Assembly (NCBI GenBank): GCA_018433595.1
Contig: JAHDQY010000005.1
Location: forward strand, 1 to 64,000
From: Synergistales bacterium
GTDB taxonomy: Bacteria > Synergistota > Synergistia > Synergistales > Aminithiophilaceae
Length of the DNA stretch: 64,000 nt
Direction of reading: 5' to 3'
Shown: piece by piece, positions 1 to 64,000 of the stretch
Numbering within the stretch: the first letter of the stretch is position 1
Layout of the letters: each line of letters opens with the position of its first letter
Translations under genes and position numbers: made by a program
Notes under the pieces: model-generated
The model's database searches: none
Told to the model about the DNA's origin: nothing
Seen by the model: only the letters and a program-made list of their open reading frames with translations

Positions 1-121
1 GTGCCGTCTGCTTGCCCTTTTCCTTCTGCTTCGCTATGGCCTTCTCTCCGCCGCCCGCATAGGCCTTCTCCCTTCGGGCCACCAAGGCCTCGCAGAGCTG
101 GTCGATCGTCTTTTCCGACAT
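1..121 (-). CDS. mmdA: Methylmalonyl-CoA decarboxylase / acyl-CoA carboxyltransferase alpha subunit (5' end only)
   Basis: Only the first 40 codons lie in the window; the gene runs off the left edge. The ATG at 119-121 is preceded by a strong GGAGG ribosome site about 8 bases upstream. The N-terminus has the pattern typical of biotin-dependent carboxyltransferase subunits: a short helix, then AGGGEKAIAKQ and a KGKQTA segment matching the usual GKLTARER region. Family members transfer a carboxyl group between biotin and propionyl- or methylmalonyl-CoA. Its position just downstream of meaB supports a methylmalonyl-CoA pathway role, probably sodium-pumping decarboxylation or propionate formation. 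The choice between decarboxylase and propionyl-CoA carboxylase cannot be made from this fragment. Confidence 0.75.
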   Translation of the reverse strand, partial: MSEKTIDQLCEALVARREKAYAGGGEKAIAKQKEKGKQTA

Positions 122-158
122 GCTTCCATACCTCCTCGAGAAATGGGAGTTGCGTTCG

Positions 159-1103
159 CTAGGCTTCGGGGCCGAAGACCTTGTCGAGAAGATCACCGGC
201 AACCGTGTAGGGATCGATTCTTCTTTCAGCTAAGCCATTGAGAAGATCAACGGATTTTGTCTCGTTCCAGGAACGCTCGACGATGCGGGAAATCTCCCGA
301 CGCAAGATTTCTTCGACTTCACGCTCCAGTCTCTGCCACTTTCTCTTGCGGCCCTCTTCTGTTTTCTGGAGATATTTCTGATGATCGGAAAAAGCGGCTA
401 CGGCTTCGGCGACCCCTTCTCCTTTTTCGGCGACAGTTTTGTAGACAGGGGGCCTCCATGCGCGTTCACCGAGAAGGTCGAGCATGACGTTTACTTCTCG
501 CGCCATTTTGTCCGCACCGTCGCGATCGGCCTTGTTTACGACAAAGACATCGGCGATTTCCATAATGCCGGCCTTCATGATCTGAATATCGTCCCCCATG
601 CCGGGAACGAGAACAAGAGCAACCGTATCGGCTATCTTGACGATATCGACTTCGGACTGACCGACACCAACGGTTTCGATGAGGACAACATCCTTGCCGC
701 AAGCGTCAAGGATGAGGGCCGCTTCGTATGTCGCATGACTCAGACCACCCAGAGAGCCGCGGGATCCCATGCTTCGAATGAAGACGTCGGGATCAAGGGC
801 ATGGCTCTGCATCCGAAGACGATCGCCTAGAATGGCGCCACCTGTAAAGGGGCTTGAAGGATCGACGGCAACGACGCCGACCGACTTGCCCTGCAACTTC
901 AATTCTCTGATTATTTTGTCTACCAACGTTGATTTCCCGGCGCCGGGACTCCCCGTGATACCGATAAAATGAGCTTTTCCTGAACGGGGGTATATGGCCT
1001 TCATGATCTTTTCGGCATAGGGAGAATCACTTTCGACGATGCTGATCAATCGCGCAATGGAGCGAGGATCTCCGTCCAATGCTTTTCTGATGAGTAGCTC
1101 CAT
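159..1103 (-). CDS. meaB: MeaB/ArgK-family GTPase, methylmalonyl-CoA mutase chaperone
   Basis: A 314-residue G3E-type GTPase that protects and reloads adenosylcobalamin-dependent methylmalonyl-CoA mutase. The P-loop GSPGAGKST is at residues 51-59, the switch region ETVGVGQSE is near 143-151, and the NKAD base-recognition motif is near 190. The C-terminal helical part (IDPYTVAGDLL) fits the MeaB dimerisation arm. Length is typical for the family. The ATG at 1103 has an AAAGGGGG ribosome site 8 bases upstream. A good promoter lies 73-101 bases upstream, so the gene probably starts its own transcript and continues into mmdA 37 bases downstream. The mutase subunits are not in this window. Older annotations call this family ArgK; that kinase role is not supported. 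Confidence 0.93.
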   Translation of the reverse strand: MELLIRKALDGDPRSIARLISIVESDSPYAEKIMKAIYPRSGKAHFIGITGSPGAGKSTLVDKIIRELKLQGKSVGVVAVDPSSPFTGGAILGDRLRMQSHALDPDVFIRSMGSRGSLGGLSHATYEAALILDACGKDVVLIETVGVGQSEVDIVKIADTVALVLVPGMGDDIQIMKAGIMEIADVFVVNKADRDGADKMAREVNVMLDLLGERAWRPPVYKTVAEKGEGVAEAVAAFSDHQKYLQKTEEGRKRKWQRLEREVEEILRREISRIVERSWNETKSVDLLNGLAERRIDPYTVAGDLLDKVFGPEA

Positions 1104-1175
1104 CCAAAACGCCCCCTTTATCGCAACAAAGAACCAGGCACGACCTTTTGAGCCGCCCTTAACGAAGCCAAGGGT

Positions 1176-1204
1176 ATCATAGAGGGAGACTCAAAGAGGG
1201 TCAA
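1176..1204 (-). promoter_or_regulatory. Sigma-70-type promoter for meaB-mmdA
   Basis: On the minus strand TTGACC and TATGAT are separated by exactly 17 bases. The -10 box ends 73 bases upstream of the meaB ATG. It sits in the 142-base gap after the secreted-protein gene, which suggests meaB-mmdA can be transcribed independently of the genes upstream. Confidence 0.7.
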
Positions 1205-1245
1205 ATCGTATATAAAGAGCGACACTAGGCAGAAAATGCTGACAA

Positions 1246-3117
1246 TTACCTTGGCTTTATCCGAGAAGGGTTGCTCAAAGGGAACCAGCTTCGACCGGAA
1301 AAGATCCCCGCATCAATGTAGAGAGCAAAAAGGGACGATGCGAGGCGCCCTTCCGGAAGAAGATCCTTCTGCAAGGGGATTTCCACACGGAGAACGTACT
1401 CTTTTCGACGAACCAGCCCCATTAGTTCCGACGAAAAAAACGTACTGCCTCCCGTCGCCCGGACGAGGCGCATCTCCAGCTCTGTAGGCACATGATGAGC
1501 CCAGAGGTGAATCGGTATGCCTCGGACAAGACAGTGACTCAACAGAAGATTCGCCTCAGGTACGCTCAAATGGAACATCCCGTCGAGAACCAAGCCTGAA
1601 GGCCGCAGGTCGGAAACCTTATCGATAAAGGCGTCGGACAATCCGTCTTCAGGAAGCCTCAAAAGAGGCAGATCAGAAGCATGATCCGCGGTGGCCGTGA
1701 GCAGGAAGGGAACATCGTCTTTGATTGTCTCTCTGAGGGGCCCTACTCTGGGCTCAAGGGCCTTGTCGAGCCACGTCGCTCCTGCAACTGGGACCATGGC
1801 GCTCATTAGATAAGTTTGGGGTCCGAATGGCTCGATCTCAAATTGCAGCACCTCAGAAGTTTCGTTTTGGACCACCTCAAAATCCCTAGTAACGATAAAG
1901 AGAGGCCATTGTTCGCTGGTAAAAAGAGGAGACCACTGATAGATTTCTCTCGCATCGAATGTGAGCGCCTTAAGTGTTTCATTTTCTGAGAAAAGCGCCC
2001 AAAGCTTTCGTGAAGGATTCTGCTCGTTGAGTATCTGAACGATAGTCCCTTCAAGGAGATCGCAGATCGTTATTTTTCCCTCATCATCAAGGATTGCCGC
2101 ACAATGAGCATCTCCGAAAAAGAGAACATCGCGGGGACCCTTGAAGGGTATTGAACGAATAAGTCGTAATTCCGGAAGCTGCAATAGAAAAATCGCCCCG
2201 TTGCCTCTGTCGGCAACGGCAAGATAGGGCCCCCAGACCGACAGGGCGACAGGATCGAAAAGCGGTCGTTCTTCAGGAGAAGAGGGGGTCCACTCGCTCA
2301 GGACAGCTCCGGTGGAGAGTTGGCAGAAACGAAGGTTACGTTCTTGCCAATCTGCGACAAGTATCTGGTCCACGGCGACCCAAGCCGCATCCGCTAAACG
2401 CGAGACGGGCAACATCGGAAAGTCGGTAGCCGTCAATGTCTTTTCTTTGGAATCCCCTTTCAAGACATGGCCTTCTTCATCGATGATAAGAAAAGAGTTC
2501 TCTCTAAGGGGAAGAATGGCACGAGGAGAAGAGGGAATATTGAAGGTTACAGAGCAAGACCCTCCTTTTTCTTGCGTGTCAAAGATATGAATTCTTTTTT
2601 TTGCAAGGTCGCTGACGAAAAGTTTGCCAAAAGCCTGGGTCGGCTGATGGGGGGATTCAAGAGAGGGGACACGCCAAAAAGGCAGTCCAAAACTCTGGGA
2701 GGGGGTTGTCTGAAGCAAAAGGAACTGATCTGGATGGAATTCCCCTCGAAGCAATTTCTCGATGGATTGGCTCTCGGCCTGAATTTGGTTTCGTATTCTC
2801 TGGACGACTTCATCTGCTTGCTGGACTTCAAGGTAAGAAGCCAAGTACCGATCGGCTTCTGCCAGCCTCCCCTGCCGTCGCAGGGAGAGGGAACGCAAAA
2901 GATAGGCGTCGATGAAATATGGGTTTTTGACTAAGGTTTCGTCGAGAAGATGCTGGATTTCGTTATCGCTGCCAGCCAAAAAGGTTCCGGTTGCCTCCGC
3001 AAAAAGCCGTACTGCCCCTGATCTGTCTGCCTTGGGTAACGTGGCAGCCAGGGCCGGCAAAGCAAACAATAAAAGGACGGAAAGAACCAGCATAGGAAAG
3101 CGAGCGATCTTATTCAT
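1246..3117 (-). CDS. Secreted protein of unknown function: TPR-like N-terminus, beta-propeller-like middle
   Basis: 623 residues with a clear Sec signal peptide (MNKIARFPMLVLSVLLLFAL, cleavage near ALAA at 22-25). Residues about 40-110 look like two or three helical TPR-type hairpins (YFIDAYLLRSLSLRRQGRLA). Residues about 150-420 contain repeated strands of the type VAVDQILVADW, LSVWGPYLAVADRGNGAIFLL and CAAILDDEGKITICDL, which resemble NHL or other beta-propeller blades. The last 200 residues end in LVRATGGSTFFSSELMGL, reminiscent of the end of a von Willebrand A fold, but no MIDAS DxSxS motif is visible. Product and substrate are unknown; it likely acts outside the cytoplasmic membrane. Its start overlaps the stop of the small membrane-protein gene upstream (ATGA), so the two are probably translationally coupled. 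Confidence 0.8.
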   Translation of the reverse strand: MNKIARFPMLVLSVLLLFALPALAATLPKADRSGAVRLFAEATGTFLAGSDNEIQHLLDETLVKNPYFIDAYLLRSLSLRRQGRLAEADRYLASYLEVQQADEVVQRIRNQIQAESQSIEKLLRGEFHPDQFLLLQTTPSQSFGLPFWRVPSLESPHQPTQAFGKLFVSDLAKKRIHIFDTQEKGGSCSVTFNIPSSPRAILPLRENSFLIIDEEGHVLKGDSKEKTLTATDFPMLPVSRLADAAWVAVDQILVADWQERNLRFCQLSTGAVLSEWTPSSPEERPLFDPVALSVWGPYLAVADRGNGAIFLLQLPELRLIRSIPFKGPRDVLFFGDAHCAAILDDEGKITICDLLEGTIVQILNEQNPSRKLWALFSENETLKALTFDAREIYQWSPLFTSEQWPLFIVTRDFEVVQNETSEVLQFEIEPFGPQTYLMSAMVPVAGATWLDKALEPRVGPLRETIKDDVPFLLTATADHASDLPLLRLPEDGLSDAFIDKVSDLRPSGLVLDGMFHLSVPEANLLLSHCLVRGIPIHLWAHHVPTELEMRLVRATGGSTFFSSELMGLVRRKEYVLRVEIPLQKDLLPEGRLASSLFALYIDAGIFSGRSWFPLSNPSRIKPR

Positions 3118-3326
3118 CGATTTAGGATGTCAATTCCAGCGAAAGCATAAAAGGCGAGAGTGACGGCCGCTGCCAGCATAAAACCGAGAAGAACGCGGAG
3201 GTACAAGCTCCAGGCCTTGCCGCCAGGCCATCTGCCACTGTTAACATTGTTCACAGCCCGAGCTACCATCAAGGAAAGAAGTAAAAGCGTCAAAGCAAGG
3301 AGAGCCTGGACGTTAGGTGCCGGCAC
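3114..3326 (-). CDS. Small two-helix membrane protein, unknown function
   Basis: 70 residues starting at a GTG with GGGAGG 8 bases upstream. There are two hydrophobic segments, at residues 7-24 (ALLALTLLLLSLMVARAV) and about 41-65 (SLYLRVLLGFMLAAAVTLAFYAFAGI), joined by a short basic loop (NNVNSGRWPGGKAW). The stop codon overlaps the ATG of the secreted-protein gene by four bases, so the pair forms one unit. No family is recognised. A real gene is supported by the good ribosome site, the tight coupling and the coherent membrane topology. It could be a membrane partner of the secreted protein. Confidence 0.7.
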   Translation of the reverse strand: MPAPNVQALLALTLLLLSLMVARAVNNVNSGRWPGGKAWSLYLRVLLGFMLAAAVTLAFYAFAGIDILNR

Positions 3327-3340
3327 AAAAACACCTCCCA

Positions 3341-3369
3341 GAAAAAGGCCTCCCCAAGGAGCCTTTTCC
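3341..3369 (-). terminator. Intrinsic terminator closing the tig-to-oxidoreductase operon
   Basis: In minus-strand RNA the stem AAAAGGCTCC pairs with GGAGGCCTTTT around a UUGG loop with one bulged base, and runs into five U. It lies 65 bases beyond the stop of the Gfo/Idh gene and just before the ribosome site of the small membrane-protein gene. Confidence 0.75.
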
Positions 3370-3433
3370 TAGAAGCATAGCATAAATTCCTTTCTTTTCG
3401 ATGTGACAGAGCCAGCGACAATGCCGAGAATAC

Positions 3434-4399
3434 TCAACCCATCATCAACGCCTCACCTGTTGGGCTCAACTGAATCTGACGAAGCACTTCGACGGCTACT
3501 TCCAGGGCTCGTTTGCCGTCGGCGATGGAGACAAGCGGTTTTCTTCCATCATGAACACAGGAAATGAAATGCTGAAGCTCAAGCTTGAGAGGTTCGCCTT
3601 TCGGGAAAACGGGATGTTCAATCACTTCCAGCATGCCTGTGCTCCTGTCCTGAACGCAACGATGGATCGAAACGTCCTGTGTGGCATAGTCAACCGTCAG
3701 AAAACGCTCTCGCTCCATGATCTCAAGCTGCCTTAAACGGCGTTCCGAAACACGGCTTACAAGAATATTGGCCAGCGTGCCATCAGCGAAAGTCAGATGG
3801 GCCAAAGCGATATCTTCATGCCGTCCCATGACCGTTCTCCCCGAGGCAGAGATATTAAGAAGCGGGGCGTCGACAAGAGACAGGATGATGTCAATGTCAT
3901 GAATCATGAGATCCAGTACGACGCCGACATCGGCGATGCGAGAAGAGAAGGGGCCAAGTCTGCGTGACTGAAGCATCAAGGGTTCCTTGACAATATTGCG
4001 AACATGTTGCACGGCGCTGTTGAACCGCTCGACATGCCCGACCTGAAGGACCAACTTCTCTTTTTCTGCAACCCGAAGGAGCTTTTCCGCCTGTTCAACT
4101 GTTGTCGTCACAGGTTTTTCAACAAGGACATGGACCCTCCGCTCCAGAGCCTTTGTCGCCACGTCATAGTGACTGCAGGTAGGAACGACGATACTGACGG
4201 CATCAGGATTGCAGCGATCAAAGAACAGGTCGACATCGGAAAAACTGGGAACACCGAGGCTTTCGCCCACTGCCGCGGCCCGCTCTTCATCGATGTCGAC
4301 AATGCCGACGAGACGGGCACCCAGAATTTCCGTATAGACTCTGGCGTGATGATGACCCAGATGGCCTACACCGATGACGCCAACCCGTACAGGGTCCAT
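3434..4399 (-). CDS. Gfo/Idh/MocA-family NAD(P)-dependent oxidoreductase
   Basis: 321 residues. The Rossmann motif GVIGVGHLGHHHA is at residues 6-18, followed by the acidic VDID that binds the nicotinamide ribose and by the conserved EKP near 94. The C-terminal half is the usual alpha/beta substrate domain, with DLMIHDIDIIL supplying the conserved H and D. I start at the ATG at 4399 because AAGGAG lies 8 bases upstream; the earlier GTG abuts it. It ends the long tig operon, 62 bases after pgeF. The family acts mainly on sugars and UDP-sugars. In LPS-producing bacteria a related protein (GnnA) oxidises UDP-GlcNAc for amide-linked lipid A. That role is possible but not shown, since no lpx gene is nearby. 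Confidence 0.85.
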   Translation of the reverse strand: MDPVRVGVIGVGHLGHHHARVYTEILGARLVGIVDIDEERAAAVGESLGVPSFSDVDLFFDRCNPDAVSIVVPTCSHYDVATKALERRVHVLVEKPVTTTVEQAEKLLRVAEKEKLVLQVGHVERFNSAVQHVRNIVKEPLMLQSRRLGPFSSRIADVGVVLDLMIHDIDIILSLVDAPLLNISASGRTVMGRHEDIALAHLTFADGTLANILVSRVSERRLRQLEIMERERFLTVDYATQDVSIHRCVQDRSTGMLEVIEHPVFPKGEPLKLELQHFISCVHDGRKPLVSIADGKRALEVAVEVLRQIQLSPTGEALMMG

Positions 4400-4461
4400 G
4401 TCGATCACTCCTTAGGGGAAAGGGTTTTCTTTGCGCAACCCTTTCTATCAGTTTCACGGCT

Positions 4462-5196
4462 TCAGGCAAAAAGTGGACTTCCAGGGGGGACGAAAAACAG
4501 GCACATGCGTGCCTTCTCATCCCCTCCTCGGTAGGAGTAGAAAAGATCTTTCCGGCAATGGGTGCACCAAGGAGTGACAAAGAGCCGTTCTCTTGCAACG
4601 CCTGCTTCAAGGAGACGCTTCTGAAGAAAGTCGGCGATGTCAAAATGAACGGTATCCTCCAATTCGATAGTTGCTTTTCTGTCGAAAAGGGCAAGTCCCC
4701 TTCTTGTCCAAGGATCGTTACGGCGCCTGTCGAAGCAGCAGGGCCCGATGCCGGGACCCACCCAGGTCCCGTCGAAATCATCGACTCCAATTCCTCTTCT
4801 ATCAAGGTATTCTAAAGATTTGTCGATGATTCCTTCAACAGTCCCTTTGAACCCGCAGTGGAGTGCCATGACCCAAGGGAAAGGGCGCCGCCCGGAAAAG
4901 ATAACCGGGAAGCAATCGGCGAATCGCAACATGCCTCTTCCGCCCTGGCGATCGATGAAAATGCCGTCACCTTCAGGCCGATCAGGGAAGAGAGGGGCGA
5001 CTTTGAAATCGAGGATGGTTGTACCGTGAATCTGAAGAGGCCAGAGGAGTCCACTCTGAAAGGGCAACGGCGGCTCTGCTTTTTTTCGTGAAGAACGTCG
5101 ATCGGCCAGCAGCAGACGCGCGATAACGCCTCCGGAGGGGGAAAGATAATCGAGCACGGGCAGGCTCCCCTCCAGGAAGAGATGGAACCCCTTCAT
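4462..5196 (-). CDS. pgeF: PgeF/YfiH-family purine nucleoside phosphorylase-like laccase-domain protein
   Basis: 244 residues of the DUF152 (multicopper polyphenol oxidase-like) family. The two conserved zinc-binding patches are visible: ALHCGFKGTV in the middle and CTHCRKDLFYSYRGGDEKARM near the C-terminus, with GPGIGPCCF between. Members act on purine nucleosides or on misincorporated serine in peptidoglycan precursors. The ATG at 5196 overlaps the folC stop as ATGA, which fixes the start and removes the 19 extra residues of the longest open frame. It is co-transcribed with folC and the downstream oxidoreductase. The exact substrate cannot be told from sequence. Confidence 0.88.
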   Translation of the reverse strand: MKGFHLFLEGSLPVLDYLSPSGGVIARLLLADRRSSRKKAEPPLPFQSGLLWPLQIHGTTILDFKVAPLFPDRPEGDGIFIDRQGGRGMLRFADCFPVIFSGRRPFPWVMALHCGFKGTVEGIIDKSLEYLDRRGIGVDDFDGTWVGPGIGPCCFDRRRNDPWTRRGLALFDRKATIELEDTVHFDIADFLQKRLLEAGVARERLFVTPWCTHCRKDLFYSYRGGDEKARMCLFFVPPGSPLFA

Positions 5197-6506
5197 CGCC
5201 TTCCTCCCCAAAGGGTTTTCAGGGCTCCGATCAGGTAAAGGCTGCCGCAACAAAGCACAAAGTCGCTCTCGCGGCGGGCGATGGCAAAGGCCCGTTCGAG
5301 ATTCGCATCGGCGGCAATAACATCAAGTCCGATCTCCCTAGCCGTTTCAGCCAACGTCAACGCCTTTTCACCTCTCATGACTCCAGGAACCTCTGTGCAA
5401 AGAAGCCGCCAACCGCCTCCGTGAATGAGAGCAAGTTCCGAACGGTAGTCTTTGTCTGCCATGGCAGCAAAAAATGCTAATCGCCCCTCCCTTTTGCCCC
5501 AGATTGCGTCAACGGCCGAAAGAGTCGCTGCGAGGCCGTGAGGATTGTGCCCTCCATCAAGAAGAATGAGAGGGTGGCGGGAAATGATCTCCAACCGACC
5601 GGGCCAGCGGGTTTTCGTAAGTCCTTCCGTTAGGACCTGTTCACCGATCCGAGGATAGAGGGAGCGCAGGGAAAAAGCGCCACAGAGCGCCATTGACGCG
5701 TTAATGGCCTGGTGACACCCAAGCAGGGGGGTTCGATAGAAGTGCCTTTCTCCTTTCGGGAAAGTCAGACCAAAGGAGGTCCCCTCCTCGGAAAGGGTAA
5801 CTCCGTCAAGAGGGCATTCCGACAGGAGATGGCCTTCGGCTCCGATTTTGCGAGCCCTTTCCAGGAACTGCCGTTCCAGAGACGCGTCACCGCCGGCGAA
5901 AAGCGCGGGGACGCCGGGGCGGAGAACGGCAAATTTTTCGCCGGCAATCTCTTCCAGAGTTTCACCGAGATATTCGGAGTGATCCTCGGCGATGGGTGTC
6001 ACCAAAGTCAGAACGATTCTCGAAAGGAGATTTGTTGCGTCGAGCCGCCCCCCCATTCCAGCCTCGAAAACGGCGATCTCGCAGCGGACTTCGCGAAAAA
6101 GCCAGAAAGCCAACGCCGTCAACACCTCAAAAAGCGTAGGAGGAAAGAGGGCGAGCTTCTCATCCTTTCGAATTGCCTCAAGGATCGCCTCACTTCCCCT
6201 CTGCCAGAGAGGGAGCGAGAGAGTCTTTCCATTAAGGCGTATCCGCTCGTCGACACATTCCAGATGGGGGCTGGTGTAAAGTCCGACAGAACAGTGGGCT
6301 TCGGCGAGAATGGAAGCCAAAGTGGCGGCCGTAGAGCCTTTCCCGTTGGTGCCTACGACGTGGACCGCTCGAAAAGAGCGCTCAGGGTGGCCCAGAAGCC
6401 GGCAGAGCCGTGCGAGGCGGGACAAGCCCGGGCGGGTGCCCGGGCTTGCAGCGTCTTGAAGGCGTCTCTCAAGAGCGACAAAGTCCTCAAAGCTGCTGTG
6501 TGGCAT
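5193..6506 (-). CDS. folC: Bifunctional folylpolyglutamate synthase / dihydrofolate synthase
   Basis: 437 residues of the Mur-ligase superfamily. It adds glutamate to dihydropteroate and to folates. The ATP P-loop VVGTNGKGSTAATLA is near residues 48-62. The magnesium-binding TLVTPIAEDHSEYLG segment is near 170 and the C-terminal domain carries LLDGGHNPHGLA. Length is typical. It starts three bases after the valS stop and overlaps pgeF by ATGA, so it is firmly inside the operon. Together with folP further right, the window holds two of the late folate steps. Confidence 0.94.
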   Translation of the reverse strand: MPHSSFEDFVALERRLQDAASPGTRPGLSRLARLCRLLGHPERSFRAVHVVGTNGKGSTAATLASILAEAHCSVGLYTSPHLECVDERIRLNGKTLSLPLWQRGSEAILEAIRKDEKLALFPPTLFEVLTALAFWLFREVRCEIAVFEAGMGGRLDATNLLSRIVLTLVTPIAEDHSEYLGETLEEIAGEKFAVLRPGVPALFAGGDASLERQFLERARKIGAEGHLLSECPLDGVTLSEEGTSFGLTFPKGERHFYRTPLLGCHQAINASMALCGAFSLRSLYPRIGEQVLTEGLTKTRWPGRLEIISRHPLILLDGGHNPHGLAATLSAVDAIWGKREGRLAFFAAMADKDYRSELALIHGGGWRLLCTEVPGVMRGEKALTLAETAREIGLDVIAADANLERAFAIARRESDFVLCCGSLYLIGALKTLWGGRR

Positions 6507-6509
6507 TTT

Positions 6510-9167
6510 TTAAGATCGGCTGAGGCTTTCGATATTTTCTTCGTGACGCTTGAGCAGCTTTTCCGCCTCGGCCAAACGGAACCGCTCTTTTTCGACGATA
6601 TCTTCCGGGGCACGGGAGATGAATTTCTCGTTCTGAAGCTTGCTGCGGCTGCGGGTGATTTCGCTTCGGATCTTATCGATCTCCTGGCTCAACCGGATAA
6701 TCTCGTTTTCCACGCTCAGGAGACCTTCAGCCTCAAGATAAATCGCACCGAAGGGCAGTACGGCCGAGAGGCAGCGGGCAGGCCGTTTTTCGGTGGCCGA
6801 ACGGAAATGGACCGACTCGACACGAGTCAACAGCGCCAGCAGGTCCGCATTCTCTTGAAGGCAGGCTTCGTCTTTTTCGTCATGAAGCGCCAAGAGGATA
6901 CGCGGCACCACCTGTGTCGGCGGCACTCCCGCTTCAGCCCTCAGGTTGCGGACGTTGCGGACGGTCTCCTGGAAAAGAGTCATCGCTGCAAGGGCCTCTT
7001 CATTGTCGCCACCGACTCTTTCCGGCCAGGATTCGCGATCCAGCGGGATTTCTCCAAAACCGAAAGCCCGCCAGAGCTCCTCCGTTACGAAGGGAATGAT
7101 GGGATGAAGAAGCCGAAGGACAACGTTGAGAGCATGCCGAAGAACAAGTCGGCAGCTTCTCTGCCGCTCCTGCCCTTCTTCACCGCGAAGAGCGGGCTTG
7201 GCCATCTCCAGATACCAATCGCAGAACTCTCCCCAGACAAAATCATAGAGGAGCCGCGCAGCCTCTCCGAAAAAGTAGCCGTCCAGATACTCGGTCACAC
7301 TTCCGATTGTCTGGTCAAGTCGGGACAGCAGCCACTTGTCATGGAATCTCAGAGGACCTTCAACAGAGCAAGGGGCATCCTCCAGTTCCTCCAGATTCAT
7401 GAGAGCAAACCGGGATGCGTTCCATAGTTTATTGAGGAAGAACCGATATGTTTCGATTTTCTTGTCGCTGAGGAAGATATCACGACCCTGAACGGTCAGA
7501 GCGGCAAGAGTCAATCGCAGGGCATCGGCACCGCTTTTTTCAATGATGTCCAAGGGGTCGATGACGTTGCCTTTAGACTTGCTCATCTTCTGGCCGTTCT
7601 CGTCACGAACGAGGGCATGAATGTAGACGTCACGAAAGGGAACCTCGCCGTCCATGAATTTGAGGCCCATCATGATCATCCGGGAAACCCAGAAAAAAAT
7701 GATGTCGAAGCCGGTGATCAGGATGCTTGTCGGATAGTAATAGGCGAGATCTTTCGTCGGCTTCGGCCAGCCGAGGGTGGAAAAAGGCCAGAGGGCACTC
7801 GAGAACCACGTATCGAGAACATCCTCGTCCTGGGCAATGGCGGAGGAACCGCATTTCTCGCAGACGGCAGGGTCGCTCTCGGAAACGGTGATATGGCCGC
7901 AATCGGCACAATACCAGGCAGGAATGCGGTGTCCCCACCAGAGCTGGCGCGAAATGCACCAGTCCCGGATGTTCTCCATCCATTGATAGTAAGTGCTCAG
8001 CCATTGCTCTGGGACCCAGTTGATGCGCCCCTTCTGAACAGCCTCAACGCCCGCGTCCGCCAACGGTTTGACGCGGACAAACCACTGCTCCGAAAGGTAG
8101 GGCTCGATGATCGTGTGGCAACGATAACAATGGCCCACCGAATGATCATGTTCCTCGACCTTGACGAGAAGACCTTGGGCCTTTAAATCGGCAAGGATTT
8201 TTTTGCGGGCTTCAAAACGATCAAGCCCCCCGTAGGATCCGGCGGCCTCGTTCATCAATCCGTCGCCGTCGATAACCTGCGGTGCTTCCAGCTTGTGGCG
8301 CTGGCCGACAAGGAAGTCGTTGGGATCGTGGGCCGGCGTGATCTTGACGCAGCCTGTTCCGAAAGCGGGATCGACCATGTTGTCTTCAATGACGGGGATC
8401 TCTCTGTCAATGAGAGGGACTCGGACCCTGCGCCCACAAAGGGAGGCATTCCGCTCATCCCGGGGATGAACGGCGATAGCGACATCGCCGAGGATCGTTT
8501 CAGGGCGTGTCGTGGCGACGACAAGACTCCCCTCTCCATCCACGAAGGGGTAGGCGACATGATAGAGATTGCCCGCCTCCTCTTCGTGCTCGACCTCAAG
8601 GTCGGAGAGTGCGGTGTGACAACGAGGGCACCAGTTGATGATGTATTTGCCGCGGTAGATGAGATCTTCTTTGAACAGCCGAACGAACACGCTCCGGACA
8701 GCCTCGGAGAGACCTTCATCCATCGTGAAACGCTCCCGCCTCCAATCACAGGAGGCGCCGATCTTTTTCAACTGGCTGATGATTCTGTTCCCATACTGCT
8801 CTTTCCACAGCCAGACCCGCTTGACGAAGGCCTCTCGCCCCAGGTCATGCCGCGTCAGTCCTTCTCTGGCGATCTGACGCTCCACGACGTTCTGCGTCGC
8901 GATGCCGGCATGATCCGTCCCGGGAACCCAGAGGACGTTGAAGCCCTTCATCCGTTTATAGCGACAGAGCACATCCTGCAGAGTCTCATTCAAAGCATGT
9001 CCCATGTGAAGCGAGCCTGTCACGTTGGGTGGCGGAATAACGATACAGAAAGGCTCTCTATCGGCATCTACCTCGGATTCGAAAAGTCCTTCATCGAGCC
9101 AGAATTGATACCATTTGTCCTCGATGGGCTTCGGATCGTAGGTTTTCGGCAGATTCTCTTTCTTCAC
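6510..9167 (-). CDS. valS: Valyl-tRNA synthetase
   Basis: 885 residues, class I synthetase. The HIGH-type motif PPPNVTGSLHMGHALN is near residue 47 and KMSKSKGNV is near 525. The editing domain (TTRPETILGDVA) and two zinc-like CxxC clusters (CADCGHITV, CEKCGSS) are present. The last 60 residues form the tRNA-binding coiled coil. The start is a GTG at 9167 with AAGGAGG 9 bases upstream; an ATG is not available nearby in frame. It lies 55 bases downstream of ysxC. Nothing suggests truncation. Confidence 0.97.
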   Translation of the reverse strand: MKKENLPKTYDPKPIEDKWYQFWLDEGLFESEVDADREPFCIVIPPPNVTGSLHMGHALNETLQDVLCRYKRMKGFNVLWVPGTDHAGIATQNVVERQIAREGLTRHDLGREAFVKRVWLWKEQYGNRIISQLKKIGASCDWRRERFTMDEGLSEAVRSVFVRLFKEDLIYRGKYIINWCPRCHTALSDLEVEHEEEAGNLYHVAYPFVDGEGSLVVATTRPETILGDVAIAVHPRDERNASLCGRRVRVPLIDREIPVIEDNMVDPAFGTGCVKITPAHDPNDFLVGQRHKLEAPQVIDGDGLMNEAAGSYGGLDRFEARKKILADLKAQGLLVKVEEHDHSVGHCYRCHTIIEPYLSEQWFVRVKPLADAGVEAVQKGRINWVPEQWLSTYYQWMENIRDWCISRQLWWGHRIPAWYCADCGHITVSESDPAVCEKCGSSAIAQDEDVLDTWFSSALWPFSTLGWPKPTKDLAYYYPTSILITGFDIIFFWVSRMIMMGLKFMDGEVPFRDVYIHALVRDENGQKMSKSKGNVIDPLDIIEKSGADALRLTLAALTVQGRDIFLSDKKIETYRFFLNKLWNASRFALMNLEELEDAPCSVEGPLRFHDKWLLSRLDQTIGSVTEYLDGYFFGEAARLLYDFVWGEFCDWYLEMAKPALRGEEGQERQRSCRLVLRHALNVVLRLLHPIIPFVTEELWRAFGFGEIPLDRESWPERVGGDNEEALAAMTLFQETVRNVRNLRAEAGVPPTQVVPRILLALHDEKDEACLQENADLLALLTRVESVHFRSATEKRPARCLSAVLPFGAIYLEAEGLLSVENEIIRLSQEIDKIRSEITRSRSKLQNEKFISRAPEDIVEKERFRLAEAEKLLKRHEENIESLSRS

Positions 9168-9222
9168 GGGTCCGGACCTCCTTGAGTCAGGTCATAGGTT
9201 ATGGCATTTCCAGTTACCATCA

Positions 9223-9819
9223 CTAATGGCCGGCTTCAGTGACAGCCTCTTCGATAAAGGTGCGCAATTCCTCGATGCCGGTCCGTTCAGTCCCTGAAAC
9301 CAGAAAAGGTTCGTAAAGAGAGGCGTAGCCGTTCTTGCGGTAAGCGGCTGCCGTAGCCTTGCGTTTACCCTTGCTGATTTTGTCCGCTTTCGTAAAGACA
9401 ACCTGCATCGGAAGCCCTAGTTCCGTAACCCAGAACTGAAGCTGTCGGTCGTTCTCCAACAGGCCGTGACGAAAATCGACGAGATGGACAGCAAAGAGGA
9501 GACAAGGCCTGTTGAGGAGATACGATTCAATCAGTTCTTGCCAGCGCTCTCGTTCCTGCTGTCCTCTCGATGCAAAGCCGTAACCCGGGAGATCGACAAG
9601 TCGGAACAGCTTCGGGCTCTTGATCTCGAAAAAATTGATGCTCCGCGTTTTTCCCGGAGTCCCGCTGACATGGGCAAGCCGTCTTCCCACCAGCGCATTC
9701 AGCAGAGTCGACTTGCCGACGTTGGAGCGGCCCAGGAAGGCAATCTCCGGAACTGTCGCAGGGGGAAACTGGTCGACAAAAAAAGCAGTGGCGGTGAGGC
9801 TGACCTGCCAGGCAGTCAT
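9223..9819 (-). CDS. ysxC: Ribosome biogenesis GTPase YsxC/YihA (EngB)
   Basis: 198 residues, an essential GTPase for large-subunit assembly. All G motifs are visible: GRSNVGKST (about 29-37), DLPGYGFASRG (about 75-85) and TKADK (about 140). The T of the G2 region sits in GTPGKTRS. Its ATG overlaps the lon stop by one base (TAATG). The lon-ysxC order is the same as in many Firmicutes, which supports the assignment. Confidence 0.95.
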   Translation of the reverse strand: MTAWQVSLTATAFFVDQFPPATVPEIAFLGRSNVGKSTLLNALVGRRLAHVSGTPGKTRSINFFEIKSPKLFRLVDLPGYGFASRGQQERERWQELIESYLLNRPCLLFAVHLVDFRHGLLENDRQLQFWVTELGLPMQVVFTKADKISKGKRKATAAAYRKNGYASLYEPFLVSGTERTGIEELRTFIEEAVTEAGH

Positions 9820-12167
9820 TAAGGATCTCCGGCTACGGTTAAAGCCAAGTCAAAAACTTCATCGATGGTATCGACATAGTGAAAAATCATCCCCCGCTGG
9901 ACCCAGCGAGGAAGCTCTCCGGCATCTCCTCGATTGGATCGAGGGAGGATGATGTCCATGATTCCCTGCCGTCTTGCCGCAAGGACCTTCTCTCGGACTC
10001 CTCCGATGGGAAGGACTCTTCCAAGCAAAGTCATCTCTCCGGTCATCGCGACGTCGTGACGGATGGGGCGATTGGAGAAGGCTGACGCAATGGCCAGAGC
10101 CATCGTGATTCCCGCCGAAGGACCATCCTTGGGGATGGCTCCTTCAGGAACATGCAGATGCAGGTCCAGCTCTTCCCAGGGGACTTTGTCGGAGCCCAGT
10201 AAAGCTGCCTGAGATTTGAGACAACCCAAAGCCGCCTTGGCCGATTCCTGCATGATATCACCCAGGTTACCTGTCAGGGTAATCCGCCCCTTGCCTTGCA
10301 GCTTCACCGCTTCGATGACCAGGACATCTCCTCCCGTTTCCGTCCAAGCCAGGCCGACGGCAGCTCCAATGGTCGGTTTCTGGGGAATGTCGGTCCGGTG
10401 AGATTTGGGCGTACTTAAAAACCGAATGAGCTTATCGGTTCCAATTTTCACGGGGCGCACCATGGCGTGATTTCCCTCTTCGGCTTCAACAAGCATCCGC
10501 GTTACCTTCCTTGCGATACGTGCCAGTTGCTGTTCCAGTCGCCGGACACCGGCTTCTTGAGTGTAATCGGTAATGATCCTCTCCAAAGCCTGATCACTGA
10601 AAGCAATATCGCCTTCTTTAAGTCCGTGTTCGCGTAAAACCTTGGGAAGGAGATGGCGGCGAACGATATGTTTTTTTTCTTCGGCCACATAGCCGGAGAG
10701 AAAGATTGTCTCCATACGATCAAGAAGAGCCTTCGGAATAGGGTGAATCGCATTGGCTGTCGTTACGAAAAGCACTCGGCTGAGATCGAAAGGAACCTCT
10801 AAATAGTGGTCGGTAAAGTGATCGTTCTGTTCCGGATCAAGCACCTCAAGGAGTGCCGCAGCTGGATCGCCCCGGAAATCGGCGCCGACCTTGTCGATCT
10901 CATCAAGAAGCAGGACGGGGTTCCTCGTTCCGGCCTGATGAATCTTCTGGATAATCCTTCCGGGCAGCGCACCGACATAGGTTCTCCGGTGCCCCCGAAT
11001 CTCGGCCTCATCTCTCATGCCTCCGAGTGACATCTGAACGAACTGGCGATTCAGGGCACGGGCCACCGATCGGGCCAGCGACGTTTTCCCCACTCCGGGG
11101 GGGCCGACAAGGCAGAGGACCTGCCCCTTCATTTCCTGTCCCGCCATCTTGCGGGAAGCGAGAAACTCCAAAATCCGATCCTTGACTTCCTTCAATCCGT
11201 AATGGTCTTCATCGAGCACCTGTGCCGCCATCCCGATATCAAGGCGATCTCGGCTCTGCTTTTGCCAAGGAAGAGAAATAAGCCAATCCAGATAGGTTCT
11301 GACCACCGTTGCTTCAGCCGACATGGGAGGCATTTTGGAGAGGCGATCGACTTCTTTCATCGCCTTCTTCTGGACAGCACCGGACATTTTGGCTTTGTGA
11401 ACCTTGGCCAAAAGCTCCTCCCGCTCGTTAATACCGTCACCCTGCCCCAACTCGTCCTGAATGACTCGCAACTGCTCTTTCAGGTAGTATTCACGCTGCC
11501 CCTTCTCCATCTCCTGACGGACACGGTCGTGAATATCGTGTTCCAACTCGAGGATGTCAGTCTCCCTGAGAAGGATCTTCAACAACATTTCAAGCCGCTC
11601 ATCGGGAGAGAACGTCTCGAGCAGCGTCTGTTTCTCGGCAACCTTCAGGATCATGTGAGAAGCGACAAGGTCAGCGGCAAGGCCCGCTCCTTCGGCGGAG
11701 AGAACAGGCATAAGCACTTCCGCCGGGATACGGGGATGGAGGGTCACATAACGCTCGAAATGCTCTACGACGCTTCGATGAAGAGCTTCGAGGACATCGG
11801 AAAGCTCCTCCGATTCAGCGATTCCCTCCAAATCCGCCACAAAAAAATCATCTTCATGCCGAAAGGCTTCGACGTGACAGCGACATAGACCTTCGACGAG
11901 AATCTTCGTCGTTCCGTCAGGAAGACGCGCTATCTGAAGGATATGACAAAGGGTGCCGATCTCATAAAGATCATCCTCGGCGGGGTCGTCTTCTCCCATC
12001 TGTTTCTGGGCCACGACGAATACCTTTTTCTCTCGAAGCATCGCCTGCTCAAGAGCCTTCAGAGATCTCGGCCTGCCGACATAAAGAGGGGCGATAACCC
12101 CAGGAAACAGGACGATATCCCGAACGGGCAGGATCGGAATCCTTTCGTTTCGGGAGAGTGGTTCCAT
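9819..12167 (-). CDS. lon: ATP-dependent protease Lon (LonA)
   Basis: 782 residues with the N-terminal substrate-binding LAN domain, a coiled-coil linker ([21 protein letters not shown]), an AAA+ module ([13 protein letters not shown] Walker [11 protein letters not shown] Walker B) and a C-terminal serine-lysine protease domain with [11 protein letters not shown]. It degrades misfolded and regulatory proteins. I take the ATG at 12167, because the TTG one codon earlier has no advantage in ribosome-site spacing (GGAGG upstream, inside the end of clpX). It follows clpX with a three-base gap. Confidence 0.96.
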
Positions 12168-12170
12168 CAA

Positions 12171-13454
12171 TCAGGCGACCTCCTCGCTCGACTTGTAGGC
12201 GTAAAGGGCCTTACCCGTCCCCTCGATCACATCGTCGGTGATGGTGACCTTTTCAAGCCGTTCCGCCTTATCGGGCAATTCGAACATGACATCAAGCATG
12301 ACGTTTTCGAGGATCGACCGAAGACCACGGGCCCCCGTATTCCGTTCCGCAGCTTTTCTCGCCGTAGCTTTCAGGGCCTCCTCGGTGAATTCCAGATCGA
12401 CCCCCTCGAGGCTGAAAAGCTTCCGATACTGCTGAACAAGGGCATTTTTAGGCTCAAGAAGAATCCGGATCAGGTCCTCTTCAGAAAGACCCTCAAGTGC
12501 AGCGATCACAGGCAACCTTCCGATAAACTCCGGAATGAACCCATAGGCCATCAGATCTTCAGAGGTCGTCTGGCGGAGAAGCTCGTACTTATCCTGCTTG
12601 GCATGGGAGAGGACCTTCCCGCCGAAACCGATGACTTTCCGGCTCACCCTCCGGGCCACGACCTCCTCAAGACCATCGAAAGCGCCACCGCAGATAAAGA
12701 GGATGTTCTTCGTGTCGATCTGAATGAACTCCTGATAGGGATGCTTGCGTCCGCCCTTGGGAGGCACATTGGCCACGGTTCCCTCGAGAATGCGCAGAAG
12801 GGCCTGCTGTACGCCTTCGCCGGAAACATCGCGAGTAATCGATGGCGATTCGGACTTACGAGCAATCTTGTCGATTTCATCCACATAGATGATTCCCCGC
12901 TGAGCCGCCGCCACATCATAATCAGCCGCCTGAAGGAGGCGAACGAGAATATTCTCCACATCCTCGCCGACGTAGCCGGCCTCAGTCAACGTTGTGGCAT
13001 CTGCCATGGCGAAAGGAACCTTGAGCAACCGGGCCAGTGTTTGAGCCAGAAGGGTTTTACCGCAACCTGTCGGTCCCAAGAGCAGGACGTTGCTTTTTTG
13101 GAGCTCCACGTCGTCGTCGTCGAGGGACTGGGTCACCCGCTTGAAATGGTTGTAGACAGAGACGGAGAGGACCTTCTTCGCCTGATCCTGACCGACGGCA
13201 TAATGGTCGAGGAAGGCCTTGATCTCCGCCGGACGGGGCATCTCCTCGATTGTTGGCTCCACAACGCTATCGGAAGGCGAGCTTTCCTCCCCTTCTTTAA
13301 GAATCAACGTGCAGAGATGAACACACTCATTGCAGATATACACACCCGGCCCGGCGATCAGTTTCAGGACTTCGTCCTGCCCTTTTCCGCAAAAGGAACA
13401 GCGGACGCCGCGCCGCTTCCCATCGCTATTGTCACCGCCTTCAAATCGGAACAT
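12171..13454 (-). CDS. clpX: ClpX ATPase, substrate-unfolding subunit of ClpXP
   Basis: 427 residues. The N-terminal C4 zinc domain is visible as CSFCGKGQ...CNECVHLC (residues about 20-47). The AAA+ module has Walker [17 protein letters not shown], Walker [12 protein letters not shown], the pore-loop GYVGEDVE and sensor-2 NTGARGLRS. It delivers unfolded substrates to ClpP, encoded 141 bases upstream. The gap to clpP contains an imperfect terminator-like hairpin that may set their relative expression. Confidence 0.97.
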
Positions 13455-13523
13455 AGGCGTACCTCCTCATTGCATGAGACCTTTGGAAACAGAAATATCG
13501 TACCCCAAAAGACGGACGCGGAC

Positions 13524-13553
13524 AAAGGGGAGCTCCCGGAGAAGCTCCCCTTT
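13524..13553 (-). other. Hairpin between clpP and clpX, possible attenuator
   Basis: An 11-base perfect inverted repeat, AAAGGGGAGCT and AGCTCCCCTTT, with an 8-base loop, in the 141-base gap between clpP and clpX. No U-run follows on the minus strand, so it is more likely a partial terminator or processing/stability element than a full stop. Confidence 0.5.
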
Positions 13554-13595
13554 CAATCCGGAAAAAGAGAAAAACTCCCCAAAGGGACGAGGTCC

Positions 13596-14174
13596 TCAGC
13601 GATTCGCGATAATCTTATCGACAAGGCCGTAGGCAACGGCTTCGTCAGCTGACATGTAACGATCTCTATCGGTATCGACCTGCACCTTCTCGGTGGGCTG
13701 ACCGGTATGGCGGCATAGTATCTCGTTCAAACGCTCCCTGAGCCTGAGAATTTCACGTGCCTGGATTTCGATATCCGTAGCCTGCCCTTTCGTTCCGCCC
13801 CAAGGCTGGTGAATCATGATTCGTGCGCTTGGCAAGGCGATTCGCTTACCTGCCGTCCCTCCAGCAAGAAGGACAGCGCCCATGCTGGCAGCCTGCCCCA
13901 CGCAGATTGTCGAAACGGGGCACTTGATGTACTGCATCGTGTCATAGATAGCCAGCCCTGCCGTTACGGAACCGCCGGGGCTATTGACGTAGAGGCTCAC
14001 ATCTTTGTCTGGATCTTCGCTCTCCAGGAACAGAAGCTGGGCTACGACGAGATTGGCCAGATGGTCATCAATCTCGTCCCCAAGAAAAATGATCCGGTCC
14101 TTGAGAAGGCGGCTGTAAATGTCATAGGATCGTTCGCCTCTTCCCGTCTGTTCCACGACGATAGGGACATACAT
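13596..14174 (-). CDS. clpP: ClpP serine protease, proteolytic subunit
   Basis: 192 residues, typical length. The catalytic triad is recognisable: Ser in [14 protein letters not shown] (about 97), His in [10 protein letters not shown] (about 122) and Asp in [14 protein letters not shown] (about 171). It forms the tetradecameric chamber of ClpXP. The ATG at 14174 follows AAGGAGG. It lies between tig (39 bases upstream) and clpX, the common tig-clpP-clpX-lon order. Confidence 0.97.
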
Positions 14175-14213
14175 TCGGCCTCATCCTCCTTAAGGCAGTG
14201 GGCAACGTCACCG

Positions 14214-15566
14214 CTACTCTTCGGCTTCGCTCTTCTCCTCGGAAGCAGCCGGAACGTCAATTTCGTTGACGGAGACCTGAGAAAGTAGATGATCCACGGT
14301 CTTGCGAACGCGAACTCGATGAACGATCTCGTTCAGCCGATCCATATCCTTCACCAGGAAACCTTTGAGCTGTTTCTCGTCGACATTGAAGGAGTGAGCC
14401 ATGGCACTGATCTCGTTATCGATATCTTCCGATTCAACGGCGATTCCCTGTTCCTCGGCGAAACTGTCAAGGACCAGCGTCTGCTTAACGATCCTTGAGG
14501 CTCGTTCCTTCAGCTGGCTCTCATAGGTCTCGCGGTCCAGTCCCTGCCGGGCCAGGTGCTCTTCAAGAGAGGTCCCCTGCTGTTTTTTTAGATCTTCTTC
14601 TTCCTGCCGAAGGAGGGCTTCAAACTCCTGGTTGACAAGCTTCTCAGGCACATCGACAGAGGAAAGCTCCACCAGTTTCACAACAGCCGTTGATCGTGCC
14701 ATGTCATCGCGCTCCCGCCCCATTTGTTCCTTCAGGCGATCGGCAATCATTTCACGGAAAGCTTCAACAGTTTCGACCTTGTCATCACCCGTGACACTCT
14801 TTATGAACTCGGTGTCAACTTCAGGCAGAAGAGGCAACTTCACCTCTTTAACGACAAAGGTGTATCGGATTGTTTTGCCGGCAAACTTCTCTTCAGGGTG
14901 GCTGGCGTCAAGAACGATGTCGATCAGGGCCTCGTCGCCGGCAGCCTTGCCAAGAAGTCCCTCACGAATTTCGCTTCGCAGGCCGGGAGAGGAGAGATCA
15001 AGCAGGGCTTCCTCAGGCTCTTTCTGTCCCGCCTCGTCATCGCCGATAACCGCCGTCGTGTAGGAAACCTGAACGGCATGTCTCTCGGTTGCAGGTCCAT
15101 TCACCGCTTCATACTGGACATGCTTCTTCCGGATCTCTTTAACCGTCTCATCGACCATTGCCTCATCAAGGAGAATGCGGGGAACGTCGACTTGGATAGC
15201 AGAGGCATCAGCCAACGTCACCTCTGGACGCACCTCGAAAACAACGGTAAACTCCAGAGGCTGCCCCTCCACCACTTCTTCCAATTTCACCTGAGGTTCT
15301 GCTATGGGATCAATGCCATATTCGCTAATGAGTTCCCGAAGAGCAGGAGGGACAACAAGCTCAAGGGCCTCGCCTCGGATGGCATCCTTGCCCATATAAA
15401 GCTCAAGGATACGGCGGGGGATCCGCCCCTTGCGAAACCCCTTGATGTTGGCCTTCTGTGAAAGCTCACGCAAAGTCTCCCGAATGGCCTGGTCGAACCG
15501 CTCCGTCTCTATTTCCGCCTTGATGGTGACAATATTTCCCTCCTGGGAGAGAAGCTCGCTTTTCAC
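14214..15566 (-). CDS. tig: Trigger factor, ribosome-associated chaperone and peptidyl-prolyl isomerase
   Basis: 450 residues. The ribosome-docking signature is GFRKGRIPRRILE in the N-terminal domain. A FKBP-type PPIase domain follows (about 150-240) and then a long helical C-terminal chaperone arm. The start is taken at the GTG at 15566, with AAAGGGG about 10 bases upstream; the longer open frame begins at a TTG with no ribosome site. A promoter lies 48-78 bases upstream. It is the first gene of the protein-quality-control operon. Confidence 0.95.
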   Translation of the reverse strand: MKSELLSQEGNIVTIKAEIETERFDQAIRETLRELSQKANIKGFRKGRIPRRILELYMGKDAIRGEALELVVPPALRELISEYGIDPIAEPQVKLEEVVEGQPLEFTVVFEVRPEVTLADASAIQVDVPRILLDEAMVDETVKEIRKKHVQYEAVNGPATERHAVQVSYTTAVIGDDEAGQKEPEEALLDLSSPGLRSEIREGLLGKAAGDEALIDIVLDASHPEEKFAGKTIRYTFVVKEVKLPLLPEVDTEFIKSVTGDDKVETVEAFREMIADRLKEQMGRERDDMARSTAVVKLVELSSVDVPEKLVNQEFEALLRQEEEDLKKQQGTSLEEHLARQGLDRETYESQLKERASRIVKQTLVLDSFAEEQGIAVESEDIDNEISAMAHSFNVDEKQLKGFLVKDMDRLNEIVHRVRVRKTVDHLLSQVSVNEIDVPAASEEKSEAEE

Positions 15567-15613
15567 TTGATGACAACCCCTTTCAGACCATTCCTTCAAC
15601 GTCTAACCAGCGA

Positions 15614-15644
15614 AGTATAACATAGGTCCGATGGAAATTGACAA
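15614..15644 (-). promoter_or_regulatory. Probable promoter for the tig-clpP-clpX-lon operon
   Basis: Minus-strand TTGTCA followed after 18 bases by TTATAC (or 19 bases to TATACT), ending 48 bases upstream of the tig start. It lies after the tRNA-Leu terminator, as expected for a new transcription unit. Confidence 0.55.
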
Positions 15645-15690
15645 GGCAATAGAGCCAATTTCTCACCGGCGCCGGCGGACACACACAAAT

Positions 15691-15716
15691 AAAGAGAGGC
15701 CAGTATGAACCTCTCT
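15691..15716 (-). terminator. Terminator of tRNA-Leu
   Basis: Seven-base stem AGAGAGG/CCTCTCT with a 10-base loop on the minus strand, followed by TTATTTG. It is 29 bases beyond the encoded CCA of tRNA-Leu. Confidence 0.6.
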
Positions 15717-15744
15717 GTCTCTTCTTCATGCCCCTGCGTAAAGC

Positions 15745-15831
15745 TGGTGGGGGAAAGGGGACTTGAACCCCTACAGCCTTTCAGCTACTAGCTCCTAAGG
15801 CTAGCGTGTCTACCTGTTCCACCATTCCCCC
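15745..15831 (-). tRNA. tRNA-Leu (anticodon TAG)
   Basis: 87 bases including an encoded CCA. The acceptor pairs GGGGGAA with TTCCCCC. The anticodon stem CTAGC/GCTAG encloses the loop CTTAGGA, giving TAG, which reads CTA codons. A long variable arm and the T-loop GTTCAAGTC confirm a class II leucine tRNA. Confidence 0.97.
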
Positions 15832-15989
15832 GCCTGCGCATTCTTCTACGCCAGCTGCAACGGCGGTTATTTTACCACTTTCAGCAAAGCTTCGATAGGC
15901 TTCCCAATCGGCAAGGGCAATACCTACACGCAGACCGGGAAGGCAGATATGGGGCGATGAAACTAGGCAAGGGGCGCAACATCGCCTTT

Positions 15990-16339
15990 TTACCAGAAAA
16001 GCTCCTCGAGCTTTTTCCCGGACTCAACAAGGGCCGCTCGCGCTGCTTCGTGAATGGCCAACATGATCAACACAAGAGCGGTGACAAGGTCCGTGTCCTT
16101 AATGATCGTTTATCTTTGTTCCGCCAGCGCTGCAGTGTCGGTATGATGTAACGGGTAAAGACGGTGCTCGTGTGGGCGACGAGAAAACCATAGGAGCGTC
16201 CCTGAAACTCCTTGGCAAAACAAAGCAGGGACTTCGTCGTTTTGAAGAAGATCTTGATGTCCCAACGGATCCCACATATAGCCTTCCAGACGCCTCCCAT
16301 GGCCATGTCCATTTTCGTCCTCAAAGGAACGGCATCCAA
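15990..16339 (-). pseudogene. Decayed IS4-type transposase, C-terminal fragment with a frameshift
   Basis: One minus frame (16067-16339) contains RWDIKIFFKTTKSLLC, KEFQGRSYGFLVAHTSTVF and TRYII. This is the conserved C-terminal block of IS4-family DDE transposases around the catalytic glutamate region (normally RWDIE.FFK, with GRSYDALVAHT). That frame stops at 16067. The expected continuation appears in another frame, with TALVLIMLAIHEAARA and KKLEELFW ending at a TAA at 15990-15992, so at least one frameshift occurred. The N-terminal two-thirds of a transposase is absent and I see no terminal inverted repeats. It is a relic, not a mobile element. Confidence 0.7.
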
Positions 16340-16387
16340 GGAGCTGGGCGTAACTAACCATCGCAGATATCATCAGGGGTGTTGTTC

Positions 16388-16411
16388 CCTTCATGATCAT
16401 CATCATGAAGG
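16388..16411. repeat. Inverted repeat upstream of the glycerate kinase gene
   Basis: Ten-base arms CCTTCATGAT and ATCATGAAGG separated by CATC, 127 bases upstream of the glycerate kinase ATG. It could be an operator or a leftover of the decayed insertion element. The rest of the 15832-16537 gap outside the transposase relic shows no further gene. Confidence 0.4.
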
Positions 16412-16537
16412 TGCTTGTCCTCTGTTCCCTCTTCCCGGGCATCATCACCTGGCTTCCTGCCAAGATGATCGGTTTGGAGTAAAGCGCATTGCGCCACATT
16501 ATCATCGCGTTCTTTTCCGGTGGGGGTGAGAAAGAGG

Positions 16538-17827
16538 ATGAAGCAGGAAGACATTCCCGTTTTTTTAAAAGATCTTCTTCAAGAGCTGCTGGAGGACCTT
16601 TCTCCGAGACGCATCTTCGGAGAAAGGCTCAACGTCGAAGGTGAAACGCTGCGTATCGAGGGCAGAACCTTCACCGGCCCCTTTTATCTCCTGGCCCTGG
16701 GAAAAGCAGCCTGGGATTCAGCGGCGGCCCTGGCTCCCCTTCTCAGCGACCACCTCTGCGGAGGCATCGCCCTGACCCGCTACGGTGCAAGTCGTGGAAA
16801 GATCTCCGGGATCGAAATCCTGGAGGCCGGTCACCCCATTCCCGATCGCGCCGGACTGGAAGCGACCCGCAGGATCGTTGCCGAAATCGAGGAACTGCCA
16901 GCCGAGGCAACAGTCGTGGCTTGCATATCCGGTGGTGGGTCGGCCCTCTTCGAATGGCCCCTTGAGGGAGTTTCCCTGGAGGACCTGGAGCACCTCAACC
17001 GCATTCTCCTCGCTTCGGGAGCGACCATCGACGAAGTCAACGAGATTCGCAAGGGGGTTTCCTGCGTCAAGGAAGGTGGCCTCTTAAGTTTTATCGGAAT
17101 CCGTTCCTGTCTGGGACTTATTTTTTCCGACGTCGTGGGCGACGATCCGGCGCTGGTAGCCTCAGGGCCGACCGTTCCCGGGATTCAAGGGAAACGCTGG
17201 CAAGAGATCTTCAACCGGTATGAACTCTGGGAAGCAGTCCCCCCCTCCATTATTCAGACCCTTTCCGATTCTAGAGGGGAAGGGGCACATGAAGGGGAAG
17301 TCTTTAATAGCGTCCTTCTGAGGAACGGTGACCTTTGCCGCATCGCCGTGGAAAGACTCGAAAAAGCTGGCTTCAAGACCCTGTTCCTTTCGGCCTGCAT
17401 CTCCGGTGAGGCTTCGGAAGTGGGACGTTTCCTCGGTGATGTCGCCCGGGAAATCCACTGCAACGGCAAACCTCTTTCCAGGCCCGCGGCGGTAATTACC
17501 GGCGGAGAGACGATTGTGCAGGTCAGGGGGAAAGGACGAGGTGGCCCGAACATGGAAACGGCCCTCGGCTTCGCTCGCCAAGTCAGAGATATCCCCGGAG
17601 TCTGGCTCCTTTCGGTCGATTCCGACGGGTCCGACGGGAGCACCGAAGCAGCCGGAGGACTCGTTTGCGGCGATACCTGGAATCGCATTCTTTCGGCGGG
17701 TCTCCAGCCGGAAAAGGGACTCAGGGAAAACAATAGCCTGTCCATTCTGGAAAGGGTCAATAGCTTGGTGATGACAGGCCCCACGGGAACCAACCTGAAC
17801 GATCTCCGCATCGTTCTCATGCCCTGA
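16538..17827 (+). CDS. Glycerate 2-kinase (GckA/TtuD, MOFRL family)
   Basis: 429 residues. It phosphorylates D-glycerate to 2-phosphoglycerate, feeding serine- or glyoxylate-derived carbon into glycolysis. The N-terminal DUF4147 domain has ALGKAAWDSAAALAP, VACISGGGSALFEWP and the family's NEIRKGVSCVKEGGL. The C-terminal MOFRL domain has ITGGETIVQVRGKGRGGPNME and SVDSDGSDGSTEAAGG. I start at the ATG at 16538 with GGTGAG 7 bases upstream rather than the upstream GTG. A terminator follows the stop. The class V aminotransferase at 60.9 kb could supply the same serine/glyoxylate metabolism, but the genes are not linked. Confidence 0.92.
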   Translation: MKQEDIPVFLKDLLQELLEDLSPRRIFGERLNVEGETLRIEGRTFTGPFYLLALGKAAWDSAAALAPLLSDHLCGGIALTRYGASRGKISGIEILEAGHPIPDRAGLEATRRIVAEIEELPAEATVVACISGGGSALFEWPLEGVSLEDLEHLNRILLASGATIDEVNEIRKGVSCVKEGGLLSFIGIRSCLGLIFSDVVGDDPALVASGPTVPGIQGKRWQEIFNRYELWEAVPPSIIQTLSDSRGEGAHEGEVFNSVLLRNGDLCRIAVERLEKAGFKTLFLSACISGEASEVGRFLGDVAREIHCNGKPLSRPAAVITGGETIVQVRGKGRGGPNMETALGFARQVRDIPGVWLLSVDSDGSDGSTEAAGGLVCGDTWNRILSAGLQPEKGLRENNSLSILERVNSLVMTGPTGTNLNDLRIVLMP

Positions 17828-17846
17828 GGATAGAGACATACCTAAA

Positions 17847-17886
17847 CGAGGTGCCACCCCCGAAAGGTTGGCACCTCGCTCTATTT
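17847..17886 (+). terminator. Terminator after the glycerate kinase gene
   Basis: Perfect 10-base stem CGAGGTGCCA/TGGCACCTCG with a 12-base loop, followed by CTCTATTTTC on the plus strand. Confidence 0.65.
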
Positions 17887-17936
17887 TCAGCACGGCATTT
17901 CCCTTGCTCCCGCCGCTTTCGCATCATCATAAGAAA

Positions 17937-18012
17937 TGGTGGACCATACAGGACTCGAACCTGTAACACCCTGATTAAGAGTCAGGTGCTCTACCAATTG
18001 AGCTAATGGTCC
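17937..18012 (-). tRNA. tRNA-Lys (anticodon CTT), copy 1
   Basis: 76 bases with encoded CCA. The acceptor GGACCAT/ATGGTCC and the anticodon loop CTCTTAA give CTT, reading AAG. The sequence is identical to the copy at 19684-19759. It has its own promoter. Confidence 0.97.
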
Positions 18013-18067
18013 ACATCGTCTCCCGTGGAAGCGCTTGGAAACCCGGCTCCCCCTTTTGGACTAGGGC

Positions 18068-18096
18068 ATTATAGGTCAGCTCCAAATACCTGTCTA
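18068..18096 (-). promoter_or_regulatory. Promoter of tRNA-Lys copy 1
   Basis: Minus-strand TAGACA and TATAAT with 17 bases between; the -10 box ends 55 bases upstream of the tRNA 5' end. Confidence 0.7.
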
Positions 18097-18651
18097 TAGG
18101 ACCAAAGACTCAGGGCATGTTCGCAAAGCAGGGTTAAACGCACCGTATGAATCGAACCCATCACAACAGCCAGGATGCCTTAAGGTGCAGGCCCGTCCGT
18201 CCGGGAGGGAGCGGGTTTACTAGGCCGACAGGTTGAAATATCTTGGCCAGACCTCTAATCTGTGTGCGTTTTTAGGATCGGCATCGCCTCGGAGAACTTC
18301 TCCCTACAAGACGCCAAGCCCCATGAAAAAAACCTTCACCCGACAGATCCGGGCTTCACGAAAAGAGCCATCCGGAACGAGGGCACCTGCGAAGAGATCG
18401 GAAAGGAGACGGGAACCCTTAGCAGGGAGCCTCTCTTCGGCCTCGGTCCGACAAAAAGCCCGCCATTCTGTCAAAACCATAAACCTCCTGCACGGCATGA
18501 TACGTCGTGGAGAATATTTAAAAATACTTCAGTTGCCCCATGACCTTTTAAGCCCTCTCCACGAAATCCCTTGTTCATGTTAGTCTAGTTTGAAGCCGTC
18601 AGGCTACGGCATGGGGCCAACCGTCCCGGCCTTGTGAAAATTGGAGCAGCA
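18097..18651. other. Gene-poor stretch between tRNA-Lys copy 1 and the REC-GGDEF gene
   Basis: About 550 bases with no convincing coding frame: the short frames here lack ribosome sites and any family resemblance. A GC-rich hairpin candidate lies near 18192-18215, with CCCG and CGGG flanks, around a GGGA that could be a GNRA loop. A TTAAAAATACTT-type AT-rich patch near 18517 could hold a promoter for the downstream gene. No known riboswitch or stable RNA class could be assigned. Confidence 0.4.
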
Positions 18652-18664
18652 GGGGGAGTCTCTC

Positions 18665-19612
18665 TTGAAGTGCCTCATCGCTGACGATAGCCGTTTCCAC
18701 CGAAACCTTATCCGGGATTGTACCTCCACAAAACTTCAAAATGCCCAGGTCATTGAGGCTGCCGATGGCACGGAAGCCCTGCGAATCATCTCTGAAGAAA
18801 GGCCGGATCTGATTTTCCTCGACAACGAGATGCCAGGCCTTTCCGGTGTCCAGGTCGCGGCAAAGATTCGCTGCCTCGATGAGCGTTACATCCCGTACAT
18901 TCTCATGGTTACCAGCCTCAATAACGCAGGAGAAGCCCTTGAAGGCGGATGTGACGACTTTATCCGTAAACCCTTCAATCCCGACGAAATGAGGGCCCGC
19001 ATTACCGTAGCCCTCCGCATTATTGCCGTTTACCAGAAAATGCGCCGACAAACCGAGGAAATGGAGCGATTGGCTCGCATTGATTCCCTGACGGGGCTCT
19101 ACAACCGCCGCATGATCGATGAGCGGCTCCGGGAGGCCGTCGAGGAAGCCCGAAGAAAGAAGCGGGAGCTGACGCTCTGCATGTGTGATGTTGATGGGTT
19201 CAAAAAAATCAATGACACTTACGGTCACATCAAGGGCGATGAGATTCTCGTCGCCTTGGCCTCCTGCCTCAGAAGCTGCTTGCGCCTGGGGGATTTTCTC
19301 GCTCGTTACGGTGGCGACGAGTTCTTCATCATTTTTTACGAAACGGGGGGCGACGTAGCTCCTCTGATTGAACGAAGGCTTCATTCGGTAGCCGCTTCGA
19401 TCAAGCTACCCGACGGCGCTCCTCTTTCGGTCTCTCTCGGTCTTTGGTCAGGCCTGCCCAAGGAAAGCGATGAACCGGAAGCCCTCCTGAAAAAAGCGGA
19501 TAACGCCCTTTACGAGAACAAAGGACAGCGCACCCGTCTGAACGGGGGAGCAAGTTCACGCCAACTCACTCCTTCAAGGCTGTCTGGGGCGGAAGGTTCC
19601 ACGCAAAACTGA
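18665..19612 (+). CDS. Response regulator with GGDEF domain (diguanylate cyclase)
   Basis: 315 residues. The REC domain (1-120) has the acidic pair IADDS, the phospho-acceptor in IFLDNEMPG, the MVTS switch threonine and the IRKPF lysine. A GGDEF domain (about 150-300) has the metal-binding CDVDGFKKINDTYGH and an intact RYGGDEFF. RLGD sits exactly five residues before GGDEF, the c-di-GMP inhibitory I-site. It should make c-di-GMP in response to phosphorylation; the architecture resembles PleD with one receiver. The start is a TTG at 18665 with GGGGGAG 6 bases upstream. No histidine kinase is nearby, so it is an orphan regulator. Confidence 0.93.
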   Translation: MKCLIADDSRFHRNLIRDCTSTKLQNAQVIEAADGTEALRIISEERPDLIFLDNEMPGLSGVQVAAKIRCLDERYIPYILMVTSLNNAGEALEGGCDDFIRKPFNPDEMRARITVALRIIAVYQKMRRQTEEMERLARIDSLTGLYNRRMIDERLREAVEEARRKKRELTLCMCDVDGFKKINDTYGHIKGDEILVALASCLRSCLRLGDFLARYGGDEFFIIFYETGGDVAPLIERRLHSVAASIKLPDGAPLSVSLGLWSGLPKESDEPEALLKKADNALYENKGQRTRLNGGASSRQLTPSRLSGAEGSTQN

Positions 19613-19644
19613 CTGAAGGGGAAATATCGGCATCGAAACATGAT

Positions 19645-19682
19645 AAAAAGAGGCCTCCTTCTGATAAGGAGGCCTCAAAAAA
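19645..19682 (-). terminator. Terminator of the six-tRNA operon
   Basis: Perfect 11-base stem GAGGCCTCCTT/AAGGAGGCCTC with a five-base loop. On the minus strand it runs into TTTTT. It lies just beyond tRNA-Lys copy 2, and could also end the REC-GGDEF transcript less efficiently. Confidence 0.85.
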
Positions 19683-19683
19683 C

Positions 19684-19759
19684 TGGTGGACCATACAGGA
19701 CTCGAACCTGTAACACCCTGATTAAGAGTCAGGTGCTCTACCAATTGAGCTAATGGTCC
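19684..19759 (-). tRNA. tRNA-Lys (anticodon CTT), copy 2
   Basis: 76 bases with encoded CCA, identical in sequence to the copy at 17937-18012. It is the last gene of the Ala-Pro-Gly-Arg-His-Lys operon. Confidence 0.97.
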
Positions 19760-19795
19760 ACGTTATAAAATGACGGGCCGATGCCCGTAAACTGC

Positions 19796-19873
19796 TGGGG
19801 TGAGCGAGGGGACTTGAACCCCCAACCCCTGGAACCACAATCCAGTGCTCTGACCAGTTGAGCTACGCTCACC
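19796..19873 (-). tRNA. tRNA-His (anticodon GTG)
   Basis: Anticodon loop TTGTGGT gives GTG. The acceptor GTGAGCG/CGCTCAC is preceded by the extra 5' G (included here) that pairs with the C discriminator, a histidine-tRNA hallmark. CCA is encoded. Confidence 0.97.
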
Positions 19874-19901
19874 GCATCCAACATTGTGAACCGAATCTTT
19901 C

Positions 19902-19978
<77 letters not shown>

Positions 19979-19989
19979 TTCATAAACCT

Positions 19990-20066
19990 TGGAGCGGGAA
20001 ACGGGATTCGAACCCGCGACCTACGGCTTGGAAGGCCGTCGCTCTAGCCAGCTGAGCTATTCCCGC
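19990..20066 (-). tRNA. tRNA-Gly (anticodon TCC)
   Basis: 77 bases with encoded CCA; acceptor GCGGGAA/TTCCCGC; anticodon loop CTTCCAA gives TCC. Only 11 bases separate it from tRNA-Arg, consistent with processing from one precursor. Confidence 0.97.
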
Positions 20067-20082
20067 GTTTTGGCTGATGTCA

Positions 20083-20160
20083 TGGTCGGGGCGAAAGGAT
20101 TCGAACCTTCGACCCCCTGCTCCCAAAGCAGGTGCGCTAACCTGACTGCGCTACGCCCCG
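20083..20160 (-). tRNA. tRNA-Pro (anticodon TGG)
   Basis: 78 bases with encoded CCA; acceptor CGGGGCG/CGCCCCG; anticodon loop TTTGGGA gives TGG. Confidence 0.97.
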
Positions 20161-20201
20161 TTTCGCTATCCTCTATAAAAATAGGTTAAGCCCTGAAGGT
20201 C

Positions 20202-20276
20202 TGGTGGAGCTGGGGGGACTCGAACCCCCGGCCTTTTCCTTGCGAAGGAAACGCGCTCCCTCTGCGCTACAGCCCC
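20202..20276 (-). tRNA. tRNA-Ala (anticodon CGC)
   Basis: 75 bases with encoded CCA; acceptor GGGGCTG/CAGCTCC with a G-U pair; anticodon loop TTCGCAA gives CGC, reading GCG. First gene of the six-tRNA operon. Confidence 0.95.
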
Positions 20277-20290
20277 TTAGGACGACGACC

Positions 20291-20319
20291 ATTCTAGACA
20301 GGGCCGTCTTCCTTGTCAA
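20291..20319 (-). promoter_or_regulatory. Strong promoter of the six-tRNA operon
   Basis: Minus-strand consensus TTGACA and TAGAAT with exactly 17 bases between; the -10 box ends 14 bases from the tRNA-Ala 5' end. This is the closest match to consensus noticed in the window, as expected for stable RNA genes. Confidence 0.85.
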
Positions 20320-20423
20320 GAGCAGTCGCCGGGACAACGCAGAGGTCTCCGGTTGCCCCTCTTGAGTCTATCGAGCATAATGCCTCATAGCGTGGATGGC
20401 AACCCTTCTGGAGGCTGATCAAG

Positions 20424-22052
20424 ATGAGTCACGGTCCTGAACTGGTGCATCGTTGGGTAAAAGAGCTCAATGCATTGAAAGGGCGGTTGCGCGTTCAGAA
20501 AATTGAAGGCGGCGACAGCTGGGCAGTCCTAGCGATGGGAAAGAAAGAGCCATGGCTCTTTCTTTCCTGGGATCATGAAGCTTTCGGCTGCTGCTGGTGC
20601 CGAGGGCAGGAAATACCCTCCCTCCTTCAGCTTGCTTCGTTCATGCCTCCCATCATTGCCGCCCTGAAGCGCCACTTAAGCGGCGCCACCCTGACGGGAG
20701 CCTCTCAGATCAACCGGGATAGAGTGCTCGACCTCCTCTTTCAGCGTCCCGTCGGGAAAGACATTGCTCTTGACTATCACCTGATTCTCGAGTCGGCCGA
20801 TCGGTTCAGTAACCTCATCTTAGCCGACGATGGGGGGAAAATTCTCGAAATCAGCCGTCATATCCATCCCGACACCAACCGTTACAGGACCCTGGTTCCC
20901 GGGCTCCCTTACACACCGCCGCCGCCTTTTCAGGGCATTGATCCGGAAAAATTGGCAGCCCCGGAAGATCTCACCCGTCTTCGGGGGCTCGGTCGTCCTC
21001 TCCTGAAGGCCTTGGCCCGCCTGCTGAAAGAAAGACCGGAATGTGAGGAACCCCTTCTCTCCACTCTTCGCCGCTTCGAGGTCGAAGACCCTCTCTTCTG
21101 CCTTCTGCCGGGCAATTACCTGGCCGCCTCCCCTCTGAGCATCGGCACCGGAGAAGTGATCCCAGGGACGTCTCTTCAGGCGTCACGATATATCACGATA
21201 GATCCCCTGATCTCGGCGAAACGGGACAAGATCCGTGTCTCCATCTCGAAACAGATCGAGGGAGAACGATGGCGACTCGCCCAGCGCTTGAACGGTTTCG
21301 AAGAGAGATTCAGAAGGCATCAGGCGGCAGATTCCGACAAACTCAAGGGACAAGCCCTTCTTGCCTTCGCCCATCTCATTCCCTCCGGCGTGGAAACCGT
21401 CGAGCTGCCCCGACCCGATGGCAATTCTTCCCTGATTTTTGTCGAGCTGGATTCACAAAAGACAGCTTCCGAAAATGCCCAAATCTATTTTAAGAAGTAT
21501 CGAAAGGCGATAGAGAACGCCAAAGGAGCCGAAAAGGAGATCAACCGACTTCGTTTCAAAATTGACGAGCTTGACGAAGAACTGGCGATCCTTGAAAAAG
21601 CCGATCTGTCGGCCCTGCTTTTACTTAAGGAAGAACGCTCACCCCGGATGCCATCAAGAAAAAAGAAACAGCGGATGCCATCTCACCTCAGCCTGGACCA
21701 TCTTGGATGCCGCATCCTCGTCGGTCTTACCGCGAAAGGGAACCGCTATGTCACTTTCGATCAGGCTTCCGGAGAAGACATCTGGTTCCATGCCCGGAAC
21801 CTGCCGGGAGCTCACGTGATCCTCAAGTGCCCTTCCGACGAAATACCCGAGGAGGCTTTCGCCGCCGCGGCCTCTCTCGCCGCTCATTATTGCCGTGGTG
21901 CGGGAGACGAGCCTGTAGTCGTCGATTACACGGAACGCAAGCACGTCCGCCATATTCCCGGCAGCGGACCCGCCAACGTCACTTACCGGAGCTTCTCCTC
22001 CATCAGTGCCTCTCCCCGGCTCTGGCGAGAACGGCTCGGAGATACTCCCTGA
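20424..22052 (+). CDS. NFACT-family protein (RqcH / fibronectin-binding-like)
   Basis: 542 residues. The order NFACT-N domain (with NRDRVLDLLFQRPVG), helix-hairpin-helix and coiled-coil middle (NAKGAEKEINRLRFKIDELDEELAIL) and NFACT-R domain (EDIWFHARNLPGAHVIL, near 455) is that of RqcH. Such proteins bind obstructed 50S subunits and add C-terminal alanine tails to stalled chains. Older names call them fibronectin-binding proteins. GGAGG lies 9 bases before the ATG. The last 50 bases overlap the end of the convergent rluD gene. Confidence 0.9.
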   Translation: MSHGPELVHRWVKELNALKGRLRVQKIEGGDSWAVLAMGKKEPWLFLSWDHEAFGCCWCRGQEIPSLLQLASFMPPIIAALKRHLSGATLTGASQINRDRVLDLLFQRPVGKDIALDYHLILESADRFSNLILADDGGKILEISRHIHPDTNRYRTLVPGLPYTPPPPFQGIDPEKLAAPEDLTRLRGLGRPLLKALARLLKERPECEEPLLSTLRRFEVEDPLFCLLPGNYLAASPLSIGTGEVIPGTSLQASRYITIDPLISAKRDKIRVSISKQIEGERWRLAQRLNGFEERFRRHQAADSDKLKGQALLAFAHLIPSGVETVELPRPDGNSSLIFVELDSQKTASENAQIYFKKYRKAIENAKGAEKEINRLRFKIDELDEELAILEKADLSALLLLKEERSPRMPSRKKKQRMPSHLSLDHLGCRILVGLTAKGNRYVTFDQASGEDIWFHARNLPGAHVILKCPSDEIPEEAFAAAASLAAHYCRGAGDEPVVVDYTERKHVRHIPGSGPANVTYRSFSSISASPRLWRERLGDTP

Positions 22053-23019
22053 GCTGATCGGGAAGGGGGCAGGAAAAGGCCAGAGACTCTTTCGTGACAG
22101 GGTGGAGGAAGGCAAGGCGCCAGGCATGGAGGAAGACCCGGTCAAGAGGCATCGGATCGTGGTGACCTCCGGCATAGAGATCATCGCCGACAAGAGGACA
22201 GCCGATATGCCGCATATGGACCCTGATTTGATGGGTCCGCCCCGTGTGGATGCGGCAAACGACGAGAGAGCAGCCCCCCGCCGTCCAGAGCCTCCGGAAC
22301 GAAGTCAAAGCTTCGCGGCCTCCGCTATCGACAGCCATTCGCAGGCGATTGAGACGATCCCGCCCGATGGGAGCATCAACCTCCCCTTCGGGGGAAGGCG
22401 TTCCCTTGACCAGCGCCAGATAGCGTTTGTCGACGTGGCGATTCCGGAAGGCATCGATCATGGCTTCCTGAGCCGCCCCGTTACGAGTGACGACCATCAG
22501 GCCCGAGGTGGTTCGATCGAGCCGATGGACAATGCCGGGGCGGATGACGCCGTTGGAGATGCCGATATCGGGATAGCGCCAGAGCAGACCGTGGACAAGA
22601 GTGCCCCGCCAGTGGCCCGGAGCGGGATGTACGACAAGGCCGGCAGGTTTGTCGATAACAAGGATATGAGAATCTTCGTAGACGACATCGAAGGGCACCG
22701 GCTCCGGCTCGATTTCGATACCTTGCGGAGGAGGAAGAGAGACCTCGTAGCGTTCTCCCTCGCCGATCCGAAATCCCGCCTTTGCCTTGCCTCTTTCTGA
22801 CAGAGGCCTGACCCGCTCCTCTTCGATGAGTTTTTTAGCGTAGCTTCGGGTAATGCCCAGCTGCGACGCGATATAAAGATCGAGTCTCACGCCCGCATCG
22901 CACGGACCAATGGTCAAGGCCTCACAAATCTCCTCCTTGCGCTCCGGAGCTTCCTCGTCGTCGGCAAAAACCTCTTCCCGGATTTCCTCCTCCCCGAGAA
23001 CCCCGTCTTCTTTCTTCAT
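22003..23019 (-). CDS. rluD: RluD-type 23S rRNA pseudouridine synthase
   Basis: 338 residues. An acidic N-terminal tail of about 35 residues (EEEIREEVFADDEEAPERKEE) precedes an S4 RNA-binding domain (RLDLYIASQLGITRSYAKKLI) and the RluA catalytic domain with GIVHRLDRTTSGLMVV carrying the catalytic aspartate. It isomerises uridines in helix 69 of 23S rRNA if it is a true RluD; RluC or YlyB alternatives cannot be excluded. GGAGGGAG precedes the ATG. The acidic tail is unusual in composition. The gene lies 84 bases downstream of ileS. Confidence 0.9.
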   Translation of the reverse strand: MKKEDGVLGEEEIREEVFADDEEAPERKEEICEALTIGPCDAGVRLDLYIASQLGITRSYAKKLIEEERVRPLSERGKAKAGFRIGEGERYEVSLPPPQGIEIEPEPVPFDVVYEDSHILVIDKPAGLVVHPAPGHWRGTLVHGLLWRYPDIGISNGVIRPGIVHRLDRTTSGLMVVTRNGAAQEAMIDAFRNRHVDKRYLALVKGTPSPEGEVDAPIGRDRLNRLRMAVDSGGREALTSFRRLWTAGGCSLVVCRIHTGRTHQIRVHMRHIGCPLVGDDLYAGGHHDPMPLDRVFLHAWRLAFLHPVTKESLAFSCPLPDQLREYLRAVLARAGERH

Positions 23020-23103
23020 CTTCTCCCTCCACAGTGCGCCCGGCGGGGCCGCCCTCTTTCGGAACAGCCCCGCCGGGGAATCGCCACATTGAAGTTTGGC
23101 TCC

Positions 23104-25893
23104 TCAGGCAGGATTCATCTCCTGAAGAACGGAAAGGCAACGGGGACAGGGCTTGTCCGGCCCCGCCTGGAGATCGTATTTCCAGCAACGGGGGCATTTC
23201 ACCCCTTCAGCGCGGACAACGGCGAGTCTAAGCCCCGTCTCTTCGTCGACATGACTCCCCTCGTCAAGGAGGTCATCGACCCAGTGGAAAGAGGAGACGA
23301 TGGCGATAGTCGCCCAATCCTCTTCAGAAAGAAGAGAAGGAATCTCCGGAGCCAAGGAGTTTCGGGAGACGGAAAGAGAGGCCTCGAGCGATTGGCCGAT
23401 CACGCCCGCCACTCGGGTCTTTTCCAGAGCCCTCGAAAAGGCTCCTCGGAGATCAAGGATCTTTTCCCATTTCGTCTCCAGAACCGGATCCCGGTCGGTG
23501 GCGTCGATCTCCGACCAGAGAGAGAGGAAGACGCTTTCCGGAAGAGAGGAGTCAATCTTTTTCATTTCCTGCCAGATCTCTTCGGCGGTGAAACTGAGAA
23601 TGGGTGTCAGAAGGCGGACGATAGCGGAAAGGACCTTCCACATCGCCGTCTGGCCGCTTCGTCTGGCCCTGGAAGTCGCTCCCTCGGCGTAGATGCGGTC
23701 CTTGCTGACATCGAGATAAAAGGCACTCAGCTCATTGACGCAGAACTGATGAACGGCGAAAGTCGGGACGTGGAATTCATACTCTTCGTAGCCACGCATC
23801 GCTTTCTCGACCACGGCCTGGAGGCGGGAGAGAATCCAGAGGTCCATCTCCTCCATATCGTCCGGGAGCAGACTGTCCGAAGCGGGATTGAAGTCGTAAA
23901 GATTGCCCAAAAGGTAGCGGGCCGTGTTCCGGATCCGTCGATACGACTCGGCAAGATTGCGGATAATCGTTTCGGAGATACGGATATCGTTGCGGTAGTC
24001 CGTCGAGGCAACCCAAAGCCTCACGATATCAGCACCGTAACGGTCAATAACCTCCTGGGGGGCGACGACGTTGCCGATCGACTTGGACATCTTCTTACCC
24101 TCGCCGTCGACGATAAAACCGTGGGTCAGAACGGCCTTGTAGGGTGCCTTGCCCCGGGTGGCGACGGAGGTCAGCAGGGAGGTCTGAAACCAGCCGCGGT
24201 GCTGGTCACTCCCCTCAAGATAAAGATCGGCGGGCCAGTGAAGTTCAGGACGCGTTTCGAGAACGGCCAGATGGCTGACTCCGGAGTCGAACCAGACATC
24301 CATGATATCCCGTTCCTTGCGAAGATCCGATCCGCCGCAATGCGGACAGGAGGCAAGATCGCCCAGAAGTTCTTCGGGCGAGGCCGTCCACCAGACGTCA
24401 GCACCTCGGTCGGCGATGACGGCCTGAACCCGGCGAATCCTGTCGGCCGTCAAAATGAGCTCGCCGCATCCTTCGCAATAAAAGGCGGGAATAGGAACGC
24501 CCCAGGTCCTCTGGCGGCTGATGCACCAGTCCGATCGATCTCGGACCATATTGGCGATCCGATCGTGGCCCCATTCGGGAACCCAACGGACTTCGTTGTC
24601 GATGACGGAAAGAGCTTTTTTCCGGAAGGCGTCGACGGAGATAAACCATTGTTCCGTCGCTCTGAAGATGACCGGCTTCTTGCAGCGCCAGCAGTGGGGG
24701 TAGGAATGGCTGATTTTTGACGATCCCAAAAGGCAACCGTTTGCCATAAGGGTCGAGAGGATTTTCTTCTCCCCTTCCGCAAGAGAGAGACCGCCGACAA
24801 GAGGTGTTTCAGGGAGAAAGACGCCTTTGCCATCGACAGGGTTATAGATTTCGATGCCGTAACGGACTCCCGTTTCGAAGTCCTCAATGCCATGGCCGGG
24901 AGCTGTGTGGACACAACCCGTACCGGAATCGAGAGTGACGTAATCAGCCAGGACAAGAGGGATTTTGCGATCCTCGTAAAAAGGATGCTGTGCCGTAAGT
25001 CCTTCCAGCTCTTTGCCGCGGCAGACATGAAGCGGCTCACCCAAGTCCGTCTTCGTCAGCGCCGAGAACTCACCGGCGAGGTCGGTGGCTAAAAGATAAA
25101 CCCGGTTGCCGACGGCATAAAAGCCGTAGAGATACTCAGGATGGAGGGCAACAGCCATGCTGGCGGGAAGAGTCCAGGGCGTCGTCGTCCAGATCACCAC
25201 GCGGACATCGCAGGAAGCAAGCTCGGGAGAAAGTCGCTCGACACCTGCCAGGGGGTAGGCGACATAGATCGAAGGTGACATCTCATCTTCGTACTCGATT
25301 TCGGCTGCAGCCAGGGCCGTCTGGCAATCGACGCACCAGAAGACGGGCTTATGTCCCTTATAAACCAGTCCCTTTTCCACCATGTCGGCAAAAGCCCCGA
25401 TCTGTGCCGCCTCATAGGAGGCATGATAGGTTACGTAGGGACGGAACCAGTCACCAAGGACACCGAGGCGCATGAACTCCCGCCGTTGAACGTCAAGGTA
25501 CTTTTCCGCGTAGGATCGACAGCGCTTGCGCAGTTCAACGGGATTCAAGTCTCCCTGATCAAGATTGTTATCTTTGAGAACCCTCAGCTCGATGGGCAGA
25601 CCGTGCGTGTCCCAGCCCGGGACATAAGGAGCCCGATAGCCCTTCATCCAATAATATTTCGGGATAAAGTCCTTGAGGATTTTGTTGAAGGCCGTCCCAA
25701 TGTGGATATTGCTGTTGGCGTAGGGGGGGCCGTCGTGAAGGATGAAAATCCCCTTCCCTATAGGGCGCTCCATCAGCTTGCCGTAAACGTCGGAGCGATT
25801 CCAGTACTCAAGAAAGGCCGGTTCCCTCTTGGCCAGATTAGCTCTCATCGGGAAATCGGTCTTCGGCAGGTTCAGAGTATTTTTATAGTCCAT
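23104..25893 (-). CDS. ileS: Isoleucyl-tRNA synthetase
   Basis: 929 residues, class I. The HIGH motif is in PYANSNIHIGTAFNKI, KKMSKSIGNVV is near 600, and the editing-domain segment TTTPWTLPASMAVAL is present. A C-terminal zinc finger CPRCWKY...CPRCL matches the bacterial type 1 enzyme. The ATG at 25893 is chosen because GGAGGAG lies just upstream; the longer open frame includes leader sequence with a GC-rich hairpin. A consensus TATAAT lies 87 bases upstream. Confidence 0.96.
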   Translation of the reverse strand: MDYKNTLNLPKTDFPMRANLAKREPAFLEYWNRSDVYGKLMERPIGKGIFILHDGPPYANSNIHIGTAFNKILKDFIPKYYWMKGYRAPYVPGWDTHGLPIELRVLKDNNLDQGDLNPVELRKRCRSYAEKYLDVQRREFMRLGVLGDWFRPYVTYHASYEAAQIGAFADMVEKGLVYKGHKPVFWCVDCQTALAAAEIEYEDEMSPSIYVAYPLAGVERLSPELASCDVRVVIWTTTPWTLPASMAVALHPEYLYGFYAVGNRVYLLATDLAGEFSALTKTDLGEPLHVCRGKELEGLTAQHPFYEDRKIPLVLADYVTLDSGTGCVHTAPGHGIEDFETGVRYGIEIYNPVDGKGVFLPETPLVGGLSLAEGEKKILSTLMANGCLLGSSKISHSYPHCWRCKKPVIFRATEQWFISVDAFRKKALSVIDNEVRWVPEWGHDRIANMVRDRSDWCISRQRTWGVPIPAFYCEGCGELILTADRIRRVQAVIADRGADVWWTASPEELLGDLASCPHCGGSDLRKERDIMDVWFDSGVSHLAVLETRPELHWPADLYLEGSDQHRGWFQTSLLTSVATRGKAPYKAVLTHGFIVDGEGKKMSKSIGNVVAPQEVIDRYGADIVRLWVASTDYRNDIRISETIIRNLAESYRRIRNTARYLLGNLYDFNPASDSLLPDDMEEMDLWILSRLQAVVEKAMRGYEEYEFHVPTFAVHQFCVNELSAFYLDVSKDRIYAEGATSRARRSGQTAMWKVLSAIVRLLTPILSFTAEEIWQEMKKIDSSLPESVFLSLWSEIDATDRDPVLETKWEKILDLRGAFSRALEKTRVAGVIGQSLEASLSVSRNSLAPEIPSLLSEEDWATIAIVSSFHWVDDLLDEGSHVDEETGLRLAVVRAEGVKCPRCWKYDLQAGPDKPCPRCLSVLQEMNPA

Positions 25894-25933
25894 GATCTCC
25901 TCCGCCTCCTTATTAAAACACCTTCGGAGTACA

Positions 25934-25985
25934 GCGCCGCCCCCGGCCTTGCAACCGGGGGCGGCGCAGGACAGCGACAATTATA
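25934..25985 (-). promoter_or_regulatory. ileS leader: TATAAT box followed by a 13-base GC hairpin
   Basis: TATAAT on the minus strand at 25980-25985. About 12 bases downstream begins a perfect 13-base stem, GCGCCGCCCCCGG and its complement (25934-25967), with an 8-base loop. The -35 region is poor. No U-run follows the stem, so it may stabilise or control the ileS transcript or end the preceding TRAP unit. No T-box sequence was recognised. Confidence 0.5.
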
Positions 25986-26049
25986 GTACAGGTCAAGCGA
26001 TGATGCACCGATTCCGCGAGAGCAACCGACGAATCCTCTTCTACAGGGC

Positions 26050-28011
26050 CTACAGGGGAATTGCTTTTTTCGCCCGGGTGGCTTGAATAAAGTGGATCAC
26101 GGCCATGATGGCAAGACCAGCGATATCCGTTACCGTTCCCGGCACCAGCAGGCCAAGGGCTCCGACAAGAGCAAGGGCACGCAGATAAACAGGCAGCTTG
26201 ACCTTGTAATGGCCGATGGTGGCCATCCCCAGGAGGAAAACGCCAAGACAGGCCGTAAGGACGGCGAGAATGAAGCGAACCGGCGTGGCATCAACGAGGA
26301 CGAGCATGGGATTGAACACATAGATAAAAGGCACGATAAATCCCGCCAAGGCCAACTTCACGGCTGTCATACCGGTTTTTATCGGATCATCTCCCGCGAT
26401 ACCCGCTCCGGCATAGGCGGCTAAAGCGACAGGGGGACTCAGGTCGGCCGCGATACCGAAGTAGAGGACAAACATGTAGGCCGCCATGGGAGGAACGCCG
26501 AGTTCAAAGAGAGCTGGAGCGGCCATCGTGCTGGTGACAATGAAGTTGGCCGTCGTCGGCAGACCCGCGCCGAGAAGGATACAGGTCACCATCGTAAGAA
26601 GGAGCGTCGGCAGGAGCATTCCATGCGCGATGGTGACGATGGCGCTGGCGATGCGCAGCCCCAGACCGGTCAAGGTCGCCGTACCGACGATGATACCGAC
26701 AGTGGCGCAGGCGCAGGCAACGCCCAAAGCCCCTCTGGCGCCGCTTTCGAGGGCAATGAGCATCTTTTTAGGTGTCAGAGCCGTCTGTTTGTTGAAATAA
26801 GAGACGGCGACGGTGATGAGAATGCCGTTGAAAGCCGCCTTCAGAGGGGTGTAGCCGGCGACAAGGAAGTAGATGATTCCAAAAAGAGGGAGAAGAAGAT
26901 GTCCTCGGGTTTTCATCAAAGGCCCGAGTTTGGGGAGCTGCTCCCGGGGAAGTCCCTTCAGTCCCAGCCGCGACGCTTCGAAATGGACCTGAACGATGAC
27001 GGCGAAATAGTAAAGGAGAGCGGGAACGACGGCGGCTGCAGCGACATGGAGGTAGGGAACCCCCATGAACTGGGCCATGATAAAGGCCGCCGCCCCCATG
27101 ACGGGAGGCATGATCTGGCCTCCTGTGGAAGCGACCGCCTCGACGGCCCCGGCAAAGTAGGGCTTGTAGCCGACGCTTTTCATCAGCGGGATGGTGAACA
27201 TCCCTGTCGTGCAGACATTGGCGACGGAGGACCCGGAGATCGACCCCATCAGGCCGGAGCTGATAACGGCCACCTTGGCCGGGCCACCCATGGCACCTCC
27301 GGCTAAGGCCATAGCGAGATCGATGATGAACCGTCCCATTCCCGTCTGCTCCAGAACGGAGCCGAACAGGATGAACATGAACACGAACGTCGCCGAAACC
27401 TCGATCGGAATGCCAAAGACTCCTTCCGTTCCGAGGTACATATGGTTGACGATTCGCAGTATGTTAAACCCTCGATGCTGAAAGAGGGCCGGGAAGTATC
27501 TCCCGTAATAGCAATAAACCAAAAAGCAGACGGCGATCACGGGAAGGATGGGACTTGATACGCGCCGCGTCGCCTCGAGGAGTAAGCCGACGGTAAGGAA
27601 TCCCATGATGACATCCATCTGGGTAGGCAATCCTGTCCGCATCAGGAGAGCGTCAAAATTGATAATCAGATAAAAACAGCCGTAGGCGGCCAATGCGGCC
27701 AGGATATAGTCATACCAAGGGGTCTTTGTCTTGGATGATTTCTCCGTCATCGGGTAGAGGAGGAAAACGAGAAAAAGGACGACACCCAGATGAAAGGCCC
27801 TCTGTTTGATGGCCAAAAGAAGCCCGAATCCAGCCGTATAAAAATGAAACAGAGAAAGACCGACGGCGACAGCCGTCACTAAAAGGGCCTGCCACCCGGC
27901 GAGATCCCTGAATCGTGCCTCAGTGTCAAACTGCCGCCTTAGCTCATCTAGATCGATCGAGGCGTCTTCCACTACTGGAATATTTTGATCATCTTTGTTC
28001 TGATCGGCCAT
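26050..28011 (-). CDS. TRAP transporter permease, fused DctQ-DctM (4TM/12TM) type
   Basis: 653 residues, highly hydrophobic. After an acidic, soluble N-terminus (to about 40) come four helices corresponding to DctQ and then a DctM-type permease with repeated glycine-rich motifs (GSISGSSVANVCTTG, GGQIMPPVMGAAAFIM, LLGAGLPTTANFIVTS). This fused form belongs to TAXI-type TRAP systems, driven by an ion gradient. The start at 28011 is set by AAGGAGGGG upstream of the ATG. The DUF1850 gene directly upstream is a usual companion. No TAXI solute-binding protein is in the window, so the substrate (often organic or amino acids) is unknown. Confidence 0.93.
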   Translation of the reverse strand: MADQNKDDQNIPVVEDASIDLDELRRQFDTEARFRDLAGWQALLVTAVAVGLSLFHFYTAGFGLLLAIKQRAFHLGVVLFLVFLLYPMTEKSSKTKTPWYDYILAALAAYGCFYLIINFDALLMRTGLPTQMDVIMGFLTVGLLLEATRRVSSPILPVIAVCFLVYCYYGRYFPALFQHRGFNILRIVNHMYLGTEGVFGIPIEVSATFVFMFILFGSVLEQTGMGRFIIDLAMALAGGAMGGPAKVAVISSGLMGSISGSSVANVCTTGMFTIPLMKSVGYKPYFAGAVEAVASTGGQIMPPVMGAAAFIMAQFMGVPYLHVAAAAVVPALLYYFAVIVQVHFEASRLGLKGLPREQLPKLGPLMKTRGHLLLPLFGIIYFLVAGYTPLKAAFNGILITVAVSYFNKQTALTPKKMLIALESGARGALGVACACATVGIIVGTATLTGLGLRIASAIVTIAHGMLLPTLLLTMVTCILLGAGLPTTANFIVTSTMAAPALFELGVPPMAAYMFVLYFGIAADLSPPVALAAYAGAGIAGDDPIKTGMTAVKLALAGFIVPFIYVFNPMLVLVDATPVRFILAVLTACLGVFLLGMATIGHYKVKLPVYLRALALVGALGLLVPGTVTDIAGLAIMAVIHFIQATRAKKAIPL

Positions 28012-28078
28012 ATCAACCCCTCCTTCCTTTTTGAAAAACATTATCTACCCGGCGTCGATCTGGAACGCCAGTTGATCA

Positions 28079-28570
28079 TCAAAGCCTTTCAGCGAACAAA
28101 TTCAGCAGAGAGTCCTCGATTACCCGAATTTCCATTTTTTCGCCCGGGAATTGTTTGTACAATTCCCACTTTCCTATCCCGACCACATTGAGTTCGTTTC
28201 TTCCTCTTTCTGCATTCCCAACTCTTAAAAACAGGACGTCAAAAGACTGTCGACCTCCGCGAAAGCGAAACCAGTCTTTGCCGGCAAAAAACTTCCCCGT
28301 CTCGGAAGGCAACAAGGGAAGGCCCGCATTGTGAGAACGAACACGCTCCTCCCATTGCCAAAAGGTCCCGTTCGAAATGGTGTACTCATCTTCTACCGGT
28401 GTCCGCTCTACGGAATGAATATAACGGAGGATGAATGCCTGCCCCACTGGTGCTACTTGCTTGAAAAACATCCCTTCGGAAGGCTTGATCAGCAGGATTG
28501 GGATCGGGGCACAAAGGAAATAGAGAAGCGACAGAGCAGCCAAAACCGCCCATAACGAAAGGGATCTCAA
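28079..28570 (-). CDS. DUF1850 protein associated with the TRAP permease
   Basis: 163 residues with one N-terminal membrane helix (LSLWAVLAALSLLYFLCAPI). A DUF1850 region follows, with the conserved RYIHSVERTPVEDEYTI and the C-terminal DVLFLRVGN. The family is found beside TAXI-TRAP permeases; its role is unknown and it probably faces the outside. A TTG start at 28570 fits the GGGGGGG ribosome site with 9-base spacing. It is 67 bases upstream of the permease start. Confidence 0.85.
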   Translation of the reverse strand: MRSLSLWAVLAALSLLYFLCAPIPILLIKPSEGMFFKQVAPVGQAFILRYIHSVERTPVEDEYTISNGTFWQWEERVRSHNAGLPLLPSETGKFFAGKDWFRFRGGRQSFDVLFLRVGNAERGRNELNVVGIGKWELYKQFPGEKMEIRVIEDSLLNLFAERL

Positions 28571-28664
28571 GGCCAAACACCCCCCCTCTGTTCAGTCGAC
28601 AGCTATCATACCAAAAAAAGGAGGAGAGTGCTTCTATTTCATCAAGAGGGCTCTTACAAGTTCA

Positions 28665-28686
28665 TAAAAAAAGCCCCTCCGGGCTG
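28665..28686 (-). terminator. Terminator of tRNA-Arg (CCT)
   Basis: Minus-strand AGCCC/GGGCT hairpin with a tight loop followed directly by seven T, 14 bases beyond the tRNA 3' end. Confidence 0.8.
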
Positions 28687-28699
28687 ATTTAATCTAGAA

Positions 28700-28776
28700 T
28701 GGCGGGCCCGTCCGGATTCGAACCGGAGACCTACGGCTTAGGAGGCCGTCGCTCTATCCTGCTGAGCTACGGGCCC
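28700..28776 (-). tRNA. tRNA-Arg (anticodon CCT)
   Basis: 77 bases with encoded CCA; acceptor GGGCCCG/CGGGCCC; anticodon loop CTCCTAA gives CCT, reading AGG. Confidence 0.97.
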
Positions 28777-28790
28777 GCATGACGGTTGAT

Positions 28791-28820
28791 ATACTACCAC
28801 GGTCGACGGCAGAGAGCCAA
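28791..28820 (-). promoter_or_regulatory. Possible promoter of tRNA-Arg (CCT)
   Basis: Minus-strand TTGGCT and TAGTAT separated by 18 bases, ending 14 bases from the tRNA 5' end. The match is moderate. Confidence 0.45.
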
Positions 28821-28854
28821 GCACGATTTTCAAAACGACATCCTACCGGAGGCA

Positions 28855-29790
28855 TTATGTATGTTTCATCAGGATCTGATGCCAACGGTTGAACGCTCCC
28901 TCCATCTCTTTTCCGTTACGTCGCCAGGTCGAGGAAGCCGTCGAAACATCCTGTGTCATCTGGGCTATCAGGTCCTCGGCCCGCTCGAAGCGCATCTCCT
29001 CTCGTATTCTCGCGAGAATGAAAACAAAAAGATTACGGCCGTAGAGGTCACCTTCGAAGCCCGGCAGATGAACCTCGAAACGGATGGAACGCCGCCCCTC
29101 GAAAGTGGGATTGTAGCCGACATTAAGAGCACCGGGCCACCATATACCGTCAACAAGGACACCGGACACGTAGACGCCACGATCAGGCAGAATTTTCCCC
29201 TGGGGAACGGAAAGGTTGGCCGTGGGAAATCCGAGAGATCGCCCCCGCCTGTCGCCGGGGATGACGACACCTGAAACGAAAAAAGGGTAGCCCAAAAGCT
29301 CCGAAGCTCCGGCGACATCACCTCCGGAGACTTTCTGGCGTACCAGAGTGCTGCTGACAATCTGATCGCCGTGATACAGCTGAGGCAGTACGGCAACTCT
29401 CCAGTGCCGTCTTCTGCAGCTATCCACCAGCTGTTCCACATCACCGCTGCGTGCCTGGCCATAACGGAAGTCGTCGCCGACCACGATGCCGGAAACATCC
29501 AGTTTTTGGGCCAGGTAATTCATGAAATCCTCCGGCGCCAGTTCAGCCAGCCACCGGGAGAAATCAATCTTCACCAGGTTGGGCACGCCAAGAAAACGGG
29601 CGATGAGGTCGCGTTCATCTTCCGTAAAAAGGAAGAAATGGGGAGCTCCGGAGAGGACCGCCTGGGGATGAGGTGAAAAGGTCACAACAGCCCATTTCTC
29701 ACCGACACCTTGTGCCAGCAGGCGGGCTCGATCCAGTAATTTTTGGTGACCTCTGTGGAATCCGTCGAAGGCGCCCAGGGTCAGGATCAA
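28855..29790 (-). CDS. ribF: Bifunctional riboflavin kinase / FAD synthetase
   Basis: 311 residues from the TTG at 29790. The N-terminal adenylyltransferase domain has LTLGAFDGFHRGHQKLL right at the start and VVGDDFRYGQARSGDV further on. The C-terminal riboflavin kinase domain has GRSLGFPTANLSVP. It converts riboflavin to FMN and FAD. The TTG is preferred over an ATG 20 codons upstream because AGGGGG lies 7 bases before it. It also starts two bases after the truB stop, whereas the longer form would overlap truB by 59 bases. It is the last gene of the rimP operon and completes the riboflavin pathway encoded at 46-50 kb. Confidence 0.93.
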   Translation of the reverse strand: MILTLGAFDGFHRGHQKLLDRARLLAQGVGEKWAVVTFSPHPQAVLSGAPHFFLFTEDERDLIARFLGVPNLVKIDFSRWLAELAPEDFMNYLAQKLDVSGIVVGDDFRYGQARSGDVEQLVDSCRRRHWRVAVLPQLYHGDQIVSSTLVRQKVSGGDVAGASELLGYPFFVSGVVIPGDRRGRSLGFPTANLSVPQGKILPDRGVYVSGVLVDGIWWPGALNVGYNPTFEGRRSIRFEVHLPGFEGDLYGRNLFVFILARIREEMRFERAEDLIAQMTQDVSTASSTWRRNGKEMEGAFNRWHQILMKHT

Positions 29791-29791
29791 A

Positions 29792-30709
29792 TTATTGCCC
29801 CCTAAGAAAGATGTTGGCTCGCGGTCGAAAGAGCCCTTTCTCTCGTTCAAGCGAGCCGAAACTCAGCAGCCTCGGCCCGCAAAAGCAGAGAAAACGCTCT
29901 GGGGACACAACACCGAAGGAAAAACGATCCCCCTTGGCAAGGGGAAGGCTCAGCCCCTTGGCGAGAATCTCCCTTCCTGCTTCGTCACAGCGATAAGAGG
30001 TAAAGTGGGCACAGAAACATTCCTGAGAGATGGCATGACGAGCAAGATCACGGGAGGACATTTCACTCAGTCTCTTGCCTGGCAGGGCATCCGGGAGGGT
30101 CAGATTCCCAAGATGTGTTCGACAAAGATCGACCACCATCGCCCCGCAATGAAGTCTGCGCCCCAGATCACGGGCCAAGCTGCGGATGTACGTTCCCTGA
30201 TGGCAGGAGATTTTCAGGTCCACTTCTCCGGACTCATCGATTGAGGAGAGCCTCTGGATCTCGCTGATCCAGACAGGTCGCGGTTCTATCGCGAAATCCT
30301 CCCCTTTTCGAGCCAGCTCATGGGCTCTCCTGCCCTGAACGTGAACGGCGGAAATGAGCGGAGGCGTCTGAAGACGACAGCCGTGAAAGGCAAGAAGCTC
30401 CCGGTCAAGCAGCTCTTCGGTGACGTGATCCCAAGGTTTTTGAGACAGAAGCTCGCCCTCACCATCACAGGTGTCCGTCTCCATTCCCAACCGAATGCGG
30501 ACCCGGTAGCGCTTGGGAAGCGCCATGGCGTAGCTGCTGGCACGTGTTAACGGTCCGACCAGAAGCAAAAGGAGTCCCGATGCCGTTGAATCAAGGGTTC
30601 CTGCGTGGCCGACCCGAATCTTCTTTCCAAGAATCGATCGAACATCGGCAACACAGCCGGCACTTCTCCTGCCCCTCTCCTTGGCGACAAGGAGAAGTCC
30701 TTCATCCAT
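29792..30709 (-). CDS. truB: tRNA pseudouridine-55 synthase
   Basis: 305 residues. The catalytic aspartate lies in VGHAGTLDSTASGLLLLLVG (about residues 33-52). YIRSLARDLGRRL and the C-terminal part fit TruB. It makes pseudouridine 55 in the T-loop of tRNAs. It overlaps the nrnA stop by eight bases and is followed directly by ribF, the common rbfA-truB-ribF arrangement. Confidence 0.95.
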   Translation of the reverse strand: MDEGLLLVAKERGRRSAGCVADVRSILGKKIRVGHAGTLDSTASGLLLLLVGPLTRASSYAMALPKRYRVRIRLGMETDTCDGEGELLSQKPWDHVTEELLDRELLAFHGCRLQTPPLISAVHVQGRRAHELARKGEDFAIEPRPVWISEIQRLSSIDESGEVDLKISCHQGTYIRSLARDLGRRLHCGAMVVDLCRTHLGNLTLPDALPGKRLSEMSSRDLARHAISQECFCAHFTSYRCDEAGREILAKGLSLPLAKGDRFSFGVVSPERFLCFCGPRLLSFGSLEREKGLFRPRANIFLRGQ

Positions 30710-31691
30710 GGAGGGCCTCGATTTCCCGGCTCACCACAGCAATCGCCTCTTTCAACGACGTTTCAAGTCGGCAACCGGCAGCCTGACGGTGACCGCCTCC
30801 CCCCCAGCGAGCAGCGAGATCCCCCGCAGCCACATCTCCGGAAGAGCGGAGACTCACACGCACATGGGCCAAGTCTCTTTCTTCTGTCAGGAGAACGGCA
30901 AAACTGACATTTTTAACAGTCATCAGTTCGTTGACGAGCCCCTCTGTTTCCTCGGGAGCCGCCCCGGACTCGCTGAAATCAGACTGCTCGATCCAGGAAA
31001 GAAGCGCTTGACCCCGAGACAGAGACATGGTCCTTGCAAATACCTTTCCCCACAAGTTGAGAGCGGCTAGAGAGCGGTTGTTGTAAATGATCCGGTTTGC
31101 CGTCTGAGGTTCGACACCCCGTTCCAGAAGTGCCGCCGCCATCCTATGGGTATAGGGCGTCGTCGACGAAAAAGAGAAGCGCCCTGAGTCAGTCGTCAAC
31201 GCCGTGTAGAGAGAGAGGGCCTCATCACGATCAATCTCCCAATCCGACTTCAAGGCGAGGTCCCAGAGGAGCTCCGCCGTGGAGGACGCTTCCGGACAAA
31301 CAATGTTCACGTCGCCATAGCGTTCATTATCCCGGTGGTGATCAATAACGAGAAGGGGAACTTCCCGAGGGCGCTCTTCCATTCCGGCAAGGGATCTTGC
31401 CTGATTGCTCGTGTCAAGGCAGACAATCAGAGTATCAGGTTGAAAAAGTTCCAACGCATTTGGGAAGCGCCGGTAGGAAGCCTTTTCGTGAAGAAAGTCG
31501 TAAATAGCTGGGAAAGGGTCGGTACCTCCCCAACAGACGCTTTTTCCCAATCGGCGTCCCCAACTGGTCAGAGCCGCCCCGGAACCGAGAGCGTCACCGT
31601 CCGGCTTCTCATGAACGACAATGGCCCAGCGTTTCGCCTTTCGCAGAAGCGCCTGTGCTTCTGCCCAATCGATAGGCAAACTCTGAATCAA
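30702..31691 (-). CDS. nrnA: DHH/DHHA1 phosphoesterase, NrnA-type nanoRNase / pAp phosphatase
   Basis: 329 residues. The DHH signatures are HEKPDGDALGSGAAL (about 28-42), a central DTSN, and VIDHHRDNERYGDVN (about 115-130). The DHHA1 domain ends with RWGGGGHRQAAG. The family degrades 2-5 nucleotide RNAs and dephosphorylates pAp. It starts at a TTG that overlaps the rbfA stop (TTGA) with GGGAGGGG upstream. The place between rbfA and truB is the usual one in Gram-positive-like operons. Confidence 0.92.
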   Translation of the reverse strand: MIQSLPIDWAEAQALLRKAKRWAIVVHEKPDGDALGSGAALTSWGRRLGKSVCWGGTDPFPAIYDFLHEKASYRRFPNALELFQPDTLIVCLDTSNQARSLAGMEERPREVPLLVIDHHRDNERYGDVNIVCPEASSTAELLWDLALKSDWEIDRDEALSLYTALTTDSGRFSFSSTTPYTHRMAAALLERGVEPQTANRIIYNNRSLAALNLWGKVFARTMSLSRGQALLSWIEQSDFSESGAAPEETEGLVNELMTVKNVSFAVLLTEERDLAHVRVSLRSSGDVAAGDLAARWGGGGHRQAAGCRLETSLKEAIAVVSREIEALHG

Positions 31692-32044
31692 GAGCGCCCC
31701 TCCCGCCCTTTATTTAACTGATCAAGGAGCTGATCCAGATGGCGAGCCTTTTCTTCGGAAAGGTCGACGCTGAATTGAAGTTCCGGAATGACACGCAAGC
31801 GCATCTTCTTGCCCAGAAGACCTCTGATCTGGCCGGCGACGTTGGCCAGGGCACCCTGAACAACGGCACGCCTTTCCGGATCAAGAGTGAGGAAAAAGAC
31901 CTTTGCATAGCTTAAGTCCCTGGAACAGTCAACCTCTGTCAGGATGGCCTCGCGGGCTGTTTCGTTCTTGATCTCCCTGGTGATGATTTCATTGATCACG
32001 CGGAGGAGTTCTTTATTTATTTTTTCAATCCGAAAAGTCGTCAT
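31688..32044 (-). CDS. rbfA: Ribosome-binding factor A
   Basis: 118 residues, a small KH-like protein for 16S rRNA 5'-end maturation. Characteristic segments are RIEKINKELLRVINEIITREI, DLSYAKVFFLTL and the C-terminal RVIPELQFSVD. The ATG at 32044 has GGAGG about 9 bases upstream; the longer frame reads through the upstream gene. It overlaps the DUF503 gene by 20 bases. Confidence 0.93.
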   Translation of the reverse strand: MTTFRIEKINKELLRVINEIITREIKNETAREAILTEVDCSRDLSYAKVFFLTLDPERRAVVQGALANVAGQIRGLLGKKMRLRVIPELQFSVDLSEEKARHLDQLLDQLNKGREGRS

Positions 32045-32351
32045 AGATCTCGACCTCCCGTCTGCTTTCCCGGATCTCAAAAAGGGCATTCTCTTCCAAG
32101 CGACAGACCTGTCTCTCCAGCGACTCAAGGAACCGCGTCGCCGATTCAACGGAAGAACCGGCGATCACAAAGAGTAGGCGGACCTCTTTTTTGCTCTCCA
32201 AGGGGCCGACGTCAGAAACGGAAACATTATGCCTCCTTGTCTGATCGACAATGGATCGGACAACCTGTCGCCGCTCTTTGAGGCTGACTGCCTGGGGAAT
32301 GTACAAACGCAGCCAGAGGATCCCAATGGAAGGCGAAGTCGCTTTGGTCAT
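32025..32351 (-). CDS. ylxP: DUF503 (YlxP-like) protein
   Basis: 108 residues, short alpha/beta fold. The hallmark SLKERRQVVRSIVDQ is near residue 25 and SVSDVGPLESKKEVRLLFVIAG follows. The protein is typically found between infB and rbfA, exactly as here; its function is not settled, though association with translation is assumed. The ATG at 32351 follows the infB stop by four bases. Confidence 0.88.
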   Translation of the reverse strand: MTKATSPSIGILWLRLYIPQAVSLKERRQVVRSIVDQTRRHNVSVSDVGPLESKKEVRLLFVIAGSSVESATRFLESLERQVCRLEENALFEIRESRREVEIYDDFSD

Positions 32352-32355
32352 CAGA

Positions 32356-34323
32356 CTAGAGACTCCGTTTTTCCTCCACGACCTCGAAGACTTCAACAAC
32401 GTCATTCTCGCTGAAGTCCTGGAAATTGGCAAAGCTCATGCCGCATTCGTAGCCTGCGGCCACCTCGCGGACGTCGTCTTTGAAGCGTTTGAGGCTGGAA
32501 AGAGCACCTTCCCAATAAACAACCCCGTCGCGAATGAGACGGACCCTGGCATTCCTTCGGACGACGCCATCAAGGACATAGCATCCGGCGATCTTTCCGG
32601 CTTTGGGGACCTTGAATGCCGCACGGATTTCCACCTGGCCGATGATCTTCTCTCGCAAGGTGGGAGCGAGCATCCCCTCAAGAGCGGCCTTGACATCATC
32701 GATAATGTCGTAAATCACCCGATAGAGGCGGATCTGAATGCCCTGGCTGTCAGCGGCTTTTTTGGCATTGACATCGGGACGGACATCGAAACCGATGATG
32801 ATGGCGTTCGAGGCGGCGGCAAGCATAACATCCGACTCTGAAATTCGACCTACGCCGACGTGAACGATGGAAATGCCCACTTCCTCCGTGGCCAGCTTCT
32901 CCAGCGATGCGCGCACAGCCTCAGCGGTGCCTTGCACATCGCATTTGAGGACGACGTTGAGCTGCGGAACCTCGCCCTGCTGCATCTGACTGTAGAGTTC
33001 TTCCAGGGTGAGACGCTTGACCCGGTTTTCCTGCTCTCTTCGACGACGGATTTCTTCGACGTCGGCGATATGTCCCCGGGCCTCCCGTTCGCTTTCGACG
33101 CGATGGAAACGTTCACCGGGTTGAGGCACATCGGAAAGCCCCAGGATTTCGACGGGGGTGCTTGGGCCTGCTTCATCGACGTAGTTACCGGCCGCGTCGA
33201 TCATCGCTCTGATCCGTCCCATCGTGGTGTCCGTCAGAACGATGTCTCCCCGTTTCAGCGTCCCTTGCTGAACGATCACCGTTGCTACGGCGCCTTTTCC
33301 CTTATCGAGTTCCGCTTCGACGACAACGCCCTCCGGTTCGACGGTGGGATCGGCCTTGAGTTCCTGTATCTCCGCGACGATAAGAATCATCTCAAGCAGA
33401 TTGTCGATACCGATTCCCTGTTTGGCCGACATTTCAACGACGATGGTCTCACCGCCCCATTCTTCGGGAACAAGCCCTTGGTCGGAAAGTTGCTGGCGGA
33501 CCCGGTCGGGGTTAGCACCTGTTTTATCAATCTTATTGAGGGCCACGATGATGGGGACATCTGCAGCTCTGGCGTGGTTGATGGCCTCAATGGTCTGGGG
33601 CATGACGCCGTCGTCGGCAGCAACGACGAGGATGGCAATGTCAGTGACCTGCGCCCCCCTGGCTCTCATGGAAGTGAAAGCCGCATGGCCTGGTGTGTCA
33701 AGGAAAACAATCTTCTTGCCGTTACAGGAGACAACAGAGGCCCCGATGTGCTGGGTTATCCCCCCTGCCTCTCTATCAGCGATGCGCGTATGACGAATAT
33801 AGTCGAGAAGGGTCGTCTTACCATGATCGACATGCCCCATCACCGTCACAATAGGAGGACGTTCCACTAGATTGTCTCCCTTGATCAGAGGACGGCCAGA
33901 GGTACCCTTCCGGGGTTGTCCTTCTTCGACACCCTCAACCAGTTCTGTCCCGAAGGCAGCGCCGAGGATCTCAAGAATGCCCTTGTCGACAACAGCATTA
34001 GCCGGCACCATCATTCCGGCTTCGACAAGACGCTTTACCGCCTCACCGGCAGGAACGCAGAGAAGCTCGGCCACATCTCCGACGGAAGATCCGGAAGGAA
34101 CGGAAAGACAAACCATCACTTCTTCCGCTCTCTCAGCAGTCTTGGAGGCTTTTTTCCTCGGTGACTTGATGGTATCTTCCACAAGCTGGGCCGTTTCCGT
34201 GTCGATGGAGCTCATGTGGGACTTAACGTCCACCTTGAGCGACTCCAGGATCTCCATCAGTTCCTTGTTAGGCATGTCCAGCATTTTGGCAAGTTCATAA
34301 ACGCGAATCTTACTCAATGGCAT
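32356..34323 (-). CDS. infB: Translation initiation factor IF-2
   Basis: 655 residues. The IF2-N domain at the start has [21 protein letters not shown] short linker leads to a second IF2-N-like helix pair ([19 protein letters not shown]). The GTPase domain has [29 protein letters not shown] and NKIDK, followed by the beta-barrel and fMet-tRNA-binding C-terminal domains. It is a compact IF-2 with little of the long variable linker. The ATG at 34323 is in the ribosome-site region GAGGGGG and overlaps the L7Ae gene by 14 bases; a TTG two codons later is possible. Confidence 0.95.
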
Positions 34324-34666
34324 CGACCCCCTCGTCAAGCAACGACTCCAGGCGGCGCGCCAGGCCATGCTCTCTAGGGAGCCCCAGGACCTGGGCCGGG
34401 GGAAGCCCCCCCACCGCGGCAATATCCATTATGTCAAGCCCCTTCAGGACATAGGTCTTACAGATTCCCCGCTCTTCATAGCCGCTGAAAAGGCACTTTA
34501 CATTCTTGCTGACATTACCTGGAAAGACGAGCAAAAAAGGAGAGGTCCTTCCTCGTAACGCACACCGCATCCTGTCCTGTCCAATGACGAGAATGCCTGC
34601 CCGCCGCGCCAGCCCCAACAGAGAAAGGGCTTCCTTATAGACTTTGGGAAGCTCCTGTCCCGTCAT
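34310..34666 (-). CDS. rplGB: L7Ae-family ribosomal protein (YlxQ-like)
   Basis: 118 residues. The L7Ae/L30e/S12e fold is suggested by SLLGLARRAGILVIGQDRM at the N-terminus, which is the usual YlxQ signature. It probably binds kink-turn RNA. It is encoded between ylxR and infB, the conserved position. The start overlaps the ylxR stop as ATGA. Confidence 0.85.
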   Translation of the reverse strand: MTGQELPKVYKEALSLLGLARRAGILVIGQDRMRCALRGRTSPFLLVFPGNVSKNVKCLFSGYEERGICKTYVLKGLDIMDIAAVGGLPPAQVLGLPREHGLARRLESLLDEGVDAIE

Positions 34667-34956
34667 GGTCGTTCCTCTATCGGGCAGAGAGCTAAAAGCG
34701 CCTCGTAGATATCAGGGGAAACGGCAACGCGCAGCACACGAGCCAAGGCATTCTTCTTCCTGGCCGCCTCCACGCAGCTTCGCTCCCTGCAAAGATAGGC
34801 TCCCCGCCCTGGTGCACGTCCCGTAGGGTCAATGCAAACCTGCCCCTGAGGATCGCGGACGACGCGAACCAATCCTCTTTTGGAGCTCTCTTCCCCACAA
34901 CCCACGCAGGTCCGAGGACGCCGGCGCTTGTTCAGGGTTTTTGAGGATTCTCCCAT
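34663..34956 (-). CDS. ylxR: YlxR (DUF448) RNA-binding protein
   Basis: 97 residues. The family signature RTCVGCGEESSKRGLVRVVR is near residues 15-34, followed by GRAPGRGAYLC and the helical C-terminus. YlxR/RnpM binds RNA and has been linked to RNase P modulation. It overlaps the end of nusA by 25 bases. The ribosome site before its ATG is weak, suggesting translational coupling to nusA. Confidence 0.9.
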   Translation of the reverse strand: MGESSKTLNKRRRPRTCVGCGEESSKRGLVRVVRDPQGQVCIDPTGRAPGRGAYLCRERSCVEAARKKNALARVLRVAVSPDIYEALLALCPIEERP

Positions 34957-36062
34957 AGTTTTTCATCGCTTCCCTTGATGATGATATCTTCAAAGAGATC
35001 CTGCAATGTCGGCAGACGTTCCGGTTCGAGAACCTTGATATCAATTTTCCATCCCGTCAGGCGCGCGGCCAGACGAACGTTTTGCCCCGCTTTCCCGATA
35101 GCCAGGGAGAGTTGATCGGGGCGGACATAGGCTCGGACGGAACGTTCCTGCTCCAGGATCGGTTCGATGCGGACGACCTTAGCGGGAGAGAGGGCATTTC
35201 GGATGTAATTCAAGCTGTCGCTATTCCACAGGATGATGTCGATTCGCTCTCCTCCCAGTTCCTCGCTGACGGATCGGATGCGGGCTCCGTTATTGCCGAC
35301 ACACGCTCCGATAGGGTCGACGTTCGCGTCGAGAGAGGCCACTGCCACCTTGGCTCTGGCTCCTGCTTCGCGGACGATGCCGCGGATTTCGACGGTCCCC
35401 TCCTGAATTTCGGGAACCTCCATCTCCAAAAGGCGTCGCAGAAGCCCCGGATGGGTTCTGGAGACGACGATACGCGGTCCCCTCGTCGTCCTCCGGACAT
35501 CGAGGAGATAAAATTTCATTCGTGTTCCCATCTCGTATTTCTCGCCGACAATGCGTTCCTCACGAGGCAGGATGGCCTCGGTCCTGTCATTGAGGCGAAC
35601 CAGTGCCTGGTCTCCTTCGGACTTGAAGATGACGCCGTTGACGAGGTCACCGATCCGGTCTGAAAACTCCTCGAAAATGATCTGACGCTCGGCGTCTTTC
35701 AGTCTCTGAATGATCACCTGTCGTGCAGTCTGGGCGGCGATGCGACCAAAGTCTTCAGGTTGAACCTCCACTCGCAGGAGATCCCCGGTGACAAGCCCAT
35801 CATAACCGAGAGAAGCCGCATCGGCGGGAGTGATCTCAATATCTTCGGAAATCACCTCGTCAACGACCTGACGCACTTCATAGATTGTTATCTCACCCAG
35901 ATCCTTGTCGAGGACGACTTCGACATTCTGATTGCCGCCCTTGTGCTTTCTGTAGGCGGACACAAGAGCCGCTTCAAGGCTAGCGATGATAATCTCCGAC
36001 GATAGCCCCTTGTCCTGTTCTATTTGATTCAGGGCGCGGGCAAAATCACGGCCAAGTTGCAT
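34932..36062 (-). CDS. nusA: Transcription termination/antitermination factor NusA
   Basis: 376 residues. The N-terminal RNA-polymerase-binding domain is followed by S1 (GDLVNGVIFKSEGDQALVRL), KH1 (ARAKVAVASLDANVDPIGACVGNNGARI) and KH2 (RPDQLSLAIGKAGQNVRLAARLTGWKIDI) domains. It ends after KH2 with no acidic repeats, as in Firmicutes-type NusA. It may act on the terminator found in the leader of its own operon, as NusA autoregulates in other bacteria. Confidence 0.96.
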   Translation of the reverse strand: MQLGRDFARALNQIEQDKGLSSEIIIASLEAALVSAYRKHKGGNQNVEVVLDKDLGEITIYEVRQVVDEVISEDIEITPADAASLGYDGLVTGDLLRVEVQPEDFGRIAAQTARQVIIQRLKDAERQIIFEEFSDRIGDLVNGVIFKSEGDQALVRLNDRTEAILPREERIVGEKYEMGTRMKFYLLDVRRTTRGPRIVVSRTHPGLLRRLLEMEVPEIQEGTVEIRGIVREAGARAKVAVASLDANVDPIGACVGNNGARIRSVSEELGGERIDIILWNSDSLNYIRNALSPAKVVRIEPILEQERSVRAYVRPDQLSLAIGKAGQNVRLAARLTGWKIDIKVLEPERLPTLQDLFEDIIIKGSDEKLWENPQKP

Positions 36063-36077
36063 ATCCTGATTCCTCCC

Positions 36078-36578
36078 TTAAACGTTTCTCCCCTTTTTGC
36101 CCTTGGGCAACCCCTCATAGACGAGGTGGGCTCGAGTGATCGTCTCAAAGGGAACGATGCAGTCCGAACCGTCGTCAAGACGGAGGTGAGCCGCATTATC
36201 ATCGGCGGTCTCCAATGTGGCCGTCACTCTTTTTTTACCTTCTATCTTGCGATTGAATTTCAACTGCACCTTGCGACCGATAAAACGCTGATAGTCCTCT
36301 TTCTCAAAGAGAGGGCGCTCCAGGCCGGGAGAGCTGACTTCCAGAGAGTAACGCTCAGGCAGCTTCTCTTCGTTATTGTCGAGAAACTCGTTCAGGTGGC
36401 GGGACACCCTGGCGCAATCGTCGAGCCCGATGCCTCCGATGCTGTCGATGTAGACTCGGAGAACGGAAAATCCCGATTCTTTCATCAGTTCGACACCGAT
36501 GCATTCATATCCGAGGCTTACGACAAGGGCTTTTAATGTTTCAGAGACAGAAGGGGTGCCATGATTCCGGGATTCCAT
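36078..36578 (-). CDS. rimP: Ribosome maturation factor RimP
   Basis: 166 residues, 30S assembly factor. Characteristic segments are GYECIGVELMKESG..VLRVYID, the middle YSLEVSSPGLERPLFEKEDYQRFIGRKV and a C-terminal beta domain. The ATG at 36578 follows GGAGGTGAGGTC. It is the first gene of the nusA-infB operon, preceded by a promoter and a terminator hairpin. Confidence 0.95.
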   Translation of the reverse strand: MESRNHGTPSVSETLKALVVSLGYECIGVELMKESGFSVLRVYIDSIGGIGLDDCARVSRHLNEFLDNNEEKLPERYSLEVSSPGLERPLFEKEDYQRFIGRKVQLKFNRKIEGKKRVTATLETADDNAAHLRLDDGSDCIVPFETITRAHLVYEGLPKGKKGRNV

Positions 36579-36609
36579 GACCTCACCTCCAAAAATTCAG
36601 CGGGGTGAT

Positions 36610-36642
36610 AAAAAACGAAGAGTGGGCGGAGCCCACTCTTCG
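36610..36642 (-). terminator. Strong intrinsic terminator in the rimP leader / downstream of guaB
   Basis: Perfect 12-base stem CGAAGAGTGGGC/GCCCACTCTTCG with a three-base loop, followed on the minus strand by six T. It lies 90 bases after the guaB stop and 32 bases before the rimP ATG. It is also downstream of a promoter at 36678-36706, so it can act both as the guaB terminator and as an attenuator. Confidence 0.85.
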
Positions 36643-36677
36643 AAGCGCACAAACGGACACGCCACCGAACAGATCAC

Positions 36678-36706
36678 ATCATAGCACTTATAGGGCTCTA
36701 TCTCAA
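36678..36706 (-). promoter_or_regulatory. Promoter for the rimP-nusA-infB operon
   Basis: Minus-strand TTGAGA and TATGAT with exactly 17 bases between. Predicted transcription start is near 36671, giving a leader of about 93 bases that contains the terminator. Confidence 0.7.
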
Positions 36707-36731
36707 GAGGAAATCTGTTTCCGATACAACG

Positions 36732-38207
36732 TTACTCCGCCGAGTAGTTAGGCGCTTCTTTCGTCACAACCACGTCGTGAGGATGGCTCTCCTTGACGGA
36801 AGCTCCCGTTATCTTGACAAAACGACCCTTTGCGTGCAACGATGCGACATCGGGTGAGCCGACATAGCCCATGCCGGCCCGCAGGCCTCCGACGAGCTGG
36901 TAGACGACAGCGGCGAGAGGACCTTTATAAGGGACCATGCCCTCGATACCCTCGGGAACAAGTTTTTCCTCCGACGTCTTTTCCTGGAAATAGCGGTCCT
37001 TGCTGCAACCACCCTTCATGGCTCCCAGTGAGCCCATGCCGCGGTAGGTCTTGAAGGAACGCCCCCTGTGAATTACCGTTTCACCGGGGCTTTCTTCCGT
37101 TCCAGCAAAAAGAGAGCCGATCATGACCGTATCCGCACCTGCCGCCAAGGCTTTCGTCACATCACCGGAGAAACGGATGCCCCCGTCAGCAATGACTGTT
37201 TTGCCCTTTTCATGAGCCACACGCGCCACGTTGTAGACGGCCGCAAGCTGAGGAACACCTATTCCGGCTATGATCCGCGTTGTACAGATCGAACCGGGCC
37301 CCACGCCGACCTTGACCCCGTCGGCTCCTGCATCGATAAGAGCCTCCGCAGCCTCGCCTGTGGCGATATTGCCGCCGATCAGGGGAAGGTCCGGAAAAAG
37401 TCCACGCAAACTCCGTACCATTTCAATTACGGCCCGTGCATGGCCGTGGGCCGTATCGACGACGAGAACGTCGACGCCTGACGAGGCAAGAAGTTTGGCA
37501 CGATCCACCACATCGTCACCGACACCGACGGCGGCACCTACTCGAAGTCTACCGTGACAGTCTTTATTGGCCTGAGGAAAATCCTTGGCCTTCTGAAGGT
37601 CCTTAATGGTAATAAGCCCTTTCAGTACCCCCCGACCGTCAACGATAGGAAGTTTTTCCACTTTATGAACCATCAGGATCGACTTGGCTCCCTCGAGGGT
37701 GGTACCTTCCGGAGCCGTTATCAAATTTTCCTTGGTCATGATGTTGCAGATGGGCTGCTCAAAGTCGGTGACAAAACGAAGATCCCTGTTGGTGATGATT
37801 CCAACAAGTATCTTCCTCTCGTCGACGATGGGGACCCCTGAAATGTGGTAATGCTCCATCAATGCCAGAGCCGATGTCACGGGATCGTTGGGATGCAGAA
37901 AAAACGGATCGACGATGACGCCCGATTCGGATCGCTTTACCTTATCGATTTCAGCAGCCTGTTCTTCGGCAGTCTGGTTGCGATGAACAAACCCGATCCC
38001 CCCTTCGCGGGCAATGGCGATAGCCAGCCGCCCGGTTGTAACCGTATCCATTGCGGCACTGCTGACGGGGATGTTCATGTCTATCTGGGGGGTCAGGCGG
38101 GATCGGACATCGACGGCAGCCGGGGGTACTTCGCTGTAGCCGGGTACCAGAAGAACATCGTCAAAGGTATACCCTTCATAACCGACAAATTTTTCCTCGA
38201 AACTCAT
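36732..38207 (-). CDS. guaB: IMP dehydrogenase
   Basis: 491 residues. It oxidises IMP to XMP, the committed step to GMP. The TIM barrel carries the catalytic loop [16 protein letters not shown] (cysteine near residue 305) and the flap GMGSLGAM. Two CBS domains sit between about 95 and 210 ([19 protein letters not shown]). The ATG at 38207 has AAGGAGG upstream. It has its own promoter and terminator, so it is a single-gene unit. Confidence 0.97.
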
Positions 38208-38301
38208 GGAGACGCCTCCTTCAGAAAGCTTTACGGCAACTCTCCCCTTTCATGCGAAGTATTCCAGAACAAGGGGAACCCCGTTTTTTAAATTGGGAGG
38301 T

Positions 38302-38330
38302 AGTTTACCGCATGAAGCACAACGTCGCAA
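38302..38330 (-). promoter_or_regulatory. Promoter of guaB
   Basis: Minus-strand TTGCGA and TAAACT with 17 bases between, about 95 bases before the guaB ATG. The leader has no recognisable purine riboswitch. Confidence 0.6.
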
Positions 38331-38402
38331 GAGGCATTTCGGTTGCCTGTCGTGGTCGCCCCTCCCGCCCATACGATGTTTTGCGTTACGTAGACCTATC
38401 GA

Positions 38403-39143
38403 TTATCGACTGCCGCCGACTCTCGACATCGAACCCAGGATCTCGATTGTCAGGTCGGCAATGCCACACTTCTTGATGCCCAGAAACTCTGCAGCGGCTC
38501 GTGAAATATCAAGAAGACGGTCCTTATGGCCTTTGAAACGATCGCTCACTCGGACAGTAACACTTCGGTTCCCCGCCGCGTCGGAAAGGCGCAAAAGAGT
38601 CCCGAAGGGGAGATCTTTTGCGGCAGCCGTCAGCTGTCTATCATCGAAAAGTTCGCCGCTCGCCGTTTTACGGCCCTCCCAGGCACTCCCACCGTACCAG
38701 GAGACCTTGCCTTTCGTTCGTACCTGCCCGTCCAAAGTCACTTCTTTCCGCTGAGCCGCTGAAGAAAGGCTTACGAGAGCTTCGTGGAGGTTGGAGAGCC
38801 ACTGTACCGCCAGACTGCTCTCTTTTGAACGGTGGAAACGACAAGCCGTTGCCGTAACGGGCAAGAGGACTTCGCCACTCAGCGCGATGTGCCACTGATC
38901 TTTCCTGCTCTCAATTCGCAAGTCGGAAAGAGGGAATCCTTTTTTATATTTATTATTAAAAAAAAGAACCATGGAGACCAGATCCTCTTCCATCGATTTT
39001 GGGAAAGTTGCGACAAGGACTCCGCCGACAATCCACGCCAAGGCATCTTCCCGCTCATGGACTCGCGATGGGAAGGCTTCGGCTGTCGAGTATCCTCCCA
39101 GCAGAAAAACCCCCAAAACAAAGGAGGCGATGATCCTTCTCAA
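38403..39143 (-). CDS. rlpA: RlpA-like secreted septal-ring / lytic protein
   Basis: 246 residues with a signal peptide (RRIIASFVLGVFLLGGYSTAEA). A middle region of about 110 residues has no recognised family. A C-terminal double-psi beta-barrel starts at GKVSWYGGSAWEGRKTASGELF, with the conserved DLPFGTLLRL and VRVSDRFKGHKDRLLDISRAAAE. Such proteins cut or bind glycan strands lacking stem peptides. The start is a TTG at 39143 with GGGGAGG 8 bases upstream; the longer frame would read back into ispDF. No SPOR domain is present. Confidence 0.85.
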   Translation of the reverse strand: MRRIIASFVLGVFLLGGYSTAEAFPSRVHEREDALAWIVGGVLVATFPKSMEEDLVSMVLFFNNKYKKGFPLSDLRIESRKDQWHIALSGEVLLPVTATACRFHRSKESSLAVQWLSNLHEALVSLSSAAQRKEVTLDGQVRTKGKVSWYGGSAWEGRKTASGELFDDRQLTAAAKDLPFGTLLRLSDAAGNRSVTVRVSDRFKGHKDRLLDISRAAAEFLGIKKCGIADLTIEILGSMSRVGGSR

Positions 39144-39147
39144 GATC

Positions 39148-40290
39148 TCAGCCTCCCCTGCGCACTGTCGCCACAGCATGGCATTCCATGCAACTGCAGG
39201 AACCGACCGGTCCGACTCTTTCACCGGACTTGACTTTGATGTTGATTCTTCGGTCCGATTTCCGATCGAAAAGCTCACCCAGCCTGGCCCTGATCGCCGG
39301 AAGAGAAGGTCCAAGTCTCGGAACTTGAGCGTGAAGAGTGACATCAGCCCAAAGGACTTCCCAGCCTTCGGCGCCTACGCGACGAAAGACATCCTGTAGC
39401 AGGGCATAGCTGTCGGCATCCCGATAGCGCTCCTCAGAAGCCGGATAAAGCGTCCCCAGATCGGGAAGGCCGGCAGCTCCCAGCAGAGCATCAGATAGGG
39501 CATGACAAACGATGTCGGCATCGGAATGACCATCAAGACCGAGAGGAGAATCAATGAAAACTCCTCCCAAAATGAGGGCTCTCCCCGGAACCAGAGGATG
39601 GACGTCGAAGCCGTGACCGACACGCACAATATCACAACGGTGAGTTAAGGCCTGTGCTATCGTCCAGTCCGTCTCGTCGGTGACCTTGAAATTTATCCGC
39701 TCTCCCTCCACGACAGCAAGTTCCCCTCCTCCAGCAAGCCAGGCTTCCGCTTCATCAGGAAAAGCTTTCGAACCGTCAAGTCGCTTGAGAAGGGGGATCC
39801 GTGCAAAAGCCTGCGGTGTCTGGGTCGATCGGATGGTTTCCCTGCCCAAAGCGGAGATTTTTTCACCTTGAAGAATCTTCAAGGCATCGCTCACGGCACA
39901 TAAGGGGACAGCCCCCCTCGACTCTGTCGTCGCCTCGATGAGATTGCGGCAGAGCGTCGCAGAGAGGAAGGGCCTGGCCGCATCGTGGATGAGGACGAAA
40001 GGGTGCCGCGCAGCCTTAAGGCCGGCACGAACGGAGTCGGTGCGAGTTTTGCCTCCGACAACAACACGAATCGGAAGAGCCAATGAACAAAGATCAAAAT
40101 GCTGCTCCATTCCTTCCGGCACAACGAGAAGAAGCTCCCTGATGTACCCTCCATTGAAAAGGACCTGGGCGCACCGGGCACTCCAGGTCCAAAGAGGCGT
40201 TCCCCCAAGCAGGCGAATCTGCTTCGGCCTTCCGCCGAGACGCGATCCTTTTCCACCGGCTACGATGATAAAGGACCATTGCCGGGTCAT
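39148..40290 (-). CDS. ispDF: Bifunctional IspD-IspF enzyme of the MEP isoprenoid pathway
   Basis: 380 residues. The first 220 are IspD (cytidylyltransferase): AGGKGSRLGGRPKQ at the start and VLIHDAARPFLS near 100. From about 222 the IspF domain follows, with metal-binding VGHGFDVHPLVPG and GHSDADIVCHALSDALLGAAG. The fusion makes two non-consecutive enzymes of the pathway; such fusions are known in alpha- and epsilonproteobacteria. ATGA overlap with the upstream PIN-TRAM gene. Confidence 0.95.
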   Translation of the reverse strand: MTRQWSFIIVAGGKGSRLGGRPKQIRLLGGTPLWTWSARCAQVLFNGGYIRELLLVVPEGMEQHFDLCSLALPIRVVVGGKTRTDSVRAGLKAARHPFVLIHDAARPFLSATLCRNLIEATTESRGAVPLCAVSDALKILQGEKISALGRETIRSTQTPQAFARIPLLKRLDGSKAFPDEAEAWLAGGGELAVVEGERINFKVTDETDWTIAQALTHRCDIVRVGHGFDVHPLVPGRALILGGVFIDSPLGLDGHSDADIVCHALSDALLGAAGLPDLGTLYPASEERYRDADSYALLQDVFRRVGAEGWEVLWADVTLHAQVPRLGPSLPAIRARLGELFDRKSDRRINIKVKSGERVGPVGSCSCMECHAVATVRRGG

Positions 40291-41438
40291 TTGGAAACCT
40301 CCCGGCGGATACGCCCAAAGACCATCCTTCCCGCCGATGTCTGGAGCATCGAGGTAACGGTGACCTCGACGCGACGGCCGATATGGGAACGCCCTTCCTC
40401 GACGACGATCATCGTTCCATCGTCAAGATAACCGACACCTTGGAGAGCTTCTTTGCCTTCCCGGATCAGGTCGACGGTGACATTCTCTCCAGGCAGCAGC
40501 ATCGGTTTGAGTGCATTTGAAAGATCGTTCACGTTGAGAACGTCGACACCGTCGATCTGGGCCAGCTTGTTGAGGTTATAGTCCGTTGTCATGACTTTGC
40601 CGCCGATCTGGCGGGCCAGGGCGACGAGTCCTTCGTCAACAGATTCCACAGCAAGCTCCTTGAGAGGGACCTCGACGATTTCAACCTCAACATTAGGGAT
40701 TTTTTGGAGGCCGTTTACAATGTCAAGACCACGCCGCCCTCGGCTGCGACGAACGGGGTCGGAAGAATCGGCAACAGCCTGCAGTTCAAGGAGAACAAAA
40801 CGCGGCAACACCAGGGCTCCCTCAAGAAACCCCGTCTCGGCGACGTCAAGGATACGGCCGTCGATGAGGACGCTCGTATCGAGAATTTTGACATTGCAGC
40901 GGACATCACTGACGATCTCCTCTTCACGATTCTGATGGCCTGGTTTGGGAACGCGAAGGCGGATTCGCTCCTTGAGGCCACCGATCGTACTCCACATGCC
41001 TTGAATCTCCTCCCGCCTCTTCAGGAAAAGGCGGATACTGATGTAGCCAAGAGCCACATTCAGAAGGACTGCGATGTAACTGCCGATGGCGGGGAGGTCG
41101 GCAAAGGGCAAGGCAATGAGGTTGGCAACCAGCAGACCGACGATCAGACCCAGGATGGCCACGGAAAGGTCTTGCCAACTCAACGACTGCAGGTGGTTTT
41201 CAAAAAGAAGACCTATAAAGCCGAGACTCTTCATGAAAAAAGGCGTCAGAAGATACCCGATTCCCCCCAGGGCCAACACACAAAGCCCGCTAAGCACAAG
41301 TACATGTACCATAGACGTCCAGGGAAGCCATCCCTCGGAAAGAATCCAACGGGCAACCTGATAGCCGGCGACTCCGCCGAGCAACGTCAGAAGTCCTCGT
41401 GCTGCTCCGAAAAGGACTTTCCCGAATCCTTCAGCCAT
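40287..41438 (-). CDS. Membrane-anchored PIN-TRAM domain protein (YacL-like)
   Basis: 383 residues. Four predicted helices occupy residues 1-125 (ARGLLTLLGGVAGYQVARWI, IVGLLVANLIALPFADLPAIG). The PIN nuclease domain follows, with CNVKILDTSVLIDGRILDVAE and acidic residues in ELQAVADSSD and MTTDYNLNKLA. A TRAM domain closes the protein (GENVTVDLIREGKEALQGVGYL, SHIGRRVEVTV). The family is a putative membrane-tethered ribonuclease, usually next to ispD and ispF, as here. Confidence 0.92.
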   Translation of the reverse strand: MAEGFGKVLFGAARGLLTLLGGVAGYQVARWILSEGWLPWTSMVHVLVLSGLCVLALGGIGYLLTPFFMKSLGFIGLLFENHLQSLSWQDLSVAILGLIVGLLVANLIALPFADLPAIGSYIAVLLNVALGYISIRLFLKRREEIQGMWSTIGGLKERIRLRVPKPGHQNREEEIVSDVRCNVKILDTSVLIDGRILDVAETGFLEGALVLPRFVLLELQAVADSSDPVRRSRGRRGLDIVNGLQKIPNVEVEIVEVPLKELAVESVDEGLVALARQIGGKVMTTDYNLNKLAQIDGVDVLNVNDLSNALKPMLLPGENVTVDLIREGKEALQGVGYLDDGTMIVVEEGRSHIGRRVEVTVTSMLQTSAGRMVFGRIRREVSK

Positions 41439-41471
41439 TCTTTCACCTCCTTGTTTTTATCCGTTCAGCTT

Positions 41472-42101
41472 TCATTGATTAGGATCGCGCTTGGAATCGC
41501 TCTTTTGGATTTCCCGTCGAGCCTCCATGGCAGCATGAAGCGTAACGCGATCTGCAAAACCGATACTTCCTCCTATGGGCAGGCCATAGGCCAGCCGTGA
41601 AATCCGGATCGGACGATCCCGGAGGACTTCAAGAACGGCATAGTAGGTCAGGTCCCCTTCGACGCGAGGATTCGTGGCAAGGATCACCTCTTTGAAAGAA
41701 CCTTCGCCTAGACGTCGGAGTAGCCTGTTAAGAGCATCGGGGGGCAGGTCCTCTCCGTCAAGGGGCGATACTCGCCCCCCCAGAACATGGTAGAGCCCGC
41801 CATGGACTCCTGATTGCTCCAGGCTGATAAGATCCTCGGCCGTCTCGACAACGCAAAGTGTTTCTCTCTCCCGCAAGGGGTCACGACAGATCGAGCAAGG
41901 ATCGATGTCGGTAAGATTGCCACACTCCGAACAGGGGTGAAGGCTTTCACGCAGCGTGATGAGGGCCTGGGCCAGCTCACGGGTCCAACTTTGAGGCTGA
42001 AGCAAAAGGAAAAGCGCCATTCTTCTGGCACTCTTCTCACCAATGCCAGGGAAATGCCCCAAAAGAGCGATCAGCTTATCCAGCGGTTCGGGAAGAGCCA
42101 A
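41472..42101 (-). CDS. recR: Recombination protein RecR
   Basis: 209 residues. Helix-hairpin-helix LLGHFPGIGEKSARRMALF at the N-terminus, C4 zinc finger CSECGNLTDIDPCSIC near 57-72, then a Toprim domain with CVVETAEDLISLEQSG. It loads RecA with RecO/RecF at gaps. The start is a TTG at 42101 with AAGGGT upstream. It follows ybaB by 11 bases, the standard ybaB-recR pair. Confidence 0.95.
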   Translation of the reverse strand: MALPEPLDKLIALLGHFPGIGEKSARRMALFLLLQPQSWTRELAQALITLRESLHPCSECGNLTDIDPCSICRDPLRERETLCVVETAEDLISLEQSGVHGGLYHVLGGRVSPLDGEDLPPDALNRLLRRLGEGSFKEVILATNPRVEGDLTYYAVLEVLRDRPIRISRLAYGLPIGGSIGFADRVTLHAAMEARREIQKSDSKRDPNQ

Positions 42102-42112
42102 CGAAGAGACCC

Positions 42113-42421
42113 TTAAAAAAGTCCTGGAATCCCCAGGCCGCTTGTCAACTGTCCCATCCGGTCATTGGACAGTTCCCGTGAGGCCCGGATCGCCTCGTTT
42201 ACAGCTGCCACGATCAGATCTTCCAGCATCTCCACATCTTTGGGGTCAACCACCTCCGGATCGACATGAACGGCAACGATATCGCCCTTCCCATCGGCCA
42301 CGGCTTTAACCATACCGCCTCCCGCAAGCCCTTCAACGCGCTCTTTGGCAAGTTCCTCCTGAATCCGGGCCATCTGGGCCTGCATTTTTTGGGCCTGCTT
42401 GAGAATCTTGTCCATTTTCAT
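42113..42421 (-). CDS. ybaB: YbaB/EbfC nucleoid-associated protein
   Basis: 102 residues. The conserved [19 protein letters not shown] opens the protein, followed by a central [23 protein letters not shown] and a C-terminal helix. It is a small DNA-binding dimer. GGGAGG lies about 10 bases before the ATG. Confidence 0.94.
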
Positions 42422-42448
42422 CAGTTGGGAACCTCCCGACTCTTCGTT

Positions 42449-42910
42449 TTAATGATGGTAATCCGTGCCAAGGCGGATCATGACGCTCCGATAGAGCTGC
42501 TCCAATAAAAAAAGAAGGGCCATCTCATGAGTCAGAGTCATGGCAGAAAGGGAAAGAAGGTCATCAGCCCTGCTCTTAACATCCTCTCCGACGCCGAAAG
42601 GTCCTCCCACGACGAAGACCAGTTTACCCGACGCACCTTCGAGACGATCGTAAAACCACCGGGAAAAGGCAGGGCTGTCCATTGACTGCCCTTTTTCGTT
42701 AAGAAGGATCACCCGATCCCTCTCGCCCAAAGCCTTGGAGATTCGCTGCGTTGAGCTCTCCCGGCTGCCTTCATCTGTAAGCCCCTTTGCTTCGGGGAGA
42801 TAAATCAGTTCGACGGCAACGTGTCGATTGACTCGTCTAAGATACTTTTTGACACCTTCGACGATAAAAGATTCTTTGGGTTTTCCCACAACGAGCAGCT
42901 TCAACTTCAT
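42449..42910 (-). CDS. rlmH: 23S rRNA pseudouridine-1915 N3-methyltransferase RlmH
   Basis: 153 residues, SPOUT methyltransferase. The SAM-binding knot is visible: LVFVVGGPFGVGEDVKSRAD and LSLSAMTLTHEMALLFLLEQLYRS. The ATG at 42910 overlaps the stop of the DUF951 gene as ATGA, fixing the start at the usual family length; the longer open frame is an artefact. Confidence 0.95.
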   Translation of the reverse strand: MKLKLLVVGKPKESFIVEGVKKYLRRVNRHVAVELIYLPEAKGLTDEGSRESSTQRISKALGERDRVILLNEKGQSMDSPAFSRWFYDRLEGASGKLVFVVGGPFGVGEDVKSRADDLLSLSAMTLTHEMALLFLLEQLYRSVMIRLGTDYHH

Positions 42911-43101
42911 GAATTTTCTACCTTCGTTGCCATCTTCCGGAGAAGAAGAGGCTCCATCAGGAGCCTCCTTCCGCAACCCAGACACTCGATCTCGATTTCA
43001 GCTCCGAGACGGAGGATTTTCCAGAGCCTGTTTCCGCAGGGATGCGTTTTCCGAAGGCGAAGCACCATTCCCGGCTCCAAGCGCTCGTCCATCAGAGGCA
43101 A
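42907..43101 (-). CDS. DUF951 small zinc-binding-like protein
   Basis: 64 residues. The DUF951 pattern is clear: LRKTHPCGNRLWKILRLGAEIEI followed by CLGCGRRLLM. The CG and CLGCG cysteines could bind zinc. Starts at a TTG with GGAGGG 9 bases upstream. In many Firmicutes this family sits near ychF or rpsF; here it is coupled to rlmH. Function unknown. Confidence 0.85.
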   Translation of the reverse strand: MPLMDERLEPGMVLRLRKTHPCGNRLWKILRLGAEIEIECLGCGRRLLMEPLLLRKMATKVENS

Positions 43102-43144
43102 GGGGAATCACCCTCCTTCAAGGCCACCAGGAAAAGCACCTCTT

Positions 43145-44872
43145 CTATTCCCGAGGAGAATAGAGTCCCAGGCGCGTAGCGACGACAAGGAGGACGAAAA
43201 AGGGCAGCCGGCTCACACGGCGGAAGCGCCACGGCTCCTGAATTGCCCGATAAAGCCATTCTAATCCGAGATGCTGCCAAGTCTGGGGGGCACGTCGAAG
43301 GTTGCCGGAAAGCACATCGAAAGAGCCGCCGACACCCACGAAAACCATGGGTTTCAGCCGATCCCGATTTCTTGCGATCCAAGCCTCCTGGCGCGGAACT
43401 CCGAGCCCGACAAATACCACCCGGGCACCGGACCGGCTCAAAGCATCGGCAAGAGGCGCCTCGTCATCTTCTCCGAAATAGCCATCCCTGGCGCCGCGGA
43501 CATCAAGGCCGGGATAGCGCTCCGCAAGTCTTGATGCGGCCTCTTCCGCCACGCCGGCCCTGCCGCCGAGGAAAAAGACGGGAATAGCCTCAGCCGCCGC
43601 CGAACGGCAGAACTGCTCCAGGAAATCAACTCCTGTGATTCGCTGCTGGACAGGCCGTCCTAAAAAACGCAGAGCCCAGACAAGACCGTGCCCATCAGGC
43701 AAAACAAGGGAAGCCTGCTTTACCCATTCCCTAAAGGTTTTGTCCTGAGCCGTCCGCAAGGCCGAAAGAGCGTCAAGAGTGAGGATATGCTCCGACCCCG
43801 TTCCAAAACGCGCCCAGGAGATAGCCCGGCCAAGGACAAAATGAAGAGAGACGTTATCGACCTCGACTCCCCAGATTTTCGGTTTTCTCTCAAGAGCGGA
43901 GCCTTTTTGGGAAAATGTCGCCTGGATCACGACAACAAGAAGGGCCGTCAAGAAAAGGCCGAAAAGGAGGTGCAGCGGAGGCGAGATCTCCATCTGAAGA
44001 AACGCGACAAATCCGCCCACAGCAGCACAAGTCGCCGATGTCAGACGAACGGCCTGCGGATGATCCATTCCTCGACCGACAAGGCGATGATAAAGAGAGA
44101 TCTCTCCTGCTCCGGCATGAGGGAGAAATCGCGAACAGGCGTTGAGAGAAATCTCGAGAAGCGGTAGAGCGAAGAGCCCCAAAGGCAGGACCATCAGAGC
44201 CGTAAAGGTGATTCCTTTGCTTACCCCCAAAATGGAAAGGCCCGCCAGAAAGACGCCCCAGAAACCTCGAAGCGGCTCCCCTAAAGTCCTGTAGCTATGG
44301 CCGTGGCGGCTCCAGAAAGCGACAAGAAGGGCCACGCCGCAAGCAGACAGGAAAAGAGCCTCCGGCAGATACTGGTCGCTGAAAGACGTGACGAGGAGCA
44401 TCAATGCCAGAGATACGGCCAGCATATGGCCTCCCAGTCCTCCCACACGATCAAGTTCTCTCAGGACGAAAGGGAACAACCCGACCCAGAGAGCCGTCGC
44501 CAAGACCGACTGAAAACGGGAAAGATAGTAAAAGGAACCGAAGGGAAGTCCGATAAAGTCGATACTCGGACCTTCCAGGGCAAGAAGCAGGCCGATCAGG
44601 AAATAGGCCGGCCAAAGGGGAACTTTGTAGACGGAAATCACAAGACCAAGCCCTGCGGCGAGGAACGCACAGAAAACGACTCCCTGGACGAGTACGTTGC
44701 TCGACCAAAGGCTTGCGACAGCCATGGAAAAGACAAGGCTCAGGTCCCGCAGATAATCATACTGCTCGGCCTCAAGATGCCTTTTAAGGCCTTTTTGTGC
44801 GAGAAGACAAACCAAAAACAGCTGGGCGGCGATAAAAACACCCACACGATAGCCGTCGAAAGCCATAGGCAC
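43145..44872 (-). CDS. Fusion of a WecA/TagO-like membrane domain and a WecG/TagA/CpsF glycosyltransferase
   Basis: 575 residues. From about residue 335 the protein is a complete GT26 enzyme: DALSALRTAQ, LPDGHGLVWALRFLGRP, RITGVDFLEQFC and FVGLGVPRQEAWIARN. It should transfer N-acetylmannosamine-type sugars to a polyprenyl-linked acceptor. The first 310 residues carry about ten membrane helices laid out like WecA/TagO, ending in the typical ISLYHRLVGRGMDHPQAVRL loop. The catalytic signatures are missing: NAFNLIDGLDGLA reads as ELDRVGGLGGH, and MGDSGS is replaced by LGEPLRG. The start is a GTG at 44872 with GAGGGGG 6 bases upstream. It likely acts in surface-polymer synthesis, with the membrane part serving as anchor or lipid-binding scaffold. 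Confidence 0.85.
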   Translation of the reverse strand: MPMAFDGYRVGVFIAAQLFLVCLLAQKGLKRHLEAEQYDYLRDLSLVFSMAVASLWSSNVLVQGVVFCAFLAAGLGLVISVYKVPLWPAYFLIGLLLALEGPSIDFIGLPFGSFYYLSRFQSVLATALWVGLFPFVLRELDRVGGLGGHMLAVSLALMLLVTSFSDQYLPEALFLSACGVALLVAFWSRHGHSYRTLGEPLRGFWGVFLAGLSILGVSKGITFTALMVLPLGLFALPLLEISLNACSRFLPHAGAGEISLYHRLVGRGMDHPQAVRLTSATCAAVGGFVAFLQMEISPPLHLLFGLFLTALLVVVIQATFSQKGSALERKPKIWGVEVDNVSLHFVLGRAISWARFGTGSEHILTLDALSALRTAQDKTFREWVKQASLVLPDGHGLVWALRFLGRPVQQRITGVDFLEQFCRSAAAEAIPVFFLGGRAGVAEEAASRLAERYPGLDVRGARDGYFGEDDEAPLADALSRSGARVVFVGLGVPRQEAWIARNRDRLKPMVFVGVGGSFDVLSGNLRRAPQTWQHLGLEWLYRAIQEPWRFRRVSRLPFFVLLVVATRLGLYSPRE

Positions 44873-44910
44873 TTGGCACCCCCTCTGCGGCAAAGATTGG
44901 TACGCGCTCA

Positions 44911-44962
44911 ACCTTTCGGCGGTTATTGTATCATGACCGAGCCATGATCGCCGCCTGAAAGG

Positions 44963-44963
<1 letters not shown>
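44911..44963. repeat. Long interrupted hairpin between serS and the TagA fusion gene
   Basis: Nested arms ACCTTTC/GAAAGGT, GGCGG/CCGCC and ATCATG/CATGAT around a seven-base loop. It begins at the serS stop codon. No U-run follows on the minus strand, so it could be a weak terminator, an RNA-processing site or an operator. Confidence 0.5.
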
Positions 44964-46252
<1,289 letters not shown>

Positions 46253-46738
46253 CTAGTCCTCCTCGGTTCTTTCCGAACGGATATTTCTTAAAAGGTCAGC
46301 CATTTCAAGAGCGGCCAAAGCGGCCTCCGCCCCCTTGTTTCCCGCCTTGCTACCGGCACGAAGAAGGGCCTGTTCCAGGTTATCGCAGGTAAGCACACCA
46401 AAGGCCACGGGGACCCGCTGATTGAGACCGATATAGGCGACTCCCTTGGAAACCTCAGCCGAGACATAGTCAAAATGGGGGGTATCGCCGCGAATAACGG
46501 CGCCGACAGCCACGATGGCGTCATAGCGCCCCGTCAGGGCGATCTCCTTCGCTGCCAGCGGGATCTCCCAGGCTCCCGGCACCCAACAGACATCGATATC
46601 CTGATGGCGCACGTCGTGACGGAGCAGGGCATCCTTTACTCCCTCAAGGAGACGGGACGAAACGAGGTCGTTGAATCGTGAGGCGACAACGGCGAAACGA
46701 AGGCCCGTTCCTACCAATTTCCCTTGAAAGACTTTCAT
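46253..46738 (-). CDS. ribH: 6,7-dimethyl-8-ribityllumazine synthase
   Basis: 161 residues. Conserved VVASRFNDLVSSRLLEG, WVPGAWEIPLAAKE, AVGAVIRGDTPHFDYVSAEVSKG and FGVLTCDNLEQAL identify lumazine synthase. The ATG at 46738 has GGGAGA upstream; six further upstream codons in the open frame are not needed. Condenses the RibA- and RibB-derived intermediates into lumazine, the substrate of RibE. Confidence 0.95.
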   Translation of the reverse strand: MKVFQGKLVGTGLRFAVVASRFNDLVSSRLLEGVKDALLRHDVRHQDIDVCWVPGAWEIPLAAKEIALTGRYDAIVAVGAVIRGDTPHFDYVSAEVSKGVAYIGLNQRVPVAFGVLTCDNLEQALLRAGSKAGNKGAEAALAALEMADLLRNIRSERTEED

Positions 46739-46790
46739 GACATCTTCTCCCTTCAAAAATCCCCGGGCAAACGGGCCTGACGGTTTTCCA

Positions 46791-48035
46791 TCAGCCCAGG
46801 ATATCTTTCAAATGGATCATATGCCCCAATTTTTCCCTTTTCGTATCAAGATAACGCTCGTTGTAGGGGTTGGCTTCGATCTCAATGGGTACGCGATCAG
46901 CGATATCGATCCCATAACCTTCAAGGCCGATGACCTTTCTCGGATTGTTCGTAAGCAGCCTCACGTGGCGCAGTCCCAGGTCGGCCATAATCTGGGCCCC
47001 GACACCGTAATCGCGAAGGTCAGGGGCAAAACCGAGAGCCACATTGGCCTCGACGGTATCGAGCCCCTTTTCCTGAAGTTCATAGGCCTTGAGTTTCGGC
47101 AGAAGTCCGATGCCACGTCCTTCTTGGCGCATGTAAATCAAAACGCCGCGTCCCTCCGCTTCAATCATCTTCATAGCTCGGTGAAGCTGAGGACCGCAAT
47201 CGCATCTCAGCGACCCGAAAACATCGCCGGTGAGACACTCCGAATGGACTCGCACCAGAACAGGAGCCTCGCCCGTAATATCCCCCTTGACGAGGACAAT
47301 ATGAAGATGGTCGCCAGCCTCATCAAGGATGAAGCGATAGGCGTGGGCGACGAAGTTCCCGTACTCCGTCGGAAGCTGAACGGTGGAGACGCGCTCGACG
47401 AGTCGGTCCCGGCGATGACGGTAGCGGATGAGGTCGGCGATGGAGACGATTTTGAGGCCATGTCTCTTCGCAAAAACGGCGAGATCGTTAAGCCTTGCCA
47501 TGGTCCCATCTTCGTTCATGACCTCGCAGATCACACCGGCAGGACGGAGGCCAGCCAGTCTGGCCAAATCCACAGCCGCCTCGGTGTGGCCGGCCCGTTT
47601 GAGCACTCCGCCGTTGCGAGCGATGAGAGGGAAAATATGACCCGGTCGGCGAAAGTCTTTCGATAAAGACGTGGGATCGGAAAGCAACTTGGCTGTCAGG
47701 GCACGTTCAGCGGCGGAGATTCCCGTCGTCGTCCCCTCGGCGGCATCAACGGAGACAGTGAAGGCTGTGCAGTGACGGTCGGTGTTTTTGTCGACCATGA
47801 GGCAGAGACCGAGGCGGCGGGCCTGATCTTCGGTAAGAGGAACGCAGACGAGCCCCCTTGCATAGGCGGCCATGAAGTTGATCGCCTCGGGGGTCACCTT
47901 TTCGGCGGCGATAACGAGATCTCCCTCGTTTTCCCGGTCCTCGTCGTCGACGACGACGATCATCTTACCCTGGGCAATATCGCCAAGGGCCTCCTCGATG
48001 GTACTGAAAAGAGCTTGCTCCGTCTGTTCTGACAA
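46791..48035 (-). CDS. ribBA: Bifunctional DHBP synthase / GTP cyclohydrolase II
   Basis: 414 residues. The RibB half has [19 protein letters not shown] (about 27-45) and [18 protein letters not shown]. The RibA half has the zinc-binding [21 protein letters not shown] (about 255-275) and [11 protein letters not shown]. It supplies both starting compounds of riboflavin. I start at the TTG at 48035, six bases after GGGAGGG; the longest frame would overlap ribE. Second-last gene of the rib cluster. Confidence 0.96.
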
Positions 48036-48055
48036 ATTGATCCCTCCCGGGGGTT

Positions 48056-48721
48056 CTAGGGAAGCCAACCCAGCTCACGCAATCTATCCGCCGTCAGAGA
48101 AGAAGCCGCTTGACGTCCTTCGTCACCCTTCTGGCGGGCCCCAAGCATGCGGCGCACATATTTGGCCAGAATATCGGTCTCGATGTTGACTTTCTTTCCG
48201 GGGACAAGATCACCGATCGTCGTCTCCGCCTGGGTCGTCGGAATGAGACCGACGGAAAACCCCCCCTTGTCAACATCAATGACGGTCAGGCTGACGCCGT
48301 CGACGGCTACAGAGCCCTTGGGAACAATCTCCGGAAGCGTCTCCGCCTTGAGGTCAACCCAAAGGCGAGCCGCAGCGCCTCCTCTTTCGAAACGACGCAC
48401 GACTCCGACGGAATCGACGTGACCCTGGACAATGTGGCCATCAAGACGTCCTTGAAGCGAAAGAGCCCGCTCCAGATTAACCCGTTCACCCACGCTGATT
48501 TCACTCAAGCGGGTTCGGCGGACCGTCTCCGGCATCATCTCCGCTGTGAATCGCGATGTTCCCCGATTCGTCACGGTAAGACAGGCGCCGCATACGGCTA
48601 CGGATTCCCCGAAACAAAGATGAGGCGATATTACTGGCGCCTCGACTTCGAGGAGAACGATATCAAAGTGGGTCCGGACAGAAAGGACCCGCCCCACCTC
48701 TTCAATCAGGCCGGTGAACAT
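48056..48721 (-). CDS. ribE: Riboflavin synthase alpha subunit
   Basis: 221 residues with the two repeated lumazine-binding barrels: [22 protein letters not shown] and [26 protein letters not shown]. Dismutates lumazine to riboflavin. The ATG overlaps the end of ribD by 16 bases, so the two are coupled. Confidence 0.96.
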
Positions 48722-49809
48722 GGCATCGCCTCCAGCCAGAGGTCACCGTCGACCTGCCTTATTGTAGCAGCCTTGAGCGTGATGGCCTCCCCCATGTGGC
48801 GGAGTCGTAAATTTCCGGTCAGGGGGATACCCCTGCCCAGGAATTTCGGAGCCAGGAAAAGAGAAACCTCGTCAACGGCTCCTTCTTCAATGAAGGATTG
48901 AATAATGGAAGCGCCGCCCTCGACAAGAAGCCGCAGAACTCCTCGGGCGGCAAGGAGAGCGAAAACAGCGTCAAGGTCGGGATGTTCATCGGAACTGTCA
49001 AGAAGAACCACTTCAGCCCCCGCCTTGCGGAGATCGTCTGCCCGATGCGAGGGGCTGCCGCTCTTTCCGATGATCAGGCAGCAGCCATCGCCGATCACCT
49101 TGGCATGAGGCGGCGTGCGCAGGCTGCCGTCGAGAACGACCCGGAGAGGAGACTGTCCGGAGACGAGACGAACCGTCAGTTCCGGATCGTCTTTAAGAAC
49201 TGTCCCCACCCCGACAAGGATCGCATCGTTCTCTGCCCGAAGGAGATGGGCTTTGCTGCGGGAAAGAGTCCCGCTGATCCATCGGCTTTCACCGTCGGCA
49301 AGAGCGAGAGAACCGTCGAGACTCAAGGCGGCCTTAACCGTCACCCAGGGACGGCCTCCCGTCATGACCGAGACGAAGCCCCGGTTCAGGTGGAGACATT
49401 CCTTTTCCAGCACCCCTGAAATGACATCGACACCGGCGCGCCGGAAAATCTCGACACCCCCTCCGTCAACACAGGGATTGGGGTCTCTCATGCCGATGAC
49501 AACTCGGCTGATCCCCGCCTCAACCAGCCGAGGGGCACAAGGCGGTGTTTTGCCCTGATGGCAGCAGGGTTCGAGATTGACGATCGCCGTCGCCCCACGG
49601 GCAAGCTCGCCGGCCCGCTCCAGGGCCTTAACTTCGGCATGGGCCCCCCCGAAACGCCGATGATAGCCCCAGCCGAGAACTTTCTCCTTCTCCTCGTCAA
49701 CAATCACACATCCGACTTTCGGATTGGGACTGGTAAATCCCGTCCCCCTCTCGGCAAGGCTGAGAGCCATCCGCATATAATGTTCGTAGATTTCCTGCTT
49801 ACGAATCAC
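48706..49809 (-). CDS. ribD: Bifunctional pyrimidine deaminase / reductase RibD
   Basis: 367 residues. The zinc deaminase domain has GAHAEVKALE and NLEPCCHQGKTPPC. The reductase domain starts near 145 (RPWVTVKAALSLDGSLAL) with WISGTLSRSKAHLLRAENDAILVG and LLVEGGASIIQSFIEEG. Starts with GTG overlapping the uvrC stop (GTGTGA); GGGAGG lies just upstream. No FMN riboswitch is seen before it, because the upstream bases are uvrC coding sequence. Confidence 0.95.
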   Translation of the reverse strand: MIRKQEIYEHYMRMALSLAERGTGFTSPNPKVGCVIVDEEKEKVLGWGYHRRFGGAHAEVKALERAGELARGATAIVNLEPCCHQGKTPPCAPRLVEAGISRVVIGMRDPNPCVDGGGVEIFRRAGVDVISGVLEKECLHLNRGFVSVMTGGRPWVTVKAALSLDGSLALADGESRWISGTLSRSKAHLLRAENDAILVGVGTVLKDDPELTVRLVSGQSPLRVVLDGSLRTPPHAKVIGDGCCLIIGKSGSPSHRADDLRKAGAEVVLLDSSDEHPDLDAVFALLAARGVLRLLVEGGASIIQSFIEEGAVDEVSLFLAPKFLGRGIPLTGNLRLRHMGEAITLKAATIRQVDGDLWLEAMPCSPA

Positions 49810-51263
49810 ACTGTTTCCTCCCTCAACGTCTCAATGATCCTTCGGGCTGTTTCTGGACCTATTCCTGGAAGAGCCATCAACTCCTCCAGTCCCAGGGAGG
49901 CGATTTTCTGCACGCTGCCGAAACGGGTCAACAGCAGCGCTGCACGTTTTTTACCGACCCCTGGGATCTCTTCAAGAATGGATCGCCGGAGTCTCCGGTC
50001 CCGACCGCGGCGATGACTGGAAAGAGCGAAACGATGGCTCTCGTCGCGGACGCGCTGAAGCAGGTGTAACGCCCTGTCGCTTCGAGGCAGCTCCAGAGGC
50101 TGCTCTCTCCCTGGGAGGAAAACCTGCTCTTCCCTTTTCGCCAGGGCCGCAACGGGAAGTTCGTCAAGCCCAAGGGCAGTCAGAGCCCTGGCGGCAAACT
50201 CCAGCTGAATGGGACCGCCATCGATAAGGACGAGCTGCGGAAGAGGTTCCTCGCCTTCCAGCACGCGGCGATAACGACGGGTGACAACCTCTTCAAGAGC
50301 CCGGAAATCATCGATGCCCTCCAATGATTTTACGGCAAATCGGCGATAGAGCGAGAGATTGGGCAGACCCTGCTCGAATACGACAGCGACACCGTAGGTC
50401 TCTTTCCCGGAAAAATGGGAGATATCGAAACCGTCGATCCGCCAAGGGATCGTCGGGAGCTCCAGAATCTCCTGAAGGCGGAGAAGAACGGCCCAAGTCT
50501 CTCGGTCGAGGTCATGGCTCAATGTCGACGAAAGCCTCTGGCGGGAAAGGCGCCAAAGGGAGCGGATTGTATCCCGAAGCCGAGCGGCCTCCTCGAAGGC
50601 CAGATCAGCGGCGGCGCGATCCATGCGCCGCCTCAGGCGTTCGACGAGATCGGCGGCGCTACCCTGAAGCAGAAGCAGGACATCGGCGACCCTTTCTCCA
50701 TACTCGGCTTCCGTCGTCAAGCCGGCACAGGCGCCGCTGCACCGCCCCAAGGAGTAGCGCACGCAAGGGCGCTCCCTTACGGGGCCTTTCGAGAGGTCAC
50801 TCTTGCAGGTCCGGAGCGGGAAATGCCGCTCAATCAGCCGAAGAAGCTGCCTCAGATCGCCCACGCGGGTGAAGGGACCGACGTAATGGGAGCCGTCGAC
50901 CGTTTTGTGACGGGTGATCTCGAGCCGTGGGAAAGCCTCATTCGTGATCTTCAGGTAGGGGTAACGCTCCCCCATCTTAAGCTCGACATTGAAGAAAGGC
51001 TGATACTTTTTGATCAGCCTGGATTCGACAATGAGAGCTTCAGCCTCACTCTCGGTCCGGATGAAGGAAAGATCTCCGATCGAATCGACGAGCTTTCGAA
51101 GGCGGGGCGAGGCAAAACCGCCGTGACGGAAGTAGGAGGAAACCCGCTTCTTCAAGGATTTGGCCTTGCCTACGTAAAGGACCGCCCCCTCGTCGTCGTG
51201 AAAGATATAGACGCCGGGGCGGTTGGGCAATTTTCTGACTTTCTCCTGGAGCTCCTTTTTCAA
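49806..51263 (-). CDS. uvrC: UvrC excinuclease subunit, compact form
   Basis: 485 residues, against about 590-620 in most bacteria. The GIY-YIG domain (RPGVYIFHDDEGAVLYVGKAKSLKKR), cysteine motif (RPCVRYSLGRCSGACAG) and UVR motif (AAADLAFEEAARLRDTIRSL, about 218-238) are intact. The RNase H-like nuclease residues are also present (DISH near 281, LIDGGPIQL, RDESHRFA) and a tandem helix-hairpin-helix closes the protein. The shortening lies between the UVR motif and DISH: about 40 residues instead of about 150. TTG at 51263 with AAGGTGA upstream is preferred to the GTG three codons earlier. First gene of the rib-serS unit, divergent from cysS. Confidence 0.93.
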   Translation of the reverse strand: MKKELQEKVRKLPNRPGVYIFHDDEGAVLYVGKAKSLKKRVSSYFRHGGFASPRLRKLVDSIGDLSFIRTESEAEALIVESRLIKKYQPFFNVELKMGERYPYLKITNEAFPRLEITRHKTVDGSHYVGPFTRVGDLRQLLRLIERHFPLRTCKSDLSKGPVRERPCVRYSLGRCSGACAGLTTEAEYGERVADVLLLLQGSAADLVERLRRRMDRAAADLAFEEAARLRDTIRSLWRLSRQRLSSTLSHDLDRETWAVLLRLQEILELPTIPWRIDGFDISHFSGKETYGVAVVFEQGLPNLSLYRRFAVKSLEGIDDFRALEEVVTRRYRRVLEGEEPLPQLVLIDGGPIQLEFAARALTALGLDELPVAALAKREEQVFLPGREQPLELPRSDRALHLLQRVRDESHRFALSSHRRGRDRRLRRSILEEIPGVGKKRAALLLTRFGSVQKIASLGLEELMALPGIGPETARRIIETLREETV

Positions 51264-51361
51264 GGCGATCACCTTGGCAAAAGAAATCGGGCCATTTGCA
51301 AGAGGACCTGAATGCTATAGGATATCATAGGCCTCATTCAAGAAAGGGGGAGCTTTGAGCC

Positions 51362-52765
51362 ATGACTCTTCGCCTTTACAACGACCTGACTCGCAAAAAA
51401 GAGCCCTTCGTCCCCATCAGAGAGGGGGAAGTGGCCTTTTACGTCTGCGGCCCCACCGTTTACGACTACTTCCATATCGGCAACGCCAGACCGTTCATCG
51501 TCTTCGACGTTCTCAGACGCTATATGGAACACCTTGGTTACCGCGTCACGTATGTCCAGAACTTCACCGACATCGATGACAAGATGATCAACCGCGCCCA
51601 TGAGATGGGCATCTCCGTCCAAGAACTGGCCGAACGCTTCATCAGCGCCTACAGGGAGGACGCCGAGGCTTTGGGTGTACGCCGTCCGACCCACAGCCCT
51701 CGGGCGACTCACCATATCGACGACATCATTGCCCTCATCAAGCGCCTTGTCGAGAAGAAGCACGCCTACGTTGTCGACGGCGACGTCTATTTTGACGTGC
51801 AGAGCTTTCCCGATTACGGGAAACTCTCGCAGCAAAGCCTCGAAGATCTTCAGTCGGGAGCCCGCGTCGATATCGACATTCGGAAAAAACACCCTCTCGA
51901 CTTCGCTCTCTGGAAAGCCGAGAAACCGGGGGAACCCTCATGGGAGAGCCCCTGGGGACGAGGCCGGCCCGGCTGGCACATCGAATGCAGCGCCATGTCG
52001 ACAGCCATGCTCGGCCCCACCCTGGATATCCATGCCGGAGGAAGCGACCTCATCTTCCCCCATCACGAAAACGAGATCGCCCAGGCCGAAGCAGCCACGG
52101 GAATGCCTTTCGTCCGCTACTGGATCCATAACGGTTATCTCATGATCGACCAGGAAAAAATGTCCAAATCTCTTGGCAATTTCCTCACAGCAAGGGCGGC
52201 TCGGGGAAAATATCCGCCTCTTGCGATTCGGCTTTTCATGCTCAGTGCCCACTACCGCTCACCCATCAATTTTTCCGAGGAAGGCCTTCTCCAGGCCAAA
52301 AGCGCCGCCGAAAGACTCCGTAACTGCTCGCTCGAGCTGGACGAAGCCCTTCGCGGAAAGACGGCTTCCGGCCATTCTCCCCTCGTTGAAGAAATCGCAG
52401 GCCACCGACAGGCTTTCATGGCACAAATGGATGATGATTTCAATACCGCAGGTGCCCTGGGCTCCCTTTTTGAAACCGTTCGAGCCGTCAACGGCCATAT
52501 CAAGGAAGAACTCCTTCCCTCCAGAGCGGGACTGGAAGCGGCAAGGCGATTCCTTGATGAGGCCGAAGAGGTCATGGGCGTCATCAAGGCCCCCGTCGCT
52601 GATGACCCCGACCGGGAGCGGATCGAGAGACTCATTGCTGAACGCGATGAGGCCAGAAAAGTGAAGGATTTCACCCGGGCCGATGCACTTCGCGATGCCC
52701 TCGCCAGCGAAGGAATCATTCTCGAAGACGGCAGTCAGGGGACACGCTGGAAACGGGAAATCTAG
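51362..52765 (+). CDS. cysS: Cysteinyl-tRNA synthetase
   Basis: 467 residues, class I monomer. Zinc ligands begin with YVCGPTVYDYFHIGNARPF (containing HIGN), continuing with WHIECSAM and FPHHENE. KMSKSLGNF is near 266. The C-terminal DALR-type domain has the usual DDDFNTAGALGSLF. GGGGGAG lies 9 bases before the ATG. Single-gene unit ending at a 21-base palindrome. Confidence 0.97.
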   Translation: MTLRLYNDLTRKKEPFVPIREGEVAFYVCGPTVYDYFHIGNARPFIVFDVLRRYMEHLGYRVTYVQNFTDIDDKMINRAHEMGISVQELAERFISAYREDAEALGVRRPTHSPRATHHIDDIIALIKRLVEKKHAYVVDGDVYFDVQSFPDYGKLSQQSLEDLQSGARVDIDIRKKHPLDFALWKAEKPGEPSWESPWGRGRPGWHIECSAMSTAMLGPTLDIHAGGSDLIFPHHENEIAQAEAATGMPFVRYWIHNGYLMIDQEKMSKSLGNFLTARAARGKYPPLAIRLFMLSAHYRSPINFSEEGLLQAKSAAERLRNCSLELDEALRGKTASGHSPLVEEIAGHRQAFMAQMDDDFNTAGALGSLFETVRAVNGHIKEELLPSRAGLEAARRFLDEAEEVMGVIKAPVADDPDRERIERLIAERDEARKVKDFTRADALRDALASEGIILEDGSQGTRWKREI

Positions 52766-52785
52766 CTGATCCGACAGGCGATGCC

Positions 52786-52830
52786 AGGTAATGGAGAGCC
52801 CCCTCGAAACGAGGGGGCTCTCCATTACCT
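52786..52830. terminator. Bidirectional 21-base perfect palindromic hairpin between cysS and the 136-residue gene
   Basis: AGGTAATGGAGAGCCCCCTCG and its exact complement flank an AAA loop. The right arm overlaps the stop codon of the convergent minus-strand gene. No U-run follows on either strand, but the stem is very stable. It probably separates the convergent units. Confidence 0.7.
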
Positions 52831-53239
52831 AGACCTCCTGGAGGCCTTTTTCAATTTTCGCGGCCAAGTCGGCCGTGATATCCCTTGCATGAAGAGACAG
52901 GCGCATCCGCCCCAGCTGCTCGTCGCCTTCACCGAGGGCAACGAGCAGGTCGATGATGCCCTGAGCGAACTCCTCTGCCAGAAGCAACCCCCTGGCGGAC
53001 CGGGGGAAATAGGGTTTGGCATGCTTGAGAAGGCAATACTTGAAGCAACTGTCACCGACGGCGCAGATATTCATCTCAATCGCCTGAAGGCACTGTTGAA
53101 AGGGTTTGAGCAACTCCTTTAAACCCCGCTCCTCTTCTTCGCCGGAAGCCTCTTCACGGCGCAGAAGACAATCGCCGGTCAGAACCCGGGCCAGGCTCTC
53201 CACCTTCGGAGAAAGTCCCTTGATCTCCGGGATCATCAT
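52829..53239 (-). CDS. Uncharacterised 136-residue protein coupled to pepA
   Basis: No family recognised. It is predicted largely helical and soluble, with no signal peptide. Five cysteines are clustered in the first 70 residues (GDCLL, QQCLQ, NICAVGDSCFKYCLL), including a CxxxxxCxxxC pattern that could bind metal. The gene overlaps the pepA stop by ATGA, so the pair is translationally coupled. It is the end of the unit, with a palindromic hairpin at the stop. Coding is supported by the coupling and the bounded operon context rather than by homology. Confidence 0.7.
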   Translation of the reverse strand: MMIPEIKGLSPKVESLARVLTGDCLLRREEASGEEEERGLKELLKPFQQCLQAIEMNICAVGDSCFKYCLLKHAKPYFPRSARGLLLAEEFAQGIIDLLVALGEGDEQLGRMRLSLHARDITADLAAKIEKGLQEV

Positions 53240-54699
53240 TCCTCAGGCCCCAAACTCACAAGGAACTCGAGAAGCGTTCGGGCGCCGTAACCGCTGGCCC
53301 CCTTGGAATAGTAGCCGAAAGGTTCCTTGTAATTGTCGACGCCGGCAATATCGAGATGAGCCCAACGGATGTCCTTGTCAAGGAAGGCCTCAAGGAACAT
53401 GGCCGCCGTCAGGGCACCCCCTTCGCGCCCCCCCGTATTGACAAGATCGGCAACGGGTGACTCAAGCTTCTTCCGAAGACGATCATCGTCGATGGGCAAG
53501 CGCCAGAAACGCTCGCCTGACCGTCGAGAAGCTCCGAGGATCTCCTCGGCCAGGGAGTCATCATTGGAAAAGAGCCCCGCCGTGTAAGGGCCGAGAGCGA
53601 TGGCGCAGGCTCCCGTCAGGGTAGCGATATCGATCACTACAGAAGGCTTGAGCTCGCAGGCAAAAGAGAGGACATCGGCCAGGGTGAGGCGTCCTTCGGC
53701 ATCGGTGTTGTCGATTTCAACCGTCTTGCCCTTGCGGCCTCGGACGATATCGTCGGGGCGGTAGGAACGGCTGCCGACGGCGTTTTCGGCAGCCCCTATC
53801 AGGCCATGGACCTCGATGGGCGGGCAAAGCCTGGCCAGCCCCCTGAAGACGCCGAGGATCACGGCGGCCCCCGTCTTATCGCCTTTCATGGTTCTCATAT
53901 ACTCGCCGGGTTTGATGTTGAGACCTCCCGTATCGAAGGTAATCCCCTTGCCGACGAGAGCGATCCGGCCGAGGGGTTCTTCCCGGGGGCGATAGACAAG
54001 ATGAATCAGGCGAGGAGGAGTCTTCGATCCCTGCCCGACGGCAAGGAGAAGCCCCATTTTCATTTCCTCCAGTTCCTTCTCATCATAGACGCGACACTCG
54101 AAATTACCCTGTTGCGCCACTTCCTGAGCCTTTTCGGCCAGAGTCAGCGGATTGATGACATTGCCGGGTTCGTTGGCCAGGTCCCGGGCCAGCAGCTGGC
54201 CACAGGCGATGAGGGCCCCTTTCTCCAGACCGGATTCCTCTCCGCCGGCGACATAAACGACACCGACGTTGCCCCGCTCCTCTTCGGGAACCTCTTTGTA
54301 GCGATCAAAACGGTAGCCGCCAAGAAGGGCGCCTTCAGCAAGAGCCTGGGAGAGCCTCTGGTCCGGCTGGCGACTGGTCCAGATCTCCAGGTCTTCCGCT
54401 CCGACAGCTGAAGCGGCCTTGACGAGGAGGGCTGCCCCCTCACGGAAAACATCGCTGTCTGCCTTCTCCTCGGGACCGAGACCGACGACAAGGATTCTCG
54501 AGGGGCTGTGCCCCGGTTCGGCACGAAAAAGGCGACTCTCCTTTTTTCCCCTGAACCGTTCCAGATCGAGCTGCCCCAGCAGGCCGGGAGAAAGGGCGGA
54601 AAAGCATTCCAGCACCTCTTTCTCTCCTTCAAAAAGCAGGATACCCAGGGTTTGAGATTTTAAGTTTTCAACGTCTCTAGGTGCCGCGAAGACTTTCAT
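53236..54699 (-). CDS. pepA: Leucyl (cytosol) aminopeptidase, M17 family
   Basis: 487 residues. The dinuclear metal centre and active site are intact: LVGKGITFDTGGLNIKP, TMKGDKTGAAVIL and NTDAEGRLTLADVL, plus the ATLTGACAIALG segment. Cleaves N-terminal residues from peptides, fitting a peptide- and amino-acid-fermenting host. GGAGGTGG precedes the ATG. Confidence 0.95.
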   Translation of the reverse strand: MKVFAAPRDVENLKSQTLGILLFEGEKEVLECFSALSPGLLGQLDLERFRGKKESRLFRAEPGHSPSRILVVGLGPEEKADSDVFREGAALLVKAASAVGAEDLEIWTSRQPDQRLSQALAEGALLGGYRFDRYKEVPEEERGNVGVVYVAGGEESGLEKGALIACGQLLARDLANEPGNVINPLTLAEKAQEVAQQGNFECRVYDEKELEEMKMGLLLAVGQGSKTPPRLIHLVYRPREEPLGRIALVGKGITFDTGGLNIKPGEYMRTMKGDKTGAAVILGVFRGLARLCPPIEVHGLIGAAENAVGSRSYRPDDIVRGRKGKTVEIDNTDAEGRLTLADVLSFACELKPSVVIDIATLTGACAIALGPYTAGLFSNDDSLAEEILGASRRSGERFWRLPIDDDRLRKKLESPVADLVNTGGREGGALTAAMFLEAFLDKDIRWAHLDIAGVDNYKEPFGYYSKGASGYGARTLLEFLVSLGPEE

Positions 54700-54760
54700 G
54701 CCTCTTCCACCTCCGCAGTGATTGATGCCGCTACAAATATCCTAGGTCAGAGTGCCGTTC

Positions 54761-54786
54761 GGAGCAACCGCCAATCTGGCGGCTCC
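54761..54786. other. Hairpin upstream of the queD-folP unit
   Basis: GGAG..CCGCCA and TGGCGG..CTCC form a 10-pair stem with a three-base bulge, 112 bases before the queD ATG. It may belong to a leader of the plus-strand unit or end transcription from it. It does not match the compact preQ1 or folate riboswitch patterns I know. Confidence 0.4.
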
Positions 54787-54825
54787 TCATCGCCTTGCCC
54801 TGGTCTTGCCTTCTCGGGCTTCAAC

Positions 54826-54841
54826 CCTCATCATGATGAGG
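54826..54841. repeat. 16-base perfect palindrome upstream of queD
   Basis: CCTCATCATGATGAGG is fully self-complementary and lies 57 bases before the queD ribosome-site region. It is a candidate operator for a dimeric regulator. Confidence 0.4.
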
Positions 54842-54897
54842 AACCATGATGCTCGACGGAGAAAGAGCCGCCGACATCGCTACAAGGAGGCGATTCC

Positions 54898-55275
54898 ATG
54901 TATCTCAAGCGGACCTTCACCTTCGATGCCGCCCATAATCTCATCCATTACCACGGGAAATGCGAAGCCCTTCACGGCCATACCTACCGACTGGCCGTCA
55001 CCCTTAAAGGCCGTCTGGACAGCGAAGGCATGGTCTTGGACTTCGTCGAACTCAAAACTATCGTCAACGACATCGTCCTCTCCCGCTTGGACCACGCTTA
55101 CCTCAACGACATCCTCGAACAGCCGACGGCAGAGCATATCGCCCGATGGATCTGGCAGGAACTGAACCCCCATCTCAGCCGCCCCAATTGCGAACTCCAC
55201 GAAATCGAAGTCTGGGAGACGGCTTCCAGCTCCGTCATCATTCACCGGGAAGACCTGACGGCGGTGCGAGAATGA
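54898..55275 (+). CDS. queD: COG0720 pterin enzyme: QueD-type 6-carboxytetrahydropterin synthase, possibly dual PTPS-I/III
   Basis: 125 residues. Zinc ligands are the histidine in FDAAHNL and the pair in LHGHTY. The catalytic region reads KCEALHGHTY: the cysteine has CxxxHGH spacing (queuosine-type, PTPS-I) and the next residue gives ExxHGH (folate-type, PTPS-III). The combined pattern is described for dual-function members that convert dihydroneopterin triphosphate for both queuosine and folate. LDHAYLND and WETASSSVIIH complete the site. Preceded by AAGGAGG. Its stop overlaps the folP start as ATGA, which favours a folate role. The classical dihydroneopterin aldolase gene is not in the window. 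Confidence 0.88.
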   Translation: MYLKRTFTFDAAHNLIHYHGKCEALHGHTYRLAVTLKGRLDSEGMVLDFVELKTIVNDIVLSRLDHAYLNDILEQPTAEHIARWIWQELNPHLSRPNCELHEIEVWETASSSVIIHREDLTAVRE

Positions 55276-56486
55276 CGCGACCGATCCTGCTCTCCTTTGC
55301 CGATGAGGAGGAATTTCTCTCCCGGTTGCGCTCTCTCGGCTGCGACCCCGGCGGACTTCCCTACTTTCTCGCCAAAGAGAAAACTTTCTCTCTCCTCCTC
55401 AAGGCTATCGACACCAGGGCCGCCAACGCCCTCAAACAGGAGATGCTTTCCCGGGGAGGCGACGCCGCCGTCCATCGCAACGCCATCGACAGAGGCGTTG
55501 AACGGACGGACTGCATCCTCTTCGGGAATGAGAAACAGCTCTGCCTCCTCGTCGAGAAACTGAAGGCCATGCCCTATTGGGGCCTGGATCAGATCCGTCG
55601 GGACCTGGAAGAGGCCCTCCTCTCTATGACAAGACCCGCCGAGGGACTCGACCTCCCCAGGGGACGCCGGCTGACCTTCGGAACCCGAACGCTCGTCATG
55701 GGCATCCTGAACGTGACATCGGATTCCTTCTACCCCGGCAGCCGCATCGGCACCCTGAAAGAGCTGATTGACCGCGCGGGACAGATGGTCGATGAGGGCG
55801 TCGACATCATCGACATCGGTGCCGAATCAACCCGCCCCGGCTCGGAAAGCATTGACGAAACCACCGAACGGAAGCGGCTCATCCCGGCGATCGAAACCCT
55901 CAGAGAACGCTTTCCCGATCTTCCCCTCTCAGCCGACACCTACAAGGCAGCCATTGCCGAAGAGGCCGTCGCCGCCGGCGCCGACATCATCAACGACATC
56001 TCCGGTTTCGGCTTCGATAGGGCTTTTGCCGAAAGAACAGCTACCCTTGGCGTCCCCGTCGTTCTGATGCACATCAAGGGGCACCCACGGGATATGCAGA
56101 AAAACCCCTGCTACAACGACCTGCTACCTGAGATAGCCGCCTTTCTCGAAGAGCGACTCGACCTCGCTCGCCAAGCCGGCATTGACAGGAAAAGGATCGT
56201 CATCGATCCCGGCATCGGCTTCGGAAAAACACCGGAGCACAACCTGGAAATCCTACGTCACCTTGAGGCCTTCCGAACCTTCGGTCTTCCACTGCTGATA
56301 GGACATTCACGAAAGAGTTTTCTCGGAGCCGTACTCGATCAGCCCTCGCCTGAAGAGCGCCTGGAGGGAACCATGGCCGTATCCGCTCTCTGCGCCTGGC
56401 AGGGTGTCGAAATCATCCGAGTCCATGACGTGGGCGCCAACAGAAAGGTTCTCGATACGATCGCTGCCGTCAGAGGAACTCGATAA
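55272..56486 (+). CDS. folP: Dihydropteroate synthase with an N-terminal extension
   Basis: 404 residues. The synthase TIM barrel begins near residue 135: MGILNVTSDSFYPGSR, IIDIGAESTRPGSE, SADTYKAAIAEEAVAAGADIINDISG and the C-terminal LLIGHSRKSFLG are all present. The first 130 residues form an extra domain with LKQEMLSRGGDAAVHR. A similar extension occurs in some clostridial synthases; its role is unknown. The start at 55272 overlaps the queD stop (ATGA). It makes dihydropteroate, which FolC (5.2-6.5 kb) then glutamylates. Confidence 0.94.
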   Translation: MTRPILLSFADEEEFLSRLRSLGCDPGGLPYFLAKEKTFSLLLKAIDTRAANALKQEMLSRGGDAAVHRNAIDRGVERTDCILFGNEKQLCLLVEKLKAMPYWGLDQIRRDLEEALLSMTRPAEGLDLPRGRRLTFGTRTLVMGILNVTSDSFYPGSRIGTLKELIDRAGQMVDEGVDIIDIGAESTRPGSESIDETTERKRLIPAIETLRERFPDLPLSADTYKAAIAEEAVAAGADIINDISGFGFDRAFAERTATLGVPVVLMHIKGHPRDMQKNPCYNDLLPEIAAFLEERLDLARQAGIDRKRIVIDPGIGFGKTPEHNLEILRHLEAFRTFGLPLLIGHSRKSFLGAVLDQPSPEERLEGTMAVSALCAWQGVEIIRVHDVGANRKVLDTIAAVRGTR

Positions 56487-56505
56487 AGAGAAGGAATGTG
56501 ACGCA

Positions 56506-57741
56506 ATGCTCGCTGCAGCTTTTGATGCCTTTTTACTGGATCTCGACGGAGTCGTCTACGTCGGTGAAGCCCCGACGATCGGAGCGCCTTCAGCTTTGAG
56601 AAGGCTTCGCCGAATGGGCAAGGAGATCCGATTCCTCACCAACAACCCCACCGGGACCGATGTGATCGTCAAGCGCCTGAACGCTCTCGACATCGAGGCC
56701 CACGAAGCGGAAGTGATCACTTCGGGCACGGTCACGGCCTTATTTCTCGCGGAGCACAACGTCGGAAGCGCCTGGATATTGGGACAGACAAGCCTCAAGA
56801 AAACGCTGCAATCTCGTGGCGTATCCCCCTTGAGCGGCCCTCCCTGCGACGCCATCGTCGCAGGATGGGATGACGGCATCACCTTGGGTAACATCCGAGA
56901 GGCGGCCACGGTCATCCGCAAAGGAGCTCTTTTTGTAGCCACCAACGAGGACCGGACCTATCCCGACCCTCAAGGCCCTCTAGCTGCGGTGGGAACCCTG
57001 GTGGAGGCTCTGATTGCGGCATCGGGGCAACGCCCTCTCTCAATGGGCAAGCCTCAATCTCCCATGTTCGACCTGGCTCTGAAAAATCTCAAAGCGGGAA
57101 AGCATAAAACTCTCATGATCGGAGATACCCCTGAGATAGACATCCTCGGCGCCCACCGCGCCGGAATTCAAGCCGTTCTCATGGGCGAAGCCCCCGCCTT
57201 CCCTCATTGTGGGGATTTCCGAAACCCCGACGGGAGAATCTCTTCCCTAAGCGATCTTTTCAATCCCGGCATCTCCGTCAAAAAATGGGACCTCCCCTCC
57301 TACCAATGGCCGGAGCGAGTGGAAGCGGGAGTCGCTGCCGTGGTCCTCGACGATGATGGCAACGTCCTGCTTATGCGACGCAGCGACAATGGACTCTGGG
57401 GCATTCCTTCAGGGCATGTGGAACCGACCGAAACGGTAAAGGCGGCCGTGATTCGTGAAATCCGGGAAGAAACAGGCCTTGAAACTGAAATAGAAAGGCT
57501 CGTCGGAATTTATTCGGACCCTCGCTCTCAGGTGATCACCTATCCGGACCACCGGATACGCCATTTCATCACAACCTGCTTCCTCTGTCATCCATGCGGA
57601 GGAACCCTGCAATCCTGCGGTCCGGAAACCCTTGATACCGCCTTTTTCCCCACCGAAGCTCTTCCTGAGCCGATGATGACCATGCACCCACGTTGGCTCG
57701 CCGATGCCCTGGCACAAGTCAAGGAACCCTTCATCCGCTGA
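56506..57741 (+). CDS. HAD-IIA phosphatase fused to a Nudix hydrolase
   Basis: 411 residues. Residues 1-255 are a NagD-like HAD phosphatase: nucleophile motif DLDGVVYVGEA near 10, FLTNNPTGTD, GKPQSPMFDLAL and the metal-binding IGDTPEIDILGAHRAG. Residues about 275-411 are a Nudix domain whose box matches the GX5EX7REUXEEXGU consensus exactly (GHVEPTE...REIREETGL). It follows folP by 19 bases with AAGGA before the ATG at 56506. Both domains remove phosphate groups, so dephosphorylation of a pterin or nucleotide intermediate is a reasonable guess; nothing in the sequence names the substrate. Confidence 0.9.
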   Translation: MLAAAFDAFLLDLDGVVYVGEAPTIGAPSALRRLRRMGKEIRFLTNNPTGTDVIVKRLNALDIEAHEAEVITSGTVTALFLAEHNVGSAWILGQTSLKKTLQSRGVSPLSGPPCDAIVAGWDDGITLGNIREAATVIRKGALFVATNEDRTYPDPQGPLAAVGTLVEALIAASGQRPLSMGKPQSPMFDLALKNLKAGKHKTLMIGDTPEIDILGAHRAGIQAVLMGEAPAFPHCGDFRNPDGRISSLSDLFNPGISVKKWDLPSYQWPERVEAGVAAVVLDDDGNVLLMRRSDNGLWGIPSGHVEPTETVKAAVIREIREETGLETEIERLVGIYSDPRSQVITYPDHRIRHFITTCFLCHPCGGTLQSCGPETLDTAFFPTEALPEPMMTMHPRWLADALAQVKEPFIR

Positions 57742-57756
57742 ACACGACGGGAATTG

Positions 57757-57784
57757 CCGCCTTGGGTTCAAAACGCAAAGGCGG
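57757..57784 (+). terminator. Weak terminator-like hairpin after the HAD-Nudix gene
   Basis: Seven-base stem CCGCCTT/AAGGCGG with a 14-base loop and no U-run, 16 bases after the stop codon. Low stability. Confidence 0.35.
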
Positions 57785-57841
57785 AGCCCTCAAGGGAGCA
57801 TAGGGAGCCCGCGGTCGGGACACTACCGCAAGGGGGAATGC

Positions 57842-58789
57842 CTATTTTGATGCAAGCCTTTCTCCCTCGGCAATAACGCCTTCAAGCTTTGCAAAGAAGC
57901 TTTCGGAGTTGCTAAGATCTACAGATACCTTTACTATAGTCCCGACCATCGGCAACCTGAACATTGAAAAGCGCTGACCTTCAAAAACCAAAAGATCGTT
58001 CTTGCTGAATATTGAAAACCCGCCCATCTTTTCACCAATTTTAGATATAGAAAATAGCCCTGCCCCTGTTTTCTCGCTTTTATTGACATTCTTGGAATCT
58101 TTAGAGATTCCAAACTGAAGAGATTTACGAATTGCCATTATATTGTCTTTCATGCCATACTTTCCCGCCAACGACTCAGTTATTCCTACTCCTTCATCCG
58201 AAACGACAATATCTACGCTATCTTTTCTCCATTTTTGGGCAACAACATAACATTTGTCGGTTTTAGAATGCTGAAAAACGTTATTTATAATTTCAGAGAA
58301 AAAATAGCTAATTATGTCAATTTCTTTTTTATAATCGCTAGAAAAAAGTATTTTTGACAAAAAAATAGAGTATTTTTTTATACTAGCCATAAAATTGACT
58401 TCTTCCATGGCCTTAATATCTTGTTTTGTTATTTTCATAATGGGAATGCATTCTAATGCCGGTTTTTGGACCTTTCCTTTTTCGTATATGTTCCAATTAA
58501 CATGATCGAAAAAATTAAAAAAAATGAGGCGATTGACAGATGGCCTTAGCTTGCCATCATCATCTGTCAGGTTTAAAAACCTCACTCCTACATTACTGTT
58601 ATCTTTGTTGCATTTCATGAAGGCATATCTTAACGCCTGAGCTGCCAACATGATGCCAAATGGCTCAACGAAATCAAGCTCTCCGAAATCAAAAATCAGC
58701 TCAGGTTCTGCCATGGACATTAGAACTTTATTTGAAAATTCAGCCGCTCCCCTGTCATCCAATATATTCGGGAAAAATATCGTCGTCAT
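57842..58789 (-). CDS. STAS-like / HATPase_c ATP-binding protein, AT-rich, probably acquired
   Basis: 315 residues. The first 90 resemble a STAS fold (LIFDFGELDFVEPFGIMLAAQALR). From about 165 there is a GHKL ATPase domain: N-box IISYFFSEIINNVFQHS, G1 VVSDEGVGI and G2 GAGLFSISKIG. No histidine phosphotransfer region or membrane helix is present, so it is not a usual sensor kinase; an anti-sigma-type kinase or conflict-system ATPase is more likely. The ATG at 58789 has GGAGG 7 bases upstream. Composition is strikingly AT-rich, with runs of A and T unlike neighbours. It is divergent from a short recombinase and near tRNA-Sec. Confidence 0.8.
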   Translation of the reverse strand: MTTIFFPNILDDRGAAEFSNKVLMSMAEPELIFDFGELDFVEPFGIMLAAQALRYAFMKCNKDNSNVGVRFLNLTDDDGKLRPSVNRLIFFNFFDHVNWNIYEKGKVQKPALECIPIMKITKQDIKAMEEVNFMASIKKYSIFLSKILFSSDYKKEIDIISYFFSEIINNVFQHSKTDKCYVVAQKWRKDSVDIVVSDEGVGITESLAGKYGMKDNIMAIRKSLQFGISKDSKNVNKSEKTGAGLFSISKIGEKMGGFSIFSKNDLLVFEGQRFSMFRLPMVGTIVKVSVDLSNSESFFAKLEGVIAEGERLASK

Positions 58790-58920
58790 TGCGACACCTC
58801 CAATCCCGCACAAAACACTTATCTAATTTTATAGTTCGCTCGGAGTCTGGCCTTGAATGTCTTATATTGTACCACGATAGGCTTTTAGTGATATTCAACA
58901 AGAAGGGAGCCGAGTTCCCT

Positions 58921-59499
58921 ATGGACTTCGTACAGCCAATCAAAGACCAGGCCAAGATCGAAGCCATGAAGAAGGTGCTCAAGACCAAAAGGCTGAGGGA
59001 CTACGCCCTCTTCGTCTTGGGCATCAACTCCGGACTTCGCATCTCTGACCTTCTGGCTCTCAAGGTGGAGGACATCCTCACCACCGAAGGAAACGTTTCC
59101 GATCGCATCACACTAAGCGGAGAAAGGACTGGGAAAACGCAAGTTTTCCCTATTGGACCGTCAGCAAGGGAGGCATTGAAAGAGCACCTTGCCCAAAGTG
59201 CCCTGGCTCCAACGTCGCCACTTTTTCCTTCTCGGAAAGGAAACCAAGGAAAGATTCGGCCCATAAGCAGAGAGCAGGCCTATCGCATCCTCAACGATGC
59301 AGCTAAAACGGTAGGCATCAAGGAGAACATCGGGACACACACTTTACGGAAGACTTTTGCCTATCACGCCTACAAGAACGGCCATGACCTGTCGATGATT
59401 CAGAAAATCCTGAATCACTCGGCTCCTTCGGTGACGCTCCGCTATATCGGCATCACTCAGGAGGAACCCGGCGATGTCCGCTTCTCCATGGACCTGTGA
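58921..59499 (+). CDS. Short tyrosine recombinase (catalytic domain only)
   Basis: 192 residues. The tyrosine-recombinase residues are visible: arginine in NSGLRISDLLALKVEDI, HTLRKTFAYHAY (H-x-x-R), the second histidine in ILNHSAPSVT and the nucleophile tyrosine in LRYIGIT. The N-terminal core-binding domain of ordinary integrases is missing. Related 190-residue stand-alone recombinases are found in Firmicutes. AAGGGAG lies 11 bases before the ATG. It points toward tRNA-Sec, whose 3' end is 86 bases beyond the stop. Unlike the neighbouring ATPase gene, its base composition resembles the host. Confidence 0.88.
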   Translation: MDFVQPIKDQAKIEAMKKVLKTKRLRDYALFVLGINSGLRISDLLALKVEDILTTEGNVSDRITLSGERTGKTQVFPIGPSAREALKEHLAQSALAPTSPLFPSRKGNQGKIRPISREQAYRILNDAAKTVGIKENIGTHTLRKTFAYHAYKNGHDLSMIQKILNHSAPSVTLRYIGITQEEPGDVRFSMDL

Positions 59500-59529
59500 A
59501 AAGGAAGACGACGCGACAGAACAGAATGA

Positions 59530-59569
59530 CAAGGCCGCCCTTGGGGTTGATCCCCAGAGGGCGGCCTTG
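59530..59569. terminator. Convergent hairpin between the recombinase and tRNA-Sec
   Basis: Eleven-base stem CAAGGCCGCCC/GGGCGGCCTTG with an inner GGGG/CCCC helix. It can end both the recombinase transcript and, 15 bases past its 3' end, the tRNA-Sec transcript. Weak T content follows on the minus side. Confidence 0.6.
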
Positions 59570-59584
59570 ATTTCGTTGATGGTT

Positions 59585-59682
59585 TGGCGGAGGCGTGTGG
59601 GAATCGAACCCACCGGGGCCGGCTTTTACCGACCCCCAACAGATTTGAAGTCTGCACCCGGCACCAGCCGAGAAGCGCCTCC
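59585..59682 (-). tRNA. selC: tRNA-Sec (selenocysteine, anticodon TCA)
   Basis: 98 bases including CCA, longer than other tRNAs. Acceptor GGAGGCG/CGCCTCC; anticodon loop CTTCAAA gives TCA, which reads UGA; a very long variable arm (GGGGTCGG/CCGGCCCC) and T-loop GGTTCGATT follow. These are bacterial SelC features. It implies the host makes selenoproteins, such as glycine or proline reductase or formate dehydrogenase. The other sel genes are not in this window. Confidence 0.95.
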
Positions 59683-59693
59683 GCAACGCAGCT

Positions 59694-59722
59694 ATAGTAA
59701 CGGCTTATGGGCGGAATGTCCA
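59694..59722 (-). promoter_or_regulatory. Promoter of tRNA-Sec
   Basis: Minus-strand TGGACA and TACTAT with 17 bases between, ending 11 bases from the tRNA 5' end. Confidence 0.65.
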
Positions 59723-59766
59723 GATTGGATACTCAGACGAAGCGCCGTCCGACCGGCAACAAGCAC

Positions 59767-59786
59767 AGCCCCTTCAAATAGGGGCT
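59767..59786 (-). terminator. Hairpin downstream of the DapA-family gene
   Basis: Seven-base stem AGCCCCT/AGGGGCT with a six-base loop directly after the dapA stop; the tail (GTGCTTGTT) is only partly T-rich. Confidence 0.45.
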
Positions 59787-59791
59787 GACTC

Positions 59792-60691
59792 TCAGGAGCG
59801 CAGGGGCTCGATACCGAGACGCCTGTAAATATCGCGGATTTTTTCTTTCGTCTCCTCCGTAGCGGGGAGAATCGGCGGGCGGGGATTGCCGCCCCGATAG
59901 CCGACCATGTCCATGGCGGCTTTCATGCCTCCTATGCCGAAACGGGATGTGACGGCGGCATTGATCTCCATGATGGCCAGCTGGAGTCTTCGGGCTTTGG
60001 CAAGGTCACCGGCAAGAAAGGCTTCATAAAGATCGGTGCAGAGCTCGGGGACCACGTTGGCGACAGCCATGGTCCCGCCGTCTCCGCCGAGAACGAGGGT
60101 GGGCAACAGGAAGCTCCCGGAACCGGCGATGACGGAAAAGCCTTCGATAGCGCCGGAGATGATTTCGGTGATCTGAACGATGTTGGCCGAGCTATCCTTG
60201 ATACCGACAATGTTGGGGTGAGTTGAAAGGCGGCAGCAGAGGGACGAGGTGATGTTGACGCCGGTGTTGCGAGGCATGTTGTAGAGGATAACGGGGATGG
60301 GAGATGTTTCGGCCGTTTCAACGTAGAAACGCTCCAGGGCCATCTCCCCCATGTCTGTTTTGTAGTAACAGGGCGTCAGGACGAGAGCGGCATCGGCGCC
60401 GGCATCGGCGCAACGGCGGGTCAAGGTGATGGTTTCTCGAAGGGATTCCCGGCCCGCTCCCGCAATGATCAGCTTATCCTGGGGAAGGCAGCGACGGGCC
60501 GTGGCAACGAGCCGCACCTTCTCCTCCTCTTCGAGGAGGGCGAATTCGCCGTTGCTTCCGAGGACGACAAGACCAGCCAGACGCGTCAGGCCGTACTGCG
60601 CGACATTTTCTTCAAAGGCCTGCCAATCGACGTCGTAGTTGCTGTCGAAAGGGGTAGAAAGAGGAGCAAAAATTCCGGAGATCTTCTTCAT
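59792..60691 (-). CDS. dapA: DapA-family lyase/aldolase (4-hydroxy-tetrahydrodipicolinate synthase-like)
   Basis: 299 residues, class I aldolase TIM barrel. The Schiff-base lysine is in IVGIKDSSANI (about 162-172) and the catalytic tyrosine in VILYNMPRNTGVN (about 135). The substrate loop GSNGEFALL replaces the usual GTTGE of true DapA. This change, and the lack of other lysine-pathway genes, means a related pyruvate aldolase (for example for a keto-sugar acid) is possible. ATG at 60691 is preferred to the TTG before it. Divergent from the aminotransferase gene. Confidence 0.85.
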   Translation of the reverse strand: MKKISGIFAPLSTPFDSNYDVDWQAFEENVAQYGLTRLAGLVVLGSNGEFALLEEEEKVRLVATARRCLPQDKLIIAGAGRESLRETITLTRRCADAGADAALVLTPCYYKTDMGEMALERFYVETAETSPIPVILYNMPRNTGVNITSSLCCRLSTHPNIVGIKDSSANIVQITEIISGAIEGFSVIAGSGSFLLPTLVLGGDGGTMAVANVVPELCTDLYEAFLAGDLAKARRLQLAIMEINAAVTSRFGIGGMKAAMDMVGYRGGNPRPPILPATEETKEKIRDIYRRLGIEPLRS

Positions 60692-60852
60692 CAATCGACA
60701 CCCCCTGTTTCGGGAATAGGCGGCTCAAGCCACCGTAGGCCGATTCCAGTTTACTCCATAAGGAGCAACGTCTCAGCACTGCCTTGCGGTAGAATGACAA
60801 GAGAGCGCCGCGATCACACCGTCCACTCCGTTACCCGGGTGATAATTTGAAA

Positions 60853-60866
60853 AGGAGGAACCTCCT
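60853..60866 (+). promoter_or_regulatory. Self-complementary ribosome site of the aminotransferase gene
   Basis: AGGAGG, AA, CCTCCT directly before the ATG. The Shine-Dalgarno sequence can pair with the six bases next to the start codon, either by a bent hairpin or between two RNAs, and might reduce initiation. Confidence 0.4.
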
Positions 60867-62039
60867 ATGTATCCCTGCCGCAAAACAAGGGAAAAACTGC
60901 TTCTCGGACCTGGGCCGAGCCCCGTGGAAAGCCGAGTCCTCCGCGCGATGGCCGAGCCCACGCTGGGCCATCTCGACGGCGATTTTGTCGCCCTGATGGA
61001 TGAAACGCAGAGGCTGCTTCGCAAGACCTTCGCAACCGAAAACCCCTTGACCGTGACAATGCCCGGCACAGGAAGCGCCGGCATGGAGGCCGCCTGTGTT
61101 AATGTCATCGAGAGAGGCGATCAGGTCATCATCGCCGATCATGGCGTCTTCGGCAGGCGGATGCAGGAAGTGGCCGAACGCTGCGGCGCAGTGGTGATCA
61201 AGGTTTCCGCCCCCTTCGGCCAGGCACTGCCAGAAGAGGAGCTGATCGAAACCATCAGGAGGCACCCCGAAGCCAAGCTCGTCGGAGTCGTTCACGCCGA
61301 GACGTCGACGGGGGTGCTCCAAAACCTCGATCGCATCGCCCCGGTCGTCCATGACGCCGGGATGCTTTTCCTTGTCGACGCCGTCACCTCTCTGGGCGGC
61401 ATGGAGGTCCCCGTCGACCGGCTGGGACTGGACATCGTCTACAGCGGCAGCCAGAAATGCCTCGGCTGCCCTCCCGGCCTGGCCCCTCTGACGCTAAGCC
61501 CGCGGGCCGTCAAAGCCGTCCAGGAACGCAAGACAAAGGTCCAGAGCTGGTACCTCGATCTGACGATGATCATGCGCTACTGGGGCGAGGAGCGTTTCTA
61601 TCATCATACGGCACCGATCAACATGCTCTACGCCTTCAACGAGGCCTTGAGGATCATCGACGAAGAGGGGCTGCACCGCCGATGGGACCGCCATCGCCGC
61701 AACGCCGAGGCTCTCTGGGCAGGGCTGGAGGCTATGGGGCTGGCCCTTCCTGTGGCGAAGGAACACCGGCTTCCGAGCCTGACCTGCCTTTCCCTTCCCG
61801 AGGGGATTGATGACGGACAGCTCCGCCGGGAGCTGATGGAGCGCTACTCCATCGAAGTCGGAGCCGGGCTGGGGGAGCTGAAAGGGAAGGTGATTCGGAT
61901 CGGCCTGATGGGAAGCGGATCGACAGCGAACAACGTCATCTTCTTCCTTTCAGCCTTGGGCACGACACTGAATCGAATGGGATGGAAGACCGATGTCGGT
62001 GCGGCCCTGGAGACTGCCGACGAGCGTTTCAGGGACTAA
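60867..62039 (+). CDS. Class V aminotransferase (alanine/serine-glyoxylate or similar)
   Basis: 390 residues, PLP fold type I. The PLP lysine lies in IVYSGSQKCLGCPPGLAPL (about 192-210). LLGPGPSPVESRVLRAM at the start, PGTGSAGMEAACVNV and HAETSTGVLQ (about 145) are typical of the alanine-glyoxylate/serine-glyoxylate/2-aminoethylphosphonate group. Transfers an amino group from alanine or serine to glyoxylate or a similar acceptor. Ends with a stop that overlaps the stop of the convergent sigma-factor gene. Confidence 0.9.
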   Translation: MYPCRKTREKLLLGPGPSPVESRVLRAMAEPTLGHLDGDFVALMDETQRLLRKTFATENPLTVTMPGTGSAGMEAACVNVIERGDQVIIADHGVFGRRMQEVAERCGAVVIKVSAPFGQALPEEELIETIRRHPEAKLVGVVHAETSTGVLQNLDRIAPVVHDAGMLFLVDAVTSLGGMEVPVDRLGLDIVYSGSQKCLGCPPGLAPLTLSPRAVKAVQERKTKVQSWYLDLTMIMRYWGEERFYHHTAPINMLYAFNEALRIIDEEGLHRRWDRHRRNAEALWAGLEAMGLALPVAKEHRLPSLTCLSLPEGIDDGQLRRELMERYSIEVGAGLGELKGKVIRIGLMGSGSTANNVIFFLSALGTTLNRMGWKTDVGAALETADERFRD

Positions 62040-62587
62040 TCGTCACCGGGAGCAATAACACGAAGTTTAGCACGGGCCCGTGTAAGAGCGTTATCGACCT
62101 TTTTACGGGGCCACCCTAGAGCTCTGGCCGCCCGCCCGACGCCTCCCGTCTCCAGGAAGGCATCCATCGCCAGAAGTTCCGTGTCGGAGAGGAAACGGGC
62201 AGCCTGACGAAGGCATTCCCGTGCCTCGACAATTTCGTCAAGACCCGGCCCTGGCTCCACTTCTCTTTCAAGCCACTCCTCATCGACGATCTCTTCAATC
62301 GGCCTCCTTCGGAGATGGGAGATCATGGCATTGCGGACGCAGACTTTGAGGAAAGCCCCGAAGGGACCGCGACGGGGCTGAAAAAGGGCAGTGGCCCGGC
62401 AGAGGGCAAGGAGCCCCTCCTGGGCGAGATCTTCTTTCAAATGCCGATCCATCCCTGCAAAGATGCCGGCCTGGCTTCGTATCAGAGGGAGGTAGGCCAA
62501 AAGCAGTTCCGTCAAAGCGTCATTGTCACCGCTTTGTGCCTTGTCGAGCGCGAGCTGGAGCTCGTCGGCCCTCTTGTCATTCTCCAT
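62036..62587 (-). CDS. Sigma-70 family RNA polymerase sigma factor (SigH/ECF-like)
   Basis: 183 residues. Region 2 covers about 25-95 (DLAQEGLLALCRATALFQPRRGPFGAFLKVCVRNAMI). Region 4 covers about 130-178 with a helix-turn-helix (VGRAARALGWPRKKVDNALTRARAKLR). Region 3 is absent. The DLAQEG and ARAKLR signatures resemble the SigH/RpoE-like group 4 or stress/competence sigma factors. No anti-sigma gene is adjacent. It is divergent from the ThiF-like gene with 71 bases between; GAGGAGG precedes the ATG. Confidence 0.88.
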   Translation of the reverse strand: MENDKRADELQLALDKAQSGDNDALTELLLAYLPLIRSQAGIFAGMDRHLKEDLAQEGLLALCRATALFQPRRGPFGAFLKVCVRNAMISHLRRRPIEEIVDEEWLEREVEPGPGLDEIVEARECLRQAARFLSDTELLAMDAFLETGGVGRAARALGWPRKKVDNALTRARAKLRVIAPGDD

Positions 62588-62658
62588 GGATCAGCCTCCT
62601 CGACGGATCATGACGGAACCGCCGTCGTCTGAACAAAAAACAAGGGGGGACACCTGAT

Positions 62659-63477
62659 ATGACCGATCTGGAACTGGCCGAAGCACTGCATCGGGGAGCC
62701 GTCGACGAAACCATCGACCCCGATCTGGAAAGGCAGCTCTCCTTTGAGAGCGGCCTTTCTCTTAAAGAAGTCCAGCTTGCCGCATTAAAAGAGGGGCTGA
62801 CGCCCCAGCGCTTCGAGAGAAACATGGGAACGTTGAGGAGAGAGGGGCAGATCAAACTGCTCCGATCGACGGTGGCCGTCGCCGGTTGCGGCGGGCTGGG
62901 AGGACTCATCGTCGATCTTCTGGCCCGATCCGGCGTCGGCACGATGCACATTGCCGACGGAGACACTTTCGCTCCTTCAAACCTGAACCGCCAGATCCTG
63001 TCATCGGAAGAACATCTGGGAAAAGAAAAGGCGGTGACGGCGGCCGAACGTGTCCGCTCCATCAACGAAGCCCTGGAGGTGCGTCTTTTTGAGGACTACC
63101 TCGACGAAAAGTCGATCGCTCCTTTCCTTGAAGGAGTCGATGTCGCCGTCGACGCCCTTGACAACAACCGCTCCCGGCTCCTTCTCCTCAAGGGTTGTCG
63201 GGAACGGGGAATTCCCCTCGTTCACGGCGCCATTGGAGGCTTCTGGGGCCAGATCCAGGTCATCCGCTCTGGAGAAAGAGCTCTCTTCGAGGAAGAGACC
63301 TCCGACCGGGGTATCGAGAAAGAGACGGGGAATCCCCCCTTCACGCCCGCCGTTATCGCCTCCCTGGAGGTAACGGAGACGGTCAAGATCCTCGCCGGGC
63401 TTCCCTCTCTGCCCGAGGGCGTCATGCTCTGGATCGACCTGGAACGCCTCGAATTCCGCCGCCTCAAGCTCTATTGA
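62659..63477 (+). CDS. ThiF/MoeB/HesA-family E1-like protein lacking zinc and catalytic cysteines
   Basis: 272 residues. An N-terminal helical extension of about 60 residues precedes a Rossmann adenylation domain: VAVAGCGGLGGLIVDLLARSG, IADGDTFAPSNLNRQIL (with the arginine finger) and VDVAVDALDNNRSRLLLLKGC. The usual CxxC pairs of the zinc knuckle and the catalytic cysteine region are missing; the place of the latter reads ETGNPPFTPAVIASLEV. It likely adenylates a small C-terminal glycine protein or another carboxylate. No ThiS or MoaD partner is adjacent. Confidence 0.88.
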   Translation: MTDLELAEALHRGAVDETIDPDLERQLSFESGLSLKEVQLAALKEGLTPQRFERNMGTLRREGQIKLLRSTVAVAGCGGLGGLIVDLLARSGVGTMHIADGDTFAPSNLNRQILSSEEHLGKEKAVTAAERVRSINEALEVRLFEDYLDEKSIAPFLEGVDVAVDALDNNRSRLLLLKGCRERGIPLVHGAIGGFWGQIQVIRSGERALFEEETSDRGIEKETGNPPFTPAVIASLEVTETVKILAGLPSLPEGVMLWIDLERLEFRRLKLY

Positions 63478-63483
63478 TCCCAA

Positions 63484-64000
63484 CTAATCGACGCGGTCGA
63501 GAAGAAGGGGGCGTCGGGGAGGCTCCTCACCGACGGCAACGGCCTGAGCCAGAGAATTTCTAGCTTCTTCAAGCCGCGTCGGATCATTGTAGTAAAGGCT
63601 CAAAAGAAGATCTCCAGCCCGGACCGGTTCCCCTCTCTTGCAATGGAGCTCCACAGAGACGGCCGGATCAATGACATCTTCTTTCCTCATCCGTCCGCCG
63701 CCCATCACCTTGACGGCCTCGCCGATGGGGCGAGCGGCAAGTCGGAAGAGTCGGCCATCGCGATCCGCCCTGAGGTCAAAGCGTTTCGCCGCGGCAGGGA
63801 GGGATTTTTCCGGTTCTTCCAGGAACCGGGACGAAGCCCCTTGGGCTTCGAGGAGTTGCCCCATCTTTTCCAGCGCCTTTCCCTCATCGAGAAGATGCCG
63901 ACAAAGCGCCTTCCCCGTCTCGACCGATTCAGACCTTCCGCCGAGAAAGACCATGGCCCCTCCAAGAAGAAGACAGAGTTCCCTCGTGTCCTCCGGCCCT
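63484..64000 (-). CDS. Pyrimidine-nucleoside / thymidine phosphorylase, C-terminal part (gene continues beyond the window)
   Basis: At least 171 residues, open to the right edge; an upstream in-frame GPEDTRELCLLLGGAMVFLGG continues the coding past the first internal ATG. The C-terminal domain has GAEAR-type elements as SRFLEEPE, IGEAVKVMGGGRMRKEDVIDPAVSVELH and KRGEPVRAGDLLLSLYYND, the family's PYNP C-terminal signature. Cleaves pyrimidine nucleosides with phosphate. It converges on the ThiF-like gene six bases away. Confidence 0.88.
   Translation of the reverse strand, partial: GPEDTRELCLLLGGAMVFLGGRSESVETGKALCRHLLDEGKALEKMGQLLEAQGASSRFLEEPEKSLPAAAKRFDLRADRDGRLFRLAARPIGEAVKVMGGGRMRKEDVIDPAVSVELHCKRGEPVRAGDLLLSLYYNDPTRLEEARNSLAQAVAVGEEPPRRPLLLDRVD

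Follow-up and report, generated by a model that had tools for sequence, protein, structure and literature searches.

In a 64,000-nucleotide stretch of a Synergistales genome (the window), the 3′ flank of an intact tRNA-Sec gene holds a stand-alone tyrosine recombinase gene and, divergent from it, an AT-rich gene for an ATPase. With moderate confidence, we interpret this locus as a small composite insertion that formed in two steps, in which an orphaned recombinase module would have been joined later by the ATPase gene. The initial annotation had positioned and described the ATPase gene, the small recombinase gene, and tRNA-Sec accurately, including the divergence of the ATPase gene from a recombinase without a core-binding domain and the place of both just beyond the tRNA-Sec 3′ end. 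The features of the locus are as follows.

56404..57741, + strand: HAD/NUDIX fusion gene (longest ORF), named from protein reading
57842..58789, − strand: GHKL (HATPase_c) ATPase with a putative STAS-like domain, 315 aa, phrog_3364 family
58790..58920, no strand: divergent intergenic region, 131 bp
58921..59499, + strand: stand-alone tyrosine recombinase, 192 aa, catalytic domain only, phrog_216 family
59530..59569, no strand: inverted repeat with 17-nt arms, 88% complementary, and a 6-nt loop, read from the sequence
59585..59682, − strand: tRNA-Sec, intact (Rfam RF01852, 78 bits)
59792..60694, − strand: dihydrodipicolinate-synthase-like gene, named from protein reading
58665-58678 and 59566-59579, no strand: arms of a 14-bp perfect inverted repeat, assessed by simulation

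The ATPase gene starts with the ATG at 58789 and has a GGAGG ribosome site. The 3′ end of tRNA-Sec faces the recombinase gene, and the inverted repeat at 59530..59569 is likely a terminator between the two.

The stretch beside tRNA-Sec is missing from three congeners

The HAD/NUDIX gene forms a conserved left flank in three congeners (64 to 68% identity), and the dihydrodipicolinate-synthase-like gene forms a conserved right flank, with homologous sequence in two of them (G001 and G003). Between the HAD/NUDIX gene and tRNA-Sec, the gap is ∼265 to 330 bp in G001, G002, and G003 versus 1.84 kb here. The extra ∼1.6 kb is missing from all three congeners, and the comparison with close relatives that had been proposed for a suspected recent insertion thus revealed an empty site each time. 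As sampled, with one genome per species, only this species of its genus has the stretch. The ATPase was matched in 2 of 61 genomes, the window's own included, and is absent from the three congeners; G001 does contain a mini-recombinase, more distant and located elsewhere. For the recombinase gene, loss from the three congeners rather than gain is possible. A search for residual host sequence by which the borders could be placed returned no significant similarity; even among congeners the intergenic sequence cannot be aligned, which precludes base-exact insertion borders.

A catalytic-domain-only recombinase and its relatives

The recombinase matches the Pfam Phage_integrase family (PF00589, 94.9 bits) from residue 12 onward; by Pfam, it has a complete catalytic domain and no N-terminal core-binding domain. 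The catalytic residues R40, K72, H140, R143, H166, and Y175 are all in place and do not vary across 12 relatives. Over residues 1 to 187 the protein matches phrog_216 as a full-length member (2.2e-62), and 301 phage records match recombinases of this type. The integrase-like or small recombinases of phages in this family (Streptococcus phages Javan182, phage Lietuvens) have a similar length, are ∼44 to 49% identical to the window protein over their full length, and likewise consist of the catalytic domain only with all catalytic residues. They lie, however, among packaging or structural genes, whereas the window copy is chromosomal and at tRNA-Sec. FimB/FimE-type DNA invertases share the build of the window recombinase (∼190 to 200 aa, catalytic domain only), but the profile match to them is weak (PRK09871, 65.5 bits, far under the cutoff of 222), and the window holds no demonstrated invertible element.

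In related genomes, mini-recombinases of this family were found in three settings. The first comprises phage and prophage copies among packaging and structural genes, some of them upstream of terminase genes. For several prophage copies, a dyad site is situated 140 to 200 bp downstream of the recombinase gene. Across L063, L066, L067, L072, L232, and phage Lietuvens (L055), such a dyad lies 140 to 300 bp downstream; several of the prophage recombinases with a downstream dyad are near terminase genes, and in phage Lietuvens the recombinase gene is close to the terminal repeat. The combination of prophage mini-recombinase and dyad suggests a Cre-lox-like circularization or dimer-resolution role.

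The second setting comprises stand-alone chromosomal genes (in G010, G145, G152, G153, G043, and G139). Most have one dif-like dyad site, with a consensus of about ATGTAACACAATnnnATTGTGTTACAT, ∼140 to 260 bp upstream of the gene (L056, L058, L059, L228, L229, L230, and L231). At one mismatch or fewer, this dyad is confined to the recombinase flanks in G010, G145, G152, and G153. A dyad half-site often overlaps the likely promoter of the stand-alone recombinase. Two of the G010 mini-recombinases (L058 and L059) are 1 to 2 kb from a long tyrosine-integrase-like gene beside tRNA-Ser and are probably parts of tRNA-Ser islands. The stand-alone relatives resemble XerS-difSL, a type of recombinase/site module in which one recombinase is linked genetically to one dyad site (PMC2731167), but they differ in having no core-binding domain and, in some genomes, in forming several modules; the window recombinase differs further in having no site.

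In the third setting, found in a sister clade, two copies of a dyad site in inverted orientation (18 to 41 bp, perfect or nearly so) flank a recombinase gene, in units of 0.77 to 0.94 kb:

L246, 6090-7032: inverted-site unit
L247, 8960-9826: inverted-site unit
L248, 1959-2764: inverted-site unit
L249, 716-1544: inverted-site unit
L250, 3175-3963: inverted-site unit
L251, 2823-3596: inverted-site unit
L253, 8541-9480: inverted-site unit
L256, 5234-6094: inverted-site unit

A genome has several of these units, each surrounded by unrelated host genes, and the sites differ from one unit to another. The layout resembles that of a self-inverting module.

The form and position of the dyads lead us to infer that they are crossover sites, although they could instead be operators. 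Dif-like dyads of this kind are more in keeping with a resolvase or an invertase than with a tRNA integrase of the usual sort. Some prophage members have a dyad downstream, but none was recognized beside the window copy. At the window locus the position matrix reached a maximum of 3.9, versus 31 to 35 for the sites from which it was built and 22 to 30 for those of G043 and G139, and the dyad pattern had no match within two mismatches anywhere in the window genome; both matrix and pattern would miss divergent dyad sites, and the pattern also missed the G043 site. A stand-alone relative, copy d of G010 (L060), has no dyad either, so the absence of a dyad need not be due to the ATPase gene.

tRNA-Sec as a location for the recombinase lineage

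Mini-recombinase genes occupy ∼75 places in 188 genomes, and those of the window genome, G043, and G139 are within ∼500 bp of tRNA-Sec. G043 and G139 belong to another bacterial family; in both, tRNA-Sec lies 5′ of the recombinase gene at a distance of ∼330 bp, and the window recombinase has the opposite orientation relative to tRNA-Sec. In the recombinase tree, the window protein groups with the G043 and G139 tRNA-Sec copies with mixed support (UFBoot 97, SH-aLRT 65), and a wider clade (95/88) joins these three with stand-alone copies from G010. When a 1-kb target around a single gene is set against a genome of 2.5 Mb, the chance expectation of the tRNA-Sec association is ∼0.03 among the 75 places, with the window left out as selected and G043 and G139 counted as one lineage. 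With the same exclusions it is ∼0.005 for the dozen stand-alone copies. Given this estimate and the tree, an association between the recombinase lineage and tRNA-Sec is likely real, though not proven. The idea that tRNA-Sec serves as an integration spot therefore gained ground, in that its neighborhood looks like a hotspot for this lineage.

What accompanies the recombinase at tRNA-Sec varies. In G139 a SAM methyltransferase gene (L233, 1045-1719) lies between the recombinase gene and the next conserved gene, and in G043 there is none. On the tRNA-Sec module's far side, G043 (L057, ∼10509-10534) and G139 (L233, ∼1720-1750) share an identical 26-bp sequence, GCAACATAAGATACATTATAGGACAT, and it contains a half-site like those of the recombinase sites. 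In several related genomes a Xer-type recombinase gene is situated within a few kilobases of tRNA-Sec (G000:C67:65688-66140; L234-L239), independently of the mini-recombinase.

No tRNA-derived direct repeat was found at the window locus, in G043, or in G139. A search for a direct repeat of the tRNA-Sec 3′ end near 57.75 to 57.85 kb had been proposed; inspection of 57742-57845 yielded at best the 7-mer GGCGGAG at 57780-57786, which is within the 3′ arm of the putative terminator stem of the upstream gene.

A GHKL ATPase with a putative STAS-like domain

The C-terminal half of the ATPase is a GHKL ATP-binding domain (PF02518, 31.4 bits). The family residues N170, D198, G200, G202, G242, and G244 are invariant, and the N, G1, and G2 motifs are intact. 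In the predicted model (mean pLDDT 82), the N-terminal half forms a mixed beta/alpha domain of its own. An SLC26A7 transporter chain matches the fold of this domain weakly and locally (98 columns, probability 0.99, E = 0.061); the matched part of that chain is presumably its STAS domain. Pfam gave no STAS match for the N-terminal half. Canonical STAS antagonists carry their phospho-acceptor serine in a DSSG motif. At that position the window protein appears to read EPFG, which makes a classical partner-switching role unlikely. Assignment to the RsbW/SpoIIAB anti-sigma kinases was rejected (TIGR01925, 13.5 bits versus a cutoff of 135). The protein probably serves in ATP-driven regulation or sensing, as a GHKL-type protein. 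Literature searches for the STAS-GHKL architecture returned nothing useful.

Peptide patterns found no close relatives in the viral and genome collections, and a profile of distant members was needed; against phrog_3364 the match is full length (3.4e-23). The family is broad: phages, plasmids, and many bacterial phyla all contain full-length members. Like the window protein, its members in phages, plasmids, and islands are solitary and usually AT-rich relative to their hosts, but the window ATPase has diverged, with only ∼20 to 29% identity to them. Across 85 loci, the GC content of the ATPase gene was under that of its own locus in 89% (mean difference, −0.076; Wilcoxon P = 4e-14). Phage copies are near prophage ends or integrases; those of Javan140 and MPV1 have downstream a gene of ∼100 to 130 aa that looks STAS-like, for which there is no room in the window.

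Relatives' ORFs were called mechanically, most neighbor names come from protein reading, and each neighbor cluster was named from one member protein. So defined, the commonest neighbor clusters are serine recombinases (8 loci), HsdM-like proteins (6 loci), and tyrosine integrases (5 loci), at varying positions. Some of the ATPase loci are clearly islands: the G033 locus is near an HsdM-like gene and an integrase, and on Bradyrhizobium plasmids the ATPase gene is beside a helicase/phospholipase D cluster. MADS, BREX, HipA, and DNA methylase genes are among 105 near neighbors of the family, and defense-like neighbors (restriction-modification, MADS, BREX, and HipA), counted without a matched control, occur at a minority of loci. 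These neighborhoods are suggestive of enrichment in defense islands, and a defense role for the ATPase is a guess. No PADLOC model fits it; the sole match, to DrmA, was partial (16.6 bits) and over the GHKL region.

One unit or two arrivals

The initial annotation suggested that the two genes might form an unusually small mobile or defense unit with the ATPase as cargo; in such an element the recombinase would integrate the pair at tRNA-Sec. Their adjacency and divergent arrangement, the place just past tRNA-Sec, the empty site in congeners, and the differing neighbors of the recombinase at tRNA-Sec in G043 and G139 all favor that view. Against it, the two genes are unmatched in composition. 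The ATPase gene had been described as visibly AT-rich in a GC-rich background, and the measurements agree: its GC content is 0.365 (0.56 for the long ORFs of the window), its GC3 is 0.37 (0.62 for those ORFs), and its codon score is an outlier (z = −3.1; reference, 35 long ORFs of the window). By the same reference the recombinase gene is host-like (GC3, 0.65; codon z = −0.7). This contrast is not as expected from one joint transfer, unless the donor was itself mosaic. The pair was found at no other locus: the 85 ATPase loci have no recurrent partner gene, and by inspection no ATPase of this family is present in the listed mini-recombinase neighborhoods. Nor is there a tRNA-end repeat at the locus, and the defense part of the claim is weakened by the missing PADLOC match and by defense-like neighbors at only a minority of loci. 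The locus is probably an unusual small insertion spot, and a two-gene mobile or defense unit is improbable. From the original proposal of a recent insertion of a unit, the empty site and the tRNA-Sec hotspot survive, and the arrival of the pair together, with its unmatched codon use and lack of a recurrent partner, does not.

The pair might also be what is left of a degraded prophage or larger island at tRNA-Sec, reduced to the recombinase and an accessory ATPase. Phages do carry both families: the recombinase is found upstream of terminase genes in prophages and in the phage records counted above, and the ATPase near prophage ends or integrases. The window recombinase, however, groups with the stand-alone chromosomal copies and apart from the prophage clade, the stretch contains no other phage gene, and codon use differs between the two genes. 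We regard such a remnant as an unlikely origin.

The 14-bp inverted repeat raises the idea of a FimB-like switch, in which the recombinase would invert the 0.9-kb segment between the arms at 58665 and 59566 for phase variation, one orientation parting the ATPase from its start and promoter. The size and domain makeup of the recombinase resemble those of FimB/FimE-type invertases, the span of 915 bp is similar to the length of the sister units, in which the recombinase gene also lies between inverted sites, and among known switches some repeats measure just 7 bp (PMC6083910). A repeat of this length exceeds expectation, with an equally long one in 2 of 300 simulations (P of about 0.007 before correction), but many repeats were examined, and the chance level is thereby understated. 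The right arm adjoins the tRNA-Sec 3′ end. Since the repeat has no dyad like the sites of the family, its left arm falls within the ATPase ORF in codons for the conserved EPFG region, and it may be due to chance, we consider both the switch and its effect on the ATPase very improbable.

A two-step composite insertion

The composite insertion that we favor would have begun with the older step, in which a chromosomal phrog_216 mini-recombinase module settled beside tRNA-Sec, as in the sister lineage. The module would have consisted of the recombinase gene and one adjacent dif-like dyad, at which the enzyme would cut and rejoin DNA through its conserved tyrosine. In the younger step, an AT-rich, solitary STAS-GHKL ATPase gene, from a family that appears to travel with phages, plasmids, and genomic islands, would have landed upstream of the recombinase gene and removed or replaced the dyad. 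The ATPase gene starts 131 bp upstream of the recombinase gene, and the relatives' dyads are ∼140 to 260 bp upstream, so the ATPase gene is about where the dyad would be. The recombinase is probably catalytically competent and an orphan without a recognizable site in cis. It should be able to bind and cut suitable dyads in trans; none was recognized in the genome.

A bolder reading, which we hold to be doubtful, is that the tRNA-Sec mini-recombinase modules of ∼1 kb, each the gene with one dif-like site, act as autonomous mobile elements of minimal size and take up single cargo genes. Under it, and with no greater likelihood, the cargo would be the ATPase in the window, the methyltransferase in G139, and none in G043. 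If true, this would define a class of single-gene tyrosine-recombinase elements smaller than described islands.

As an example of accessory genes gathering beside tRNA-Sec, the window locus is modest, and the inverted-site units are of more interest. Recombinases that consist of the catalytic domain only, in three settings, offer testable predictions on self-inversion, dimer resolution, and single-gene mobility. The STAS-GHKL ATPase family, which is widespread, uncharacterized, AT-rich, and island associated, would be a reasonable target for a defense or regulation screen.
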